Below, one piece after another: positions 1 through 64,000 of a stretch of DNA of 64,000 bases (position 1 is the first letter of the stretch; every line of letters starts with the position of its first letter). The position numbers and the translations under genes are program-made. This DNA comes from Deltaproteobacteria bacterium (GTDB lineage: Bacteria > Desulfobacterota > Syntrophia > Syntrophales > UBA2210). The notes under the pieces are model-generated. The model saw only the letters and a program-made list of their open reading frames with translations. It was not told the DNA's origin and searched no databases. The stretch covers positions 1 to 64,000 of the forward strand of contig JAFGTS010000045.1 in assembly GCA_016933965.1 (NCBI GenBank), read 5' to 3'.

Positions 1-67
1 AACTCAGCGGGAGAGTGCTACCTTCACACGGTAGAAGTCACTGGTTCAAATCCAGTACCGCCTACCA
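1..67 (+). tRNA. tRNA-Val (anticodon CAC), 5' end outside the window
   Basis: The D-arm remnant, anticodon stem-loop, T-arm and 3' acceptor strand ending in an encoded CCA (65-67) are all visible. The seven-base anticodon loop is TTCACAC, giving anticodon CAC (valine, GUG). The T-arm is ACTGG/CCAGT around TTCAAAT. Roughly the first eight or nine bases of the acceptor stem lie before the window. Its 3' part is copied at 9326, so this gene is the likely insertion site of the island that follows. A spurious reverse-strand reading frame across this gene should not be annotated. Confidence 0.93.
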
Positions 68-92
68 TGAAAATCAAGGGGTTACGGGTCAT
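21..92. repeat. Left direct repeat (putative attL) inside the tRNA-Val 3' end
   Basis: These 72 bp, covering the anticodon loop to just past the tRNA 3' end, recur in the same orientation at 9326-9397 with a single mismatch (G31 versus T9336). Weaker similarity continues past the repeat, with CATTTTGTGAC shared by both sides. A tRNA 3' end duplicated at both borders of a gene block is the classic footprint of site-specific integration by a tyrosine recombinase. Confidence 0.85.
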
Positions 93-108
93 CCCGGAGC
101 CCCTTTTT
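76..108 (+). terminator. Rho-independent terminator of tRNA-Val
   Basis: Stem AAGGGG (76-81) pairs with CCCCTT (100-105), with an inner CGGG/CCCG pairing (85-88 with 93-96), followed by a T-rich tail (104-108). The same hairpin is duplicated downstream of the right repeat. Confidence 0.8.
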
Positions 109-282
109 CTTTGTATGTGACCACATTTTGTGACCGGTAGCGTTAGAGAAGGTCTCCTCAAGCCTTGATGCGGCTTCAGGATTGGTTTCAGAGAATGAGA
201 GTCACAGCCCCGCAAGCTCTCTTTCCCGGTTTTATGCATATCTTCGATTACTATCCAAACCTTTAATGATATGAGTGAGACG

Positions 283-1131
283 TTATTTAAAATTTTTCCG
301 TTCAGTCGTTTTTGCGGCCCTGGCTATGAGATAATCCATGATCGGATAGATCATGGTGCCCGATATTCTTGTGAGAAAATAAAGCATTTTGGTTTCAAAC
401 CCGGGCAGGATCAGATATTTCCCGCGTGCAATATCCCGCAGAATGATGGCAGCCACCGATTCTGCCGACATGGCCTTGACATTTTTCGACAGTGCTTTGG
501 TTACGTAAGGCTTTAATGCTTCCGCATTGACAAACATCGGTGTCTCTGTATCCGGTGGCAGTGCGACGGATACCCTGATACCCAGCGGTTTTACTTCGGC
601 GCGCAATGTGTCGGAGAAACCCATCACGGCGAACTTGGAAGCACAATAAGCCGTATATCCAAAAACTCCGAGAAAGCCTGCAACCGATGATATGTTTATA
701 ATATGACCGGACCCCCGTTCAATCATCCCCGGCAAGACTGCCTTGGTGACATGTACGGTTCCATGATAATTGACATCCATCGTCCGTCTGAATATTTCCA
801 GATCCAGATCCTGAACACAACCGGGATGCGAAACACCTGCAGAATTAATTACAAAGTCGGGGAGGCCCGCATCTCGACTCATCCGGTCTATGGCTTCATT
901 GATCGAATCGGGATCCCGGACGTCGGCTGAAACCGCCCCGATATGTACGCTCGGATTGTTTTGAATGCTTCTGATGATTTCCAGGGCACTATCCAACGTT
1001 TCACGGTTCCGTGCCAAGAGATGAATATGGCACCCCTGAGTAGACAGGTTTTGAGCCAGCGCAAGACCGATGCCGCTGGACCCGCCGGTTATGAGTACCT
1101 TCTTACCCCGGAAAAAACTTTCAAATCTCAT
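283..1131 (-). CDS. Short-chain dehydrogenase/reductase resembling 3-ketodihydrosphingosine reductase
   Basis: The 282-residue protein is a classical Rossmann SDR: TGGSSGIG at 15-22 binds NAD(P), NSAG lies at 96-99, Ser148/149 with Tyr162-x3-Lys166 form the active site. Arg41 after the second strand suggests NADPH preference. The segment PPDTETP (192-198) and a hydrophobic C-terminal stretch (about 245-270) match eukaryotic KDSR, which reduces 3-ketosphinganine, better than generic SDRs. This is recalled similarity, not a search result. The start at 1131 has a GGAGGT ribosome site seven bases upstream; an ATG at 1146 lies before that site. The gene diverges from the TetR gene and may share its operator. 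The substrate is unproven; another long-chain keto compound is possible. Confidence 0.72.
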   Translation of the reverse strand: MRFESFFRGKKVLITGGSSGIGLALAQNLSTQGCHIHLLARNRETLDSALEIIRSIQNNPSVHIGAVSADVRDPDSINEAIDRMSRDAGLPDFVINSAGVSHPGCVQDLDLEIFRRTMDVNYHGTVHVTKAVLPGMIERGSGHIINISSVAGFLGVFGYTAYCASKFAVMGFSDTLRAEVKPLGIRVSVALPPDTETPMFVNAEALKPYVTKALSKNVKAMSAESVAAIILRDIARGKYLILPGFETKMLYFLTRISGTMIYPIMDYLIARAAKTTERKNFK

Positions 1132-1210
1132 ATCCGTTACCTCCATGCCCCAATAATACCCAGCAATTCAAGTAGGTTATTCATCACTACGGTCCTGCTG
1201 AAAAAATATC

Positions 1211-1239
1211 TTGACACAATCCGACTCATCTATTAATTA
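1211..1239 (+). promoter_or_regulatory. Sigma70-type promoter of the TetR-led operon
   Basis: A perfect -35 TTGACA (1211-1216) is separated by 17 bp from the -10 TAATTA (1234-1239). The -10 lies inside the palindrome at 1233-1260, so a repressor bound there would block RNA polymerase. Confidence 0.78.
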
Positions 1240-1260
1240 ATTGAACGTTCATTTAATTAA
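1233..1260. promoter_or_regulatory. Palindromic operator, probably for the adjacent TetR protein
   Basis: This 28-bp inverted repeat is symmetric at 26 of 28 positions, with core TGAACGTTCA and AT-rich TTAATTAA arms. It overlaps the -10 box and the start point of the tetR promoter and ends 13 bp before the tetR start codon. Length, symmetry and position are typical of TetR-family autoregulatory operators. It lies about 100 bp from the divergent SDR start and could control both directions. Confidence 0.72.
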
Positions 1261-1273
1261 TTCTGAGGATATC

Positions 1274-1873
1274 ATGGCACGGAAAAAAGATAAAGCACCA
1301 ATTCGAAGGAAGGAAATTCTCGAGCATTTTCAGAATGTCATTGTCGATGAGGGAGTTGAGGGGGCATCCATCGCGAAAATCGCAAACCGCATGGGAACCC
1401 ACCCCAGCCTTCTGATCCATTATTTCAGTTCAAAAGAAGAAATGATCATAGCCTTGGTGGATTTCATATTGGAGCAGTATGAGACGACCTTTGTTAAAAA
1501 ACTCGATGAAATTCACGATCCGGCCCAGCGGTTTGAAGCGCTCCTCAACACTATTTTCGGAGTTGATTGGATCAGTCTTGTAGACACCAAGGCCTTTTAC
1601 GCGTGCTACTACCTCAGTCTCAGAAACGAAAGGGTAAAGGTCCGATTTCAAAAGATGTACATGCGCTTTCGAAACTACCTGATCCATGAAATTGAAATGT
1701 GCATGAAAGAGGGAATCATTGCAGAAACGGAACCTCAAAAGGATGCCGACTTCATCATCGCACTCGTGGAAGGACTCAGTTTTTACCGGAACATCAGCGG
1801 CGGCAGGAGGACGTACCGTGAACTCGGTCTGTATTTGAAAGAAAAGGCCCTGACAATACTCAAACAACAATAA
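1274..1873 (+). CDS. TetR/AcrR-family transcriptional regulator
   Basis: This is a 199-residue protein. An N-terminal helix-turn-helix of TetR type (about 8-60, ending HPSLLIHYFSSKEEM) is followed by an alpha-helical ligand domain. The start at 1274 is preceded by GAGGAT; an in-frame TTG at 1241 falls inside the operator and is less likely. It is first in a co-directional operon: the SCP2/decarboxylase gene begins 14 bp after its stop. With the palindrome at its promoter it probably represses itself and the operon until an effector binds. The effector is unknown; because the neighbours look lipid-related, an acyl or long-chain amine ligand is plausible. Confidence 0.88.
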   Translation: MARKKDKAPIRRKEILEHFQNVIVDEGVEGASIAKIANRMGTHPSLLIHYFSSKEEMIIALVDFILEQYETTFVKKLDEIHDPAQRFEALLNTIFGVDWISLVDTKAFYACYYLSLRNERVKVRFQKMYMRFRNYLIHEIEMCMKEGIIAETEPQKDADFIIALVEGLSFYRNISGGRRTYRELGLYLKEKALTILKQQ

Positions 1874-1887
1874 CGAGGAGGAAATGG

Positions 1888-3606
1888 ATGGGAACAGACA
1901 CCGTTATCCGTGAGATTTTCGAAACGATGCCGGCACGGTTCCGGTCCGGCGAAGCGGATGCCACCATCACGGTTGTCCTCGGCTTTGATATCGAGGACAT
2001 CAAATGGACCCTTTCCGTTCGCGGTGGCGGGTGTTCTGTAACAGACTCCTTGAAAAAAAATACCGATGCCGTGATCAAGACCGGGAAAGAAGAATGGATC
2101 GGTATTGCCACCGGTATGGCCGATCCCGTTGCCCTTTTCCTTGCCAAGAAGCTCTCGGTTGAAGGGGATATGGGAGCGGCCCTGGCCGCCATGAGCCTTT
2201 TCGACACGTACGTTTCGGACCTGGTTGTTATTAAGGACCCTTCGTGGATCGTTGACACCCTGGGAACACATTTCACTGTCGATGAGAACGGTCACTTCAT
2301 GATTGAATCCTGCGATTGTACGGACCTGGCCAAAGAATACGGAACGCCTCTCTTTGTCACCTCGGAACAACAACTCCGCGAAAATATCAGAACGGTCAAA
2401 GCGGCTTTCATCAACGCCTATACCGAAAATGAAGTCAACGTGATGTGGGCCATTAAATCAAATACCACGTTAGCCTTTCGGAAGATCATGAACGAAGAAG
2501 GTGTGGGAGGAGATTGTTTCAGTCCTGGAGAAATTTATGCCACCTTTATTTCGGGGGCGGACCCCGAGCTTTTTGTTTTGAACGGTTCCGACCGGAGCGA
2601 AGAGGCTTTTCGCATGGCCATTGAAATCGGCATGCGTATCACCCTGGATCATCTGGATGACTTATACATCGTCGAGGCGCTTGCCCGTGAGTACAACAGG
2701 CAGGTTCAAGCATTCATACGGGTCAAGTGTGAACTGCCGAGTCTTAAATCCGTAAAGTCGACTTTTGCCCCGGGGATCACTCTCCCCTTGGAAGTCCTCA
2801 ACCTGAAGTTCGGTGTTACCTATGACGAGGCAGTGGAAATAGCGCACGCTGCGCACCAGTTTCCTCATGTCATGATAGAAGGAATTCATTCACATATTGG
2901 TAGAGACGTGCATCTTCCCGATCACTGGTACGGATACGCTTACGACATGGTGGAGCTGTGCAGCAGATTCGGGCGTGATACAGACATTACTGCGCACATT
3001 CTGGACCTCGGCGGGGGCTTTGCCGAAAAACGCGATCCTTCAAGCCATGACCTGTCAAAGCTGGCGGCGCCGATTGAAGACTATGCCCGGCAGGTTGGCG
3101 AGGGAATCCGTCAGGGGTGCAGGGATTTTAATTTCCCCCATCCCCGTTTGTGGATCGAACCGGGGCGTCATCTCATCGGGACAACGACAGTCATGATCAG
3201 TCGTGTCGGGAACGTGAAACGCACACCCGGCATCGGTACGTGGGTCCATGTTGACGCCTCCTGCAATTTCCTGCCGTCGGTGGAACGTCACAACGGCATG
3301 AGCTACCATCTGCTGGCAGGAGCCCGGGCACGGGCACGGGCAGAGGAAGTGGCCGATGTGGTCGGTCCCAACTGTTCCGGAGATATAATTCAGCCCCGGA
3401 GGAGATTGCCCCGCATGGAACGGGGTGACCTTCTCATCTTTCTCGATGTGGGTGCCTACAACCAGGTCGCGGCAAACCAATTCAACAGTATCCCCCGCCC
3501 TGCCTCGGTGCTGGTCAATGGTAGCAAGGTCGATATCGTCCAGGAACGAGAAACCATTGCAGACATATTCGCCCGCCAACGGATACCGGCCAGATTTCTC
3601 AAGTGA
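1888..3606 (+). CDS. SCP2 sterol-carrier domain fused to a fold-type III PLP decarboxylase
   Basis: The protein has 572 residues and an unusual domain order. Residues 1-112 look like an SCP2 lipid-binding domain. Residues 125-570 are an alanine-racemase-fold decarboxylase of the ornithine/diaminopimelate/carboxynorspermidine group. PLP-site features are present: WAIKSN with Lys190 (Schiff base), HSHIGRD (334-340), LDLGGGF (372-378), EPGR (424-427), GPNCSGD with Cys496, and GAYNQ with Tyr524. The active site thus appears intact, although CSGD replaces the usual CESGD, one residue shorter at the substrate-specificity loop. The start at 1888 follows a GAGGAGG ribosome site. I infer decarboxylation of an amino acid or amino-acid conjugate with a hydrophobic part presented by the SCP2 domain. 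The substrate cannot be read from the sequence. Confidence 0.78.
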   Translation: MGTDTVIREIFETMPARFRSGEADATITVVLGFDIEDIKWTLSVRGGGCSVTDSLKKNTDAVIKTGKEEWIGIATGMADPVALFLAKKLSVEGDMGAALAAMSLFDTYVSDLVVIKDPSWIVDTLGTHFTVDENGHFMIESCDCTDLAKEYGTPLFVTSEQQLRENIRTVKAAFINAYTENEVNVMWAIKSNTTLAFRKIMNEEGVGGDCFSPGEIYATFISGADPELFVLNGSDRSEEAFRMAIEIGMRITLDHLDDLYIVEALAREYNRQVQAFIRVKCELPSLKSVKSTFAPGITLPLEVLNLKFGVTYDEAVEIAHAAHQFPHVMIEGIHSHIGRDVHLPDHWYGYAYDMVELCSRFGRDTDITAHILDLGGGFAEKRDPSSHDLSKLAAPIEDYARQVGEGIRQGCRDFNFPHPRLWIEPGRHLIGTTTVMISRVGNVKRTPGIGTWVHVDASCNFLPSVERHNGMSYHLLAGARARARAEEVADVVGPNCSGDIIQPRRRLPRMERGDLLIFLDVGAYNQVAANQFNSIPRPASVLVNGSKVDIVQERETIADIFARQRIPARFLK

Positions 3607-3673
3607 GCGGAGGCTTTGAAACCGGCCGGTCCGGAGATTAGTCCGTCATGTAGAAAGAAAGGGGGTGCAAACC

Positions 3674-5110
3674 ATGAAAATCCCGAAGAAAGGGATGCGG
3701 AAAAAAGAGCTTTTTGATCTGTTGGAAGAATATCGTTCCGATGATGTGAATTGGCGCAGCGGGCGGGTTATGGGTTACATATATGACGCCGGGCGTGAGG
3801 CAGAAGCGGTGGGAAAAGAAGCGTACATGATGTTTCTCACGGAAAACGGCCTTGATCCCACGATCTTCCAAAGCCTTCTGCGCCTCGAAAACGATCTGGT
3901 ATCAATGGCAACCTCCCATTTAAACGGAGATGCCGACGTTGTCGGAAACTTCACGAGCGGGGGCACGGAGAGCATCATTCTCGCGGTAAAAACAGCCCGT
4001 GATTACTTCAGGGCTCGGAAACCCCATATCAAAGAACCGGAAATGATTCTGCCCATGACGGCGCATGCTGCCTTTTACAAGGCGGCAGAGTACTTGGATG
4101 TACGCCCCGTGAGAGTTCCCGTTGACAGCAAGACCTTCAGGGCCGATGCCGGTGAAATAGCCAAAGCAATCGGTCCGAACACAATTCTTCTCGTCGGTTC
4201 GGCCCCGTCATATGCCCACGGTGTTATAGATCCGATCGCGGATATTGCCGCTTTGGCGTTGGAAAAGGGATTGCTCTTTCACGTGGACGCCTGCGTCGGC
4301 GGATTCATGCTTCCCTATTTCCGGCGCCTCGGGGAACCGATTCCGGACTTCGACTTCGGTGTCCCAGGTGTAACTTCGATATCGATGGATTTGCACAAAT
4401 ACGCATACACACCGAAGAATGCCTCCATGGTCTTCTATCGCACGAAGGAACTGCGGAAATACCAGCTTTTCGCTTGCTCGCGTTGGCCCGGGTATACCGT
4501 TGTCAACACTGCGGCACAAAGCAGTAAGTCAGGAGGACCTCTGGCCGCCGCATGGGCCGTTCTTCATTTCATCGGTGACGAAGGATACCTTGAGATTGCA
4601 CGTCATACCCTTGCAGCAACCCGTAAAATGGTCGCCGGCATAGAGGAAATCGAGGGACTCCGCATTATGGCTCGACCCGACATGTGCATGTTTTCATTCA
4701 CGTCGGATACCATCAATGTATTTCATATTATTGACGAGATGAAAAAGCATGGTTGGTACATCCAACCGCAGCTTGAATGCGAAGGTTCACAAAAGAACAT
4801 TCACATTTCGATAAACGAATCAAACGCCGGTCTTATAGATGAATTCCTGTCCGACCTGCGTGCAAGTGTTGAAAAGGCACAAACAATCAGCTCAAGCAAT
4901 TTTGTAAACGATGTAAAGCAGATACTTATAAGCAACACCGGGGAAGTGATAGGGGATGAGGATATCTCCCATCTGATGGGCATGGTAGGCGTTGAAGGCA
5001 ATCAGCTGCCGGAGAGCATGGCGGATATTAATGAGATTCTCAACATACTGCCTGCTGAATTACGCGAGCGTGTACTGATTCACTTCATCAATGAACTCTT
5101 TCATTCATGA
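3674..5110 (+). CDS. PLP-dependent lyase/decarboxylase of the sphingosine-1-phosphate lyase-like group
   Basis: This 478-residue protein belongs to the fold-type I group II decarboxylase family. Visible features are GNFTSGGTES (91-100, phosphate cup), His131 (stacks on PLP), HVDACVGGF with Asp205, and SMDLHKYAYTPK with Lys242 as Schiff-base lysine. The HKYAYTPKNAS context and GGTES motif resemble sphingosine-1-phosphate lyases more than glutamate decarboxylases; MfnA-type tyrosine/aspartate decarboxylases are the main alternative. An extra tail of about 80 residues (from about 400) has no counterpart I recognise. No N-terminal membrane anchor is present, unlike eukaryotic S1P lyase. The start at 3674 follows AAAGGGGG; a GTG at 3665 overlaps that site. 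It follows the SCP2 fusion gene after 67 bp in the same operon. Confidence 0.78.
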   Translation: MKIPKKGMRKKELFDLLEEYRSDDVNWRSGRVMGYIYDAGREAEAVGKEAYMMFLTENGLDPTIFQSLLRLENDLVSMATSHLNGDADVVGNFTSGGTESIILAVKTARDYFRARKPHIKEPEMILPMTAHAAFYKAAEYLDVRPVRVPVDSKTFRADAGEIAKAIGPNTILLVGSAPSYAHGVIDPIADIAALALEKGLLFHVDACVGGFMLPYFRRLGEPIPDFDFGVPGVTSISMDLHKYAYTPKNASMVFYRTKELRKYQLFACSRWPGYTVVNTAAQSSKSGGPLAAAWAVLHFIGDEGYLEIARHTLAATRKMVAGIEEIEGLRIMARPDMCMFSFTSDTINVFHIIDEMKKHGWYIQPQLECEGSQKNIHISINESNAGLIDEFLSDLRASVEKAQTISSSNFVNDVKQILISNTGEVIGDEDISHLMGMVGVEGNQLPESMADINEILNILPAELRERVLIHFINELFHS

Positions 5111-5235
5111 AAAGCAATGTATCAAAATGAAAGAAAGTCCAACGGCATAGGGCAATGGATTGTCCGGAACACCGGGTCAAATACTGAAGGCTGCCCTAAC
5201 TGTATGAGAAAATAATTGAGATGGGAGGTTCAGGT

Positions 5236-7050
5236 ATGACGGCGAAAAAAGGCAAAGCAATAAAAATAGACCCGTTATTGATGGTGGTCTTATCGAAAAG
5301 ATTCGAGGCCATCAGCCGCGAGATGGCAAATACGATGTTACGCACGGGCCGCTCGGGGAACATCAATACGGCGAAGGACTTCTCCTGTGGCATAACCGAC
5401 GCGCAGGCGAGAATGGTATGCCTTGATGAAGGTTTGCCCGTCCACATCGGCGGGGCGGGACTGGCGGCGAAGTACATGACCGATGTCTCTGACGACATTC
5501 GTCCGGGTGACTGTTTCATCCATAACTCACCCTATCACGGAAACAACCATAACGCCGACCACACGTTAATGGTACCCGTATTTTATCAAGGAAAGCATAT
5601 TTTTACCACCATTGCCAGGGCACACCAGGCCGACATCGGTAACCATGACCCATCCGCATATGTTCCCTTTGCCAGGGATATTTACGATGAAGGCGCCATT
5701 GTCTTTCCCTGCGTCCGCATACAGCAGAACTACAAGGACGAGCAGGACATAATCAGGATGGCCAAAGTCAGGATACGCGCACCTGAGCAATGGTACGGTG
5801 ACTATCTGGCAGAGCTCGGCGCGGTGAGGACGGGCGAGAAAAGAATTATGGAAATGTGTGATAAATACGGCCTCGATGTCGTGATGGCCTTTGCCGAGCA
5901 ATGGCAGGAGTATGGCAAACGAAGGATGATCGAAGCAATACGGGCCCTTCCCAAAGGTGTCTGGGAGAATGAGACGCGGCATGACCCGCTTATTTTCGTC
6001 GTCCCCGATGGAGTGCCCGTCAGAGTCAGGATGGAGATAGATCCTGAAGAGGCTTATATCAAGCTTGATTTCACCGATAACATCGACTGCATACCTGCCG
6101 GATTAAACATGTCTGAGGCATCCGTTATAGCCTGTGCCGTCGCCGGCGTTCTGAACAACCTTGATCCCACGCTCCCCCATAACTGGGGTGCCTTTAGCCG
6201 TATATTAATTACCATGCGTGAGGGAAGCGTGGTCGGTCGGGTACCTCACCCCGTTTCCGCTTCAATGGCAAGCACAAACATTGCTGATCGCGTGATTAAT
6301 GTGGTCCAGTCCTGTTTTGCCAAGGTGCGGGATGATCTGGGCTTGGCGGATGGCGGGCTGGGCATGCCTGCTGCCGCAGGGAGCATTTTCGGCGTGGATT
6401 GGCGCAGAAACAATGCTGTCTATGTTCGCCAGCTTATTATGGGTGCTATGGGTGGTCCCGGGCATTACGGTTACGATGGGTGGCTGGGTTATGGAATACC
6501 TGTGACCGGGGGCGTCGTCCATCTCGACTCGGCGGAAGTGGACGAACTGGCGTTACCTATTCTCATTGAAAAACACGAGCTCATCACGGATTCGGGAGGA
6601 GCAGGCCGGTGGCGTGGCGCACCCGGTGTAGAGTGCCGTCAACGTCCACGGCATGACGCCGGTTCATGGGGTTTTATCAGCGATGGGCACTACAATCCTG
6701 CCCAGGGCGTGAACGGTGGACAGGCAGGACGGCCTTCCGATGTATGGAAATACGATATCAGTAAGGGTGAGGAGTCCAAAACCGATTTGCCCAAAATCTC
6801 ATTGGAAATGGTGCAGCCGACGGAAATGCTGGTATCGGAGTCCTGCGGCGGCGGTGGTTTCGGGGATCCTCTCGAGCGTGATCCTGAAAGGGTCAGATAT
6901 GATGTGCGCGAGGAATACGTTTCTCTGGAAGCGGCGCGGGAGGTCTACGGTGTTGTCCTTGATACCGGGCCTGAGCTGTATGCAGTTGACCTTAAAGCCA
7001 CCAAAACATTACGAAAGGAACTCAAAAAGAACAGGGAGGCCGTAAAATGA
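5236..7050 (+). CDS. Hydantoinase B/oxoprolinase-family subunit (HyuB type)
   Basis: The 604-residue length is usual for HyuB. The N-terminal segment with GDCFIHNSPYHGNNHNADH and the following ARAHQADIG match the conserved metal-binding region of hydantoinase B, oxoprolinase and acetone-carboxylase alpha-type subunits. The C-terminus carries the glycine-rich CGGGGFGDPLERDPE signature. These proteins work with a HyuA partner in ATP-dependent hydrolysis of a cyclic amide or carboxylation of a ketone. The start at 5236 has GGGAGGT seven bases upstream; the ATG at 5221 precedes it. The stop overlaps the start of hyuA by four bases (ATGA), so the subunits are translationally coupled. No third (gamma) acetone-carboxylase subunit is present. 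The substrate is unknown. Confidence 0.82.
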   Translation: MTAKKGKAIKIDPLLMVVLSKRFEAISREMANTMLRTGRSGNINTAKDFSCGITDAQARMVCLDEGLPVHIGGAGLAAKYMTDVSDDIRPGDCFIHNSPYHGNNHNADHTLMVPVFYQGKHIFTTIARAHQADIGNHDPSAYVPFARDIYDEGAIVFPCVRIQQNYKDEQDIIRMAKVRIRAPEQWYGDYLAELGAVRTGEKRIMEMCDKYGLDVVMAFAEQWQEYGKRRMIEAIRALPKGVWENETRHDPLIFVVPDGVPVRVRMEIDPEEAYIKLDFTDNIDCIPAGLNMSEASVIACAVAGVLNNLDPTLPHNWGAFSRILITMREGSVVGRVPHPVSASMASTNIADRVINVVQSCFAKVRDDLGLADGGLGMPAAAGSIFGVDWRRNNAVYVRQLIMGAMGGPGHYGYDGWLGYGIPVTGGVVHLDSAEVDELALPILIEKHELITDSGGAGRWRGAPGVECRQRPRHDAGSWGFISDGHYNPAQGVNGGQAGRPSDVWKYDISKGEESKTDLPKISLEMVQPTEMLVSESCGGGGFGDPLERDPERVRYDVREEYVSLEAAREVYGVVLDTGPELYAVDLKATKTLRKELKKNREAVK

Positions 7051-9164
7051 GTTACAGATTATGTATCGATATCGGAGGGACATTTACCGACCTTGTTGTA
7101 GTAGACAGAAAAGGACATGTGAATATATATAAATCGCCGACCACTCCGGATAATTATGCCGATGCATTTATCGACGTTCTCAAACAGGCGGCCGGTTCCT
7201 ACAAAATTCCCCTGGAAAGATTCATGGAGGAATGCAGCACCTCGGCGGGAGGCTACTTTGCACATGGTTCCACGGTAAGCACCAATGCCATCATTGAGGG
7301 AAAGGTTGCGAAGACCGGACTCATCTGCACACATGGTTTTCGTGATGTCCTGACCGGACGGGAGGGCGGCAAGGAGGAACCCTACAACTGGCAAATGGAG
7401 TATCCGCTTCCCTATATTCCACGATACCTGACCGTGCCCGTTACGGAGAGGGTGAATTCTGAAGGTGAAATTGAGAGGCCCCTTGATGAAAAAGAGGTGC
7501 GTGATGCCATTAAAAAGCTGAAAGGCTTCAAAGTAAATGCCATAGCCGTTGCATTACTCTGGTCGATAGCAAATAACGCGCACGAGCTGAGAATCGGAGA
7601 ACTCATTGAGGAAGTCTGGCCGGGTATTCCCTATAGCCTGAGTCACCAGGTAAATCCATGCATCAGAGAATACAGGCGAACGTCATCGACTGCCATAGAT
7701 GCTTCTTTAAAGCCGCTTATAAGCAGCTATGTAGCCATGTTACAAAAACGGCTGGCTGAAATAGGCTACAAGGGGGAGCTTTCGTTATTTACCTCAAGCG
7801 GCGGTGTCGTGTCGGTTGATGAGCTTGTTAAAAGGCCTGTTTACAGCGTGGATTGCGGGCCGGCACTGGCGCCGAGTGCCGGGAGACTGATCGCGGGACA
7901 TGAATTCGGGGTTGATAACATCATTACCACGGATATGGGAGGAACAAGTTTTGATGTGGCCTGCATCACGAACGGTGAACTGGCCGTTACCCGTGAATCG
8001 CTGGTGGACACCCATATGCTGGGCATTAATAAGATCGACAGCAAATCAATCGGTGCCGGCGGAGGCAGTATAGCCTGGGTGGACAGCGGTGGGTTACTGC
8101 ATGTCGGTCCAAAAAGTGCAGGGGCCATGCCCGGTCCCGCCTGCTATGGCAAAGGAGGTACCGAGCCGACAGTCACCGACGCGAATGTGTCTCTGGGATA
8201 TCTTGACCCCGGTTTCTTCCTCGGTGGAAAAATGAAACTTGACGCCGGCCTGGCTGCAGAAGCTATTAATAAAAGCGTTGCGAAACCTTTAAAACTCTCA
8301 GTGGATGAAGCTTCCTATGCCATTTGGGGGGCGGTGAACGTTGAGATGTGCAATTTGATACAGGATATCACTATCTGGAAGGGCATTGATCCGCGTGAGT
8401 ACATGATCGTTTCCGGTGGAGGCGCGGCAGGCCTGCATATAGGGGCTATTGCCTCGGATCTGGGCGTGAAGAAAGTGTTAATCCCGCGGGTGGCTGGTGT
8501 TCTCAGTGCCTATGGAGGAGCCTTCGCGGAGATCACTTCAGAGTTCAGCGCCAGCAAATTCACAGAAAGTGGGACTTTTGACTATGAAGGCATCGGTGAG
8601 ATATTGGAGAACCTGGAAAAACAGGCAGCGGACTTCCTGCAGCGCATGGGGGTGCCGAAGAAATTACGCAAAATAAAATTTTATACGGATGCACGGTACC
8701 CCAACCAGGTATGGGACATCCCAATACCCCTGCGCAGCAATAGAATCAGCGGTCAGAATCAACTTGAACGGCTGGTGAACGATTTCCACAATACCCACGA
8801 GAAGGTCTTCACGGTGAAAGCACCTGAAGAACCCGTAGAGTTCATATACTGGCGCGCCGTGGCGATCGGTAAGCCGACTCGGGTAGCAATGCCGGAACTG
8901 CCTGCAGATTCGAAAAGTGCTGATGGCGCTGTTAAAGGAAAGAGGAAAGCATATTTCCGCGAACTTGGAGGAAGAGTGGATACCGCGGTCTATGACGGAT
9001 CAAAACTGAAGCCGGGTAAAAAGATTCCCGCTCCTGCCATCATTGAGGAACCAACGACCACGGTGCTAATCATGCCGGGCTCGAAAGCATCGATTACAAA
9101 ATACGGTAATTACCTCATTGAAATTGGACAATCATCGGGAAAAACGCGCACGGATAAAAAATGA
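7047..9164 (+). CDS. Hydantoinase A/oxoprolinase-family subunit (HyuA type)
   Basis: This 705-residue protein is the ATP-binding partner of HyuB. It begins with the actin-like phosphate-binding loop IDIGGTFTD (7-15), followed by HGSTVSTNAIIEGK, TTDMGGTSFDV and the SIGAGGGSIAW segment, all hallmarks of HyuA/HydA. The family phosphorylates a carbonyl or amide substrate with ATP in the ATPase subunit so that the partner can hydrolyse or carboxylate it. It is the last gene of the island operon, and 161 bp separate it from the right tRNA repeat. No terminator hairpin is obvious after the stop. The rather frequent TTA and AAA codons differ from the GC-rich codon choice of genes after 9.6 kb. Confidence 0.84.
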   Translation: MSYRLCIDIGGTFTDLVVVDRKGHVNIYKSPTTPDNYADAFIDVLKQAAGSYKIPLERFMEECSTSAGGYFAHGSTVSTNAIIEGKVAKTGLICTHGFRDVLTGREGGKEEPYNWQMEYPLPYIPRYLTVPVTERVNSEGEIERPLDEKEVRDAIKKLKGFKVNAIAVALLWSIANNAHELRIGELIEEVWPGIPYSLSHQVNPCIREYRRTSSTAIDASLKPLISSYVAMLQKRLAEIGYKGELSLFTSSGGVVSVDELVKRPVYSVDCGPALAPSAGRLIAGHEFGVDNIITTDMGGTSFDVACITNGELAVTRESLVDTHMLGINKIDSKSIGAGGGSIAWVDSGGLLHVGPKSAGAMPGPACYGKGGTEPTVTDANVSLGYLDPGFFLGGKMKLDAGLAAEAINKSVAKPLKLSVDEASYAIWGAVNVEMCNLIQDITIWKGIDPREYMIVSGGGAAGLHIGAIASDLGVKKVLIPRVAGVLSAYGGAFAEITSEFSASKFTESGTFDYEGIGEILENLEKQAADFLQRMGVPKKLRKIKFYTDARYPNQVWDIPIPLRSNRISGQNQLERLVNDFHNTHEKVFTVKAPEEPVEFIYWRAVAIGKPTRVAMPELPADSKSADGAVKGKRKAYFRELGGRVDTAVYDGSKLKPGKKIPAPAIIEEPTTTVLIMPGSKASITKYGNYLIEIGQSSGKTRTDKK

Positions 9165-9325
9165 TCGGGTACACATGGGATGATCATAAATAAGATGTAA
9201 GCTGAAAATTTGGTGGTGGGTCTTGGTAGCGGTTTTGGTTCAAAAAGCCGTCACCAGGGCGTATTTTGCGTACACAGAAAATGTGTAACTATTGAATAAA
9301 TCAGGATATTTATATTCGAAAAATC

Positions 9326-9397
9326 CCTTCACACGTTAGAAGTCACTGGTTCAAATCCAGTACCGCCTACCATGAAAATCAAGGGGTTACGGGTCAT
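9326..9397. repeat. Right direct repeat (putative attR): truncated tRNA-Val copy
   Basis: This matches 21-92 at 71 of 72 positions. Sequence before 9326 does not continue the tRNA, so this is only the 3' part (anticodon loop to CCA and beyond) and cannot make a functional tRNA. The single difference is at 9336, in the former anticodon stem. It marks the distal border of the island. Confidence 0.85.
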
Positions 9398-9412
9398 GCC
9401 GCAACCCCTTTG
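9381..9412 (+). terminator. Duplicated tRNA terminator hairpin
   Basis: Stem AAGGGGTT (9381-9388) pairs with AACCCCTT (9403-9410), with CGG/CCG inside. The T-run is short and interrupted. It is the counterpart of the hairpin at 76-108 and may now terminate transcription leaving hyuA. Confidence 0.6.
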
Positions 9413-9680
9413 TTCATTTTGTGACAGGCAAACGTGTAAAATAAAATATTTTCTTCTTGCGTTCTTGTTCGTGATCCGGTATGAGCACTGCAGCGAAGAT
9501 GGTGTCTTATGACGATTTCGCGGGGTGTGTCCATACCGCCCATGAAGCGACTTTTTATAAGTTAAAACAGTGCATCCCGGGCTTTCAAACAGGGATGGCC
9601 GATTGCCGCGATCATTGCGGTCCTTTCTTTTCCACGCGTCCGGCGGGTAGAGATTTGTAAAACGCCGGACCAGGAAAGAA
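9413..9680 (+). other. Non-coding leader before the DEAD-box helicase gene
   Basis: No gene is supported here. The opposite-strand reading frames running through this stretch reach into the tRNA fragment and have no recognisable protein. The last bases, AGGAAAG just before 9681, form the ribosome site of the helicase gene. DEAD-box helicase genes often have long regulatory leaders, but I see no known element. Confidence 0.4.
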
Positions 9681-11021
9681 ATGAAAGAACACACACATGC
9701 GCCGCGCGCGCACGAAAGTACCTCCACCTCCACACATCACTCCCACTCACAGTTTTCACGAGGCGTCTTTGGCGCCCTGATCCCGGAGATCCAGCGAGCC
9801 GTTGCCGCCGAGGGGTATATTACCCCGACGCCCATCCAGGAACAGTGCATACCGCACCTGCTGGAAGGACGGGACCTGCTGGGAAGCGCCCAGACCGGTA
9901 CCGGTAAAACGGCGGCCTTTGCCTTGCCGCTCCTGCAGAGGCTTTCAGGAAGATCCCACCGTCCCCGGAAAGGGACACCCCGAGCTCTCATTCTTGCCCC
10001 TACCCGCGAACTCGCGGCGCAGATAGAAGAAAGCATCGGGACCTATGGGCGATTTCTTCGTCTCAGACATACCGTGATCTTCGGAGGGGTCAACCAGGTC
10101 AACCAGGTCAAGGCCCTGAACAGGGGAGTCGATATACTCGTGGCCACCCCCGGCCGGTTGCTTGATCTGATGCAGCAGGGCTTCATCCACCTGAATGAGG
10201 TGGAGGTCTTCATTCTCGACGAAGTGGACCGGATGCTCGACATGGGCTTTATTCCCGACATCAAGCGGGTATTGTCCAAACTCCCGGCCGAGCGACAGAC
10301 GCTGTTCTTCTCGGCAACCATGGTACCGAAAATAATGGAGCTGGCCTACACCATGGTCCACAACCCGGTGCGGGTTGCCATCGAGCCCGACAAACCCACG
10401 TTGGACAGCATTGCTCAAAAGGTGCTCTTCGTGGGGAAAAGGAACAAGGATGCGCTGCTGGTCTCCCTCTTGGGTGATCCCACGATCAATAAGGCCCTCA
10501 TTTTCACCCAGATGAAGCATGCCGCTAACAAGGTGGCGGAAAAGTTGTGCGCGGCGGGTATCCACGGCACCGCCATCCACGGCAACAAGAGCCAGGCTGC
10601 CCGTACCAGGGCGCTTGATGGATTCAGGCAGGGCCGTTACCGGGTACTGGTCGCCACCGATGTGGCGGCACGGGGATTGGATGTGGACGATATCACTCAC
10701 GTGATCAACTACGACCTTCCCGCGGAGGCCGAGACTTACGTGCACCGCATCGGGCGGACCGCCCGGGCGGGGGCGAACGGTGATGCCATTTCGTTCTGTT
10801 GTGCCGAAGACCGGGCCTATCTGCGGGAAATCGAACGGCTGCTGGGTAGGCCGGTGCCCGCAGAGATGGAACACGCCTATCATAGCGACGAGGCGTTCCG
10901 CTCTACCCAGTCCGTCGCGAAGACATTTGTTCGCAGTTTCGGCAAACGACAGGGCGGACGTTTCCATAGCAGCTTCACACGCTCCCACAGCAAAAACAAC
11001 GGCCGCGGCAAAATGTGGTAA
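9681..11021 (+). CDS. rhlE: DEAD-box ATP-dependent RNA helicase, RhlE type
   Basis: The 446-residue protein has all core helicase motifs in order: Q-motif region TPTPIQEQCIP, motif I AQTGTGKT, Ia PTRELAAQ, Ib TPGRLLDL, II DEVD, III SAT, V ATDVAARGLDV and VI HRIGRTARAG. Motif II is DEVD where most relatives have DEAD. The short basic C-terminal tail rich in Arg, Ser and Gly resembles RhlE proteins. A His/Ser/Thr-rich extension precedes the Q-motif (residues 1-30). The enzyme unwinds RNA duplexes in ribosome assembly or mRNA turnover. It stands alone, directly beyond the island border. Confidence 0.9.
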   Translation: MKEHTHAPRAHESTSTSTHHSHSQFSRGVFGALIPEIQRAVAAEGYITPTPIQEQCIPHLLEGRDLLGSAQTGTGKTAAFALPLLQRLSGRSHRPRKGTPRALILAPTRELAAQIEESIGTYGRFLRLRHTVIFGGVNQVNQVKALNRGVDILVATPGRLLDLMQQGFIHLNEVEVFILDEVDRMLDMGFIPDIKRVLSKLPAERQTLFFSATMVPKIMELAYTMVHNPVRVAIEPDKPTLDSIAQKVLFVGKRNKDALLVSLLGDPTINKALIFTQMKHAANKVAEKLCAAGIHGTAIHGNKSQAARTRALDGFRQGRYRVLVATDVAARGLDVDDITHVINYDLPAEAETYVHRIGRTARAGANGDAISFCCAEDRAYLREIERLLGRPVPAEMEHAYHSDEAFRSTQSVAKTFVRSFGKRQGGRFHSSFTRSHSKNNGRGKMW

Positions 11022-11384
11022 TCCAACGCCGGGTACCAACTGGACATTACGCCCGGTGATGGTGTATATGCTGTCACAAAAAGTGCAACTGTTCGGATCG
11101 TGAACAATTCCCAGTTCGGCGAATAGAATATGTGAAGGTTATATCGCCGATCGATGCATTCCTTCCGTGATGCCCCCGGCGGTTCATACAGCTGACTCTG
11201 AATCCTGACAGTTTCTCGCCGGATGATTTCCGGCGGTCATTAATCCCGATATATCAGTAGCTTTTATAATGAAACCCTGATAGAAGCAGGGACATTGATC
11301 TGTCGGTCGACCGGCACCGCCGATGTGACGGCCGGTCCGTGGAAAAAGTACTCCGGAATGCCGGATTCAGGGAGGTTGCAAAGG
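11022..11384 (+). other. Intergenic region with a small GC-rich hairpin
   Basis: No coding potential is convincing. A CGCCGG/CCGGCG hairpin lies near 11218-11237 without a T-run, and an isolated TATAAT at 11265-11270 lacks a matching -35. The final bases contain the GGAGG site for the next gene. Confidence 0.4.
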
Positions 11385-11738
11385 ATGGGTTCAAAACAGA
11401 AAGAAACGGTACTGGTACACAAAAACTACTTCGAGAAAAAACTGCAGGAGCGACGGGCCCTTCTGGCAGAGCAGGGCCTCGCGGCAGCGGAGATCGAGAA
11501 AGATACCCGTGTCAAGGAAATACGGGCAAAGATGAGGAAGATGAACGCCAAGCTGAAGGTGATCGCTGCCATCGGGATGAGGACCGAGGAGTTGGCGAAG
11601 ATGAAGGCCGACAGGCAGGCTGGAACAGAAACGAAGAAGGAGGGGAAAGAAAAAGAATCGCAGAAAGCAGCCGAAAAGGGAAAGGAAAAGAAGAAGAAAA
11701 AGAAAGAAGCCGCGGCTGAAACGGAATCTGAAGAATAA
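11385..11738 (+). CDS. Hypothetical Lys/Glu-rich coiled-coil protein
   Basis: I do not recognise a family for this 117-residue protein. The first 65 residues, with repeated charged and Ala/Leu positions, look alpha-helical and could form a coiled coil. The last 45 residues are nearly all Lys, Glu, Ala and Gln and are probably disordered. The start at 11385 has GGAGG nine bases upstream and is preferred over in-frame starts back to 11295. The bacterioferritin-like gene follows after 94 bp on the same strand. A function is not inferable; an RNA- or DNA-associated or ferritin-associated role would be a guess. Confidence 0.6.
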   Translation: MGSKQKETVLVHKNYFEKKLQERRALLAEQGLAAAEIEKDTRVKEIRAKMRKMNAKLKVIAAIGMRTEELAKMKADRQAGTETKKEGKEKESQKAAEKGKEKKKKKKEAAAETESEE

Positions 11739-11832
11739 ACACCCGAACAACGATTCTGCGGCGACACCCCGGGGTTTGACCGGCGGATGTGAAGCATGAA
11801 CCCACAGCAGGATCTTCAAAGGGAGGTGTCCG

Positions 11833-12372
11833 ATGGTTCGTAAAGTCAAGAACAGGAAAGACGAGGTCATCGAGGTTCTGAACAAGGCCCGTGCGATGGA
11901 ACTGCAGGCGATCCACCAGTACATGAACCAGCACTATAACCTGGACGACATGGATTATGGTGAGTTGGCCGCAAAGGTGAAGCTCATAGCGATCGATGAG
12001 ATGCGCCATGCGGAAATGTTCGCTGAGCGGATTAAGGAACTGGGCGGTGAACCGACGACGGAATCCGCCGGGAAGGTCAAAAAAGGGCAGGGTGTCGAGG
12101 CGGTCTTTCCTTTCGATGCACGGCTCGAGGACGAGACCATGGATGCCTACAATGATTTCCTCCTGGTCTGCCGCGATAACGGTGACAGTATCAGCATGAA
12201 GCTCTTTGAGACCATCATTGATGAAGAGCAGATTCACTTCAATTACTTCGATAATGTGAGCGAGCACGTCAAGAAACTCGGCCCCGCCTACCTTGCCCAG
12301 AAAGCCGGCACGCCGGCTGAGACAGGGCTTCAGAGCCAGGGATTCGTCGCGAACCAGGGAGGCGACGCCTGA
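11833..12372 (+). CDS. bfr: Bacterioferritin-like ferritin
   Basis: This 179-residue four-helix ferritin has the expected di-iron ligands: a Glu in helix A (AMELQAIHQY), AIDEMRHAEMF in helix B and IDEEQIHFNYF in helix D. The Met in DEMRHAE corresponds to the haem-ligating Met of bacterioferritins, so haem binding at the dimer interface is likely. The C-terminus is about 20 residues longer than E. coli Bfr and Gly/Gln/Ala-rich. The protein oxidises and stores iron in the cytoplasm and protects against peroxide, useful for an anaerobe exposed to air. It follows the small Lys/Glu-rich protein. Confidence 0.88.
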   Translation: MVRKVKNRKDEVIEVLNKARAMELQAIHQYMNQHYNLDDMDYGELAAKVKLIAIDEMRHAEMFAERIKELGGEPTTESAGKVKKGQGVEAVFPFDARLEDETMDAYNDFLLVCRDNGDSISMKLFETIIDEEQIHFNYFDNVSEHVKKLGPAYLAQKAGTPAETGLQSQGFVANQGGDA

Positions 12373-12542
12373 TATCAACTGGCGGTCGCCTCTGGAAAAA
12401 CTTGTTGCAGCCGCTTTCCCTCCCGGTGTCGGGGGGAAAGGGGCTGTTGCGTTCTTCTACGAACGGGACATATTCCCCTGTGTCCCGACATCTCTCAAGA
12501 CCCCAACGAAACACACTGGAAAAGCGACGGAACGTTATGAAG

Positions 12543-12566
12543 AAGGTCGGTACCCCGACCTTTTTT
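12543..12566 (+). terminator. Rho-independent terminator after the bacterioferritin gene
   Basis: AAGGTCGG pairs with CCGACCTT around a TACC loop and is followed by a T-tract to 12566. It separates the bacterioferritin unit from tupA. Confidence 0.85.
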
Positions 12567-12570
12567 GCGT

Positions 12571-12599
12571 TTGATATTGTAATAAATAGTTAGTATATG
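12571..12599 (+). promoter_or_regulatory. Probable sigma70 promoter of tupABC
   Basis: TTGATA (12571-12576), a 17-bp AT-rich spacer and TATATG (12594-12599) lie directly after the preceding terminator. The leader to tupA would be about 125 nt. I looked for a molybdenum/tungsten-cofactor riboswitch or ModE-like palindrome there and could not identify one. Confidence 0.6.
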
Positions 12600-12732
12600 T
12601 AACTTTTCGAGATGCATGTTTGGTATTGCGTCTTGCTTTTTAAAGGGATGGTAGGGATGTCCTGCCGTTTATGCAACAGAAGGTGGTTGAAATCATAAGA
12701 TAACGAACAGTATGAAAAGGAGGTGTAAACGT

Positions 12733-13572
12733 ATGAAGCACATGAGTCAGATTATCACCGCATTAATGCTGATCATTGCAGTGACCGTCGGATTCGGCGT
12801 GACCGCCTGGTCCGATGAACCGGTTCTGCGAATGGCCACCACAACGAGTACGGATAACACAGGTCTCCTGGACTACCTGGTCCCCCAGTTCAAGGCCGAT
12901 ACGGGGGTTGAACTGCAGTGGGTCTCGGTGGGGACCGGCAAGGCCCTTGAACTGGGCAAGAACTGCGATGTGGATGTACTGCTTGTTCATGCGCCGGATG
13001 CCGAAATGAAGTATGTCGCCGATGGATACGGCGTTGACCGGCAGCAGATCATGTTCAACGATTTCGTTTTTATCGGACCCCCCGCTGATCCTGCCGGTAT
13101 CCGGGGGAAACGTGTGGTCGACTCGCTGAAGACCATTGTGGATAAGAAGGCGCGTTTCGCCAGCAGAGGCGATAATTCGGGGACCCACAAAAAGGAACTC
13201 GAGCTCTGGAGTGAATCGGGAATTACCGTTCCTGACAAAGAGGAGTGGTATATCCAGACAGGTCAGGGCATGCTCAACACGATCAACATCGCGGCAGAGC
13301 GCGATGCCTATACCATGACGGACCGGGGGACCTTTATCAAGTATGAGGATAACTGGAAGGGGAATCCGCCCCTGATCATACTGGTTGAGGGTGACAGATC
13401 GCTGAGAAATCAGTACAGTGTCATTGCTGTGAATCCGAAGCGGTGTGACAATGTGAAGTATGACCTGGCGACGAAGTTCAGGGAATGGATAGCATCGGCG
13501 AAAGTCCAGAAGAGCATCGGTGAATTCAAACTCATGGGCAAGCAGCTGTTCACACCGAATGCCGGTGAATAA
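12733..13572 (+). CDS. tupA: Tungstate ABC transporter, periplasmic binding protein
   Basis: This 279-residue protein starts with a signal peptide (hydrophobic core about 8-25, cleavage near AWSDE). The mature N-terminus has MATTTSTDNTGLLDYLVPQF, then VGTGKALELG and CDVDVLLVHAP, which are TupA signatures distinguishing it from ModA. TupA binds tungstate with very high affinity in the periplasm and hands it to TupB. The start at 12733 is chosen because AAGGAGGT lies eight bases upstream; the ATG at 12712 precedes it. It is the first gene of tupABC, with its own promoter and terminator insulation. Confidence 0.93.
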   Translation: MKHMSQIITALMLIIAVTVGFGVTAWSDEPVLRMATTTSTDNTGLLDYLVPQFKADTGVELQWVSVGTGKALELGKNCDVDVLLVHAPDAEMKYVADGYGVDRQQIMFNDFVFIGPPADPAGIRGKRVVDSLKTIVDKKARFASRGDNSGTHKKELELWSESGITVPDKEEWYIQTGQGMLNTINIAAERDAYTMTDRGTFIKYEDNWKGNPPLIILVEGDRSLRNQYSVIAVNPKRCDNVKYDLATKFREWIASAKVQKSIGEFKLMGKQLFTPNAGE

Positions 13573-13581
13573 CGGGGGACA

Positions 13582-14274
13582 ATGGATTATCTTCTTGACG
13601 GTCTGCGTCACGCCTTTATCCTGCTCTTTTCAGGGGACGTGGAGACCTATTCGGCCGTCTTCACGTCCCTGAAAGTATCAAGCCTGTCCATTGCGGGGAG
13701 CCTGATCGTCGGGATCCCCGCCGGGTTCTTTCTGGGGTACTATGAGTTTGCCGGCAAGAGGCAGTTACGGGCCATAGTGGACACGCTTCTCGCCCTGCCC
13801 ACCGTCGTGGTCGGTCTCTTCGTGTATGCCTTTGTGTCTCGTCGAGGTCCACTCGGTGAATTCGGACTGTTGTTCACCATTCCCGGTATCGCCATTGCCC
13901 AGATGATTCTGGTCCTGCCCATCGTCATGTCATTGACGGCCACGGCGATCGAGAGCCTGGACAGGAGGCTCAAAACGACCATCCTGACCCTCGGTGCCCG
14001 GGGAAGACAGATCATCATGGCCAGTCTCCTCGAAGCGAGATATGCCGTTCTGATCGCCGCGGTCACCGCTTACGGCAGGGCCATTTCGGAAGTGGGCGTT
14101 TCCATGATGATCGGCGGCAACATCAAATGGCACACGAGAACGATCACTACGGCGATCGCCCTAGAAACAGGCAAGGGGCAGTTCGCCATGGGGATCGCCC
14201 TGGGAATCGTCCTCCTGTCGATTGCGTTCCTCGTGAATTTCGCCCTGACGGCCCTGAAGAGACGAATGGCATGA
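13582..14274 (+). CDS. tupB: Tungstate ABC transporter, permease
   Basis: The 230-residue inner-membrane protein has about five or six hydrophobic segments and a typical binding-protein-dependent permease fold. The EAA loop is recognisable in ILTLGARGRQIIMASLLEARYAVLIAA (about 135-160), which docks on the ATPase. It lies 9 bp after tupA and overlaps tupC by four bases (ATGA), showing tight translational coupling. Confidence 0.92.
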   Translation: MDYLLDGLRHAFILLFSGDVETYSAVFTSLKVSSLSIAGSLIVGIPAGFFLGYYEFAGKRQLRAIVDTLLALPTVVVGLFVYAFVSRRGPLGEFGLLFTIPGIAIAQMILVLPIVMSLTATAIESLDRRLKTTILTLGARGRQIIMASLLEARYAVLIAAVTAYGRAISEVGVSMMIGGNIKWHTRTITTAIALETGKGQFAMGIALGIVLLSIAFLVNFALTALKRRMA

Positions 14275-15299
14275 ATACTCCGCCCCTGTATACCCTTGAG
14301 CAGGTGAAATTCGGCTATAACCGGCGTTTCACCCTTTCCGTCCCCGATCTTTCCATCGGGTGGAATACTTCCATCGGATTTGTCGGACCCAACGGGGGTG
14401 GAAAAACAACACTTCTCAAACTCCTCGCCTTTCTTGAAACCCCTCATGAGGGTAGCGTCTTCTTCAAGGGGAAACGCATCGGCGGCGATGTGTCCGCAGT
14501 GCAGCGAAAGGTTACCATGCTCCTTCAGGAACCCTACCTTCTCAAACGGTCCGTGTATGAGAACGTGTCCTACGGTCTGAAGGTCCGCCATGAAACAGAA
14601 CATCTCCGGGAACGCGTCTTCCGGGCCCTGGAACTGGTGGGCCTTGCTCCCGGGGAATTCGCCCGGCGGCGGTGGCACGAACTTTCCGGGGGTGAAGCGC
14701 AACGGGTTTCCCTGGCGTCGAGGCTCGTACTGGAGCCGGAGGTGCTGATCCTGGATGAGCCCACGGCCAGCGTCGATCAGAAGAGCGCCCTGCTCATACA
14801 GGAGGCGATCTGGACCATGAGGTCCCGGTCGCGTATGTCTCTCATCGTGGCAAGCCACGATATGGCGTGGCTCGGCGAGGTGGCCGACGAGGTATATACG
14901 GTCCGCCGTGGCCGTGTCAGTCGCAGCGGGCCAGAAAACAGCATTGAAGGACCCTGGAGTTCCAGGCCTGACGGTTTGTGGGAAAAAACGCTGGGTGACG
15001 GGCAGAGGATAACGGCCGCGACGCCTCCCGAAACAACGGCCGGAACGGCGCTTCTGGAACCATCCGATATCCTTGTGGCCGTTACACCTCCCGGCGGCCT
15101 TTCGGCCAGAAACGTTCTTCGAGGGACCATCATCCAGATGACACGGGATAATTCATCGGAAAAACTGGTAGTTACGGTGTCCGTGGCTGACCTGTCACTG
15201 CACTGCAGCGTGACGAGGGCCGCAACGGAAGAATTGCGGCTCATTCCCGGTAACGAGGTGTTCGTAATTTTCAAGGCAGCTTCAATCCGCTGGCAGTGA
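14271..15299 (+). CDS. tupC: Tungstate ABC transporter, ATP-binding protein with TOBE domain
   Basis: The 342-residue ATPase has Walker A GPNGGGKTT (about 40-48), signature LSGGEAQRVSLASRL, Walker B VLILDEPTASVD and the switch His in ASHD. The C-terminal 70 residues form a TOBE/Mop-like oxyanion-binding domain, which may sense tungstate and inhibit transport when metal is sufficient. An open frame extends upstream to 14127, but that part overlaps tupB; the ATG at 14271, coupled to the tupB stop, is the likely start. The 3' end overlaps the convergent thiolase gene by 18 bp. Confidence 0.92.
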   Translation: MNTPPLYTLEQVKFGYNRRFTLSVPDLSIGWNTSIGFVGPNGGGKTTLLKLLAFLETPHEGSVFFKGKRIGGDVSAVQRKVTMLLQEPYLLKRSVYENVSYGLKVRHETEHLRERVFRALELVGLAPGEFARRRWHELSGGEAQRVSLASRLVLEPEVLILDEPTASVDQKSALLIQEAIWTMRSRSRMSLIVASHDMAWLGEVADEVYTVRRGRVSRSGPENSIEGPWSSRPDGLWEKTLGDGQRITAATPPETTAGTALLEPSDILVAVTPPGGLSARNVLRGTIIQMTRDNSSEKLVVTVSVADLSLHCSVTRAATEELRLIPGNEVFVIFKAASIRWQ

Positions 15300-16217
15300 T
15301 GAACCGTCACTCCCTCGCGCCGCCCGCCTTTTCAGGGAACACACAAAACACAGCTCCCCCTTGAGGGTCCGGTATCCGCATTCGGGACAGAAACGGGTTT
15401 CATCCGCCCTGCCGCTGCTTCCGGACGAGAGCTGTTCCCGCATTCGATTCAGATAGTTGAAGTAGAAATCGGCCTTGATGCCGATCATTCTTTTTTCGAT
15501 CTCCCCCATGATGTCCTTGTAGACCGGTGAGGTAGCGCCACGTGAGTAGGGGCAGGTTCCCGTAGCGGTATCAATATTCCTGAGCTTCACGTACCATCCC
15601 GTTTCTTCGTCGGTGAGCTTTACCAGCGGTTTGACCTTTCGAAGCAGCCCGGCCTTTGGTTCCAGGACCGGGTATTGCCGTTCGAGATACCCCATCTGCC
15701 AGTGCAGAACGTTCCCCAGGAGCGTGGCTGTTTCGTCGTCGAGATTATGCCCGGTGACCACCACGGTACATTCCAGGTCCCGGGCCAGCCGGTTCAGAAA
15801 ATAGCGTCTCACCGTTCCACAGAGCGCGCAGGCCCTTCTCCGGTGGATCCGCAGGGCATGCTGAAAGGTGAAACCCATGAGCTCTTGAAAGGTGTGAACC
15901 GAAAGGGTGAGATCCCGTGCCGCCGCGAAGGTCCGGACGATCTCCTCCGAGCGCCGCGAGTAGTCTCCGAAACCCATGTCGATATGGACGGCATGAACGG
16001 TATAGCCCTGCTCCGCCAGGATATCCCATGCCGTCATACTGTCCTTGCCGCCCGATACGCCGAGAAGAAGGGTGTCCCTGTGCGTGAACATGCGGTACTC
16101 TTCAATGGTCCGCCAGACCTGACGGAAGACGAAACGCAGAAAATGGCGCTCGCAGAACTTCGAGTTATGACGCGGGGCATTGATGCGGGCCGGTTCACCG
16201 CAGACGGTGCATTTCAT
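15282..16217 (-). CDS. TtuA/Ncs6/TtcA-family PP-loop ATPase (tRNA thiolation)
   Basis: The 311-residue protein has the PP-loop SGGKDS (about 54-59) of N-type ATP pyrophosphatases. An N-terminal zinc finger (CTVCGEPAR...FCERHF) and a C-terminal pair of CxxC motifs (CPECGYR...CFVCS) match TtuA/Ncs6, which thiolate tRNA uridine using an Fe-S cluster. Further cysteines at CALC and CPYSRG correspond to the cluster- or sulfur-relay cysteines. These enzymes adenylate a tRNA base and replace oxygen with sulfur. It converges with tupC and overlaps its 3' end. A role in sulfur transfer for the tungsten/molybdenum cofactor is possible from context only. Confidence 0.82.
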   Translation of the reverse strand: MKCTVCGEPARINAPRHNSKFCERHFLRFVFRQVWRTIEEYRMFTHRDTLLLGVSGGKDSMTAWDILAEQGYTVHAVHIDMGFGDYSRRSEEIVRTFAAARDLTLSVHTFQELMGFTFQHALRIHRRRACALCGTVRRYFLNRLARDLECTVVVTGHNLDDETATLLGNVLHWQMGYLERQYPVLEPKAGLLRKVKPLVKLTDEETGWYVKLRNIDTATGTCPYSRGATSPVYKDIMGEIEKRMIGIKADFYFNYLNRMREQLSSGSSGRADETRFCPECGYRTLKGELCFVCSLKRRAARGSDGSSLPAD

Positions 16218-16451
16218 GGTGGTATCCTTTACGGTAGAATTCTTAAAAAAGGTAACATATTTAATGTGTTATAACAGGAATGCATGATTGGGTCAAACCG
16301 GTTCTTATGCAAGCGGTTATGATGCCCGGAGAGCCCGGCAAGCGGTACTCATGAGTACTAGAATCAGGCTCGTATTATCCATGCGATCAATTAGTGATAC
16401 ATGAAAAGGAAATTATGAGATAATGGCGGCAAAAGAAAGGAGGTGAGACCG

Positions 16452-16556
16452 GTGAGATTCCTCTATAGAAGATATCATACCATCTGCGACATCATGTTCC
16501 TTCTCGGGGTGTGGGGTATCTTCTGCCTCATCTGGTTGTGGAGCTTCAATCCTTAG
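16452..16556 (+). CDS. Small single-span membrane protein, 34 residues
   Basis: A GTG-initiated frame of 34 codons follows an almost perfect Shine-Dalgarno (AAAGGAGGTGA, eight or nine bases upstream). The product starts MRFLYRRYHT, a positively charged head, followed by one hydrophobic segment from about residue 12 to 31 rich in Ile, Leu, Phe, Gly and Trp, and ends SFNP. This pattern fits a small inner-membrane protein with cytoplasmic N-terminus. It is convergent with the RND exporter and overlaps its last 11 bases. No homolog is known to me. The strong ribosome site is the main evidence that it is translated. Confidence 0.55.
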   Translation: MRFLYRRYHTICDIMFLLGVWGIFCLIWLWSFNP

Positions 16557-19296
16557 ACATAGTGCTTCCATCCCCCGGATTTTCCGGGGGAAGTGAGGAC
16601 AGTCCGTCCTGAAGACTCACGTTGTTCGTTCCGTATTCTTCCTCGCCCAATCCGAACCATTTCCCGATATTCAAATATCTGCCCATCCATGTTTCCCGCG
16701 CGGGTTCGCTCAGGTCGACCCTGCTTGCCTTGATCACCGACGGAAGGATGAGCAGGGCGCCGACGGTCGTCGCCGTCATGGTGATCGCCAGCAGAATTCC
16801 CAGCAGCATGATGGGAATGAAGCTGGAGAGCAGAAAGACGAAGAACCCGCAGATAAGCGCCAGTGAAGTGAAGATAATGGCCTTCCCCGTCACGGCCAGA
16901 GTCCGTTCGATCGTTTCGTCCACACCGTATCCCCTCGCCCTGTTATGCCTGAAATTATTGAGAAAATGGATCGTGTCATCAACACCGATGCCGATGGTGA
17001 CGGCGGCGATAACCGATGTGGGCATATCAAGGGCGATACCCAGCCAGCCCATGATGCCGAAGTTGATGAGAACGGCCACCCCCATGGGGATCAGTGCCAG
17101 AAGGCCCGCCGCGAAATGCTGGAAGAGCAGTATGGCGATGATATCGACAACAACCAGGGACAGTATGAGGCTCTGAAGCTGGCCCGTGATGAGGTAGTGG
17201 GACACCTGGACTTCGATGATGGGAAATCCCGAGATAGTATAGGATGCTCCCGGTGGAAGGTTCCGGTCAAGATACCCGCTGATCCTCTTCCCGATCGCGT
17301 CGATCTCAGCGGTGCCGACCGGTTGTCCTTCCTTGCGGCAGAGCCGTGCCAGGAGATCGCAGGTGCGGTAGTCAATATCGACAAAAGGTTCAAATTCATC
17401 AAAACGCCCGTCCGAATCATCGTCATCGCCTGCGTAGATCTCCAGATAATCCTGTATGTCCGTCCTGTTCGTCGGGATTGCGTAGGCTGCGGGGTCGTCG
17501 TTATTCATGGCCATATGCATGGTCTTGATGAAGTCGGAAAAAGAATCCGTCCTGCCGATCTTCAGGTCCCTGTTTTCATCCGTCTCGAGCCAGTTTCTGA
17601 AGGCTTCGAGGGCGTTGAGAAACTCCGGCGATTTGACCCCGTCGACGGAACCGGAATTTATCAGGATATCGAACCCCCAGCCGCCGCCGAACTTTTCACC
17701 GATGGTGTTGATATCTTTCCTGACGGAACTGCCTTTTTTGAAATAGCTGACATAGGCCGTATCGACTTCGAGCTGGAGAAAACCGGCGATGGATATGACC
17801 AGGATAATGACAATGGCCACGACGACCTTCCGGTGATGTCGAATGGCACCCCGGGCCATGAGGGCGATGATGCGGTCCACGATCGTAACGCGGGGTTGTT
17901 TCCGCCGGTTCCAGAGCCCCTGGGGCCGTTCGTGGGGCAGCATGGAGAGGCTGGCGGGAATGAGGGAACTGGCTGTAATAACGGCGAAGAGTGCCCCGAT
18001 CGCCGAAAAAAAGCCCCACTCCCGGACGCATGAGAGCTGGCTGGGAACGAGCGTCATAAAGGCTATGAAGGTCGTGAGTCCCGCCAGAAGGACCGTCAGG
18101 GAAATGTGGGTCATGGATACACGAAGTCCCTCCTCCTTCCCCGCCGCTGTTATCATGTCGAAGTCGGCATAATACTGGTTCAGGATGTGAATGGCGTATG
18201 AACTTCCCACGGCGATCATCAGCGTCGGGAGCGAAGAGGCCATGACGGTGATCTTAAATCCCAGGTGTCCCATGAGGCCCAGGAGCCACAATTCGGCCAG
18301 GCTGAGCGATGCCAGGGGGAGGATGACGCCGCGGACCGTTCGGAAGTTGATGTAGAAAACGGCCATGACCACGAGCATGACCAGGGGAACGAGCACGATG
18401 AAATCGGAGCGGATGTAGTTGACGACCCGGACATAGACGATGGGCATTCCCGTGGATACGATCCTGAGGTCCCGGTGTCCCTCGATTATTTCGATGAGTT
18501 CCCGTGCCACGGGGTCCCGGTCTTCCACATTGATGAACTTGATGATGACACCGAAATCGCTGATCTCTTCCGTGACCGGGTCGCGGCTGTAGAGGGCGTT
18601 CTCAAAGGACGGGTTTCTCTCCAGCCGTTTCCTGAACGAGGTGATGTCTTCGCCGGTCTCCGGCAGTATCCTGTTTCCTTCCTCGTCTTCTTCTATGAGA
18701 TCTACCACCTCCAGGGTGTCTTCAGCGCCCTTGATGTCTTTCATTGTCAGGGGGGAAACGATCTCGTCGATGAATTCTTCCTGTTTCAGGGCCGTGACCC
18801 GCTCGATCTCTGCGCGGAGTTTTTGCAGGTTCTTTGTAGTAAGGATCTTTTTGGTGCCGAAGAGTTTTGTTATTTTTCGTTCCAGGAGCCGGCGGAAGGG
18901 GGGGGCGTCGGTAAAAGCGGCGGAAAGCTCGGCCCCGCTGATATGCACACCCGTTGTGATCTCGGTGAGCCGCTGCAGGCGTTTTTTTTCACTTTGAAAG
19001 GAGAAGTCCTTGAATTCCTCGATGTCCCTTAAAAGCTCGTGAAATTTTCGGATCGTCACGGGGCTCCAGAGGTCGTCGGCAGAGACGGCCATGACTACGA
19101 ACTGGCCGTTATCCCCGTAAGTCTCCTTCAACTTGTTGTAGAAGATATACTTGCTGTCATGCTTGGGCATGATGGTTTCAATGGAATTGTCGATCTTGAG
19201 CTTCAACATGCCCGGCGCGAGGATCACGGTGATGAGAGCGAGGATGATAAAGACAGGTATGGGATGTCGAATTGCGAATCGAATAAAGCGGTTCAT
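16546..19296 (-). CDS. RND-superfamily exporter of the MMPL/HAE3 type
   Basis: This 916-residue protein has two tandem halves, each with one N-terminal span, a large periplasmic domain (about 35-285 and 515-695) and a five-helix membrane block. The internal duplication and absence of the AcrB-type funnel point to the hydrophobe exporter HAE3/MMPL group, which exports lipids, hopanoids or sterols. The second periplasmic domain has an acidic DDDDSDGRFDEFEPF segment that could bind divalent cations. It begins with a short cytoplasmic helix followed by a strong first span. It stands alone on the minus strand, with no membrane-fusion or outer-membrane partner adjacent. The substrate is unknown. 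Confidence 0.86.
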   Translation of the reverse strand: MNRFIRFAIRHPIPVFIILALITVILAPGMLKLKIDNSIETIMPKHDSKYIFYNKLKETYGDNGQFVVMAVSADDLWSPVTIRKFHELLRDIEEFKDFSFQSEKKRLQRLTEITTGVHISGAELSAAFTDAPPFRRLLERKITKLFGTKKILTTKNLQKLRAEIERVTALKQEEFIDEIVSPLTMKDIKGAEDTLEVVDLIEEDEEGNRILPETGEDITSFRKRLERNPSFENALYSRDPVTEEISDFGVIIKFINVEDRDPVARELIEIIEGHRDLRIVSTGMPIVYVRVVNYIRSDFIVLVPLVMLVVMAVFYINFRTVRGVILPLASLSLAELWLLGLMGHLGFKITVMASSLPTLMIAVGSSYAIHILNQYYADFDMITAAGKEEGLRVSMTHISLTVLLAGLTTFIAFMTLVPSQLSCVREWGFFSAIGALFAVITASSLIPASLSMLPHERPQGLWNRRKQPRVTIVDRIIALMARGAIRHHRKVVVAIVIILVISIAGFLQLEVDTAYVSYFKKGSSVRKDINTIGEKFGGGWGFDILINSGSVDGVKSPEFLNALEAFRNWLETDENRDLKIGRTDSFSDFIKTMHMAMNNDDPAAYAIPTNRTDIQDYLEIYAGDDDDSDGRFDEFEPFVDIDYRTCDLLARLCRKEGQPVGTAEIDAIGKRISGYLDRNLPPGASYTISGFPIIEVQVSHYLITGQLQSLILSLVVVDIIAILLFQHFAAGLLALIPMGVAVLINFGIMGWLGIALDMPTSVIAAVTIGIGVDDTIHFLNNFRHNRARGYGVDETIERTLAVTGKAIIFTSLALICGFFVFLLSSFIPIMLLGILLAITMTATTVGALLILPSVIKASRVDLSEPARETWMGRYLNIGKWFGLGEEEYGTNNVSLQDGLSSLPPENPGDGSTMSKD

Positions 19297-19372
19297 CTAT
19301 GGAGAAGACCCCCTCAATGGATCGAGCGTCATTTGACACCAATGGTGCCTATAAGTCAACAGAAGTTATTTT

Positions 19373-20326
19373 CTATTCCTGCTTTGGCGTGCCGGGAAGC
19401 CCATGCCGGCGTGTTCCGGCGGCCTCATTTCCGGGGCAGGGCGTGCCATCTTCCCCGCGCCGCCTGTTGGTCAGGTAGGCGCCCCCGATGACGAGGACCG
19501 CGCCGGCGGTAAGGGACCAGTCGAGCCGTTCCTGCAGGATGAGAGCGGCGAGGATGATGGCGCTGACGGGAACGAAATTAATGAATACGGCGGCCCGGGA
19601 CGCCCCGATCTTCTTGATACCCTGATAATACCAGGAAAAGCCGATGACGGTGCCGAACAACCCCAGGTAGGCGATGCCGAGCCAGTCGGTCGTCGAGTAG
19701 GTCGTGATGTCCCGGATCAATCCTTCAGTGCAGGCCGGAAGGAATAGTGCAACGGCGCCAATGAGGCATGAATAGGTCACCGCCGCCATCGGTGAGATGT
19801 CTCTCATGGCGGCCTTTCCGATGAGAGAGTAAAGCACCCAGCTTGCCACGCACCCGAGGATCAGAAGCTCTCCTGTTCCGAGGCCGCCCTGCAGGATCGT
19901 GAGCGGAGCGCCCCTGGTTATGACTATGACCGCCCCCGAGACACAGAGGAGGATGCCGAGGACGGATGTCGTCCCCAGGCGTTCTCCGAAGAACAGGGCC
20001 GCGAAAAGGGCGATGAAAATGGGATTTGAAGCAATGATAAGAGAGGCCCGGCTTGCCGTGATGATCTGTAAGCCGGAAAAGAAAAAGACATTGTAGGCGA
20101 AGACCCCCGACATTCCCAGCAGGAGAACCGGCAGAACCTGGTGCCGCTTCAGCCGCGGCAGCGATCCCTCGATGTGCCGGGTCGCGATGACAAGAAAAAA
20201 GGAGGCAATGGTGAAACGAAGAAATGCCGCGCTGAAAGGGTTCACGTCCTGCGCCACGATCCGACCCGCAATGAAGGTTCCGCCCCAGAACAGGGCCGTG
20301 AAAAGGAGTTTTACATATACCATCAT
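19373..20326 (-). CDS. EamA/DMT-family transporter
   Basis: The 317-residue protein has ten hydrophobic segments arranged as two five-helix EamA repeats, with PxxxAxxRF near the start of each unit. A 30-residue polar tail follows the last helix. The family exports amino acids, metabolites or nucleotide derivatives. The azlCD pair is directly upstream on the same strand (15-bp gap), so all three may form one exporter operon. Substrate identity cannot be inferred. Confidence 0.86.
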   Translation of the reverse strand: MMVYVKLLFTALFWGGTFIAGRIVAQDVNPFSAAFLRFTIASFFLVIATRHIEGSLPRLKRHQVLPVLLLGMSGVFAYNVFFFSGLQIITASRASLIIASNPIFIALFAALFFGERLGTTSVLGILLCVSGAVIVITRGAPLTILQGGLGTGELLILGCVASWVLYSLIGKAAMRDISPMAAVTYSCLIGAVALFLPACTEGLIRDITTYSTTDWLGIAYLGLFGTVIGFSWYYQGIKKIGASRAAVFINFVPVSAIILAALILQERLDWSLTAGAVLVIGGAYLTNRRRGEDGTPCPGNEAAGTRRHGLPGTPKQE

Positions 20327-20341
20327 GACCGTTGCAGTTCC

Positions 20342-20665
20342 CTACAGGAATTGACCGGCAAGCCAGTAGAGAAACATCCCCGCGAGGACCGTCCCCGCCA
20401 GTGAGCGTGTTTTCAATGCCACCAGAAACGTCGGAATAGCGACGAGCAGCTCCGGTGTCGTCACGTCAAGGTGCCGGGGAACTCCGGTCGTCAGGAGCAG
20501 GGGCAGGATCAGGGCGCTCAGAATGGCGGCCGGGATGTATTCGAGCCATTCCGTGAACCACCGTGGAAGTGCCCGGCGGGAGAGAAAAAGGAGAGGAACC
20601 AACCGGGGCACATAGGTAACGACCCCCATGCCGAGGACCACAAGGATGTAATCGCGCTCGATCAT
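20342..20665 (-). CDS. azlD: AzlD-like branched-chain amino acid transport subunit
   Basis: This 107-residue hydrophobic protein has about four membrane segments and the AzlD pattern (VVTYVPRLVPLLFLSRR near the N-terminus). It pairs with AzlC to export branched-chain amino acids or analogues. Its start overlaps the azlC stop by four bases, so the two are translationally coupled. Confidence 0.87.
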   Translation of the reverse strand: MIERDYILVVLGMGVVTYVPRLVPLLFLSRRALPRWFTEWLEYIPAAILSALILPLLLTTGVPRHLDVTTPELLVAIPTFLVALKTRSLAGTVLAGMFLYWLAGQFL

Positions 20666-21375
20666 GACCCCACCTCTTTTTCCCTGAACAGTGAAGTTCC
20701 TTTGAGGATAACACCCAGCGAGGCGGCCGCGATCGAGGCGATTACGATGTAGGCATTCCCCTCGAACAGGAGGGAAAGTATGACGGCGCAGACCCCTGCT
20801 GCAAGAGCGACGATTACGTATATGAGCCCTCTGATCTGCAAGATGAGAAGGCAGATGAACATGGCGATCAGGGCGTAATCGATTCCGAAGGCTCCGGACG
20901 GAATGAAGTGGCCCGTGTAGCCGCCCAGGACCGTGAAGAGGACCCAGGTCAGGTTCGACGTATGGTTCAGGACCAGGGCCCGCCGCCAGTCCCAGCCGCC
21001 GTCCCTGAATCTGGCGATGTTCAGAGCGAAACTCTCATCGGTGATACCGTAGGAGAAAAGGGAAAGCCAACCGGGCCCGATATTCCTGAGATGAATGGCG
21101 AGGGAGGAACTCATGAGCACATGGCGCAGATTGACGGTAAAAGTGGTTGCCACGATGGGAAGAATACCGGCCCCCGCGCCGAGCATGGAAACGGCGATGA
21201 ACTGGGCGCTTCCCGCATATACCAGGAGTGACATCAAAGCGATCTCCAGGCAGTTCAACCCCGCCTTCTGGGCGATTATCCCGAAGGCGAGGCCGATGGC
21301 CAGGTATCCGAGGCAGATCGGCCAGGCGCCGAGAACGCCGTCGCGGATCGCTCTCTTCCAGGTATCATTCATCAT
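20662..21375 (-). CDS. azlC: AzlC-family branched-chain amino acid permease
   Basis: The 237-residue membrane protein has the AzlC signature near its N-terminus (LGYLAIGLAFGIIAQKAGL) and AGSAQFIAVSML, followed by about six further hydrophobic segments. It forms an exporter with AzlD. The start is uncertain: the frame is open to 21438, but conserved sequence begins near the double ATG at 21375/21372. The divergent region toward the alcohol dehydrogenase contains a copy of the dispersed repeat. Confidence 0.87.
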   Translation of the reverse strand: MMNDTWKRAIRDGVLGAWPICLGYLAIGLAFGIIAQKAGLNCLEIALMSLLVYAGSAQFIAVSMLGAGAGILPIVATTFTVNLRHVLMSSSLAIHLRNIGPGWLSLFSYGITDESFALNIARFRDGGWDWRRALVLNHTSNLTWVLFTVLGGYTGHFIPSGAFGIDYALIAMFICLLILQIRGLIYVIVALAAGVCAVILSLLFEGNAYIVIASIAAASLGVILKGTSLFREKEVGS

Positions 21376-21477
21376 CGTCACCGGATTGAAAATCCTCGCC
21401 GTACACGGTATGGCTGCCGCGTATGGGCCGTGTTCCACATTTCAGAAGTGAAGGGTTTTCCCCGGACTTCTCTCTCG

Positions 21478-21560
21478 CTCTCTCGCTTTGCCCCTTTGCT
21501 ACCGGCGTTTCAGGTATCAAAAACGTTTCGAACCGGCAAAAAGCGGATTCGGGCGAAAGG
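21478..21560. repeat. Dispersed intergenic repeat, copy 1 (partial)
   Basis: TATCAAAAACGTTTCG followed by CCGGCAAAAA (21515-21542) closely matches the right arm of the palindromic element at 42.5 kb. The preceding TTGCCCCTTTGC corresponds, on the opposite strand, to sequence near 25026. It lies in the azlC/alcohol-dehydrogenase divergent region and is less complete than the other copies. Confidence 0.6.
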
Positions 21561-21713
21561 CCCTTGACACGTAAATGCATCGGACATACTACACTGCCGG
21601 GGCTATGTCAAAGCCGCTTTTTGTGTTGCCGAATTGACAGACCCGGTGAGGTCATGTATAGGCAAATGGAACGGGCTGTGCCCGGCGAGAACAGGTGTGC
21701 AGGGGGTCAGGTC

Positions 21714-22877
21714 ATGCAGAATTTCGTCTTTGAAAATCCGACAAAGATCATTTTCGGCAGGGGGCAGATCAGAAAGGTCGGTCCCGAGACGGCCCGGTAT
21801 GGGAAGAAGGTGTTGCTTGTCTACGGGGGAGGCAGTATCAAGACAAACGGCATCTATGACCAGGTGCTGGACTCACTGAACGGAGCGGGGATCTCCGTTG
21901 TTGAATTTTCAGGTGTCAGGTCAAATCCGGTATTGTCCCATACCCGTGAAGGGATCGCTCTCGCCCGTGAGGAGAACGTTGACGCGGTGGTTGCCGTGGG
22001 CGGCGGGAGCGTGATCGACGAGGCGAAAACGATCGCGGCGGGAACGAAAGCCGATCATGACGTATGGGATTTCTTTATCGGCGCCCGGGTCATCAAGGCA
22101 GCCCTTCCCGTCCTGACGGTCCTCACCCTCTCGGCGAGCGCCTCGGAAATGAATCCGGCGGCCGTCATAACGAACGAAGAAGGCGCCCATAAATTCAGCA
22201 TCAATTCACCGTTCATCAGGCCGAAGGCCTCCATCCTTGATCCATCGGCCCTTTTCACAGTAAGTCCCGCCTACACCGCTTACAGCGCCGTCGATATCAT
22301 CACCCACATGCTCGAGGGATATTTCAACAACGAGGAACCGGACAGCATCCTTCAGGACCGGCTGGTGGAGGGCATCATGAAAACCCTCATGGAAAGCACC
22401 GAAGCGGTCCTCCGGGATCCCGAGGATTACAACGGACGGGCGAAAATGATGTGGTCCGCGACGATCGGGTTCAATGGGCTGACCGTTGCCGGCATGGGAC
22501 GGGTCATGCTGCCGGCCCACATGATAGAGCATTCCCTGAGTGCCCTCTATGATATCGCGCACGGCGCCGGTCTTTCCATAGTTCTCCCGGCATGGATGAG
22601 CCACACTGTTCAGGCAGGGCCTGCCAAATTCGCCCGCCTGGCCCGTGAGGTTTTCGGGGTCACCCAGCCGGATGATGCGACGGCGGGCAGGGCGGGGATC
22701 GATCATTTGAAGAATTGGTTCGCTTCCATCGGCAGTCCCGTATCGCTGGCGGAGGCGAACATCCCGGCGACGGACATCGGGAACATAGCCGCCAACGCGG
22801 AAGAGCTCGCACGGGTATGGCGGCTGAACGATTATACACGGGAGGTGATCGCCGATATCCTTGACATCTGCAGGTAA
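21714..22877 (+). CDS. Iron-type alcohol dehydrogenase, YqhD/butanol dehydrogenase group
   Basis: The 387-residue protein is a group III (iron-activated) alcohol dehydrogenase. It contains the nucleotide loop GGGSVIDEAK (about 96-105), THMLEGYF and PAHMIEHSLSALYDIAHGAGL, whose Asp/His residues bind the metal. The closest subtype from memory is NADPH-dependent YqhD/BdhA, which reduces short aldehydes to alcohols. The start at 21714 has AGGGGGTC upstream and begins the conserved MQNFVFENPTKIIFG; frames back to 21423 run into the opposite promoter region. The mobA gene follows after 13 bp. Confidence 0.9.
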   Translation: MQNFVFENPTKIIFGRGQIRKVGPETARYGKKVLLVYGGGSIKTNGIYDQVLDSLNGAGISVVEFSGVRSNPVLSHTREGIALAREENVDAVVAVGGGSVIDEAKTIAAGTKADHDVWDFFIGARVIKAALPVLTVLTLSASASEMNPAAVITNEEGAHKFSINSPFIRPKASILDPSALFTVSPAYTAYSAVDIITHMLEGYFNNEEPDSILQDRLVEGIMKTLMESTEAVLRDPEDYNGRAKMMWSATIGFNGLTVAGMGRVMLPAHMIEHSLSALYDIAHGAGLSIVLPAWMSHTVQAGPAKFARLAREVFGVTQPDDATAGRAGIDHLKNWFASIGSPVSLAEANIPATDIGNIAANAEELARVWRLNDYTREVIADILDICR

Positions 22878-22890
22878 CAGGAACGGGGAC

Positions 22891-23481
22891 ATGCCGGTTG
22901 CAATGACTGCAATTATTCTGACAGGCGGCAAAAATGTTCGAATGGGGTCGAACAAGGCCTTTCTGAAGATCGGTGAAGAACGACTTATCGACCGAACCAT
23001 TGGAATACTCAGGGATGTTTTCACGGAGATCATACTGGTCACCAACACCCCCCTGGAGTATCTCGACCTGGGCGTCGCGGTCGTGACGGACGTGATAAAG
23101 GGGAAATCCGCCCTGGGGGGTATCTATACCGGTCTCCTGCATGCCTCCTGTGAGTATGTATTCGTCACGGCCTGTGATATGCCCTTCATACGGAGGGATT
23201 TCATCATGCACATGGTGCGGCAGGCCGACGGCTCGGCCGACGTGATCGTTCCCCGTGTTCCTGAAGGATTTCAACCCCTCCATGCCATCTATTCGCGGCG
23301 GTGCCTGCCCCGGATAAAGCGGCTCATTGACCAGGACCGCCTGAAGATCACCGGATTTTACGAACAATCCCGAATGACCGTTATTCCCGGGCACGTCATC
23401 GATTCCTTCGAGGGCGGGCCGCGGATGTTTTTCAATGTGAACACGCCGGAGGACCTGTCGGCAATACCCTTACCCGATTGA
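22891..23481 (+). CDS. mobA: Molybdenum cofactor guanylyltransferase
   Basis: This 196-residue protein starts with the nucleotidyltransferase motif LTGGKNVRMGSNKAFL; Gly-Gly and Arg-Met-Gly bind GTP. CDMPF in the middle carries the Mg-binding Asp, and the segment VPRVPEGFQPLHAIYSR is typical of MobA. It attaches GMP to molybdopterin to form the bis-MGD cofactor of DMSO-reductase-family enzymes such as formate dehydrogenase. The first motif has TGG instead of the usual AGG. The start at 22891 follows GGAACGGGG; an ATG at 22903 is also possible. It fits with the tungstate uptake system nearby. Confidence 0.88.
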   Translation: MPVAMTAIILTGGKNVRMGSNKAFLKIGEERLIDRTIGILRDVFTEIILVTNTPLEYLDLGVAVVTDVIKGKSALGGIYTGLLHASCEYVFVTACDMPFIRRDFIMHMVRQADGSADVIVPRVPEGFQPLHAIYSRRCLPRIKRLIDQDRLKITGFYEQSRMTVIPGHVIDSFEGGPRMFFNVNTPEDLSAIPLPD

Positions 23482-23584
23482 TTTTAGTTGACAAACACAG
23501 CTGTATCGGATAGTGGTTTCCAGAATTTACTATAATGGTGAATTATCGGTGTCTTTTGCATTTTGACATGAAAAGGAGGGATTC

Positions 23585-24892
23585 ATGGCGGAACAGAAAG
23601 TAATGAATCGATGGTATGTGGTCATCGGAGCGATCCTGATCCAGCTCTGTCTCGGAGCCATTTATGCGTGGTCCGTGTTCACCCCGAAGCTGACACTCCA
23701 GGGAGGGATGTATAATTTCAGCGCCAGCCAGGCGGCCTGGGTGTTTTCCGTGGGTCTCCTTGTCTTTGCCGTGGTGATGATCATATCAGGACGGATCATC
23801 GGGCAGATGGGGCCGAGAAAGCTCGCGACCCTCGGTGGTATCGTCCTTGGTGTAGGATACATGCTCGGCGGGCTCTTCGGCAGCACTTTCCCGGCCCAGT
23901 TGATCTTTATCGGCATTATCGGCGGTGCCGGCATCGGCCTTGCCTACGTGGTACCCATTGCCGTGGGTGTCAAGTGGTTCCCCGACAAGAAGGGTATGGT
24001 CACCGGCCTGGCAGTCGCTGGTTTCGGTTTCGGCGCCACCATCTGGGTCAAATCGGCCGGCTCCTGGTTCGATCTTCTGAACAGGCTCGATTTCTTCGGC
24101 CTGGGGGGAGTACAGAGCGTTTTTTTCCTCTACGGCATCATTTTCCTCATCGCCGTTGTTCTTGGCAGCATCGTCATGGTCGATCCACCGGCGGGATATT
24201 GTCCTGAGGGCTGGACCCCGCCCGTGAACAATGCGGGCGCGAAAGGAGCTTCCGCGTCGGGTCTCGTCGATTTTGTTCCCGGAGAAATGCTGAAAACCCC
24301 CCAGTTTTACATGACCTGGGTAACCTTTCTCTTTTCGGCGATAGCAGGCCTGATGGTCATATACTGCATCAAGCTTTTCGGTATTGACAAGCTCTCAGCC
24401 GGCGGCATTGAGACGGCGACCGCATCAGCCATCGCCGGCACGGCAATGGCATGGTACGCCATATTCAATGGTCTCGGCCGGATCGTCTGGGGGACCGTTT
24501 CCGATAAGATCGGTCGAAAAATGGCCATATTCCTCATGTGCCTTTTCCAGGGGATCATTATGCTGCTCTTTTACAAGATGGGCGGTGCCGGTGTGACCCT
24601 CATCATCGGGGCCTGCATCATCGGGTTCAACTTCGGCGGCAACTTCGCCCTTTTCCCGGCGGTCACCGCGGACTACTTCGGCAATAAGAACGTGGGGCTG
24701 AATTACGGATATGTCTTCGTTTCCTATGGTATCGCCGGCGTGATCGGTCCTCAGGTCGCGGGGTTCTTCAAGGACGCCGCCAAGGGCGGCAGTGATCCTT
24801 CCATCTGGATCACCCCCTTTATCATAGCCGGTGTCGCCTGCCTGCTGGGTGCGGTCATCACTCTGGTTTCACGGCCGCCGAAAAAGGCCTGA
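23585..24892 (+). CDS. MFS transporter of the OFA (oxalate/formate antiporter) family
   Basis: The 435-residue protein has twelve predicted membrane segments. OFA features include an N-terminal RWYVVIGAILIQLCLGAIYAWSVF and SQAAWVFSVGL, with the sugar-porter-like loop between helices 2 and 3 (SGRIIGQMGPRK). Family members exchange oxalate, formate or other small carboxylates. In this genome formate or a short organic acid is the natural guess. An AAAAGGAGGG ribosome site precedes the start. The gene stands alone with a strong terminator after it. Confidence 0.88.
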   Translation: MAEQKVMNRWYVVIGAILIQLCLGAIYAWSVFTPKLTLQGGMYNFSASQAAWVFSVGLLVFAVVMIISGRIIGQMGPRKLATLGGIVLGVGYMLGGLFGSTFPAQLIFIGIIGGAGIGLAYVVPIAVGVKWFPDKKGMVTGLAVAGFGFGATIWVKSAGSWFDLLNRLDFFGLGGVQSVFFLYGIIFLIAVVLGSIVMVDPPAGYCPEGWTPPVNNAGAKGASASGLVDFVPGEMLKTPQFYMTWVTFLFSAIAGLMVIYCIKLFGIDKLSAGGIETATASAIAGTAMAWYAIFNGLGRIVWGTVSDKIGRKMAIFLMCLFQGIIMLLFYKMGGAGVTLIIGACIIGFNFGGNFALFPAVTADYFGNKNVGLNYGYVFVSYGIAGVIGPQVAGFFKDAAKGGSDPSIWITPFIIAGVACLLGAVITLVSRPPKKA

Positions 24893-24910
24893 GATTGGAA
24901 GAATGTACAA

Positions 24911-24945
24911 AAAAAGCGCCGGCCCGCTGGACCGGCGCTTTTTTT
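24911..24945 (+). terminator. Rho-independent terminator of the OFA transporter gene
   Basis: AAAAAGCGCCGG (24911-24922) pairs with CCGGCGCTTTTT around a nine-base loop and is followed by T residues. The flanking A- and T-tracts make it potentially bidirectional. Confidence 0.92.
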
Positions 24946-24989
24946 GTTTGATAGACTGCTCTCTGTGGATGAATGATTGTGGATGAATC

Positions 24990-25210
24990 ATTTTTGAGCG
25001 GCCATTGAAACGTTTTTTCAGCAGTGGCAAAGGGGCACAGCGACAGAGTGACAAAGCGAACATCGTGAAACCTGTGATATCAAGTGTTCCTTCAGTTCCC
25101 TCTTTAGCAAAGGGGGATCAAGGGGGATTTTATTTACAAAGGGAGGGGAAAAACCCTTGAACCCCATAAGACCTTTTCAATGGCCGCTTCAAAAAAGATT
25201 CGGGCAAAAG
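24990..25210. repeat. Dispersed intergenic repeat, copy 2, with terminal inverted sequence
   Basis: GAGCGGCCATTGAAA near the left end (about 24997) is mirrored by TTTTCAATGGCCGCTTC near the right end (about 25177-25193). Between them are short GACA/GAGT-type alternations and two AAGGGGGAT-like runs. The inverted ends are shared with the element at 42.4 kb. It contains no reading frame and could be a non-autonomous miniature element or an extragenic palindromic repeat. Confidence 0.6.
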
Positions 25211-25232
25211 TACTGTGAAAGATTGCCTTCGG

Positions 25233-26270
25233 CTATTCCCCTTCCACGATCGTTTCATAGGTCCAGATGTATATAAGGTCACATTCTTCCGGGTCGTTGT
25301 TGTCGTAATCGTATTTTTTCTTCCAGAGGTTCCCGTCGGCATAATATTCATAGTAGATCGCGTTGTCTATCTTCCCGTTCCCGCTGTCGTCGATCTCTTC
25401 CTTGATAAGAAGGTCCTCGTCGTCGTAAGAATAGTAATTGCCCGTCACGAGGGTCCCGTCTTCAGGCTCTCCCAGGAAGCTTTCCATGCTCGTCATATTG
25501 CCGTCGTCATCATAGTCATACCCGTAGGAGAAGTCAGTTTCCCCGTTGTTGTCCAGATCGGTCAGCGTCACCTCCATGTACCATTCATCAGCGATGAGCA
25601 CATAGGTGTAGGAAGAGGTGGTGTACGCTTCGGCTTCGTCGCCGAAATAATACTCCACCTTTTCGAGATTACCGTTTTCGTCGTAGCTGAATATGTTTGT
25701 ATAATCCCAATCGCCGTCGTCATCCTCGTCAAGCCGTTCGAGGACCATTTCCCACTCGCCGTCGATGTCCTCGTAGGTGTAGGCATAGACCTGGTCGGCG
25801 CTGAACTCGGCACCGTCGTAGCTGAGGTCCGCCTGCCGCTCAGTGATGTTTCCATGATCATCGTAAAAATAGCGAGCCGCGTTGGTTGATGCATCGGCGA
25901 TATCTTCATAGACGGCGAATGTCAGGTTGAGCCCTTCGTATGTGTAAGTATATACCCAGTCGAGAGTGCCATCACCGTCGTCGTCCCCCTCTTCCTTGAC
26001 CAGATTTTCATCGGTATTGTAGTATTCACTCTTTTCCATCTGGAGTACTTCCGCTTCGTCATATTTCCTGCTCCAGGTCCTGGTTATCCGCCCTTCACCG
26101 TCGGTGTAATCGGTAATGATGTAGTTATACACGCCGGTTTCTCTTTTTTCGGGCACCGGTTTCGTGTCTTCCTCACCGCTGGCGATGATCGCGATGCATC
26201 CGAAGAGGACCAGGACAACAAGACTGAGCCTTCGAAGATATTTCCTCATGGTTATTCGTACGCCCTTCAT
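25233..26270 (-). CDS. Acidic lipoprotein with calcium-loop-like and YD-type repeats
   Basis: This 345-residue protein has a signal peptide with a lipobox (VLFGC) and is probably lipid-anchored. The mature part is extremely acidic and built of irregular repeats rich in Tyr-Asp and Asp-Asn-Gly. Several segments such as DDDGDGTLDW, DEDDDGDWDY, DLDNNGETDF and DDSGNGKIDN follow the DxDxDGxxD calcium-loop pattern seen in dockerins and thrombospondin type-3 repeats. Intervening YxYxxxGNL strands resemble RHS/YD repeats. No known family was recognised overall. The start at 26270 overlaps the upstream VanZ-like stop (ATGA) and has AAGGAA; the ATG at 26249 is an alternative. Confidence 0.72.
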   Translation of the reverse strand: MKGVRITMRKYLRRLSLVVLVLFGCIAIIASGEEDTKPVPEKRETGVYNYIITDYTDGEGRITRTWSRKYDEAEVLQMEKSEYYNTDENLVKEEGDDDGDGTLDWVYTYTYEGLNLTFAVYEDIADASTNAARYFYDDHGNITERQADLSYDGAEFSADQVYAYTYEDIDGEWEMVLERLDEDDDGDWDYTNIFSYDENGNLEKVEYYFGDEAEAYTTSSYTYVLIADEWYMEVTLTDLDNNGETDFSYGYDYDDDGNMTSMESFLGEPEDGTLVTGNYYSYDDEDLLIKEEIDDSGNGKIDNAIYYEYYADGNLWKKKYDYDNNDPEECDLIYIWTYETIVEGE

Positions 26271-26797
26271 GACAGTTCCTTATCTTTTTTATTTGTTAAC
26301 ATCCTTATTACCACATAGGCCGCTGCTGTTCCAATAATTGTCGCCGCCAGGTCGATGGGATCAAAGGTCCCCAGGCGAAAGAAATTCGCCGTGTTTTCCA
26401 GAAAGGGGATCCCCTGAAACCAGTCGGGAATGATCGCGGCGATGACCGTTCCGTATCTCTGCCCCGTTTCAAAGAGGCAGTCGACGATACACCAGCCGGC
26501 ACATATGACAATGTGTCCGCGGTTCCCCGTTCGAACCAGTCCCGCCGTGAGGAGGATGAAGGAGAACACATGCGTGAAGGAGGGGAGCGCACGGACAATG
26601 TCGCCGAGGGTGCCCGGAATGACCGGCGGAGACGGCATGTCAAAGGGGTTGTACCTGAGAAAATAGGCGCTGTCGCCGGGACGGCTGACGAGGTAGATCC
26701 CCGTTCCCAGAAAAAGGACCACTGTTCCGATGAGCAACAGGGTTCCATTATATTCTCTGTGACGCTCCATAACGCTTTGAAAAGGCCCCTTCGGCAC
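26267..26797 (-). CDS. VanZ-like membrane protein
   Basis: The 176-residue protein has about four hydrophobic segments. A polar motif around CLFETGQ and a later FDPIDLAATIIGTAAAY recall the conserved E..Q and D..N/A..G positions of VanZ-type proteins. VanZ proteins are membrane proteins of poorly defined function, some giving teicoplanin resistance. It is translationally coupled to the following lipoprotein gene, so the pair may work together at the envelope. The family assignment is by pattern only. Confidence 0.55.
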   Translation of the reverse strand: MPKGPFQSVMERHREYNGTLLLIGTVVLFLGTGIYLVSRPGDSAYFLRYNPFDMPSPPVIPGTLGDIVRALPSFTHVFSFILLTAGLVRTGNRGHIVICAGWCIVDCLFETGQRYGTVIAAIIPDWFQGIPFLENTANFFRLGTFDPIDLAATIIGTAAAYVVIRMLTNKKDKELS

Positions 26798-26901
26798 GCA
26801 TCATTTCGCATGAATGCAATCTATCTATCGGAACGCCGGCGCTTTGTCAAACGGGATATGACTGGTATTTGCGCGGGGCCTGTGATAGTTCATGTTAAAC
26901 C

Positions 26902-28122
26902 ATGTTAGCCCTTAACGCAGTGAAAAAAAAGTTCACGGGGTGTGAGACTTACCCGGCTTTCCGGAGCATGCCGGGACGGGTACGGTTATTCATGGCCTGC
27001 CTTTTCTTCTGCGCCCATCTGCTTGCCCTTTTGCTGTGTACGGGTGTGCCGTCCTGCCGGGCCGCTGACGAGGCGTGCAGCGCGACATTGAAGGAGCGGA
27101 TCGGCCAGATGATCATGGTCGGTTTCCGCGGGCTTGCCGTGGATGATGAAACTCCGGTCATCACCGACATACGGGCCGGTCGCGTGGGAGGCGTGATCCT
27201 TTTTGACCATGATGTCCCCGCGGGACGGCCCGTTAGAAACATCGCGTCACCGGAACAGCTCAGAAGATTGACCGGGGACCTTCAAAAGGCGGCGCCCATC
27301 CACCTGTTTATCGCCCTGGACCAGGAGGGAGGCAGGGTCAACCGCTTGAAGGAGAGGTTCGGGTTTCCCCCGACGGTTTCCCAGCGTTTTCTGGGGGACC
27401 GTGATGACCTGGAGCTGACCGGGCGGTACGCGGAACGAACGGCGCAGACCCTGGCTGCCGTGGGTGTGAACGTAAACTTCGCCCCCGTAGTGGACCTCGA
27501 TGTCAATCCCGATAACCCGGTCATCGGCGGGCTGGAGCGGAGTTTTTCGGCAGACCCGGCCTTTGTGACCCGGCATGCCCGGACAATGATCGAGACCTTT
27601 CACCGCTTCGGTATTCTGTCGGCGGTCAAACATTTTCCGGGCCACGGCAGTTCACGGGGGGATTCGCACAAGGGTTTTGTCGATGTGACCGCCACATGGT
27701 CGTCCCTGGAACTGATCCCCTTCCGGACCCTCGTGGAAAACGGTCTCTGTGACATGGTCATGACGGCGCATATCTTCAATGAAAAACTGGACTCCCGGTG
27801 GCCCGCAACGCTCTCAACGAAGGTTGTCGGCGGGATCCTCCGTGAGGATATGCAATTTCAGGGGGTCATTGTCTCGGACGACCTGCAGATGGAGGCGATC
27901 AGGTCGTTTTATGAGACCGGTGTCGTAATTCGAAGGGCCATCGAGGCAGGCTGTGACATTCTTCTGTTCGCGAATAATTCGATCTATGAAGAGGATATCG
28001 CCGCACGCGCCCAGCGCCTGATAGAGGAAATGGTCGACCGTGGCGAGATCACGCCTGAACGGATCGATCGCTCGTTTCTGAGAATACAAAGGCTCAAGGA
28101 ACGGCTGGGAACCGCCCCCTGA
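26902..28122 (+). CDS. Glycoside hydrolase family 3 beta-N-acetylhexosaminidase (NagZ-like)
   Basis: The 406-residue protein contains the GH3 N-terminal barrel. KHFPGHG followed by GDSHKGF holds the His/Asp dyad on the mobile loop characteristic of NagZ, and VIVSDDLQMEAI carries the nucleophile Asp. An N-terminal hydrophobic segment (about residues 28-48) before CRAADEAC suggests a signal peptide or anchor, so it may act in the periplasm, unlike cytoplasmic NagZ. The start is uncertain: 26902 or the ATG at 26968. It would remove GlcNAc from peptidoglycan fragments. It converges with the HMG-CoA reductase gene. Confidence 0.87.
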   Translation: MLALNAVKKKFTGCETYPAFRSMPGRVRLFMACLFFCAHLLALLLCTGVPSCRAADEACSATLKERIGQMIMVGFRGLAVDDETPVITDIRAGRVGGVILFDHDVPAGRPVRNIASPEQLRRLTGDLQKAAPIHLFIALDQEGGRVNRLKERFGFPPTVSQRFLGDRDDLELTGRYAERTAQTLAAVGVNVNFAPVVDLDVNPDNPVIGGLERSFSADPAFVTRHARTMIETFHRFGILSAVKHFPGHGSSRGDSHKGFVDVTATWSSLELIPFRTLVENGLCDMVMTAHIFNEKLDSRWPATLSTKVVGGILREDMQFQGVIVSDDLQMEAIRSFYETGVVIRRAIEAGCDILLFANNSIYEEDIAARAQRLIEEMVDRGEITPERIDRSFLRIQRLKERLGTAP

Positions 28123-28180
28123 GCTCTCCTGCTTCCTCCGGGCCGAGTGGGGGTAAAGGAATGGCCGGAGGTTTCTGAAT

Positions 28181-29722
28181 TTATCGATTTCGGCCGTACC
28201 GCTCGTGGCTCCATACCCAGTCAAGGGAGGATATGGCCGCTGCCAGGGACAACTCGCCGGCTCCTACCACGGCGGCAACGATCTCCGCGAACTTTCTCAC
28301 CTTTCCCTTTCCATGGCATCCCAGGATCTCGAGACATTCCCGCTGTGTGGGTAGCCCCGTTCCGCCTCCGTGGGTGGCGACGATAAGCGAAGGGATCGTG
28401 ATCGAACCATAGAGATCTCCCTCGGGGGTCACCTCCGTGTAAAGCATGCCGGCGGAACATTCCGATACATTCGCCACATCCTGGCCCGTGGCGATAAAGA
28501 GGGCCGTGATGGCGTTCGTCGAATGGAGGCCGTTGTTGTTGACGCCGGCCATGAAGGCACCCACGTTGGCGATATTGCTGTGACGGCAGAGCGTTTCCGG
28601 GTCGACCCGCATATGCTGGATGAGCACCTCCCGGTCGATGGTGATCTCCGCCGTCACCCGTTTGCCGCGGGTGTGCATGATATTTACCTGGGAAGCCTTT
28701 TTGTCGGTGGCAAAATTCGCTTCGAGATAGTAGTGACGGATCCCCTGATAGTGATTGACGATCCAGTTACAGGCGGCGAAGGTCGCATGGTTGACCATGT
28801 TCTGGCCGGCGGCGTCCCCGGTGGTGAAGTTGAACCGGAGGTACACGAACTTGCTGGCCAGGAATTTCTGGATATTGATGAGCCGGGCGACCGATGAGGT
28901 CGACTCGGCCTGCTTCGCGATGTCGTCAAAGGCGTCATCGATCCAGTGGGCGAATGTGCGGGCTTCCCTGGCTGAATCGAAGACAAAGACCGGTGCCCGT
29001 TGCATGCGATCATCGGATATGGTCGTTTTGATACCACCGCAGAGGTTGATCACCTTCATGCCCCGGTTGTACGATGCTACCAGGGTCCCCTCCGTTGTAG
29101 CCAGGGGGATGATAAAATCACCCTGGGCATGCTCACCGTTAATGCGGATGGGACCGGCAAACCCCACCGGTACCTGTGCCACGCCGGTGAAATTCTCGAT
29201 GTTCCCTTGCGTCAGAGAGGGATCAAAGGAGTATTTGTCGAGATGCTCCAGGTGCACGCCCGAATATTCCTGAATGAACTCCTGCCGTTTTCGTACTATT
29301 TCAGGTTGATAATTGCGGGCCCGGTCGGAGGGAATGGCGATCCGTTCCGCCGTTTCTTCCGAGATCATGTCCTCGACCTCCAGGTTCAGCGAACCGAAGG
29401 GCTCCGTATCAAAGGCGATGCTGATACTGTGCTGTTTGTCCTTTTCGAGTGAATCTATGTGGGCATAGACATCAATGACCTGCCCGAGGGGAAAGGGTAT
29501 GAGGTTCTTTTCATCAACCTCGGTGGCCCTGATGGTTGTGCCGTTCATCTTGGCTACGACCCTGTCGAGGGGCACTTCCTTGCCGTTGATCTCGACGCGG
29601 GATACGCCTGTCAGGGTGGCGTCGGCGAGGGGGTTCTTTATGCCGAAGCGGACTCCCTCATCGACGTTCATAAGGCTCCCCATCGCGTACAGCTGCTTCA
29701 GAATCAGCGCTGGTATTTCCAT
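28181..29722 (-). CDS. HMG-CoA reductase, class I-like catalytic domain with extra N-terminal domain
   Basis: The 513-residue protein has HMG-CoA reductase signatures: ENFTGVAQVPVGFAGP (176-191), PLATTEG with catalytic Glu211, DAAGQNM (303-309), TDKK with Lys341/342, GQD with Asp415 and C-terminal SH with His506. The Lys and His context resembles class I (eukaryotic/archaeal) rather than the class II enzymes usual in bacteria. Residues 1-125 form an additional domain that I do not recognise and that replaces the membrane anchor of eukaryotic enzymes. The reaction would convert HMG-CoA to mevalonate or the reverse. No other mevalonate gene is visible. It follows the DUF2156 gene after 9 bp; AGGAGGG precedes its start. 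Confidence 0.83.
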   Translation of the reverse strand: MEIPALILKQLYAMGSLMNVDEGVRFGIKNPLADATLTGVSRVEINGKEVPLDRVVAKMNGTTIRATEVDEKNLIPFPLGQVIDVYAHIDSLEKDKQHSISIAFDTEPFGSLNLEVEDMISEETAERIAIPSDRARNYQPEIVRKRQEFIQEYSGVHLEHLDKYSFDPSLTQGNIENFTGVAQVPVGFAGPIRINGEHAQGDFIIPLATTEGTLVASYNRGMKVINLCGGIKTTISDDRMQRAPVFVFDSAREARTFAHWIDDAFDDIAKQAESTSSVARLINIQKFLASKFVYLRFNFTTGDAAGQNMVNHATFAACNWIVNHYQGIRHYYLEANFATDKKASQVNIMHTRGKRVTAEITIDREVLIQHMRVDPETLCRHSNIANVGAFMAGVNNNGLHSTNAITALFIATGQDVANVSECSAGMLYTEVTPEGDLYGSITIPSLIVATHGGGTGLPTQRECLEILGCHGKGKVRKFAEIVAAVVGAGELSLAAAISSLDWVWSHERYGRNR

Positions 29723-29731
29723 GGTTCCCTC

Positions 29732-30796
29732 CTAAAAGACATTGGAAATCTTGAACACAGTCAGAAACTTCTTCAAGGGTACCGATGACTTATGACAGCA
29801 GAAGGTCGGTGAATCGACCCCGTTGAAACGGGATTTTGTAAAATAGATACCCTTGAAGTTATAAATACCGTTCCCGTATTCATAGAGGAAACGGATGATC
29901 TTTTTTACAAGCCATGCTTCGTAGGGCCTGTCATCATCGCCGGTGACGAGGGGCGCGAGGCCGAGGTGCAGTTCTTCGATGCCCTCTTCCTTGAAAACAT
30001 CCATGGCGTGAACCATGATGGTGTAGAATATTCCCTGCCTGAACGCCTGGTCGAACCGTGAAATGTTGGGAACGTACCCGATAAGACGGTTCCCCCTATA
30101 AACGGGATCGAAGTAGATGAAACCCAGAAGCTCCTCTCCCCGGTAAGCGTAAAATTTCCGGGTGCCCACGTTATAGTCCATGCTCATGGGCCGGATCAGG
30201 AAAATGATCTCTTTTCTGCTCACTTTCCTGGTTTGCAGCCACTGTCGTGACAGTTCGTAATCACGTGTTTCATCATACCCTTCGGTGACGGTAACCCCCT
30301 GTTTTAATGCCTGATTGGCCGCGGTTCTGAGGATCTGTTTTTTCTTGCCTTTCAGGTTCCACGTTCTCAGATCGACCACCGATTCAATGCCGAACTGTGT
30401 GGCGTAGAAATTGAAATGTTCATGGATCATCTCCGCCACGGGCTGTGAGACCTGGACAAAACCGCAATTGGGGCTTTCGCTGATGAAAGCACGAAGGATG
30501 TCCAGGCGATCCGCCTCATGACAGATCGGATCAGCCAGCACGGCTCGAGTGCCCCAGCGGTACATATACGACAGATATCCCTTGCCGGGTACATCGAAGT
30601 AATGCATCCCCGGCTGGAGGGCGGAATATGACATGCAGTGGCAGCCGTATTCTCTGAGATATTGAAGCCGTTCTTCAAGGCTGAAGGAGCCACTCATGGT
30701 CTTTCCAATCACGGCATGAAGTCGAGCTTGGGGTACTCTCGCGGTCCCAGTGCCCCGGTAATCAATAAGTGCGGTCGATTGTTCGGAAGGTGCCAT
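29732..30796 (-). CDS. DUF2156/LPG-synthase-C-like acyltransferase-fold protein
   Basis: This 354-residue soluble protein resembles the C-terminal domain of phosphatidylglycerol lysyltransferases (DUF2156, tandem GNAT fold): SYMYRWGTRAVLADPICHEADR near the start, then KKKQILRTAANQALKQGVTV and FYAYRGEELLGFIYFDPVYRGNRLIGYV. It lacks the membrane half of MprF and so may aminoacylate a soluble or membrane-surface acceptor, as some DUF2156 proteins do. The C-terminal FKGIYFTKSRF is also family-like. It is co-transcribed with the HMG-CoA reductase gene; the pairing suggests a joint, unknown lipid pathway. Confidence 0.7.
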   Translation of the reverse strand: MAPSEQSTALIDYRGTGTARVPQARLHAVIGKTMSGSFSLEERLQYLREYGCHCMSYSALQPGMHYFDVPGKGYLSYMYRWGTRAVLADPICHEADRLDILRAFISESPNCGFVQVSQPVAEMIHEHFNFYATQFGIESVVDLRTWNLKGKKKQILRTAANQALKQGVTVTEGYDETRDYELSRQWLQTRKVSRKEIIFLIRPMSMDYNVGTRKFYAYRGEELLGFIYFDPVYRGNRLIGYVPNISRFDQAFRQGIFYTIMVHAMDVFKEEGIEELHLGLAPLVTGDDDRPYEAWLVKKIIRFLYEYGNGIYNFKGIYFTKSRFNGVDSPTFCCHKSSVPLKKFLTVFKISNVF

Positions 30797-30854
30797 AGTA
30801 ATCTCTCACTAATTCCAGTGCAAGAAATAAAGGTACATTATCCTTGCGGCAGAA

Positions 30855-30960
30855 AGGACCGGCCTCTGATTCCCGGCCAGAAATGAATGACCCTGCAAAA
30901 TTCGCAGGGTCACCGCTCTCTTTACCCGGATACGGGTTTCCCGTTGCCGTAACCAACCTT
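30855..30960 (-). promoter_or_regulatory. Hairpin-rich leader upstream of DUF2156-HMGR, possible cis-acting RNA
   Basis: Read on the minus strand, this stretch contains in order ACGGG/CCCGT with an AAA loop, a GACCCTGC/GCAGGGTC hairpin (30889-30911) and a CCGG-rich stem near 30858-30876. None is followed by a strong T-run. The whole interval 30797-31168 has no gene. No riboswitch class was recognised. Confidence 0.35.
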
Positions 30961-31168
30961 TTCAAGCAAACCGAAACTGACGTAACGCGTAATTGTATGA
31001 TCGTATTAAGACATATTCCTGTGGGAAAATCTTGCTAAATATATACAAGCCGAGTATCAGCAAAAACCTCGTATTATAGAGGCGTCCGGTTTTGACAACG
31101 GACAGGTGAAAATGATCGATGGGTTCGTACGTCCATGCCGCTCCGCTCACGATAACTAATTTGAGTCA

Positions 31169-31813
31169 CTACTTTTTCTGCCCCAGAATGGAATAGTACC
31201 GGTTGTCGAAGAGAAACCTGAAATACCGGACGGTCTTTATTTTCAACCCCAGTTGCTTCATGTGGAACGCATAATCATAGACGGGATGGAGAGCATTGCC
31301 GGCCGTCATCCAGAATACCAGATCGGCGATGCGCCAGTATATGACCTGGAATACCCGCCTGACCGGACCTCCTTCGGGAAGGGAAAAATCTCCCACAATG
31401 ACAAAGCCCCTGCGCTTGGCCAGTTCCACAAGGTGGGACAGGATTTCAACCATTTTCTCTTCGGGGAAGACATTGAGGAAGAAATTCGCGAATACCATGT
31501 CGTACTGGTTCAACTCGCTGAATTTCAATATATCCTGATGAACCTGGCGTATCGGGTGCCTGAATTCCCTGTCCTTCATCTTTCTGTTGAATTTCTTCAG
31601 CATCGTATCGGAAAGGTCGACGACGGTCACCTTTGCCCCCCGCTCCGCCGCCGCGAGGGCATCAATACCGTGGCCCACCCCGGCGAAAAGGACCGAGTTG
31701 TCCGGCCGGATCCGGTCATGCATGGCCGTTTTGCAGTGGTCGATCTGGTTCGCGCTGTACACCATCGCCAGGAAATCATAGAGAGGCCCGATAATGGAAT
31801 ATTTATCCTTCAT
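31169..31813 (-). CDS. Class I SAM-dependent methyltransferase
   Basis: The 214-residue protein has the methyltransferase motif I as LFAGVGHGIDALAAAERGA (about 47-65), with post-I acidic VVDLSD and motif IV around YDMVFANFFLN. It is a Rossmann-fold small-molecule or lipid methyltransferase; the UbiE/MenG-like size and a hydrophobic C-terminal half suggest a lipophilic substrate. The frame is open further upstream to 32062, but that part lies over the beta-CASP gene. The ATG at 31813 with AAGGAT upstream fits. It may follow the beta-CASP gene in transcription (109-bp gap). Confidence 0.8.
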   Translation of the reverse strand: MKDKYSIIGPLYDFLAMVYSANQIDHCKTAMHDRIRPDNSVLFAGVGHGIDALAAAERGAKVTVVDLSDTMLKKFNRKMKDREFRHPIRQVHQDILKFSELNQYDMVFANFFLNVFPEEKMVEILSHLVELAKRRGFVIVGDFSLPEGGPVRRVFQVIYWRIADLVFWMTAGNALHPVYDYAFHMKQLGLKIKTVRYFRFLFDNRYYSILGQKK

Positions 31814-31922
31814 ATACAGTTGTATCCTTGGAGAAGTGTGCTCCGCACCATATAGACTCCGCGGGACCCTGTCAATGGAAAAAACATGCCGGTCCCCGCC
31901 GTTCCATGGTGCGGGAGCGCTC

Positions 31923-33539
31923 TTACGGCTCCATGACCGACTGGAGTTTCTTCCTGAGCTGTCGCAGCGCTTCCAGTTCTCCTTCTCCCGGCGTGCGGTC
32001 GCCGGTCCTGGTCTTTGCCCGTTTCTTGATTTTCTTGAGTTCCCGCTCCATATCGGCAACAACAGCCAGCAGGTCGTGGCTCATGTCGACGGTGACTGAT
32101 TCCCCGGTCCAGGCTTCGGAGCGTATCCCGGGCGCCCGTTTTTCGAGGAACAGCGTCTCCCGCCAGGCGGGTACGTGGGTTTCAAGGCCGAGGGTTTCCC
32201 GTATTTCCCCCGCGAAGATGTCACTCGTCGAAGGCTCGCCGTGAACGACGAACACCCGGGGTCGCGATTGGGTGAAATTGCTCAACCAGTCGAGCAGCCC
32301 CTTCTGGTCGGCGTGGGCGGAGAAGCCGCCGATGGTGAACACCTTTGCCCGGACGGCTACATCCTCCCTGAATATCTTGACGCTTCTTTCACCATCCACG
32401 ATTTTTCGTCCCGTTGTCCCCTGGGCCTGGAATCCTACGATGATGATACTGGCGCCGGGTCTCCAGAGATTGTGTTTCAGATGGTGTTTGATCCTGCCCG
32501 CCGTGCACATGCCGCTGGCCGATATGATGACGGCCGGCCCCTTCCGGGCGTTGATGGCAATCGATTCTTCCGTCGTGGCGGTCAGATGCAGGTTCGGCAT
32601 GTCAAAGGGATCAAATCCCTGTTCCACAATCGCCCGGGCCTCTTCATCGTAATATTGCTTGTTTTTGCGGAATATCTCCGTAGCCTTGATGGCCAGGGGG
32701 CTGTCGAGGTACACGGGGATGTCGGGGAGCTCGCCCTTCCGGTGGAACTCGCCGAGAAGGTAGAGGATCTCCTGGGACCGCTCAAGGGCGAAGGCCGGGA
32801 TAACGACCTTCTCTCCGTGAGATACGGCATGCCGTATGGCATCGAGCAGTTCACGCGCGCTGTCGTCGAAGTTCTTGTGAAGCCGGTTCCCGTAAGTCGA
32901 TTCGACAAAGAGATAGTCCGCCGAGATAATTTCATCGGGGTCCTTGATGATCAACTGGTCCTTGTTTCCCAGATCACCGGAGAATACGACCTTCACTTCA
33001 TCCGATCCGTCCTCGACCCAGAGTTCTACGATCGATGAGCCGAGGATGTGCCCCGCGTTCCGGAACCGGGCCCGCATGCCCGGCCCCACCGGGAACTCCC
33101 GGTCCCGCTCGACGGGGTGGAGATATTTCAGACTTTCCCGGGCATCATCCGTCGTGTACAGCGGGGTAATATCATCGTCCCCCTGCCTTCGGTTTTTCCT
33201 GGTCTGCCACTCAGCGTCCATTTCCTGGACATGGGCCGAGTCGAGGAGCATGATCTCGCAGAGTTCCGCCGTGGGGGGAGAGGTGATGATGCGTCCCTTG
33301 AACCCGTCCTTCAACAACAGGGGGATCCTGCCGCTGTGATCAATGTGCGCATGGGTGAGCAGGATGTTCGGGAGGTCCGGCGGATCGAATCCCCAGGCAT
33401 GCCGGTTGCGTTCTTCCATCTGCCGGCTGCCCTGGAAAAGACCGCAATCGACCATGACCCGGGAGCCGCGGTCCGTTTCAACAAGATAGCAGGAACCGGT
33501 TACGGAACCGGCCCCGCCGAGACATGTCACTGTGATCAT
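31923..33539 (-). CDS. Metallo-beta-lactamase/beta-CASP RNA-type hydrolase
   Basis: This 538-residue protein has the beta-lactamase metal site HAHIDHSG (63-70) and a beta-CASP insertion, followed by the RMMBL C-terminal domain with GFSAHADQKGL. It resembles bacterial CPSF73-like proteins that act on RNA. A 60-residue tail rich in Lys, Glu and Arg extends past the usual C-terminus. The stop of the preceding transglutaminase gene overlaps its start by four bases (33536-33539), showing translational coupling. The RNA substrate is unknown. Confidence 0.88.
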   Translation of the reverse strand: MITVTCLGGAGSVTGSCYLVETDRGSRVMVDCGLFQGSRQMEERNRHAWGFDPPDLPNILLTHAHIDHSGRIPLLLKDGFKGRIITSPPTAELCEIMLLDSAHVQEMDAEWQTRKNRRQGDDDITPLYTTDDARESLKYLHPVERDREFPVGPGMRARFRNAGHILGSSIVELWVEDGSDEVKVVFSGDLGNKDQLIIKDPDEIISADYLFVESTYGNRLHKNFDDSARELLDAIRHAVSHGEKVVIPAFALERSQEILYLLGEFHRKGELPDIPVYLDSPLAIKATEIFRKNKQYYDEEARAIVEQGFDPFDMPNLHLTATTEESIAINARKGPAVIISASGMCTAGRIKHHLKHNLWRPGASIIIVGFQAQGTTGRKIVDGERSVKIFREDVAVRAKVFTIGGFSAHADQKGLLDWLSNFTQSRPRVFVVHGEPSTSDIFAGEIRETLGLETHVPAWRETLFLEKRAPGIRSEAWTGESVTVDMSHDLLAVVADMERELKKIKKRAKTRTGDRTPGEGELEALRQLRKKLQSVMEP

Positions 33540-34228
33540 TCCGTTTCCTTTCTGCTGTTTCTACGTTTCTCGCCCGACGATGCACCGTCCCGCTGCGTTT
33601 GGGCCTCTTTATTGAGCCAGGGGCGCTTATCGGGTCCGACGATCGTTACGAGGGTGTCCCGGATCCAGTCGAAGGGAAGGTCATCGCGGGGGGGGAATTT
33701 TTCCAGATATTCGATATAGGGCCTGCCGTCGCGTGTGGCGGACGGAAGCATGGCATCATGCAGACCGTCGAATTCCACCGTTGGCAGCCCGTTTCTTTCG
33801 CACAGGCCCCTGTCAAAGGTGGCGGCGGCACTGATCCATTGCCCGTCAAGGAAGAATTGGTTGTATCCATGACGGGGGAAAATGTTTGAATTTCTCTTCT
33901 CCAGGACGTGGGGAGGGACCTGGTGGTTCCGTATCATGGCGAAGGCCATTCTGCTCGGGATACCCGCCGCCCGTCCCAGGGCCGTGAGAAGCACCGCTTT
34001 CTGCACGCAGTACCCCTTGCCCCACGCGAGCACCCGTGAAGCCTTGAAGTCTTCAATGAAAACGGAGATCATGTAGAGGTTGTACCTCACTGAGTCCCGC
34101 ACAAAATAGAACAGTTTCAACGCCTTTTCCCGGTCGCTGCCGCATGATTCGGTCAGTTCCCGGGCCGTTGTGATGATCCTTTCACTGTTGCAGTCAATGG
34201 TAAACGTTGGTTCAAGGTATTTTTTCAT
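33536..34228 (-). CDS. Transglutaminase-like cysteine peptidase-fold protein
   Basis: The 230-residue protein contains the Cys-His-Asp triad of transglutaminase-like enzymes: GKGYCVQKA, RHGYNQFF and AATFDRG. The preceding FYFVRDSVRYN is the conserved family start. It ends with a charged tail (KEAQTQRDGASSGEKRRNSRK). Members act as proteases or amidases. No signal peptide is visible, so it is probably cytoplasmic. It is coupled to the beta-CASP gene, an unusual pairing. Confidence 0.85.
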   Translation of the reverse strand: MKKYLEPTFTIDCNSERIITTARELTESCGSDREKALKLFYFVRDSVRYNLYMISVFIEDFKASRVLAWGKGYCVQKAVLLTALGRAAGIPSRMAFAMIRNHQVPPHVLEKRNSNIFPRHGYNQFFLDGQWISAAATFDRGLCERNGLPTVEFDGLHDAMLPSATRDGRPYIEYLEKFPPRDDLPFDWIRDTLVTIVGPDKRPWLNKEAQTQRDGASSGEKRRNSRKETE

Positions 34229-34252
34229 GTCTGTATGTCGTGTCTCGTTCGG

Positions 34253-35770
34253 TTATACGATGAAAAGATTGTTTGAGGAAAAATTCGGGTCGCTGGTCAG
34301 GTTCACTCCCAGGCGCCTGAGTCCCGCTTCGTCTCCCGGCGTGGGTATGTGGGTCATGTGGACTTCACAGCCCTGCAGCTCCTTCAGCTTTTCGATCGCC
34401 AGCTGGGCCGCGGGATTTGTCGCGGCGCTGATAGCGAGGGCGATGAGCGCCTCATTGAGATCGAGGCTGACTGATGTCTCGCCGAGAATGTCCGTTTTCA
34501 GGTTCCGGACGGATTCCGTAATGCTTTCAGGCAGCAGTTTTATCTTTTCCGGGATTTCGGCCAGGTACTTGATGGCGTGAATGACCAGGCTCGTCGCGGC
34601 GTGCATGAGCGGAGAGTTGTTCCCGGTTATGATCGCACCGTCCCTCAGTTCGATGGCGGCACCGCAGAAAATGCCCTCATTCCCCTTGTTCTGATTCTGT
34701 GCTTCTTCGGCGGCCTTTCTCGCCGGTCCGACGACGCAGCGATACTCCGGTTCAAGATCGAAGTTCTTGATAAACAGTTCCACCCGCTGGACCGTTTCCC
34801 GGTCGGTGAATCCCATCGCGTACTCACAGCGGTAACGGAAAAAACGTCGGATCACTTCCTGTTTCGCTGCCTCGCAGGTCGTCGCGTCATCGATAACGGC
34901 GAATCCCGCCCGGTTCACACCCATATCGGTGGGAGATCTATAGAAGGACTCGCCGCCGGTGATCTTCTCGAGTATCCGTTTCAGTACCGGAAAGGCTTCC
35001 ACGTCGCGGTTGTAATTGACCGCCTTCCGGTCATATGCCTCGAGGTGGAAGGGATCGATAAGATTGAAGTCCCGTATGTCGGCGGTCGCCGCTTCATAGG
35101 CGATGTTCACGGGGTGCTTGATCGAGAGGTTCCATATCGGGAATGTTTCGAATTTCGCGTATCCCGATTGTATGCCTCTCCGATAATCGTGATAGAGTTG
35201 CGAGAGACAGGTGGCGAGCTTGCCGCTCCCCGGTCCGGGACCGGTAACGATGACCAGCGGCTTTTTCGTTTCAATATAGGTGTTCGCCCCGTATCCCTCA
35301 TCGCCGACGATGGTATCCACGTCTGTGGGATATCCCTTGGTGAAACGGTGGGTATAGACGCTGACGCCTCTCCGTTCGAGCTTGTTCTTGAAGTGAACCG
35401 CCGCGGGCTGGTTTTCGAACCGGGTAATGACGACGCCCAGGACGTCGAGTCCCCAGTTCCTCAGGTCGTCGATCAGCTTCATGGCGTCCGAATCATAGGT
35501 GATGCCGAAATCGGCGCGGATCTTCTTGCGTTCGATGTCGCCGGCGTAAATGCACAAAAGGATACTCGCCGTGTCCTTGAGCTTTTGCAGGAGCCGTACC
35601 TTCACATTCGGATCGTAGCCGGGCAGGACGCGGGCGGCATGGTAATCATAGAAAAGTTTCCCGCCGAACTCGAGGTAGAGCTTGTTGTCGAATCTCGTGA
35701 CCCGTTCAAGGATCGCCTCTTCCTGTTCTTTCAGATACTGTTCGTTGTCGAAGGCAATGCCGGTGTTCAT
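34253..35770 (-). CDS. DUF1846 family protein
   Basis: The 505-residue protein matches the length and core sequence of DUF1846: it starts MNTGIAFDNEQYLKEQEEAI, and VIVTGPGPGSGKLATCLSQLYHD contains a P-loop-like GPGPGSGK at about 177-184. The family is widespread in anaerobes and clostridia; crystal structures exist but no activity is established. It is preceded by CGAGGATATC as ribosome site. It is 24 bp upstream of the transglutaminase-like gene, suggesting one transcript for DUF1846, transglutaminase and beta-CASP genes. Confidence 0.88.
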   Translation of the reverse strand: MNTGIAFDNEQYLKEQEEAILERVTRFDNKLYLEFGGKLFYDYHAARVLPGYDPNVKVRLLQKLKDTASILLCIYAGDIERKKIRADFGITYDSDAMKLIDDLRNWGLDVLGVVITRFENQPAAVHFKNKLERRGVSVYTHRFTKGYPTDVDTIVGDEGYGANTYIETKKPLVIVTGPGPGSGKLATCLSQLYHDYRRGIQSGYAKFETFPIWNLSIKHPVNIAYEAATADIRDFNLIDPFHLEAYDRKAVNYNRDVEAFPVLKRILEKITGGESFYRSPTDMGVNRAGFAVIDDATTCEAAKQEVIRRFFRYRCEYAMGFTDRETVQRVELFIKNFDLEPEYRCVVGPARKAAEEAQNQNKGNEGIFCGAAIELRDGAIITGNNSPLMHAATSLVIHAIKYLAEIPEKIKLLPESITESVRNLKTDILGETSVSLDLNEALIALAISAATNPAAQLAIEKLKELQGCEVHMTHIPTPGDEAGLRRLGVNLTSDPNFSSNNLFIV

Positions 35771-35909
35771 GATATCCTCGTTCCTGTATTGGGACGGACC
35801 CGGGATCGGGGGACGGCCCCTGTCACCTGGGGATATTCCTCACCGCAGGTTCCCCGGGACGGTGGAGAGAATAGTAAATCAGGCATGAGATGTAAAGACT
35901 TTTCTCCCG

Positions 35910-37316
35910 TCAGCGGCTGGAGTGGGCCTGGCGCCACCGCTGGTACTGAAGAACCTGTGCGTAGGTTCTCATCGCCCGCTCGGCCGAATCGAAGAAGGGA
36001 ACACCGGCGTCAAAGAACCGCCGGGGCGTGTCGGGATCGAGACCGGGTATATTGATGATGAGGAACGCTTTCCCCGATCTGTTGCGTATGTCTATCATGG
36101 CTTCCGAATAGATCCGGTTCGTTTCGGCGTCGAAGCCGATCCCGGACACGGCGACGGCATCCACGCCGGGGTCGGCTGCGGCGACCCGGGCCGATTCGAT
36201 GTAGATGTCCATCTGCAGTGACGCCGTCAATCCAACGTCGATGGGGTTCCTGAGGCTCGTTCCCGTGGGCGGAACGAAGCGGGCCAGTTTCTTCGCGGTT
36301 TCCGGTGACAGATCGGCGAGTCTCAGTCCCATGGTGCCGCAGGCCTCAGCCGCCGAAACGGCGAGGCCGCCCGGTCCGGAAATGATGGCCATCCGGTCAC
36401 CGAGGCCATCAGGAAGCATTGAGAAGCCGATAAGCGCGTCCATCCAGGCTTCAAAACCGGAGACCGGCACACCCCCTCCCTGGCGGAGGGCGTTTTCCCA
36501 GATGGTCCGTGAAAGTGCCAGCGCCCCCGTGTGCGAGGCGGCCGCGCGGCTCCCCTCTTTCGTGAGCCCCACCTTCCACAGGATCACCGGCTTGACCGGT
36601 GATGTCTCCCTCAGCGCCTCAAGAAAGGCCGGCGCATTTTTTATCCCTTCCAGGTAAGTGCCGATGACCTTTGTATCGCTGTCTTTTCCCAGATACCGGA
36701 GAAAGTCCGTGGCGGTCAGGTCGCATTCATTACCCAGACTGACGGCCTTGCTGAAATATAATCCCTTTTCCGGTGCCATGTGGCAGATGATGTTCGCCAG
36801 TGAGCCGCTGTGTGAGATGAGCCCGATGGGTCCCTGCCGGGTCGGTACGTCAGGAAAGAAGGCAAGCCCCGATCTCGGTGAATACAGTCCCATACAGTTC
36901 GGGCCGATCAGGCGCATCCCCGAGGAGCGGGCGACCCTGACCAGTTCTTCTTCACGGTGCCGTCCTTCGTCCGTTCCCGTTTCCTTGTACCCGGCGGTGA
37001 AAAGCACGGCCCCCTTCACTCCCTTCGCCGCGCATTCCCTGACGGCATCCAGGGTATGTTCCTGGGATACAAGAATAATGGCGAGATCAACGGGACCGGG
37101 AATGTCCGACACGGTGGGGTACGCGGGGAATCCGTCTATCTCTTTCGCATCGGGGTGGACGGGGTATATTACGCCCGGATATTTCTGGTCGAGCAGGGCG
37201 ATGAGGAAGAGTTTGCCCGCTTTCATTCCTTTGGGGAGTCCGACAATGGCGATCGAGGCCGGGTTGAAAATGTCGTCGAGTTCCTTGATAAGTTTCTCTG
37301 AATGCGTGAGTGGCAT
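35910..37316 (-). CDS. Acyl-CoA synthetase (ADP-forming), alpha subunit
   Basis: This 468-residue protein has an N-terminal CoA-binding Rossmann domain (FNPASIAIVGLPKGMKAGK) and two succinyl-CoA-synthetase-like domains with GPNCMGLY and ASHTGALAL, whose His is phosphorylated during catalysis. The enzyme interconverts acyl-CoA, ADP and phosphate with acid, CoA and ATP, saving energy in fermentation. Many bacterial homologues fuse alpha and beta; here the ATP-grasp beta part is absent and must be encoded elsewhere. A GAGGGAGG ribosome site precedes the start. It sits near ptb/buk, a second acyl-CoA-to-ATP route. Confidence 0.87.
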   Translation of the reverse strand: MPLTHSEKLIKELDDIFNPASIAIVGLPKGMKAGKLFLIALLDQKYPGVIYPVHPDAKEIDGFPAYPTVSDIPGPVDLAIILVSQEHTLDAVRECAAKGVKGAVLFTAGYKETGTDEGRHREEELVRVARSSGMRLIGPNCMGLYSPRSGLAFFPDVPTRQGPIGLISHSGSLANIICHMAPEKGLYFSKAVSLGNECDLTATDFLRYLGKDSDTKVIGTYLEGIKNAPAFLEALRETSPVKPVILWKVGLTKEGSRAAASHTGALALSRTIWENALRQGGGVPVSGFEAWMDALIGFSMLPDGLGDRMAIISGPGGLAVSAAEACGTMGLRLADLSPETAKKLARFVPPTGTSLRNPIDVGLTASLQMDIYIESARVAAADPGVDAVAVSGIGFDAETNRIYSEAMIDIRNRSGKAFLIINIPGLDPDTPRRFFDAGVPFFDSAERAMRTYAQVLQYQRWRQAHSSR

Positions 37317-37467
37317 GATATTCCTCCCTCCGGTCGATACCCGGTTTTTCTATCGTAGAACGAAATCTGTCCGGAAACAGCGGGACACGGCGGCCTGCCG
37401 GTCCTTTTCATGAGTGTATCATGTGTTTATTACCGTCAATCATACATTTTCGCACTTCATCCACGGC

Positions 37468-37902
37468 TCAGGCATCCCCGAGGTGCTCGAGAGGGTCCTT
37501 TTTTCTGTAGGCCATTCCCTGGAATAGGGAAATAATGGTTCCCGACTCGTCCGTTACGGTTACCGTATAGGAAGCAAGACGCTTGTTTCGCGATATTTCA
37601 CGGGCGTCGGCGTATATGACGGTTCCTGCCGCGGCATTGATGAATTGTATGGAACAGCTGATCGCCACGGCGACACGGCCCCGTGAATTCGCCGCCGCCG
37701 CGAAGGCGAGGTCGGCCAGGGTGAAAATGGCACCGCCGTGAATCCCCCGGACACCGTTGAGGTGGTGGTCCGCGACGGAGAGTTTCGCCCGGGCCCGGCC
37801 GTCACCGGCGTCGACAAGCTCTATGCCCACATGCTGCGCGAAGAGGTCCTTTGAAAAATACTGTTTCAGGTCTTCCGAAGAAACCGTTTTTCTTCCATCC
37901 AC
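37468..37902 (-). CDS. PaaI-type hotdog thioesterase
   Basis: The 144-residue protein has the hotdog signature HLNGVRGIHGGAIFTLADLAFAAAAN, with the conserved HGG and an Asp in TLADLAF serving as catalytic residues. It hydrolyses aryl- or acyl-CoA thioesters in the cytoplasm. The frame is open to an ATG at 37968, but the GTG at 37902 with GGGAGGAAA upstream is the more likely start. It lies among acyl-CoA genes. Confidence 0.87.
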   Translation of the reverse strand: MDGRKTVSSEDLKQYFSKDLFAQHVGIELVDAGDGRARAKLSVADHHLNGVRGIHGGAIFTLADLAFAAAANSRGRVAVAISCSIQFINAAAGTVIYADAREISRNKRLASYTVTVTDESGTIISLFQGMAYRKKDPLEHLGDA

Positions 37903-37992
37903 CTTGTTTCCTCCCCCGTTCCGACGGAGTTCCCCACCCATGCCCGGTGCACGCATGAGGGGACACACAGTTGTTTACCCGCGGTGCACGGA

Positions 37993-39111
37993 TCACACGA
38001 CGGGCTGCTTCATTTCAAGGTCGAAGTACGAGGGGATGCCCCGATCCTTCATATAGGTAAGGAATGTTACCGGCTCAAGACATGCCTCGGGTGCAAAGAC
38101 GCCCCCCGTGCCGGTCAGGAGTTCCCCGCGGGCCAGCATGATCGTGCCGACCGCGAGGGACAGGCCGGTTGCTTCCCGCATCTGGCCGATCCCGAATGCC
38201 TGCCTTTTGACATCCTCACCGTCCTTGGTCCCCCATACATCGATTCGAACGGCACCCCAGTCGGGTTCCCGGTCCGGGCCGATGTGACTGAATCTGTGAA
38301 GCAGACGGGTGAAGAACCGCCTCCGGGGTTCGCTGTTGAAGAGCCCCAGTCTCGCCGGTGTGATAACCCACCCCGAGCCCTTGCCGAAACCCATGAAGAA
38401 ATTGACCTCTTCCACGCCTTCCATGAACCGGGGCACCGTTACCGGCTCGCCGTGCCCCATGTTCCATACTTTCTGCATGCCGAACCTGGGAAAGGCGAGG
38501 AGCCGCTCTTCACTGCAGGCGGGCACCATCTGTCGCCTCCCTTCCCGCCAGAGGGCGATACGGCCGCTGGTGATAAAAACGGTATGGCCGATGACGGCTT
38601 CACCGCCGCCGCCGTTCAGGGGAAGGTACACGGCGATCTCCACCTTTTTCAGGCGGTCCAGCCTCTCGGCGAAATAGCGGACACCCACGTTTGAGATCCC
38701 CGGACTGGTGCCGAGACCGGTGATGACCGTGATGCCTTTTTCACGGGCCGCTGTGGAGAAGCGGTTCAATACTTCTTCCGCGGCGAGCCAGTCGTCGTTT
38801 ATGCTCGTGTAATGCGCGCCGGCGTCGAGAGCGGCCCGAACCAGCTTCGCTTCGAAACGGTAAAAGGGACCCAGCGCCGAAGCGGCGATGTCGCAGTTCT
38901 CCATTGCCGACACAAGGCTTCCGTGGTCATCGGCGTCTATGAAAGCGACATCGACCGATGATTTCCGTTCCCTGAGCTTCCTGGCTATCTCGTGAGCCGC
39001 GTCGAGATTTCTATCTGCAATGGTAACGTGATCGATGCCCTCCGTCCGGGCCAGTTCCTCTACGGCTCGGCTCCCCATGTCTCCGGCTCCGCCCAGAACA
39101 ACGATACGCAT
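37993..39111 (-). CDS. Saccharopine dehydrogenase-like NAD(P)-dependent enzyme
   Basis: The 372-residue protein starts with a Rossmann loop VVLGGAGDMGSRA and an acidic residue at the end of strand 2 (IADRN), implying NAD preference. The core matches the saccharopine dehydrogenase/Sacchrp_dh_NADP family, including SALGPFYRFEAKLVRAALDAGAHYTSINDD and GLGTSPGISN. Family members include true lysine-pathway enzymes and many oxidoreductases of unknown substrate. AAGGAGGGA precedes the start. It is downstream of the buk operon by 84 bp. Confidence 0.82.
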   Translation of the reverse strand: MRIVVLGGAGDMGSRAVEELARTEGIDHVTIADRNLDAAHEIARKLRERKSSVDVAFIDADDHGSLVSAMENCDIAASALGPFYRFEAKLVRAALDAGAHYTSINDDWLAAEEVLNRFSTAAREKGITVITGLGTSPGISNVGVRYFAERLDRLKKVEIAVYLPLNGGGGEAVIGHTVFITSGRIALWREGRRQMVPACSEERLLAFPRFGMQKVWNMGHGEPVTVPRFMEGVEEVNFFMGFGKGSGWVITPARLGLFNSEPRRRFFTRLLHRFSHIGPDREPDWGAVRIDVWGTKDGEDVKRQAFGIGQMREATGLSLAVGTIMLARGELLTGTGGVFAPEACLEPVTFLTYMKDRGIPSYFDLEMKQPVV

Positions 39112-39195
39112 AGTCCCTCCTTCCTTTTGTGCGATGGGGGGTCCCGGTCCTTCCCGCGGTTCGCTTCCGGGATCCCTGCTCCCCTCCGCGGCGGG

Positions 39196-40272
39196 TTAGT
39201 CCCATGGGATGACCGTTTCTTCTCCCCGCAGGACCCTGAGCGCTCCTTCCGCCATGGCATCCATCTCATCTTCACCGGGGAGGACGACATGGGGGGCGAT
39301 GAACCCCGTTTTTTCCTCGATCCATCCAGCAAGCATCCGGGACCTGGCCAACCCCCCGGTCAGTACGATGGCGTCCACAGAGCCTTCGAGAACGGTGCTC
39401 ATGGCGCCGATGTCCTTCGCTATCTGATAGGCCATCGCCCGATAGATCAGACGTGCCCGATCGTTTCCCTCTTCGATCATTCTTTCCACTTCCTCGGCGC
39501 GGTTGGTGCCGAGGTAGGCGATGAGTCCACCTCCCCCCACCAGTCTTTTCTGAACCTCTTCGACGGACCGCCCCATGGACAGAAGGCCGAGCAGGTCAAA
39601 CGTCGGCAGGCTTCCGGTCCGTTCCGGCGTGAAGGGACCTTCGCTAAGGCCGTGGGTGCTGTCCACGACCTGCCCCCGACGGTGTGCCCCGACGGTAATA
39701 CCGCCGCCCATGTGCGCGACGATGAGATTGACCGATTCGTAGGCGGTGTTCATGAGGCGGGCCGCACGCCGGGCCGCGGCCTTCTGGTTGAGAGCGTGAA
39801 AGGCGCTCTGCCTCTCGATCAACGGGTCGCCCGATATTCTCGCTTCAGGCTGAAATTCGTCGGTGCTGGGGGGGTCGATGATGACGGCGCGCAGGTCGTG
39901 TTCCCGTGCAAGTGAGAGGGCCATGGCGGGACCCAGCGCCGAAACATGTTTTCCGTACCTGCCCCCCAGGAGCTCGTCGCACATGGTCGGGGTGATCTCG
40001 TAAGAACCGGAGGGACAGGGCCGCAACAGGCCGCCGCGGCTGATGATGATATCAACCTCGTGAAGATTGATCCCGTTGCGCCCGATGAAACGGCGGAGCT
40101 CCCTTTCCCTCAGCGGACGCTGGGATACCGGATCCGCTTCCTCATCGACTTTCACCGGACCGCAGGTCATCGTTTCCTCCACCAGCGGGGTCATGTCCCG
40201 GTACAGTGCCGCCTTGGTCGAGGTGGAGCCGACATTGATGACAAGAATGAGAAAATGCCTGTCTTCAGTCAT
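39196..40272 (-). CDS. buk: Butyrate kinase
   Basis: This 358-residue ASKHA-fold kinase has the N-terminal phosphate loop NVGSTSTKAALYRD, the conserved AHMGGGITVGAHRRGQVVDSTHGL and VLTGGLARSRM. Length and motifs match butyrate and branched-chain fatty acid kinases more than acetate kinase. It converts butyryl-phosphate and ADP to butyrate and ATP. It overlaps the ptb gene by eight bases, giving a coupled ptb-buk unit. In a syntroph it may also run in reverse to activate fatty acids. Confidence 0.9.
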   Translation of the reverse strand: MTEDRHFLILVINVGSTSTKAALYRDMTPLVEETMTCGPVKVDEEADPVSQRPLRERELRRFIGRNGINLHEVDIIISRGGLLRPCPSGSYEITPTMCDELLGGRYGKHVSALGPAMALSLAREHDLRAVIIDPPSTDEFQPEARISGDPLIERQSAFHALNQKAAARRAARLMNTAYESVNLIVAHMGGGITVGAHRRGQVVDSTHGLSEGPFTPERTGSLPTFDLLGLLSMGRSVEEVQKRLVGGGGLIAYLGTNRAEEVERMIEEGNDRARLIYRAMAYQIAKDIGAMSTVLEGSVDAIVLTGGLARSRMLAGWIEEKTGFIAPHVVLPGEDEMDAMAEGALRVLRGEETVIPWD

Positions 40273-41164
40273 CCTTTTCTCCGCAGAGCAGCACGGCGAG
40301 CGCGATCTCCGGGATCCTGTTTTTCCTCATTACCTGGGGCGTGTCGAGAATCACCGGTACCGTCGTTCCCGCCAGGACCCCGATGGTCTCCATCTTCCCG
40401 ATAAAGGTGAGAAGCTGCACCAGAGAATATCCCGATTCGATGTCGGGCACAAGGTAGATATCCACCCTGCCGGTGACGGGGCTTTTCAGCCCCTTCCTCG
40501 CCGCCGCGTCCCCGGTGAGGGCGCAGTCGATATCGATGGGACCGTCTATGATGGCCCTGCCGAACTGTCCCCGCTCGGACATTTTCGACAGGACGGCCGA
40601 ATCCATCGTGGACGGGATGTTGGGATTCACCTGCTCTATCGCGGCCAGGGCAGCGATCCGGGGTTCCTCGATACCCAAGGCACGTGCCACATCGAGGCAA
40701 TTTTCGATAATGTGCTGCTTTTCACGCAGCGTGGGGAAATTGTTTATATAACTATCCGTTATCATGAACAATTTATTTTTGTTGCGTGATTCAAAGAGAG
40801 ACACGTAACTTGCCCTCTTGCGGATGAGCAGCCCGCGCTTGGGATCGAGAAGGGTATCGACGAAGGTTTTCTGATCCGCGGAGCCCTGCATGAGAACGGC
40901 TGTTTTTTCCTTCTTGACCCTGGCAAGGGCCGCTTCCAGGGCCTCGGCTTCGGAGGTGCAGGGTATCCATTCCCCAGCGCCGGCGGAAAGCTTCTCCGGT
41001 TGAGCTGTCTGCCGCGGGCTGATGAGAACCGGCGACACCAGACCCAGTGACGCCGCCTCGCTCAGGGTATCAAGAAGGTCTCCACGCCCGTCGGTGACGC
41101 AGACAAGTTCTTTCGGCCCGCGCCGGCGCGCCTCGGCGACCATATCCCGGAAAAAGCCGATCAT
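40265..41164 (-). CDS. ptb: Phosphate butyryl/acetyltransferase-family protein
   Basis: The 299-residue protein belongs to the phosphotransacylase (PTA/PTB) family: a conserved NPNIPSTMDSAVLSKMSERGQFGRAIIDGPIDIDCAL and a C-terminal GTTVPVILDTPQVMRKNRIPEIALAVLL. It exchanges CoA for phosphate on an acyl group and supplies butyrate kinase. The gene is coupled at both ends, by four bases with the upstream paralogue and eight with buk. Confidence 0.86.
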   Translation of the reverse strand: MIGFFRDMVAEARRRGPKELVCVTDGRGDLLDTLSEAASLGLVSPVLISPRQTAQPEKLSAGAGEWIPCTSEAEALEAALARVKKEKTAVLMQGSADQKTFVDTLLDPKRGLLIRKRASYVSLFESRNKNKLFMITDSYINNFPTLREKQHIIENCLDVARALGIEEPRIAALAAIEQVNPNIPSTMDSAVLSKMSERGQFGRAIIDGPIDIDCALTGDAAARKGLKSPVTGRVDIYLVPDIESGYSLVQLLTFIGKMETIGVLAGTTVPVILDTPQVMRKNRIPEIALAVLLCGEKDD

Positions 41165-42126
41165 CCTTCCCCCCTGCTTTCGTGAATTCGGTCCGCCGCC
41201 GCTACTCCCAGCGCGAGCTCGCCCACGATGCGGTCGCAGGGGTCTGAGCGCGACGGTATGATGATGGGTCCCCGTGCCGTCGATACCAGGGAGCGCCTGG
41301 TCACATCAAGGAAAAAGTCCAGTTTTACCAGGATGTTCCCCGTGTCGAGGTGTGGTATCAGGATGATGTCGGGGATGCGGTTCACGTCGATATCGTCCGG
41401 CTTCACGAGCGGTGTCTCCCGGCCGATACAGAATATTTCGGAAAAGGATGTTTCTTCCATGAACTCGCAGGGACCGAGTTCACCCGCCTGCGCCAGCAGG
41501 CGCAGCTCTGTCGCGTCACGGTAGGATGCACTGGAGCCGTCGATCTCCCGTTTCCCCGACAGGGCGGCGATACGGGGCCGTGGATAGCCGAACATGTTGA
41601 GAAAGGACACGGCATTCTTGATGATCGCGGCCTTTTCAGCGCGATCTGGTTGTATGTTGACCCCCGTATCGGTCAGAACGATCAACCGGTTCAGGCCGGG
41701 AATTTCCCAAAGTGAAATGACACAGATCGTTTTTTCCCATCCCGCCTTCACTTTCTCGCGGATGATCGACCGGTATACAAAGACCGTGGGGAGCTGGCCC
41801 TTGCTGGCGATATCGACTTCACCGGCGAAGAGCATGGCCGTTCCCCGGTTTGCAATGTTCTGGCGGTCATCCTCGAATATCACCTGAATGCCGGCCATAT
41901 CGAAACCGACGGACCGGGCCGTTTCTTCGATCCTTTCCCGGTTGCCGATGAGGACCGGTTCTATGTAGCCTCGATCGTGGGAGATTTTCACGGCACGCAT
42001 GAATTCTTCATCATCGGGGGCAAGCACGGCAAGCCGCTTTGGACCTTTCCGGGCGGCCAGCCGGTCTATGTCGGCGAAGGAGCGGATCGGAGGGTTTCCG
42101 TGACTGTTGGTCTTGTTTCGCTTCAT
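41161..42126 (-). CDS. Second phosphotransacylase-family protein (divergent Ptb paralogue)
   Basis: From the ATG at 42126 this is 321 residues; an in-frame start at 42198 is possible but GGAAGATC favours 42126. It shares the PTA/PTB fold with the next gene (DTGVNIQPDRAEKAAIIKNAVSFLNMFGYPRPRIAALS), but key segments differ, such as DGSSASYRDATELR where the partner has STMDSAVLS. It may be a second transacylase with another acyl specificity, or a subunit that forms heteromers with Ptb. Such ptb-ptb'-buk sets are known in anaerobes. Confidence 0.8.
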   Translation of the reverse strand: MKRNKTNSHGNPPIRSFADIDRLAARKGPKRLAVLAPDDEEFMRAVKISHDRGYIEPVLIGNRERIEETARSVGFDMAGIQVIFEDDRQNIANRGTAMLFAGEVDIASKGQLPTVFVYRSIIREKVKAGWEKTICVISLWEIPGLNRLIVLTDTGVNIQPDRAEKAAIIKNAVSFLNMFGYPRPRIAALSGKREIDGSSASYRDATELRLLAQAGELGPCEFMEETSFSEIFCIGRETPLVKPDDIDVNRIPDIILIPHLDTGNILVKLDFFLDVTRRSLVSTARGPIIIPSRSDPCDRIVGELALGVAAADRIHESRGEG

Positions 42127-42407
42127 CAGATCTTCCGGCGATGTGCGGCGTTTTGTTCCCCCCGGCCATTCCTCGCTCTGCAGGCGGTCGTGCCGCACCG
42201 GGAGACCCCGATGGCGGGGATCACGGTATCTTATCGCTCCTTCTGCAACGGGATGTCGGGGAATATCGCACCAGAAACCCGGCTATCACAGAACCACCGC
42301 AAATGCAATACATCATGGTGGTGGTCCGAGGATCTATGGGGTGTGGAATTGTTACGCGGTTGTCATTCTTCTAAAGTCTGAAAGGACTGTCTTCCAAACG
42401 TAGATCC

Positions 42408-42590
42408 CTTTTTGCCTGCATCCCTTTTGCAGCGGCCATTGAAGCGTTTTTGCAATACATCTCGGCGAAGCGGAGGATAGACGATCTCAACTGTCTGAGC
42501 CGGAGGCGAGTTTTGAGATCGCCCGGAGCAAGCCGCATAGATGTATCAAAAACGCTTCGGGCCGGCAAAAAAGAGATGCAGGTAAAACAT
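42408..42590. repeat. Dispersed intergenic repeat, copy 3: long imperfect palindrome
   Basis: The left arm contains GAAGCGTTTTTGCAATACAT (42441-42460) and the right arm ATGTATCAAAAACGCTTC (42541-42558), nearly perfect reverse complements. Weaker pairing continues outward (TTGCCTGCATC near 42412 against GATGCAGG near 42575) and inward (GATCTCAA/TTGAGATC at 42484 and 42514). The whole element could fold into one long hairpin. Related arms occur at 21.5 and 25.0 kb. It lies just after the diguanylate cyclase stop and contains no gene. Confidence 0.68.
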
Positions 42591-42603
42591 GCCCTCAAAG
42601 CTG

Positions 42604-44505
42604 TCATTCTTCCCTGAAAAGGACCCGGTTCTTCCCCTCCCGCTTGGCGACATACATGTTTTCGTCGACCCTCTTGAGGAAGGTTGTCAATTCCTCTCCC
42701 TTCAGGTACTGGGCCACGCCGATGCTCACCGTCCGGTGAACCGGCGTTTCGTCCCGGGGAGTGAAATCCTCGTGTTCAAACTCATGACGGATACGTTCCG
42801 CCAGCACGACCGCCGCCTCGCCCTTTGTTTCAGGCAGCAGTGCCGTGAATTCTTCGCCGCCGAATCGGTAGGCAGAGTCGGTCTTCCGCAGGCATCGCAG
42901 GATGACCTCCCCCAGTCTGATCAGAACGGAATCACCCTCGAGGTGGCCATAAGTGTCGTTGTAATCCTTAAAATTATCAATGTCGAGCAGGAGCATGGAC
43001 AGGGGGTGATTATACCGGTTGGCACGCTCGATCTCCGACCGCAACTGGTGATAAAAATGCCGGGAATTGAAGAGGGATGTCAGGGTGTCGGTGATGCTCA
43101 GCCGCTTGAACCGCTGTTCGCTCTCTATCAGGGCCTCCTCGGCCCGCTTCCTGTCGGTAATGTCTTCAAGGGTTTCAACGGCCCCCATGATGAGCCCCGT
43201 CGAAGAGCGCAGGGTCGCGGCCGTGAACCGAAGCCATTTCCCGTTGCTCCCCAGGGCGGGAAAGAAGTCCGTGGCCTCATAGGCATCAGGGATCAGGCGG
43301 GATTCCATGTAATTATCCTTGTACCAGGCTGGAACTTCGTGAAGGCGGCCGTCGACGAGGAGATCCGCCATGCAGGGACGCTCCTGGTTGTAAAATGCCA
43401 TCCAGTGTTTTTTCGTGCCGATCACGTCATCGGCCTTGATACCGCTCAGTTCCTCAAGGGCCTGGTTCCAGTATATGAGCCGATGATCGTTGCCGATGAC
43501 GAAGGTCGGTATGGGAGACCCCCCGATCACAACGCGCAGGAGCTGTTCGCTCTCGATCAACGCCCCTTCGGCGCATTTCTGTTCGGTGATGTCTTCAAGG
43601 GTTTCGATGGCGCCTACGGGTGTCCCCTCGGAAAGCCTCAGAAGGGCAGCGGTGAACCGCAGCCAGCGTCCCCGCTTTCCCAGGGCGGGGAAGAAATCCG
43701 TCGCTTCATAGGCTTCGCCGAGAAACTTCAATTTTTTATATTTTTCGCTGTACCAGGTGAGAATTTCCTCCTCGTGGCCATCGATGAGAAGGTCCGCCAT
43801 GCAGGGACGGTTCTTATCGTAAAAAGCCATCCATTGCCTGTTGGTTCCTATCATATCCCGGGCCTTGATGCCGCTCAGTTCCTCCAGCGCCCGGTTCCAA
43901 TAGATGATCCGATGATCCGTGCCGATAACGAAGGCCGGGATCGGCGATCCTTCGAGGATCGCGTTCAGTTTCTGTTCACTTTCCTTCTGCGCCGCTTCAG
44001 CGATCTTCCGATCCGTAATGTCCTCGAGTGTTTCGATGGCACCGACGATCTTCCCATCGGAATCCCGCAGTATCGCGGCGGTGAACCGCAGCCAGCGCCC
44101 CTTCTCTCCGAGGGCCGGGAAGAAATCGGTCGCTTCGTAGGCCTCGTCGATCAGCTGCGATTTTGCATAGCCTTCCTCATACCAGCCGGCGATCTCCTCT
44201 ATCCGGTCATCGACAAGGAGGTCGGCCATGCAGGGACGTTCCTCCTTGTAAAAGGCCTTCCAGTACCCGTCGGTGCCGATCACTTCCTCCGCCTTGATGC
44301 CGCTCAGCTCCTCAAGGGCCCGGTTCCAGTATATGACGCGGTGATTCGTTCCGATGACGAAAGCGGGTATCGGTGATCCGCTCAGGATGATCTTGAACAT
44401 CTGTTCACTTTTCCGTCGGTCGTAACCAGGCTTTCTCCGCTCCGACAGTTCGCGGGCGATCTTAAAAACCCGCTCCTTCCCGCTGTCTGCTTTCTTGTCA
44501 CCCAT
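42604..44505 (-). CDS. Diguanylate cyclase with three near-identical PAS repeats
   Basis: The 633-residue protein has three tandem PAS units (about 33-175, 176-318, 319-461), each of exactly 143 residues and each containing GSPIP.FVIG, RPCMADLL and YEATDFFPALG. The C-terminal GGDEF domain (about 462-633) has an active GGEEF motif, and RKTD five residues earlier forms an inhibitory RxxD site. It should make c-di-GMP in response to signals sensed by the PAS domains. No membrane segment is visible, so sensing is cytoplasmic. The Cys in each RPCMADLL motif could bind a ligand or metal. The repeats suggest recent internal duplication. Confidence 0.9.
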   Translation of the reverse strand: MGDKKADSGKERVFKIARELSERRKPGYDRRKSEQMFKIILSGSPIPAFVIGTNHRVIYWNRALEELSGIKAEEVIGTDGYWKAFYKEERPCMADLLVDDRIEEIAGWYEEGYAKSQLIDEAYEATDFFPALGEKGRWLRFTAAILRDSDGKIVGAIETLEDITDRKIAEAAQKESEQKLNAILEGSPIPAFVIGTDHRIIYWNRALEELSGIKARDMIGTNRQWMAFYDKNRPCMADLLIDGHEEEILTWYSEKYKKLKFLGEAYEATDFFPALGKRGRWLRFTAALLRLSEGTPVGAIETLEDITEQKCAEGALIESEQLLRVVIGGSPIPTFVIGNDHRLIYWNQALEELSGIKADDVIGTKKHWMAFYNQERPCMADLLVDGRLHEVPAWYKDNYMESRLIPDAYEATDFFPALGSNGKWLRFTAATLRSSTGLIMGAVETLEDITDRKRAEEALIESEQRFKRLSITDTLTSLFNSRHFYHQLRSEIERANRYNHPLSMLLLDIDNFKDYNDTYGHLEGDSVLIRLGEVILRCLRKTDSAYRFGGEEFTALLPETKGEAAVVLAERIRHEFEHEDFTPRDETPVHRTVSIGVAQYLKGEELTTFLKRVDENMYVAKREGKNRVLFREE

Positions 44506-44919
44506 GTCGAACTCCTTCCCCGCGCATTTCCGGGTACCGATGATTTCGAACAGAAGATGATCTCAGCCTTCCCACTCCCTCACCATGAGTTCCCAATGGT
44601 GACCGCCGACATGCGTTGGTGCTCGTATTTCCCTGACCGCTTTACGAGGCCAGCGAAAAGAAAAACCATATCTCCCGTCGCGGCCTGCAGGAGTGCCGCC
44701 CGAAACCTGAGTGCTCTGACATGTTAGTAATTCGCGAGAGAGTTGAAAAATCGGATCCCGCCCCGTTTTAACAAATCAGGATGACATGAAATCCCCTGCT
44801 GAAGCCGACTGGAGTCGAAATCAGTATAGCAAAACGGGAAAACAAGTCAATATGAAGAATGTGACCATTTACCGGGTGTGCCGGGCTCCGCGGGACATAT
44901 CCGGTCCGGTGCATCTTTG
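44506..44919. other. Intergenic region without recognised features
   Basis: The region lies between two minus-strand genes and should contain the promoter of the diguanylate cyclase, but no clear -35/-10 pair, hairpin with T-run or ribosome-site-preceded small frame stands out. Confidence 0.5.
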
Positions 44920-46185
44920 TCAGACCTGGAACATACCATCCTTATATATGACAAGGGATTCCCCTGACCGAAGGAGGGCCGTGACGGTCTTCCGTTCCGT
45001 ATTGACCAGGTCCCAGTGGAGGGCGGAATCGTTGAAACCCAGGTCCTTTTTTCTTTTCTCCGTCAGCCGGGCCGGATCGCCATCGTACGTGTCGGAATAG
45101 GAAGAGCCCAGGGCTATGTGGCAATTGCCCTGCCGTCCTCCGTAATTCTCATCGAAGAGCGTGTCTGCCATGAACCGGTTGATCCGGGAAAAACGCCGGT
45201 CGGTCAGCGAAAATTCACCGATCTTGTTCGCCCCCGCGTCGATGGCGAGCTGTTTTTGAATGAATTCCCTGCCGGTCCGCGCCTGGACCGCTGTTACCGT
45301 TCCTCCGCGAAAGGTCAGGAGAACATCTTCAACATAATTCCCGCTCCTGAAGGACGGCTGGTTGGCACGATAGACACCTTCAGTCCCCCGCCAGTCCGGG
45401 GACATGAAGAGCTCAAAGCTGGGAATGTTGTGTCCCGAGATGCCGATCCACTTCCTCTTCCGTCCCGGGGTTATTCGAAGGTCCATGGATGCGGACCGGA
45501 CGTGCAGTTCCTTTACGTCAAGGCTGTTGAGCCGGTCCTTGATCTCCGACGCCTTCCAGTGGATCGCCTTCCATTCCGCTACGGGGTTTTTCCGGTCGAG
45601 GTAACAGGCCCTGATGATCTGACGGGCGTAGCTCGATAATGTCATTCGTGCCTGCCTTGCCAGTTCCGGTGTGGGAAAGGTGCACAGCGTCCAGCCGAAC
45701 CGCCCCTGTTCCTCACGTTTTTCGAGAATTTTCCGCAGGGCCTTGCGCGCCACCAGGGCCGTTCCGATCTTCTTCGGATCGATATGCCTCAGGTGGGTGA
45801 GGCTTTCCGGCGCATGGAGGTATATGCTTCCGTTCAGGTTCTCAAGAAGTGTCTTTTCTCCGGGTGGCTGAAACACCAGCTGGCGGCTGTTCGCTTTCTC
45901 GAAGAAATTCCGCTCCATGGCGCAGGTGGGTGTACCCCGCATGACCGGATGCATTCCCCGTTCAAGGATCTTCCGCTGAAGTATTTCCGCCAGGGGGACC
46001 GCCGGCGCGTCGTAGCGGACCATGATGATATCACCCTTCGTGAATTTCTCCGTCCGGGCCGTTCCAAGCCCCCAGAGCAGCACGTCGGCGTATCTTTCAA
46101 GCTGGGTTCCGGTGATTTCCATAGTTACACCCATGCCCTTTCGGTAAGCGTCCGGGACCATGACGTGAAAGTCGTCATTCTTCAT
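44920..46185 (-). CDS. Peptidase M29-family aminopeptidase
   Basis: The 421-residue protein has the M29 pattern: a central SGHNIPSFELFMSPDWRGTEG, GEFSLTDRRFSRINRFM, and the C-terminal GNCHIALGSSY and ALHWDLV that carry the metal-binding Glu, His and Asp residues. M29 enzymes are cobalt- or zinc-dependent aminopeptidases (family types AmpS/AmpT) cutting N-terminal residues from peptides in the cytoplasm. Its start overlaps the deformylase stop by four bases, giving a coupled pair for N-terminal processing. An ATG 21 codons later is an alternative start. Confidence 0.86.
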   Translation of the reverse strand: MKNDDFHVMVPDAYRKGMGVTMEITGTQLERYADVLLWGLGTARTEKFTKGDIIMVRYDAPAVPLAEILQRKILERGMHPVMRGTPTCAMERNFFEKANSRQLVFQPPGEKTLLENLNGSIYLHAPESLTHLRHIDPKKIGTALVARKALRKILEKREEQGRFGWTLCTFPTPELARQARMTLSSYARQIIRACYLDRKNPVAEWKAIHWKASEIKDRLNSLDVKELHVRSASMDLRITPGRKRKWIGISGHNIPSFELFMSPDWRGTEGVYRANQPSFRSGNYVEDVLLTFRGGTVTAVQARTGREFIQKQLAIDAGANKIGEFSLTDRRFSRINRFMADTLFDENYGGRQGNCHIALGSSYSDTYDGDPARLTEKRKKDLGFNDSALHWDLVNTERKTVTALLRSGESLVIYKDGMFQV

Positions 46186-46742
46186 TTCTTGAAAAGGGAT
46201 TCGAAAAAAAGCTCCTTTTCCTGCGGGTAATAAATGGTCGTTCCCCGGTCGATGATCAATTTGCCTTCCAGGTGGTCCACCTCGTGCTGGACCACCCGGG
46301 CCAGGAATCCCGAATAACGCTTGTTGATCTTATTGCCGTTCCGGTCGTAAGCTTTCACCTTTATCGACGGGTACCGGGGTACCTCGACACTGATATCGGG
46401 ACAGGAAAGGCAGCCTTCCCGCATCGTTTCGCGATCACCCCTGACCTGGGTGATGCGGGGGTTTATCAGTACTTCGTACTCACTGTCATCCTTCACCGGC
46501 TCACCGCTCTGAATGTTTTTGGTCTTGAAGACCACGATGCGTTTGCTGATCCCGATCTGCGGTGCCGCAAGCCCTGCCGCGTCGTCGCGCCGCAGGAACG
46601 TGCTGACGAGGGTCTCTACGTCCTTTCTGGCTTCATTATCCAACGGGATCGGCAGTTCCGATGCCCGTTTCCGAAGAAGGAGCGCCTCGTTTTCCTTTAC
46701 CTTCTCGTCTTCCCACAGCTTCCAGGTCTTGTTCTCCGGCAT
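46182..46742 (-). CDS. def: Peptide deformylase
   Basis: This 186-residue protein has the three deformylase motifs: GLAAPQIG (I), EGCLSCP (II, Cys metal ligand) and QHEVDHLEG (III, two His ligands and catalytic Glu). It removes the formyl group from nascent proteins. The residue after EGCLS is Cys where Val or Ile is usual. It is followed by the coupled M29 aminopeptidase gene. Confidence 0.93.
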   Translation of the reverse strand: MPENKTWKLWEDEKVKENEALLLRKRASELPIPLDNEARKDVETLVSTFLRRDDAAGLAAPQIGISKRIVVFKTKNIQSGEPVKDDSEYEVLINPRITQVRGDRETMREGCLSCPDISVEVPRYPSIKVKAYDRNGNKINKRYSGFLARVVQHEVDHLEGKLIIDRGTTIYYPQEKELFFESLFKK

Positions 46743-46916
46743 GATCGATCTTCCGATGTCCTCTTTTTTTCATCGATTTATAACATTACGAGAGGCCTTT
46801 TTCAATGTCCTTGGACCGATCGCCATGAAGCTTGATAGTTTCCCCGATATCTGATAGCGTTTCACTCCGGCTTTCCCCGTTGCGGGAATGCACACATACT
46901 TTCAGGATGCGCATCT

Positions 46917-48158
46917 TTGATTGAAACGATACTATCGGCGGCAGCGAAAAAAGAATTTTCCCGGGCGATCAGGTTCGATCAGGGCAGGGAACCGTCACTG
47001 CCGCCCGGCGATGGAAAGCCCGACCGCCTTCTCTATGTTCATATCCCTTTCTGTGAGGCTCTCTGCCCCTATTGCTCGTTCAACAGAGTGCTTTTTGACG
47101 AGTCGCTCTGCCGTCGATACTTCGAGGCACTTGGCCGTGAGATGGGTCTCTATCGAGAGGCGGGCTATGATTTCGGCGGCCTTTACGTGGGAGGCGGGAC
47201 GCCGACGGTGATGATCGATGAACTGGAGAAACTGCTGCTCCGGGCCCGCGACACCTTCAGTATCAGGGAGATATCGGTCGAAACGAATCCCAATCACCTG
47301 ACGGACCGTCATGTCGCGGCCCTGCAACGGGCCGGGATACAGAGGCTGTCCGTGGGGGTTCAGAGTTTTGATGATACGCTGCTCAGGGTAATGGGCCGGG
47401 ATCGTTACGGCGGAGGCGACGAGATAGCCGGGCGCCTCGCAGAGATGGAGGGCCGGTTTCAAACCCTGAATGTGGACATGATGTTCAACATGCCGTCCCA
47501 GACGGCGGATATTCTCGAGAAAGACCTTGCGGTCCTTCTGAAAACGGGGCCGGCACAGATCACCTATTATCCCCTGATGGTGTCCGATTCCACACGCAGG
47601 CGTGTCGAACATACCCTCGGCCGTGTTGATTACGGGAGAGAGCGACGGTATTATTCCCGTATCTCTGAGCGACTGGGCGAACGGTACCGCTTCGCTTCGG
47701 CATGGTGCTTTTCGCGGGAAGAGGCCATGATTGATGAATACATTGTGGATTACGATGAGTACGCCGGCCTCGGCAGCGGTTCTATCGGGTACATGCACGG
47801 CATATGTTATGCCAACACCTTTTCCATTCCCGCCTATATCGAGACGGTGGAGAAAGGGCGGATCCCCCTCATGGCGTCGCGGTCCTTTTCAATGCGGGAC
47901 CGGGCCCGCTATGATTTTGTCATGAAGCTCTTCGGGTTGGAACTGGATCTGCAATCGCTGAAAGAGAAGTACGGCACCGCCCTGTACCGGCTGCTCTGGA
48001 GCGATATCGCCGCTTTTGTCCTGGCGGGGGGGCTTTCATACGACGACGGCCGGTTGCATTGTACGGCGCGTGGCCGTTATTTCTGGGTCATCATGATGCG
48101 CGAGTTTTTTACAGCGGTGAATAATTTCAGGGATTTCTGCATGAACAGGATGCCCTGA
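46917..48158 (+). CDS. HemN/HemW-like radical SAM protein
   Basis: This 413-residue protein has VHIPFCEALCPYCSF, whose CxxxCxxC binds the radical-SAM 4Fe-4S cluster, then the glycine-rich GGGTPT and the HemN/HemW-type QRLSVGVQSFDD. The NMPSQT and PLMVSDSTRR segments place it in the coproporphyrinogen-oxidase/HemW family. HemW is a haem chaperone, HemN an oxidative decarboxylase, and related HutW/ChuW proteins degrade haem; which applies here is unclear. The first codon is TTG (46917), with AGGA about a dozen bases upstream; a later start would truncate the conserved core. selA follows after 44 bp. Confidence 0.82.
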   Translation: MIETILSAAAKKEFSRAIRFDQGREPSLPPGDGKPDRLLYVHIPFCEALCPYCSFNRVLFDESLCRRYFEALGREMGLYREAGYDFGGLYVGGGTPTVMIDELEKLLLRARDTFSIREISVETNPNHLTDRHVAALQRAGIQRLSVGVQSFDDTLLRVMGRDRYGGGDEIAGRLAEMEGRFQTLNVDMMFNMPSQTADILEKDLAVLLKTGPAQITYYPLMVSDSTRRRVEHTLGRVDYGRERRYYSRISERLGERYRFASAWCFSREEAMIDEYIVDYDEYAGLGSGSIGYMHGICYANTFSIPAYIETVEKGRIPLMASRSFSMRDRARYDFVMKLFGLELDLQSLKEKYGTALYRLLWSDIAAFVLAGGLSYDDGRLHCTARGRYFWVIMMREFFTAVNNFRDFCMNRMP

Positions 48159-48202
48159 AGAAACCGTGCGGCCGGGATGTTTCCGGGTCCGGCGCGGCGG
48201 GG

Positions 48203-49615
48203 ATGATCATGGAAGAAAAGACAAAAATGGCCTTGAGGCGGATTCCCAAGATCGACGAGGTCCTGCTCGTTCTTGAAGGAGAGGAAGCCTGGAAGGGTTT
48301 TCCCCGGCATATGCTTGTTGACGCATGCCGCCGGGCCGTGGGGGATGTGAGAAAAGCCATTCTCGGCGGGGTCGTAGCGGAAAAGAGCGCCGTTGACGTT
48401 GCGGAAGAGGTAAAAAAGAAGCTTACGTCATACCGGAGCTTCAGCCTTCGCCGTCTCGTGAACGCCACGGGCATCGTGCTTCACACCAACCTTGGACGGG
48501 CCCCGCTCTGCGAAGAAGCGATCGAGCGGATCATCGAGGTAAGCCGGGGATATTCGAATCTCGAATTCGATCTTGCCGCGGGAAAGCGGGGGATCCGATA
48601 CGATCATGTGACGGATATCCTCTGCGCCCTCACCGGGGCCGAGGATGCCCTTATCGTGAATAACAACGCTGCCGCCGTTCTCCTGGTGCTCAACACCCTG
48701 TCACAGGGCAGGGAGGCGATCGTTTCCCGGGGGGAACTGATAGAGATCGGCGGCGAATTCCGGATCCCCGAGGTCATGGAGAAAAGCGGGGCGATCCTGC
48801 GCGAAGTGGGAACCACCAACAGGACTCACCTGTCGGATTACGAGCATGCCATACAGGAGCGGACGGGCGTCATTTTGAAAGTCCATACCAGTAATTTCAG
48901 GACCGTGGGATTCACTGAAGAGATCGGCCTTAAGAGCCTTGTCGAGCTTGGTTTCCGGCACGGGGTCCCCGTCATGAACGATCTGGGAAGCGGCTGTTTC
49001 GTGGAGCTCGAGCAATTCGGTTTTGAGCGGGAGCCGACCGTCCAGGCGGCCCTGCAATCCGGTGTCGACGTGGTCACCTTCAGCGGGGACAAGTTGCTCG
49101 GCGGTCCGCAGGCGGGCGTCATCCTGGGGAAACGGGATATCATCGGGGCGGTCAAGAAGAACCCCCTCAACAGGGCCCTTCGTATCGATAAGCTGACCCT
49201 TGCCGCCCTGGAAGGTACCGTGAAGGCATATCTTGATGAGCGAGGCGGCTATGAACGGCTGAGGGTGCTTCGGTCGCTGACCGAACCGCTCACTGCCGTC
49301 CGCGAACGTGCCAGGAAGCTGCTTGACAGGCTGCGATCCCTATCAATGAAGGATTTCACCTTTACCCTGAAAGAGGGGAAATCCCTGGCGGGGGGCGGCT
49401 CACTGCCGACCCAGGAGATCCCCACGGCCCTGATAGCCGTTACATCGAAATCCCTTTCCGCGAGCGGCATGGAAAAACGATTCCGGGCCCTGGACGTTCC
49501 CATAATCGCCAGGATCCATGAGGATGAGATCCTCCTCGACCTGCGGACCATCGAGGAGGAAGAATTTCCCTTCATTGAAACGGGCCTTGGTTCCATCGCG
49601 GGGAGAAAGCGGTAG
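48203..49615 (+). CDS. selA: L-seryl-tRNA(Sec) selenium transferase
   Basis: The 470-residue length is normal for SelA. The PLP lysine lies in TFSGDKLLGGPQAG, and the conserved VNATGIVLHTNLGRAPL, NNNAAAVLLVLNTL and EVGTTNRTHLSDYE blocks are intact. SelA converts seryl-tRNA(Sec) to selenocysteyl-tRNA using selenophosphate. Its presence shows that the organism uses selenocysteine, consistent with Sec-containing formate dehydrogenases. selB and selC are not in the window. Starts at 48203 and 48209 are equally possible. Confidence 0.94.
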   Translation: MIMEEKTKMALRRIPKIDEVLLVLEGEEAWKGFPRHMLVDACRRAVGDVRKAILGGVVAEKSAVDVAEEVKKKLTSYRSFSLRRLVNATGIVLHTNLGRAPLCEEAIERIIEVSRGYSNLEFDLAAGKRGIRYDHVTDILCALTGAEDALIVNNNAAAVLLVLNTLSQGREAIVSRGELIEIGGEFRIPEVMEKSGAILREVGTTNRTHLSDYEHAIQERTGVILKVHTSNFRTVGFTEEIGLKSLVELGFRHGVPVMNDLGSGCFVELEQFGFEREPTVQAALQSGVDVVTFSGDKLLGGPQAGVILGKRDIIGAVKKNPLNRALRIDKLTLAALEGTVKAYLDERGGYERLRVLRSLTEPLTAVRERARKLLDRLRSLSMKDFTFTLKEGKSLAGGGSLPTQEIPTALIAVTSKSLSASGMEKRFRALDVPIIARIHEDEILLDLRTIEEEEFPFIETGLGSIAGRKR

Positions 49616-49663
49616 AACGCCGCCCGTTCACTTCGGAACGGCCGTTCCGGCAGGAGCTTTCCG

Positions 49664-50644
49664 ATGACCGAAGAGAGGGAACGATTCACGTTCGGCGTTT
49701 CCGGTGCGTCCGGCGGCGAACGGGTCGATGTGTTCCTCGCCCGGCAGGGTGTCTTCCCGACCCGATCGCAGATCAAGCGGGCTATCGAGCGTGGAGGGGT
49801 GCGGGTCAACGGCACGGTGGTGAAGGCCGCGTACCGTGTCAGGGAACATGATGCCGTGGAAGTGGAGAAGGAACCTCCCCTTCCGGCGCGGGCGGAGCCC
49901 GAGGACATCGCTCTCGATGTCGTTTTCGAGGATGAACATCTGATCGTTGTGAACAAACCGGCCGGTATGGTGGTCCACCCCGCCGCCGGGAATTACCGGG
50001 GCACGCTGGTGAACGCGCTTCTTCATCATTGCCGGGACCTTTCGGGTGTCGGCGGGGTTCAACGTCCCGGTATCGTGCATCGCCTCGACAAGAACACCTC
50101 GGGCCTTATCGTGGCGGCAAAGAACGATGATGCCCACCTTGGCCTGGCGGAACAGTTCAAAAAACATGAAATTACAAAGATATACGCGGCATTCGTCCAT
50201 GGAAACGTGCGCCGGGATTCGGGAGTCGTCGATCTTGCCGTGGGGCGGCATCCCGGGGACAGAAAAAAGATGTCCGCCGGGAGGGCCGGCGGGAAGGAAG
50301 CGTTGAGCCGGTGGACCGTGGTCGAGCGGTTCGGGCCGGTCACCCTTCTTGATGTTCGTATCGAAACGGGAAGGACGCACCAGATCAGGGTCCATATGCA
50401 CGCCATGGGTCATTCCGTCGTGGGTGACGACAGGTACGGCAATTCGAGAAAACAGACGGAATCTCTCAGGGATGGAAGGGTCAGGGCGGTTCTCGGGGGC
50501 ATCGGGCGCCAGGCGCTCCATGCCCGTCTGCTCGGTCTTACGCACCCCGTCGACGGCCGCTATCTTGAATTCCAGGCCCCCCTGCCCGATGATATGGCCC
50601 GCCTGTTACGGGAACTGAACGCATACAGGACTTCCGTGGTATGA
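49664..50644 (+). CDS. rluD: RluA/RluD-family pseudouridine synthase
   Basis: This 326-residue protein has an N-terminal S4 RNA-binding domain (about 15-75, RVDVFLARQGVFPTRSQIKRAIERGGVRVNG) and the RluA catalytic core with HRLDKNTSGLIVAAKN, whose Asp is the nucleophile. The C-terminal RTHQIRVHMHAMGHSVVGDDRYG is typical. By size and S4 domain it is most like RluD, which modifies helix 69 of 23S rRNA, but RluC-type specificity cannot be excluded. It overlaps pgeF by four bases, the usual rluD-pgeF arrangement. Confidence 0.9.
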   Translation: MTEERERFTFGVSGASGGERVDVFLARQGVFPTRSQIKRAIERGGVRVNGTVVKAAYRVREHDAVEVEKEPPLPARAEPEDIALDVVFEDEHLIVVNKPAGMVVHPAAGNYRGTLVNALLHHCRDLSGVGGVQRPGIVHRLDKNTSGLIVAAKNDDAHLGLAEQFKKHEITKIYAAFVHGNVRRDSGVVDLAVGRHPGDRKKMSAGRAGGKEALSRWTVVERFGPVTLLDVRIETGRTHQIRVHMHAMGHSVVGDDRYGNSRKQTESLRDGRVRAVLGGIGRQALHARLLGLTHPVDGRYLEFQAPLPDDMARLLRELNAYRTSVV

Positions 50645-51480
50645 CCGTGAAAACGCGCGCTTTCGAATATTCCCCGCCGGAGGGATTCGTTCTGAGGCGG
50701 TCCGGCGGTGTGTGGTTCCTCCAGGCATCGTTGCTCAATGCCTGTGACGGCGTCACGCACGCCTTCTGCACCCGGTGGGGAGGTGCCGGCGCGGGCGCCT
50801 TCGCCGATCTGAACGTAAGCGCCGCCGAGGGAGACGACGGGCGGGTCGTCGAGAAAAACTGGTCCATGCTGGCCGCCGCCTTTCGTGTCCGGCGGGACCG
50901 GTTCGTCACGCTTCACCAGGTGCACGGTCAGGAGATCATGGTCGTCACGGATGACCCTGATACGCCGGAGATTGCTGCGGGAGACGGGATAATCACGACC
51001 CGTGCGGGACTGGCCATCGGCATAAAAACGGCTGACTGTGTGCCGATCCTTCTTGCAGACAGGGCCCGGCGGGTGATCGGCGCCGTTCACGGGGGGTGGC
51101 GGGGGACATCCCTGAATATCTCGGGAAAGGCCGTCCGCATGCTGCGTGAAACCTTTTCTGTCAAGCCCTCCGAACTTCTGGTCGCCATCGGTCCCGCCAT
51201 CGGGCCCTGCTGTTATGAAGTGGATGAGCGGGTCCGTGACGCCATGGGTGACGATGGTCGTGACGAGCTCCTGTTCCGTCCCGTTACCGGGCGGGGCAGA
51301 TGGATGATGGACCTTGTCGAGGTGAACCGGCGGCAGCTCACGGCATCCGGCGTTGATCCCGAGCGCATTGCCGTCGCGCGCGTCTGCACGGCGTGCCGGA
51401 CTGATATGTTCTTCTCTCATCGAGGGGAACCGGGTGGGACGGGGCGGCAATTGAGTTTCATAATGATGACAGGGTCGTAA
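50641..51480 (+). CDS. pgeF: YfiH/PgeF-family peptidoglycan editing factor (multicopper-oxidase-like)
   Basis: The 279-residue protein has the zinc-binding residues TLHQVHGQE, KTADCVPILL and AVHGGWRG, typical of the YfiH family. Such proteins were named polyphenol oxidases, but genetic work in E. coli shows they remove mis-incorporated amino acids from UDP-MurNAc precursors. The adjoining rluD supports the assignment. A short extension before the core (about 30 residues) is common in the family. Confidence 0.88.
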   Translation: MTVKTRAFEYSPPEGFVLRRSGGVWFLQASLLNACDGVTHAFCTRWGGAGAGAFADLNVSAAEGDDGRVVEKNWSMLAAAFRVRRDRFVTLHQVHGQEIMVVTDDPDTPEIAAGDGIITTRAGLAIGIKTADCVPILLADRARRVIGAVHGGWRGTSLNISGKAVRMLRETFSVKPSELLVAIGPAIGPCCYEVDERVRDAMGDDGRDELLFRPVTGRGRWMMDLVEVNRRQLTASGVDPERIAVARVCTACRTDMFFSHRGEPGGTGRQLSFIMMTGS

Positions 51481-51675
51481 GAAATGTATGCGCCGAGCCC
51501 CGTTTTATCCTTCATCATCGCCGTGCATGTGTGTGTATGCCCCATGCCCCGGGATGCACGTGCCGGACCTGCGGACATAAGGTCGAATCCACCGTATTCA
51601 TGAGCGGATTGCGGTTTTTTGACGATGACATCGGAAGTAACGGAATAATCGGCCGGAAAGAGGGTAAAAATTATC

Positions 51676-51704
51676 TTGACAGGTGTCGGTGATTGAGATA
51701 AATG
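51676..51704 (+). promoter_or_regulatory. Sigma70-like promoter upstream of a structured segment
   Basis: TTGACA (51676-51681), a 17-bp spacer and TAAATG (51699-51704) predict a start point near 51711. The rho gene lies about 490 bp further on, with a second promoter between, so this one may serve a separate small RNA or a long rho leader. Confidence 0.55.
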
Positions 51705-51710
51705 TGATTC

Positions 51711-51871
51711 CCTAAGTTTCCCGGTGATTCGCGTCAATGAGAAGTGCCCCGGGTCCTGAAAGCGGTCCCGGAGGCGATGTGAAGTGAGAAACTCGGGAAA
51801 TCTGTGAGCCAGATTCCTTCCTTATCCTCGTATATCAAAGGTTCAACTTAGCTGCCGAGTCACATAAGGAA
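51711..51871 (+). ncRNA. Candidate structured RNA upstream of rho
   Basis: Several stems are visible: TTTCCCG (51717-51723) with CGGGAAA (51794-51800); GCCCCGGG (51746-51753) with CCCGGAGGC (51767-51775, one bulge); AATCTG (51799-51804) with CAGATT (51810-51815); and TTCCTTAT (51818-51825) with ATAAGGAA (51864-51871). The first two nest into an elongated hairpin with a large internal bubble, loosely like 6S RNA but shorter. No T-run terminator follows. I could not match a known riboswitch or sRNA. Confidence 0.35.
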
Positions 51872-51905
51872 CATTGGAAAAAGCATTGCTGGTACTCCTG
51901 ATAAT

Positions 51906-51934
51906 TTGACAATTCCGAAGCCTGTAACATTATG
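51906..51934 (+). promoter_or_regulatory. Probable rho promoter
   Basis: TTGACA (51906-51911) is followed 17-18 bp later by ATTATG (51929-51934). The rho leader would then be about 260 nt. Long leaders are common for rho, where they allow feedback by Rho itself; no sequence-specific element was identified between the promoter and the gene. Confidence 0.5.
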
Positions 51935-52202
51935 TGTTCACGATCCCGGATCACGCGTGAGATCATGTCGAACAAGCGGGGTATCCTGTTTTAGAGAAAC
52001 TGTTGCGATAGGGAGTCTTGAATAAGTCTCAAATCGGTATTTCCGGATATTTCATAAAGATCAGACAGAGTCGTGGTGTCCAGTGAAAAATTCTTCAGTC
52101 CCCCGGACGGGATGCGGTCTGCCGAAGTGCACGACGGTGCATGCAGGAGAAGTGCGCCCTGATGGTCCCGGTCACGGAAAATAATCAGCCAGAGGAACGG
52201 TT

Positions 52203-53450
52203 ATGAATATTGCAGAGGTGAAAAAATTATCCATCAGCGAGCTGAACGAGCTTGCAAAACAGCTCAATCTGCCAGGTGCGAGCGAGATGCGAAGGCAGGA
52301 TCTCATTTTTGCGATCCTGCAGTACCAATCTGAACAGAACGAGGTCATAACGGGTGAGGGGGTCCTGGAAACGCTGCCGGACGGGTTCGGTTTTCTCCGT
52401 TCAGTGGACTACAATTATCTGCCCGGTCCCGATGACATCTATGTGTCGCCATCGCAGATACGCAGGTTCGGTCTCAGGACGGGCGACACCATATCGGGCG
52501 AGGTCAGACCGCCGAAAAACGGTGAGAAGTATTTCGCCCTGCTCAAGGTGGACTCCATCAACTTTGAATCGCCCGAAGTGGTGAGGGACAAGATCCTCTT
52601 CGACAACCTCACCCCGCTGTATCCCGACGAAAAAATAAACCTTGAGCTGGACCCTGAGAATTACTCGACCCGGGTCATGGATCTGTTCACCCCTATCGGC
52701 AAGGGGCAGCGGGGTCTTATCGTGTCGCCTCCCCGGGCGGGGAAGACGGTCCTTCTGAAGGATATCGCGAACAGTATTTCAGTGAATCATCCGGAAGTCA
52801 TCCTTATGGTCCTGCTCATCGATGAACGGCCGGAAGAGGTCACCGACATGGAGCGGAGCGTTGACGGCGAGGTCGTGTCCTCGACCTTTGACGAGACGGC
52901 ATCGCGCCATGTCCAGGTTACTGAAATGGTGCTTGAAAAGGCCAAACGGCTGGTTGAGCATAACAAGGACGTCGTTATCCTGCTTGACAGCATCACCCGG
53001 CTGGCGCGGGCGTACAACACGGTGGTCCCGCCGAGCGGCAAGGTCCTTTCCGGCGGTGTCGATTCGAACGCCCTCCACAAGCCGAAACGGTTCTTCGGGG
53101 CTGCCCGGAACATTGAAAAAGGGGGAAGCCTGACGATCATATCAACGGCCCTGATCGACACGGGGAGCAGGATGGATGAAGTTATCTTCGAGGAATTCAA
53201 GGGAACGGGAAACATGGAACTCCATCTCGACCGCCGGATCGCCGACCGCCGCATATTCCCGGCTTTCGACCTGATACGGTCGGGAACCAGGAAAGAGGAG
53301 CTCATCATACCCAAGGACAATCTCAACAGGATCTGGATACTGAGAAGGCTGCTGCAGGAGATGACCCCCATAGACGCCATGGAATTCATCATCGACAAGA
53401 TAAAAAAGACCGAAACGAACCAGGATTTTCTCGATTCGATGAATCAGTAG
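52203..53450 (+). CDS. rho: Transcription termination factor Rho
   Basis: The 415-residue hexameric helicase has an N-terminal Rho domain ([29 protein letters not shown]), the cold-shock-like RNA-binding domain ([15 protein letters not shown]), Walker A PPRAGKT (about 178-184), Walker [11 protein letters not shown] and the R-loop region. It terminates transcription of untranslated RNA. Length is close to the E. coli protein with no insertion domain. AGAGGAA lies before the start. Confidence 0.96.
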
Positions 53451-53541
53451 GAAGGGACGGCCGATCCCGGGAGGTGCCGGGCGGTGCGTGGTCGTTCTCC
53501 CCGCGGCGGAGGAAAAAGCCCGGCAAGACGACAGTTTTTCC

Positions 53542-53569
53542 TTGAAATTTCAATTCAGATGACTATAAT
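53542..53569 (+). promoter_or_regulatory. Promoter of rpmE
   Basis: TTGAAA (53542-53547), a 16-bp spacer and a perfect TATAAT (53564-53569) lie about 38 bp before the rpmE start, which is close enough for a short leader with the GAGGAGGAA ribosome site. Confidence 0.72.
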
Positions 53570-53606
53570 AGCGCCCTTTCAATAATTGAGGAGGAACGAA
53601 GGCACG

Positions 53607-53837
53607 ATGAAAAAGGATATTCATCCCGAATATAAAGAAACAACCATAACCTGTGTCTGCGGAAATGTTATTGAAACCCGGTCGACGAAACAGGACATCA
53701 AGGTGGAAATCTGTTCAAAATGCCATCCCTTCATCACGGGGAAGCAGAAGATCGTTGATACGGCGGGCCGGGTTGAAAAGTTCCGCAGGAAATACGCGGA
53801 CCGGGAACAGGGGAAAAAGGCAAAAAAATCTTCATAG
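53607..53837 (+). CDS. rpmE: Large-subunit ribosomal protein L31
   Basis: The 76-residue protein has the L31 pattern [11 protein letters not shown] with CVCGN and CSKCHPF, whose four cysteines form the zinc site, so it is the zinc-binding (C+) form. [10 protein letters not shown] near the C-terminus is conserved. The start at 53607 is chosen over 53586 because conserved sequence and GAGGAGGAA fit it. It is transcribed from its own promoter after rho. Confidence 0.93.
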
Positions 53838-53871
53838 CGATCACCGTTTCAACGGATTCATGTCCCGTCAA

Positions 53872-53903
53872 AGGACAAGGACCGCCGTCGGCGGTGTTGT
53901 CCT
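53872..53903. other. Hairpin between rpmE and prfA
   Basis: AGGACAA (53872-53878) pairs with TTGTCCT (53897-53903), and ACCGCC with GGCGGT inside, giving a strong stem. No T-run follows, so this may be an mRNA-processing or attenuation hairpin rather than a terminator. Confidence 0.5.
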
Positions 53904-53956
53904 CACACGCTGCACAGAACAAATCCCATCCCAACAGAGATCATCGTGAATGAGAG

Positions 53957-55024
53957 ATGTTTTCTAAATTAAAGGAAATAGAATCACGATACACCAAACT
54001 GGAACGGCTTCTGAGCGACCCCGCCGTGATCGGAAATTACGGCGAATACCAGAAGTATGCGAAGGAGCACTCGGGCCTGAACGATATCGTCACGACCTTC
54101 AGGAAGTATGAGCGGGCAAGAAAGGAAATCGAGGAAAATCAGCAGCTTCTGAAAGAAAGCGACGAAGAGCTGCGGGCGCTCATCAAGGATGATATCCTGC
54201 ACCTTCGCGAGACGATCGCCGGTATCGAAGAAGAGTTGAAGATTCTCCTCCTCCCGAAGGATGAGAGCGACGACCGGAACGTTTTTCTTGAAATACGGGC
54301 CGGGACCGGCGGTGAGGAAGCGGCGCTCTTTGCCGCGGACCTTTACCGCATGTATGCCATGTATGCGGAGAAACTCGGATGGAACGTGGAGGTGGTGAGC
54401 TCCAATATATCGGGCACGGGGGGATTCAAGGAGATCATCGTCCTTATTGAAGGGGCGGGCGCTTACAGCAGGCTCAAATACGAAAGCGGCGTCCACCGGG
54501 TTCAGCGGGTACCCGTGACGGAGGCCCAGGGCAGAATACACACCTCGGCCGTGACGGTCGCCGTCATTCCCGAAGCGGAGGAGGTCGAGGTCACCATAGA
54601 TCCCAACGAACTGCGGATTGATGTGTATCGCTCCACCGGCCACGGCGGTCAGAGCGTGAACACAACCGATTCGGCGGTGCGGATAACCCACCTTCCCACG
54701 GGGCTCGTCGTCACCTGCCAGGATGAAAAATCGCAGCACAAGAACAAGGCGAAGGCGATGAAGGTTCTGAGGGCGCGGCTTCTTGACCGGATGAAAGAAG
54801 AGCAGGAGGCGGCCATTTCGGAGTCGCGGAAAAAACAGGTGGGAAGCGGCGACCGGAGCCAGCGGATCAGGACATATAATTTCCCCCAGGGCAGAATGAC
54901 GGATCACCGCATCGGCCTCACGCTTTACAACCTTGAGAACATCCTCGACGGTGACATCGACGACATCATCGACGCCCTCATGACCCACTACCAGGCGGAA
55001 AGCCTGAAAACCGCCTCACTGTAA
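53957..55024 (+). CDS. prfA: Peptide chain release factor 1
   Basis: This 355-residue class-I release factor has [13 protein letters not shown], which contains the catalytic GGQ, and [15 protein letters not shown], where Pro-Val-Thr is the RF1-type PxT codon-recognition motif (UAA/UAG). An N-terminal coiled coil lies in residues 1-110. It has no frameshift site, unlike RF2. The GGQ glutamine is probably methylated by the PrmC encoded next. prmC follows after 126 bp. Confidence 0.95.
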
Positions 55025-55150
55025 CCCGCGATCACAAAACGTGAGCCCTCCCCGGGAAGTTTTTTCCATGATATATATGCAGATCAATACCGTGTTTCCC
55101 GTGCCGTCGCTCCGGCGGGATACCGCGGGACCGACTGGCGCGGCGGATCG

Positions 55151-56017
55151 ATGATGAATATCAGACAAGCTCTGAACAAGGCCGAACAAGCCCTTCGAGA
55201 ACAGGGAATAGACAATCCCCGGCTCGATGCGGAGGTCATCATGGCGTTCTGTCTCGGTGTTGAGCGCTCCGTTCTCTTCCACGAGGCCGGGTCGGAACTT
55301 CCGGAAAGGCAGGCAAGGCGTTTCGATGCGTTGATCGCCCGGCGTCTCGACCGGGAGCCCGTCGCCTACATTACGGGAAGAAAAGAATTCTGGTCCCTTG
55401 ATTTCACGGTCGACCGCCACGTGCTGATCCCGCGGCCCGAAACGGAACTGCTTGTCGAGAAAGTCCTGGAGTGCACCGGCATGAAAGACGGTCCTTTGAC
55501 GCTGCTCGAAGTAGGCACGGGGAGCGGTGCCGTTGCCGTGGTTATTGCCATTGAACGTCCCCGTGCGTCCCTGGTCGCCGTCGATATTTCCCCCGCGGCG
55601 CTTCGGATGGCCCGTCTCAATGCGCGCCGGCACGGTGTAACGGACCGGGTACATTTCGTCTGCGGCAATTTATGTGAGCCCCTGACCGGAAAATTTGATA
55701 TAGTCCTGTCGAATCCCCCCTATATCGCAGAGGAGGAGTTTTCTCATCTTGCCGATGATGTCAGGATATTCGAACCGAAGGCGGCGCTGGTGAGCGGTAA
55801 GGAGGGGACGGAAATGCACCGGTCCATCATCGATTCCTCCGCCGGCTGCCTGACAGGGGGCGGATGGCTTTTCATGGAAATGGGGGCGGGGCAGCACAAA
55901 CGCATCGGATCAATGCTGAAGCAGGACGGAAGATACGACGGCATTGTTTTTTACCGTGACCTTGCCGGTATCGTCCGCGTGGTATCAGCCCGGAGAAAGG
56001 GAACGGCAGATGGATAA
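55151..56017 (+). CDS. prmC: Release factor glutamine methyltransferase
   Basis: The 288-residue protein has the HemK-type N-terminal helical domain and the methyltransferase core: [10 protein letters not shown] (motif I) and [12 protein letters not shown] with NPPY, the substrate Gln-binding motif. It methylates the GGQ glutamine of release factors. The prfA-prmC-murA order is common in proteobacteria. It overlaps murA by eight bases. Confidence 0.93.
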
Positions 56018-57272
56018 GATCATTATTCAAGGCGGCAATGCCCTGAAGGGTGAGGTCACGATCAGCGGATCGAAAAATGCCGCCCTCCCCATCATCGTGT
56101 CGTCGCTCCTGACGGAGGGGTGGAACACCTTTCGGAATATCCCGGCCCTCGTCGATGTAAGGACGGCGAAGAAACTGCTGGCGAGCCTGGGTGTGATGAT
56201 TGATGATGGAAAAGGCGTTCTGAAGGTCAACGCGGAGAACGTCGATCACTGTGAAGCCTCCTATGACCTGGTGAAGACCATGCGGGCATCGGTCCTCGTG
56301 CTCGGTCCGCTGGTGGCGAGGAAGGGAAAGGCGCGGGTATCGCTTCCCGGCGGCTGCGCCATCGGGGCCCGTCCCGTCAATCTTCACTTGAAAGCCCTTC
56401 AGGCCCTGGGTGCCGATATATCCTTGAAGGACGGGTATATTGAAGCAAAAGCTTCCCGGCTTCGCGGGACGAGCATATATTTTGATATTTCAACGGTGAC
56501 CGGTACGGAGAATATAATGATGGCCGCCTCCCTGGCCCGGGGGAGGACCGTCCTCGAGAATGCCGCGCGTGAACCGGAAGTGGTGAATCTTGCCGACGTT
56601 CTGAACCGGATGGGAGCGAAGGTAAGCGGCGCCGGAACGGACGTCATTACCATTGACGGGGTGGACGGCCTGAATCCCGTTGAAGCGGCCGTGATTCCCG
56701 ATCGGGTTGAGGCGGGCACCTTCATGATGGCCGCCGGGATCACGGGGGGGGATATCGTCATCCGCGGATGTGAACCGTCCCATCTCGACGCTCCCATAAT
56801 GAAGCTCCGTGAGGCGGGATTGGTCATAGAACCGGTCGATGGGGGGCTCAGGGTGACCGGTGATGGCCCCCTTCGCAGTATCGATGTGAAGACGCTGCCC
56901 TATCCCGGTTTTCCGACGGACCTCCAGGCGCAGATAATAGCGCTGATGACCCGTGGCAACGGGATCAGTGTCGTGACGGAAACGGTTTTCGAAAACCGGT
57001 TCATGCATGTCCAGGAGTTGCTGCGCATGGGTGCCGACATCACCATCGAGGGGAACAGCGCCATCGTGAAGGGAGTACCCGGGCTGCGCGGTGCTCCCGT
57101 CATGGCCACCGACCTGCGGGCATCGGCGTCACTGGTGCTGGCGGGACTGGTGGCGGAGGGAAGAACGGAGCTGTCGCGGGTCTATCACATCGACCGGGGA
57201 TATGAAAAGATCGAGGAAAAACTGTCGCTCCTGGGGGCCGATATCAGGAGAATAAAAGAACAAGATGGATGA
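56010..57272 (+). CDS. murA: UDP-N-acetylglucosamine 1-carboxyvinyltransferase
   Basis: The 420-residue enzyme transfers enolpyruvate from PEP to UDP-GlcNAc in the first committed step of peptidoglycan synthesis. The active-site Cys lies in [14 protein letters not shown], so it should be fosfomycin-sensitive. The N-terminal [27 protein letters not shown] is canonical and sets the start at 56010; the frame is open to 55944 inside prmC. Confidence 0.95.
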
Positions 57273-57275
57273 TCC

Positions 57276-58571
57276 ATGAAAATACTCAATTCCGACGACA
57301 GACGTTTTGAGCGGGAATTCAACCGCATACGCAGACGGGGGACGCAGGTCGACCGTTCCATCGTGGAGACCGTCGAGCACATTCTGCAGGATGTGGCCGT
57401 TCGGGGTGACGAGGCCCTGTTCGAATACACGGAGAAATATGACGGCCATGCCCTTGATGCGGCGACGGTCGAGGTCTCAGCCGCTGAGGCCGGGCGGGCG
57501 TTGGAGGATCTTCCCGATGAGCACCGCCATATCCTGGAAACAGCGGCTGCACGGATCGAGCGGTTCCATCGGCGGCAACGCGCCGATTCGTGGTTCGACC
57601 GGGATGAGGAAGGCATTACCGTCGGGCAGGTCATCAGGCCCCTCGACCGGGTCGGCATATACGCACCCGGGGGATTGGCCCCGTACCCGTCAACGGTTCT
57701 CATGGCGGCCATCCCGGCGAAGGTCGCCGGCGTGGGGGAGATCATCCTGGCGACCCCCGCTCGGGGGGGAGTGATCCATCCCCTGATCCTCGCGGCGGCG
57801 GTGATCGGCGGGGTCGACCGCATTTTCCGGATCGGCGGGGCACAGGCCGTGGGAGCGATGGCATACGGCACCGAATCCATACCGCTCGTTGACAAGATCG
57901 TCGGTCCCGGCAACATTTACGTGGCCCTGGCGAAAAAGATGGTCTACGGAAGAGTGGGTATCGATATGATCGCGGGACCCAGTGAAATTCTTATCATTTC
58001 CGACGGAACCGTACCGCCCGGCGTTGCGGCGGCGGACCTCCTCTCACAGGCGGAACACGATGAGATGGCCTGTTCGATCCTTCTGACCCCTTCCGGCGAT
58101 TTCGCCCGCCAGGTAAAGAACGCCGTGGAAGAGCAACTGGAGCGGCTGCCGAAGAAGGCGATCGCGTCGGCGGCGCTGGAATCCTACGGAGCGCTGATCG
58201 TCACTCGTGACCTCGATGAAGCCGTGGAGATCGCCAATCGATATGCTCCGGAACATATTGAACTGATGGTGGAACATCCCGAATCATGGCTTCCCCGTAT
58301 CCGCAACGCCGGGGCGGTGTTCCTGGGCGGATTCAGCCCTGAGGCCATGGGGGATTATATCGCCGGGCCGAATCATATTCTGCCGACGGGAGGGACCGCC
58401 CGGTTTTTTTCACCTCTCGGCGTCTACGATTTCATCAAACGGATGAGCGTCATATCTTTTTCGGAGGGATCCTTCAGGAAGTACGGAGACGCGGTATCCC
58501 GGTTTGCAGCCATAGAGGGCCTCGACGCCCACGAACGGTCGATCGCGATCCGTCTGAATGACAAGGGATGA
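57276..58571 (+). CDS. hisD: Histidinol dehydrogenase
   Basis: The 431-residue enzyme oxidises L-histidinol to L-histidine with two NAD. The conserved GPGNIYVALAKKMVYGRVGIDMIAGPSEIL and SQAEHDEMACSILLT (Zn and catalytic His) are present, as is PTGGTARFFSPLGVYDFIKR near the C-terminus. It starts four bases after the murA stop, probably in one transcript. No other his genes are in the window. Confidence 0.95.
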   Translation: MKILNSDDRRFEREFNRIRRRGTQVDRSIVETVEHILQDVAVRGDEALFEYTEKYDGHALDAATVEVSAAEAGRALEDLPDEHRHILETAAARIERFHRRQRADSWFDRDEEGITVGQVIRPLDRVGIYAPGGLAPYPSTVLMAAIPAKVAGVGEIILATPARGGVIHPLILAAAVIGGVDRIFRIGGAQAVGAMAYGTESIPLVDKIVGPGNIYVALAKKMVYGRVGIDMIAGPSEILIISDGTVPPGVAAADLLSQAEHDEMACSILLTPSGDFARQVKNAVEEQLERLPKKAIASAALESYGALIVTRDLDEAVEIANRYAPEHIELMVEHPESWLPRIRNAGAVFLGGFSPEAMGDYIAGPNHILPTGGTARFFSPLGVYDFIKRMSVISFSEGSFRKYGDAVSRFAAIEGLDAHERSIAIRLNDKG

Positions 58572-58623
58572 AGACAAAGCCGGGAGCGGTATAAGGGCTT
58601 TTTCCAAGGTCGTTAAAAAAGAC

Positions 58624-58650
58624 TTGACAAACAAAGGTAAATGGTACATT
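58624..58650 (+). promoter_or_regulatory. Possible promoter of tRNA-Gly
   Basis: TTGACA (58624-58629) and TACATT (58645-58650) are spaced by 15 bp, shorter than usual. The tRNA begins 68 bp later. Confidence 0.4.
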
Positions 58651-58718
58651 GCGTCAAACCTGATGAAGAAAGCCTGTCGCCGGTAAGCGGGTCTGGCGGG
58701 AGGCCGTTGACGATAGAA

Positions 58719-58793
58719 GCGGGCGTAATTCAGCGGTAGAATGTCAGCTTCCCAAGCTGGACGTCGTGGGTTCGATTCCCATCGCCCGCTCCA
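58719..58793 (+). tRNA. tRNA-Gly (anticodon CCC)
   Basis: The 75-nt gene folds as a full cloverleaf. The acceptor GCGGGCG pairs with CGCCCGC, discriminator T, CCA encoded at 58791-58793. The anticodon loop TTCCCAA gives CCC (Gly GGG codon). The T-loop GTTCGATTC is canonical. Reverse-strand frames across it (product-like WESNPRRPAWEADILPL) are artefacts. Confidence 0.95.
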
Positions 58794-58846
58794 GAATATT
58801 TTAGGGTTGCAAATCAATCCTTTTTATATTATAAGCAACAAATTCT

Positions 58847-58868
58847 AAGTGGGCCTGGCCCACTTTTT
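58847..58868 (+). terminator. Terminator after tRNA-Gly
   Basis: AAGTGGGC pairs with GCCCACTT around a three-base loop, followed directly by a T-tract. Confidence 0.85.
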
Positions 58869-58927
58869 TATTTTCTGAAGCGTGACACCATCGTAAAAGG
58901 TCACGAAGCTGTTTTTCGTGCATCGGA

Positions 58928-59467
58928 GTGACAAAAGGGAAGGACGGGCGCCGTAGAGGGGCTTTTTACGAGGTTGTGAAGCAGGATATGGAGCGGGAGG
59001 ATACATCATACCGGGAGCGGATACGGGAACTGATAGAACCCCTTGTCGAGGCGGAAGGAATGGAACTCGTCGAAGTGGAATGTCTCCGGATGAAATCCCG
59101 CTGGCTTGTCAGGATCTATATCGACAAGGAAGCGGGCGTGACCCTCGACGATTGCGCGGAGATCAGCCACCTGGCGGGAGATGTTCTCGACGTTCATAAC
59201 ATTCCCCGGGGACCATACGTTCTTGAGGTGTCCTCGCCGGGGCTGGACCGGCCTCTGACACGGGACAAGGATTTCCTTACATACCGTGGCAGCGCGGTGG
59301 AAATTCGGCTCTCGGAGCCGTTTAAGGGGAGGAAAAATTTTCGCGGGCGGTTGATCGACTATATCGACGGAGACACGGGAAAGGTCCTCGTCGTGGATGC
59401 CGGAGGGGAACTCTACCATATTCCGCGGAAAAGTATTCTCAGGGCGAACCTGAAATATGAGTTTTAG
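58928..59467 (+). CDS. rimP: Ribosome maturation factor RimP
   Basis: RimP assists 30S subunit assembly. The core begins at RIRELIEPLVEAEGMELVEVE (about residue 30) and includes SPGLDRPL and the C-terminal Sm-like domain. The annotated GTG start gives 179 residues, about 20 longer than usual; an ATG at 58988 would give 159, closer to E. coli (about 150). Neither has an ideal ribosome site. It opens the rimP-nusA-infB operon. Confidence 0.9.
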   Translation: MTKGKDGRRRGAFYEVVKQDMEREDTSYRERIRELIEPLVEAEGMELVEVECLRMKSRWLVRIYIDKEAGVTLDDCAEISHLAGDVLDVHNIPRGPYVLEVSSPGLDRPLTRDKDFLTYRGSAVEIRLSEPFKGRKNFRGRLIDYIDGDTGKVLVVDAGGELYHIPRKSILRANLKYEF

Positions 59468-59485
59468 TGTGGAGGAAAGGACACC

Positions 59486-60754
59486 ATGTTACCGGATCTG
59501 AAACGTCTCATCGAACAGGTGGGAAAGGAAAAGGGCATTGACAAGGAGATCATCATTCACGCCCTTGAAACGGCCGTTCTGACTGCCGCGAAAAAGAAGA
59601 TGGGACAAAGTATGGATATCGAGGTTCAGTACAATGAGGAAGAAGGCGAGATAGAAGCCTTTATCTTCAAAACCGTGGTCGACAAGGTCGTGACCCCTGA
59701 GACCCAGATATCGATCGAGGAAGCCCGCGCGGATTATGATGAAGATGCCGAACCGGGTGACAGCCTGGGAATGAAAATGGACACGACTTCATTCGGAAGA
59801 ATAGCCGTCCAGACGGCGAAGCAGATCATCATTCAGAAGGTCAAGGACGCAGAGCGGGATAATATATACGAGGAATATAAGGATCGTAAAGGTGATCTGG
59901 CGAACGGGTTCGTCCAGCGGTTTGAGGGGCCGAACATCATTGTCAGCCTCGGTATGACGGAAGGCATCATTCCGCAATCCGAGCAGATCCAGCGGGAGAC
60001 CTTCAGGCGGGGTGAACGCATACGGGCGTATATCTATGATGTCAAGCGGATATCAAAGGGGCCGCAGATAATCCTCTCACGGACACACCCGGGATTCATT
60101 CGTGCGCTGTTTGAGCTGGAAGTGCCTGAAATATCCGAAGGACTGATCGAAATCGTGAATATCGCGCGTGAGCCGGGAAACCGCACCAAGATATCGGTAA
60201 AGACGAACGACAAGGATATCGATCCCGTGGGCGCCTGTGTCGGCATGCGGGGATCCCGGGTCCAGAGCGTCGTCCAGGAACTGCGGGGTGAGAAAATAGA
60301 TATCGTTCCCTATTCGGGCGATGCCGTCACCTATATTTGCAACGCCCTCTCGCCGGCAAAGGTGGACCGGGTGATCGTTGATGAGGAGCTCCGGGCGATG
60401 GAGGTCATCGTTCCCGATGATCAGCTTTCTCTGGCTATCGGGAAAAACGGTCAGAACGTACGTCTCGCCGCCCGGTTGACGGGGTGGAAGATCGATGTCA
60501 AGAACGAAACCATGGTGGCCGAGCAGGAGGAAAAGGGGTACAAATCCCTCATGAAGATAACGGGCATCGGGGAGCATACGGCGGACCTTCTCTTCAAGGA
60601 AGGATATAAAAGCGTGACGTCCATAGCCTCGGCGGCCCCGGAGATGCTCAGCACGATAAAGGGGATCAGCAGGGAAAAGGCGGTTACCTGGATCGATGAG
60701 GCAGCGAAGATCGTTGCTGAAGAAGCGGTCGAGCAACACGACGACGCAAAATGA
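59486..60754 (+). CDS. nusA: Transcription elongation/termination factor NusA
   Basis: The 422-residue protein has an N-terminal RNA-polymerase-binding domain (1-130), an S1 domain (about 135-200), two KH domains (DPVGACVGMRGSRVQSVVQELRGEKIDIV and LAIGKNGQNVRLAARLTGWKIDV) and one short helix-hairpin-helix tail (MKITGIGEHTADLLFKEGYKSV). E. coli NusA has two acidic repeats at the end; here only one is visible. It regulates pausing and termination. GAGGAAAGG precedes the start. Confidence 0.95.
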   Translation: MLPDLKRLIEQVGKEKGIDKEIIIHALETAVLTAAKKKMGQSMDIEVQYNEEEGEIEAFIFKTVVDKVVTPETQISIEEARADYDEDAEPGDSLGMKMDTTSFGRIAVQTAKQIIIQKVKDAERDNIYEEYKDRKGDLANGFVQRFEGPNIIVSLGMTEGIIPQSEQIQRETFRRGERIRAYIYDVKRISKGPQIILSRTHPGFIRALFELEVPEISEGLIEIVNIAREPGNRTKISVKTNDKDIDPVGACVGMRGSRVQSVVQELRGEKIDIVPYSGDAVTYICNALSPAKVDRVIVDEELRAMEVIVPDDQLSLAIGKNGQNVRLAARLTGWKIDVKNETMVAEQEEKGYKSLMKITGIGEHTADLLFKEGYKSVTSIASAAPEMLSTIKGISREKAVTWIDEAAKIVAEEAVEQHDDAK

Positions 60755-60847
60755 GGCGCCGGGATGGACGCCGCCATAGCGGGGCGGGGGATTCCCCGCC
60801 GTTTGCGCATGGAAGTGGGGACGGAGAGATAAACAGGAGTTTCAGGA

Positions 60848-63436
60848 ATGTCCAAAACAAGAGTTTACGAACTGGCAAAAGAACTCGGAATCGATAACAG
60901 GGAACTGATCGCCCGGATGGAAAAACTGGGAATTGCCGTCAAGTCTCATTCAAGTTCCCTTGAGGACGCTGACATAGAACGGATAAAAAGTGAGTTCGAG
61001 CTGGGCGAGCGTAGCACCGTTATTGAAAAACGGGTGAAGCGCGGCGTCATAAGGAGGAGGGCGGTCCGGCAGCCGACGGAGGAGGGTGCCGCGGAGGAAA
61101 TGGAAGAAGCGGTCGAAGGAGCCGAGGAAATCCTGGAGGCCGCTCAGGGAGCCGTGGAAAAAGAGGCGGTGGAAGAGGAAAAGCCCGCAAAGAAGGAAGT
61201 GGAAGCGCCGTCGAAAGCCCCGCCAACTCCTGTCGAAGCTGAAGAACAGATGGTCGTCGAGCTGAAAAAGGAGGAAGAAAAGAAAGAAGAATCGAAAGAG
61301 GTCGCGGTCGAGGAAGAGAAGAAAGAAGTGAAGGCGGAGCAACCCGCCGTCGAAAAAGCGCCCGAAAAACGCCCCCCCGTCCCTCCCCGAGGGAAGGAAA
61401 AGAAAAAACCGGGAGTCGTCGAGCCCGTACCTCCGAAGAAAGAGGAGCCGGTCGAAGAAAAAGGTGTTGAGCGCCCGGCGGTTCAGCATATAAAGAGGCG
61501 CCCCGTGGAAGTTGTGGTCGATGAACTTCCCACGAGGAAAAAGGCCTTTGCCAAACAGCGGATAGAAAAGAAAGAAAAACGGCAGGTCGATGGGCGTGAC
61601 CCTGACGTCCGCAGGAGTTGGAAGGAAGAAAAAAAGGCCGTCGTCGTTCAGATGAAGCGGACGGAAATCACGACGCCCAAGGCGATCAAGAGACGGATAA
61701 AAGTGAATGAAGCGATCCGTGTGGGAGAGCTGGCGAAGAAAATGGGCGTGAAGGCCAGCGAGGTCATTGCCAAGCTCATGTCTTCCGGTCTTATGGTGAC
61801 CATCAATCAGTCGATCGATACCGAAACGGCGTCGCTCATCGCCACGGAATTCGGATATCAGGTGGAATCCGTCGGATTCGATCTTGAAGAGGTCGTTCAG
61901 AAAAGGGAGGGGTCCCCTGAAAATCTGCGGTCCCGTCCCCCCGTGGTTACCGTGATGGGGCACGTGGATCATGGAAAGACGTCCCTGCTCGATGCCATTC
62001 GCGAGACACATGTGATCGATGGTGAATCGGGCGGCATAACCCAGGCCATCGGTGCCTACCACGTGGCACTGAACGATCGTGATATCGTCTTTGTCGACAC
62101 ACCCGGTCACGAGGCGTTCACGGCCATGCGGGCCCGGGGCGCACAGGTGACCGACATCGTCGTCCTCGTCGTTGCCGCCGATGACGGTGTCATGGACCAG
62201 ACCATTGAGGCGATAAACCACGCCAGGGCCGCGGGTGTTACCATCATGGTGGCCGTGAACAAGATCGACAAACCCAACGCTGACCCCGATCGGGTGAAAC
62301 AGCAACTGTCGGAGCTGGAGCTCATGCCGGAGCAGTGGGGAGGAGACACCATCTACTCCGAGGTCTCGGCGAAGAAGCGCGAGGGCATAGAGGAATTGCT
62401 CGAACTCATCCTCCTTCAGGCCGATATCCTTGAACTCAGTGCCGATCCGACCGTGCCGGCCCGGGGCGTGATCATCGAATCGAAGCTTGACCGGGGCAGG
62501 GGGCCGGTGGCAACGGTCATCATTCAGGAAGGTACCCTGCGGGAGAGCGATTCCCTCGTTTCGCGGAGCGAATACTGCAAGGTCAGGGCAATGCTGAACG
62601 ATAAGGGACAGCGCGTCAGGGAAGCCGGTCCCTCCATGCCGGTCGAGGTTATCGGTTTTTCCAACGTTCCCCAGGCCGGAATGGATTTCGCCGCCGTCGA
62701 GGATGAGCGCAGGGCCCGCAGCATTGCTGATTACTGGACACGCAAGGAGCGGGAACACGAGCTCTCGAAGACCACCAAGATCACCCTCGAGCAGCTCTAT
62801 GAGCGGATCAAGGAGGGCACCAAGGAATTCAACGTCATCATCAAGGCCGATGTTCAGGGTTCCGTCGAGGCCCTGTCCGAGTCGCTTCTCAAACTCAGCA
62901 CCGAGGATGTGCGGCTCAAGATCATCCATCGCTCGGCCGGCACCGTGACGGAAACGGATATCATGCTGGCGTCGGCGTCGGATGCCATCATCATCGGTTT
63001 CAAGGTCAGACCCGATATGCGGGTGACCGAACTGGCGGAAAAAGAAGGCGTAGAGATGAAACTCTACGATGTCATATATGATGTCATCGCCGATGTGAGG
63101 GCCGCCATGGAGGGACTCCTGGAGCCGCTGTACGAAGAGGTCGTGCACGGGAGGGCCGAGGTGCGCCAGGTGTTCAAAATTCCCCGGGCGGGCGTCATCG
63201 CGGGAAGCTATGTGACGGACGGAAAGATCACGCGCAATTCCAATCTCAGGCTTCTGAGGGACGGCGTCCTGATACATGACGGTAAGATAACGTCCTTGAA
63301 ACGCTTCAAGGACGACGCCCGGGAAGTCATATCGGGTTTCGAATGCGGTATCGGGATAGAAAATTTCAATGATATCAAGGAAAGCGATATTATTGAGGCC
63401 TATTCAAAGGAAGAAGTGCAGCGGAAACTGGAATAG
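60848..63436 (+). CDS. infB: Translation initiation factor IF-2
   Basis: The 862-residue GTPase has an N-terminal IF2_N domain (1-50), a Lys/Glu/Pro-rich linker (about 55-260), a second IF2_N-like region (about 285-340) and the G domain with [16 protein letters not shown] and NKID, followed by the domains that bind fMet-tRNA. It places initiator tRNA on the 30S subunit. A large antisense frame across the gene is a shadow caused by GC bias. Confidence 0.96.
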
Positions 63437-63525
63437 TTGAGCGACAGGGGCGAGGAAAACCGGGATGGAGAACGCGACGGCCGCCGGAAGTATTTCCGGA
63501 ACCGGGCGGCTGAACGCTGGAAGCT

Positions 63526-63858
63526 GTGGCCATGGTCATCGGAACGGGAATAATCGAGCTCCACATAGCCGAATGCCGGTCGCTCAAGGAAAAAAGATCG
63601 GTAGTGAAAAAGATCATCGGCAGGGCCCGGAACAGTTTCAACGTGTCGATCGCCGAGGTCGGATTCCAGGACAGCTGGAAGCGCGCGCTGATCGGGTTCT
63701 GCATGGCCGGTAATGACCGTGCGTTCATTAATTCGAAGATGGACAAGCTCGTGCAGTTTGTCGAGAATATGAACGTTGCCGATATCATCGGGTCTCACAT
63801 GGAAATCACCAGCATGTCGGACCTGATGGACGGTATGGATGAGCGTTATGAGTTTTAA
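63526..63858 (+). CDS. DUF503/YlxP-like protein
   Basis: The 110-residue protein begins [38 protein letters not shown], which matches the DUF503 (YlxP) family found between infB and rbfA in many bacteria. The YlxP group is linked to ribosome assembly, but its function is unproven. Starts are a GTG at 63526 or an ATG at 63532. Its end overlaps rbfA by 11 bases. Confidence 0.87.
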
Positions 63859-64000
63859 ACGGGCTGATCGGGTTGCCGACCTGATCAAATCGGAAATAGC
63901 AGATATCATTCTGCGGCAGGTGGGTGACCCGCGGGTTCAGCATGTCACGGTGACCGGCGTGGAGGTGTCAAGCGACCTCAAGACGGCGAAACTGTATTTT
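63848..64000 (+). CDS. rbfA: Ribosome-binding factor A, N-terminal part (truncated by window edge)
   Basis: The first 51 codons begin [20 protein letters not shown] and continue with [25 protein letters not shown], a typical RbfA start. RbfA binds 16S rRNA near the 5' helix during 30S maturation. It starts inside the DUF503 stop region. The remaining part lies outside the window. Confidence 0.93.

What the first reader, a model, noticed from the sequence alone, without database searches (positions are those of the whole stretch)
1888..3606. SCP2 domain fused to a DAP/ornithine-type decarboxylase
SCP2 domains normally carry acyl-CoA or sterols, while fold-type III decarboxylases act on small polar amino acids. 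Joining them suggests a decarboxylase for a lipidated or long-chain amino acid. The catalytic Lys190, His334/336, Cys496 and Tyr524 are conserved, but the specificity loop is one residue shorter than in canonical enzymes (CSGD).
Basis: partly seen in the sequence, partly recalled or inferred. Interest (0 to 1): 0.74.

Follow-up and report, generated by a model that had tools for sequence, protein, structure and literature searches.

The report
Lipid-carrier domain fused to PLP decarboxylase
A real but very rare bacterial protein joins a small lipid-binding (SCP2) domain to a vitamin-B6-dependent amino-acid decarboxylase that lacks the residues needed for lysine, ornithine or diaminopimelate, so it probably works on an unknown, more hydrophobic amino acid.

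Summary
Window 1888-3606 (+) is one uninterrupted 572-aa frame: residues 29-106 match Pfam SCP2 (E 2.5e-12) and residues ~131-572 are a fold-type III PLP decarboxylase (closest solved structure M. jannaschii DAP decarboxylase, Z 46). The fusion is not a misassembly: an independent MAG contig (L037) encodes a 65%-identical protein across the same junction, and both domains evolve under constraint. It is rare: only those two among everything searched.

The enzyme is not a DAP, ornithine or lysine decarboxylase. All 30 LysA compared have RP-x-x-Y and C-E-S-G/S-D; this protein has neither, and its genome carries a separate LysA. It sits, as its own deep branch, in an uncharacterised subfamily that shares the missing acidic residue and the one-residue-shorter loop; other members lack SCP2. 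It lies between a TetR gene with a 30-bp palindrome and an S1P-lyase-family gene, followed by hydantoinase B/A genes. The genome has no detectable serine-palmitoyltransferase-type enzyme and carries other SCP2 fusions.

Best reading: a decarboxylase for a hydrophobic, acyl- or thioester-bearing amino acid, with SCP2 recruiting the substrate. Substrate, domain geometry and activity are untested. New variant of a known kind.

The parts
1888..2223 (+). N-terminal SCP2 domain (residues 1-112)
   Evidence: Pfam SCP2 29-106 E 2.5e-12, and 1.6e-13 on the N-terminal piece; domain model matches alkylsulfatase SCP2-like domains Z 13.2 and archaeal SCP2 Z 12.5; model confidence moderate, pLDDT 68
2278..3603 (+). 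fold-type III (alanine-racemase-fold) PLP decarboxylase domain (residues 131-572)
   Evidence: Pfam Orn_Arg_deC_N and Orn_DAP_Arg_deC; best PDB 1twi E 5.4e-45; model Z 46.0, rmsd 1.7 over 428 residues to M. jannaschii DAPDC
2455..2457 (+). codon of Lys190, predicted Schiff-base lysine
   Evidence: invariant in 38 sequences; aligned with the lysine of LysA
3247..3327 (+). specificity-helix region, residues ~454-480 (HVDASCNFLPSVERHNGMSYHLLAGAR); lacks LysA RPxxY
   Evidence: alignment with 30 LysA and 37 other rows
3373..3384 (+). Cys496 loop, C-SGD in place of C-E-S-G/S-D: the acidic distal-amine residue is missing
   Evidence: role of the Glu from PMC8277567
1274..1873 (+). TetR-family regulator, first gene of the predicted operon
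   Evidence: Pfam TetR_N and TetR_C_37; stop 14 bases before the fusion ORF
1232..1261 (.). 30-bp palindrome (15-nt arms, 93% complementary) before tetR: predicted TetR operator
   Evidence: function inferred
283..1146 (-). divergent SDR with a PPDTETP motif resembling 3-ketodihydrosphingosine reductases
   Evidence: adh_short E 2.4e-52; KDSR model 130 bits against a cut-off of 400, PRK06181 higher at 189; TSC10 among many PDB hits
3665..5110 (+). sphingosine-1-phosphate-lyase-family PLP enzyme (fold type I)
   Evidence: PDB 3mad E 2.9e-92, 313 bits, against 107 bits for MfnA
5221..7050 (+). hydantoinase B / oxoprolinase-type subunit
   Evidence: Pfam Hydantoinase_B E 2.6e-127
7047..9164 (+). 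hydantoinase A / oxoprolinase-type subunit, overlaps the previous gene by 4 bases
   Evidence: Pfam Hydantoinase_A E 1.2e-81; caprolactamase alpha model 654 bits, below its cut-off of 1000

Best explanation
The protein is a PLP-dependent amino-acid alpha-decarboxylase of the alanine-racemase fold whose side-chain pocket is not built for a distal amino group. Its substrate is most likely an alpha-amino acid with a hydrophobic, acyl or thioester-linked side chain. The N-terminal SCP2 domain binds the hydrophobic part and raises its local concentration at the enzyme, by analogy with the SCP2-like domain of alkylsulfatases and with UbiJ, whose SCP2 domain binds ubiquinone intermediates. It belongs to a TetR-controlled operon with an S1P-lyase-family C-C lyase or decarboxylase and an ATP-dependent hydantoinase/oxoprolinase pair, probably for using or removing an external amphipathic amino compound. 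Shown by sequence: the fusion, the two folds, the intact PLP apparatus, the lost DAP/ornithine determinants, the gene order. Inferred: decarboxylation, a hydrophobic substrate, co-transcription, TetR control, a catabolic role.
For: SCP2 profile and fold matches. Decarboxylase fold Z 46 with K190, D209, E424, C496, Y524 kept. All 30 LysA carry C-E-S-G/S-D and RPxxY and P0001 carries neither; in T. maritima DAPDC, Glu315 binds the distal amine and a hydrophobic residue there is required for D-amino acids with hydrophobic side chains (PMC8277567). The genome's own LysA is a separate gene, 31% identical. SCP2 in the same genome is also fused to an AMP-dependent acyl ligase, a thiolase-associated Zn-ribbon protein and a flavodoxin-like reductase. 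SCP2 binds hydrophobic intermediates in UbiJ (PMC6747719). Codon positions 1 and 2 are more conserved than position 3 in both domains between P0001 and L037. Operon spacing and the 30-bp palindrome.
Against: No ligand, activity or expression data. The SCP2 domain model has pLDDT 68 and rests on two sequences, and its position relative to the active site is unknown. Unfused subfamily members share the loop lacking the acid and manage without SCP2, so the changed pocket does not by itself point to a lipid. Where the subfamily's context is readable it can look like polar amino-acid metabolism (amino-acid ABC transporter and agmatinase-like genes in Microvirga, read by eye).
Confidence: 0.45

Rival explanations
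1. SCP2 is a scaffold or membrane-docking tag with no part in substrate choice: the enzyme decarboxylates an ordinary small or medium amino acid, like its unfused relatives, and SCP2 holds it near a partner enzyme or a membrane.
For: Relatives at 29-41% identity keep the pocket without SCP2. SCP2 is a promiscuous add-on in this genome, 9 domains in 8 proteins with unlike partners. SCP2 is less conserved than the decarboxylase between the two fused proteins, 44% against 72%. UbiJ organises a multi-enzyme complex.
Against: The fused pair forms a deep separate branch (tree) with a specificity-helix region (SCNFLPxVxRHNGxSYHLLxG) unlike any unfused relative, so the pocket did change in the fused lineage.
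Confidence: 0.3
2. The operon degrades sphingoid-type lipids: an S1P-lyase-like enzyme and a KDSR-like reductase with an SCP2-decarboxylase that removes CO2 from a long-chain amino acid intermediate.
For: DECII (3665-5110) is in the S1P-lyase family, 313 bits to StSPL. The divergent SDR has a PPDT-x-TP motif like KDSR (motif recalled; sequence). A Microvirga replicon also has a decarboxylase of this subfamily about 4 kb from an S1P-lyase-like gene 38% identical to DECII.
Against: No alpha-oxoamine synthase is found in the 97%-complete genome with TIGR01825 or TIGR00858, each of which rings in 13 of 14 controls, so no serine palmitoyltransferase of that family was detected; only external lipids remain. 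Relatives of DECII in the class sit in unlike contexts. In the StSPL alignment a histidine recalled as phosphate-binding (His129) is Asp in DECII. The KDSR model scores far below its cut-off.
Confidence: 0.1
3. The substrate is an amino acid held as a CoA or carrier-protein thioester, as BtrK decarboxylates ACP-linked glutamate; SCP2 recognises the acyl-CoA or thioester.
For: BtrK is a structural neighbour, Z 40, and acts on a carrier-linked amino acid (PMC7857480). Two other SCP2 fusions in the genome are of CoA-thioester type.
Against: No CoA ligase, thiolase or carrier protein was seen in the operon; several DAPDCs are equally near or nearer in fold.
Confidence: 0.1
4. It is a diverged diaminopimelate (LysA) or ornithine decarboxylase.
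For: TIGR01048 lysA is the best NCBIfam model at 284 bits; nearest fold is DAPDC.
Against: 284 bits is below the lysA cut-off of 297.9; RPxxY and CES are absent; a separate LysA exists; the tree parts it from LysA with 100/100 support.
Confidence: 0.03

Closest known systems
Diaminopimelate decarboxylase LysA (TIGR01048; M. jannaschii 1twi)
   Same: Fold (Z 46), PLP lysine, GGG loop, EPGR, catalytic Cys and Tyr
   Different: Extra N-terminal SCP2; no RPxxY; no Glu after Cys; HIGR in place of HIGS; below the LysA score cut-off
Alkylsulfatases SdsA1/Pisa1/SdsAP with C-terminal SCP2-like domain
   Same: An SCP2-like domain joined to an enzyme acting on hydrophobic substrates; the closest fold of the SCP2 part, Z 12.4-13.2 (PMC5426288)
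   Different: Metallo-beta-lactamase catalytic domain, SCP2 at the C-terminus; unrelated chemistry
BtrK (L-glutamyl-[BtrI ACP] decarboxylase)
   Same: Same fold, Z 40; a precedent for a non-basic, carrier-linked substrate
   Different: No SCP2; 21% identity in the structural alignment
Citryl-amino-acid decarboxylases (FslC/FigC, SbnH)
   Same: Same fold; precedents for bulky substrates through a moved specificity helix and a changed Cys loop
   Different: No SCP2; 15-19% identity; no siderophore genes seen next to this one
Unfused type III decarboxylase subfamily (L038-L074, L076-L082 and L085: Chloroflexota, Vibrio, Rhodobacterales, Halieaceae)
   Same: Nearest relatives, about 28-41% identity; same shorter Cys loop and, in most, HxGR
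   Different: No SCP2 in the protein or in the searched flanks; different specificity-helix motif

Membership tests
SCP2 (PF02036) | profile score over Pfam's gathering cut-off | tested here: met
   47.5 and 51.3 bits against 21.3
SCP2 (PF02036) | SCP2 alpha/beta fold | tested here: met
   Z 12.5 over 100 residues to A. fulgidus SCP2, 11.0 to human MFE-2 SCP2; model pLDDT only 68
SCP2 (PF02036) | binds a lipid or acyl-CoA in the tunnel | not testable with these tools
   needs a binding assay
Fold-type III PLP decarboxylases | TIM barrel plus beta domain, PLP lysine, conserved Cys and Tyr | tested here: met
Fold-type III PLP decarboxylases | decarboxylase activity | not testable with these tools
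   needs an enzyme assay
Diaminopimelate decarboxylase (LysA) | score over TIGR01048 cut-off | tested here: not met
   284.4 against 297.9 bits
Diaminopimelate decarboxylase (LysA) | RPxxY and Cys-Glu-Ser loop that bind the distal part of DAP | tested here: not met
   FLPSVERHNG and C-SGD; role of the residues from PMC8277567
Ornithine/lysine/arginine decarboxylases | acidic residue after the loop Cys for the distal amine | tested here: not met
   Ser497 follows Cys496; no acidic residue at the LysA Glu column. No ODC sequence was in that alignment; the equivalence rests on PMC8277567
Sphingolipid pathway operon | serine palmitoyltransferase in the genome | tested here: not met
   no match to TIGR01825 or TIGR00858; genome 97% complete
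S1P lyase family (neighbour 3665-5110) | closest to S1P lyases rather than to MfnA/GAD | tested here: met
   313 against 107 bits; substrate not tested

The most novel reading that the evidence does not exclude
A PLP decarboxylase dedicated to lipid-linked amino acids (for example a lyso-lipid serine or a long-chain amino acid): SCP2 extracts the lipid and hands it to a fold-type III active site, a way of making or breaking amino-lipids not known for this fold.
Probability: 0.1. Interest if true: 0.8.

Novelty: new variant of a known kind. Interest (0 to 1): 0.45.

Why it matters
Known fold-type III decarboxylases act on small charged amino acids, citryl-amino acids or a carrier-linked glutamate. 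An SCP2-fused member that has lost the distal-amine determinants points to a hydrophobic amino-acid substrate class and gives a compact, testable operon. It also marks a widespread subfamily, in Vibrio (several copies per genome), Chloroflexota and Rhodobacterales, that generic annotation is likely to call 'diaminopimelate decarboxylase' although the DAP-binding residues are missing.

Tried and rejected
Misassembly: rejected, L037 has the same junction. LysA or ODC identity: rejected on residues, score cut-off and tree. Fused orthologues in close relatives: none in 100 relatives, 155 genomes of the class or 395 of the phylum, nor elsewhere in 149 genomes of the L037 class and 396 of its phylum. 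The first genome-contig scan with 8-mers from P0001 alone found no relative; a viral-contig scan found none. Both collection scans use short patterns, so more fused copies may exist. SCP2 as a separate neighbour of unfused relatives: none found with a local HMM over all ORFs of the loci. DECII homologue in the L037 genome: only weak hits, E 3.7e-12 at best. dN/dS: dS saturated, so only codon-position identity is quoted. Papers joining SCP2 and DAP decarboxylase: none in the held library. S-methylmethionine decarboxylases (SMMDC, BurI) were seen in the literature as another non-diamine relative but no sequence was on hand to compare.

Full report
What is there. Window 1888-3606 on the + strand is a single 572-codon frame. 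Residues 29-106 score 47.5 bits against Pfam SCP2 (cut-off 21.3; 51.3 bits on the N-terminal piece alone), and residues 164-522 match both halves of the ornithine/DAP/arginine decarboxylase fold. The best solved relatives are M. jannaschii DAP decarboxylase for the main part and mammalian SCP2 for the first part. An AlphaFold2 model on 38 sequences has a well-predicted decarboxylase (most residues above pLDDT 90) that superposes on 1tuf/1twi with Z 46.0. The SCP2 part, modelled alone from two sequences (pLDDT 68), matches alkylsulfatase SCP2-like domains (Z 13.2) and A. fulgidus SCP2 (Z 12.5).

Is the fusion real? Yes. A scan of 84,980 species genomes with a subfamily alignment found L037, a 3.4-kb contig of a Thermoanaerobaculia MAG, with 65% identity from residue 4 to the contig end at 494, across SCP2, linker and decarboxylase (SCP2 E 4.4e-10). 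Identity between the two is 44% in SCP2 and 72% in the decarboxylase; codon positions 1/2/3 are 60/62/35% and 77/85/37% identical, so both parts are under purifying selection. The fusion is otherwise absent from every set searched. Pattern-based scans can miss copies, and a short contig in a MAG bin may be misbinned, so the host of L037 is less certain than its sequence.

What the decarboxylase is not. In an alignment with 30 LysA and 37 other rows, every LysA has RPxxY and C-E-S-G/S-D. P0001 has FLPSVERHNG and C-SGD. (L037 shares the first change; its contig ends before the Cys loop.) In T. maritima DAPDC two arginines hold the distal carboxylate and Glu315 of the partner subunit holds the distal amine; a hydrophobic residue in its place was needed for D-Phe and D-norleucine (PMC8277567). 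The family's substrate choice is set by the Cys loop and the specificity 3-10 helix (PMC7857480). P0001 also falls below the curated LysA cut-off, and the genome has its own LysA.

What it is. A maximum-likelihood tree separates LysA and LysA-like rows from the subfamily with 100/100 support. In the subfamily the fused pair, a group of mostly Halieaceae and other gammaproteobacteria, and a Chloroflexota/Vibrio/Alphaproteobacteria group are deep branches. The members with a readable loop share the shorter Cys loop; the fused pair has a specificity-helix motif of its own, SCNFLPxVxRHNGxSYHLLxG.

Surroundings. TetR (1274-1873) ends 14 bases before the fusion ORF, with a 30-bp near-perfect palindrome just before it (1232-1261). 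Downstream come an S1P-lyase-family enzyme (3665-5110; 313 bits to StSPL, 107 to MfnA) and overlapping hydantoinase B and A genes. A divergent SDR (283-1146) has a KDSR-like PPDTETP motif but no family assignment over cut-off among the models shown. A Microvirga megaplasmid also places a decarboxylase of this subfamily about 4 kb from an S1P-lyase-like gene 38% identical to the window's; it is the only such case in the loci examined. A sphingolipid reading is tempting, but the genome gave no match to two alpha-oxoamine synthase models that ring in 13 of 14 control genomes, so it does not appear to make sphingoid bases.

SCP2 in this genome. There are nine SCP2 domains in eight proteins: besides P0001 they are fused to an AMP-dependent acyl ligase (C55), doubled and joined to a Zn-ribbon/OB protein beside a thiolase-like gene (C44), and fused to a flavodoxin-like reductase (C48); the others are in short, apparently stand-alone frames. 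Two of the three other fusion partners are of acyl-CoA type (partners named by reading the sequences, not by profile). This supports SCP2 as a hydrophobic-substrate module and argues against a fusion by chance, but it also shows that SCP2 is easily joined to unlike enzymes.

Mechanism. Shown: both folds, intact PLP apparatus, lost distal-amine and distal-carboxylate motifs, operon-like spacing. Inferred: alpha-decarboxylation of a hydrophobic, acyl- or thioester-bearing amino acid recruited by SCP2. Precedents: SCP2-like domains on alkylsulfatases (PMC5426288), UbiJ/UbiT (PMC6747719), and BtrK acting on carrier-linked glutamate (PMC7857480). Not known: substrate, stereochemistry, geometry of SCP2 and active site, physiological role.

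Verdict. A genuine, rare domain architecture, not described in the literature held here, in a subfamily that no curated model names: a new variant of a known kind, of moderate interest.

Noticed in passing
L003 (G000:C44 ~13.8-14.4 kb), L004 (G000:C55 ~5.3 kb), L152 (G000:C48 ~23.0 kb): Other SCP2 fusions in the same genome: tandem SCP2 + Zn-ribbon/OB protein beside a thiolase-like gene, AMP-ligase + SCP2, flavodoxin-like reductase + SCP2.
   Followed up: partly
L153 (G000:C42 ~73.6 kb) and L140:4030-5674: A stand-alone SCP2 protein directly followed by an M24 creatinase/prolidase-like gene in two genomes; in L140 the next gene is an S1P-lyase-like gene on the other strand.
   Followed up: partly
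L071:2148-3986; L035:7968-10160: Other C-terminal extensions in the subfamily: decarboxylase + glyoxalase domain (Solirubrobacterales MAG) and decarboxylase + SDR in one 730-aa frame (Halioglobus plasmid; may be two genes joined by a frame).
   Followed up: partly
L045-L058, L060, L061, L064, L065: Several Vibrio genomes carry two or more copies of the subfamily; many copies lie near aldehyde-dehydrogenase-like, acetate-kinase-like or transporter genes (read by eye).
   Followed up: no
L036:6574-9377, L059:5222-8019, L062:8524-11327: Tandem pairs of subfamily decarboxylases overlapping by 4 bases in Rhodobacterales, possibly a heterodimer.
   Followed up: no
L138, L144: S1P-lyase-like genes near a TPP enzyme, SDRs and a bile-acid/BASS-type symporter (read by eye) in relatives of the window's genome.
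   Followed up: no
G000 whole genome: No match to alpha-oxoamine synthase models (TIGR01825, TIGR00858), BioF included, in a 97%-complete genome.
   Followed up: partly
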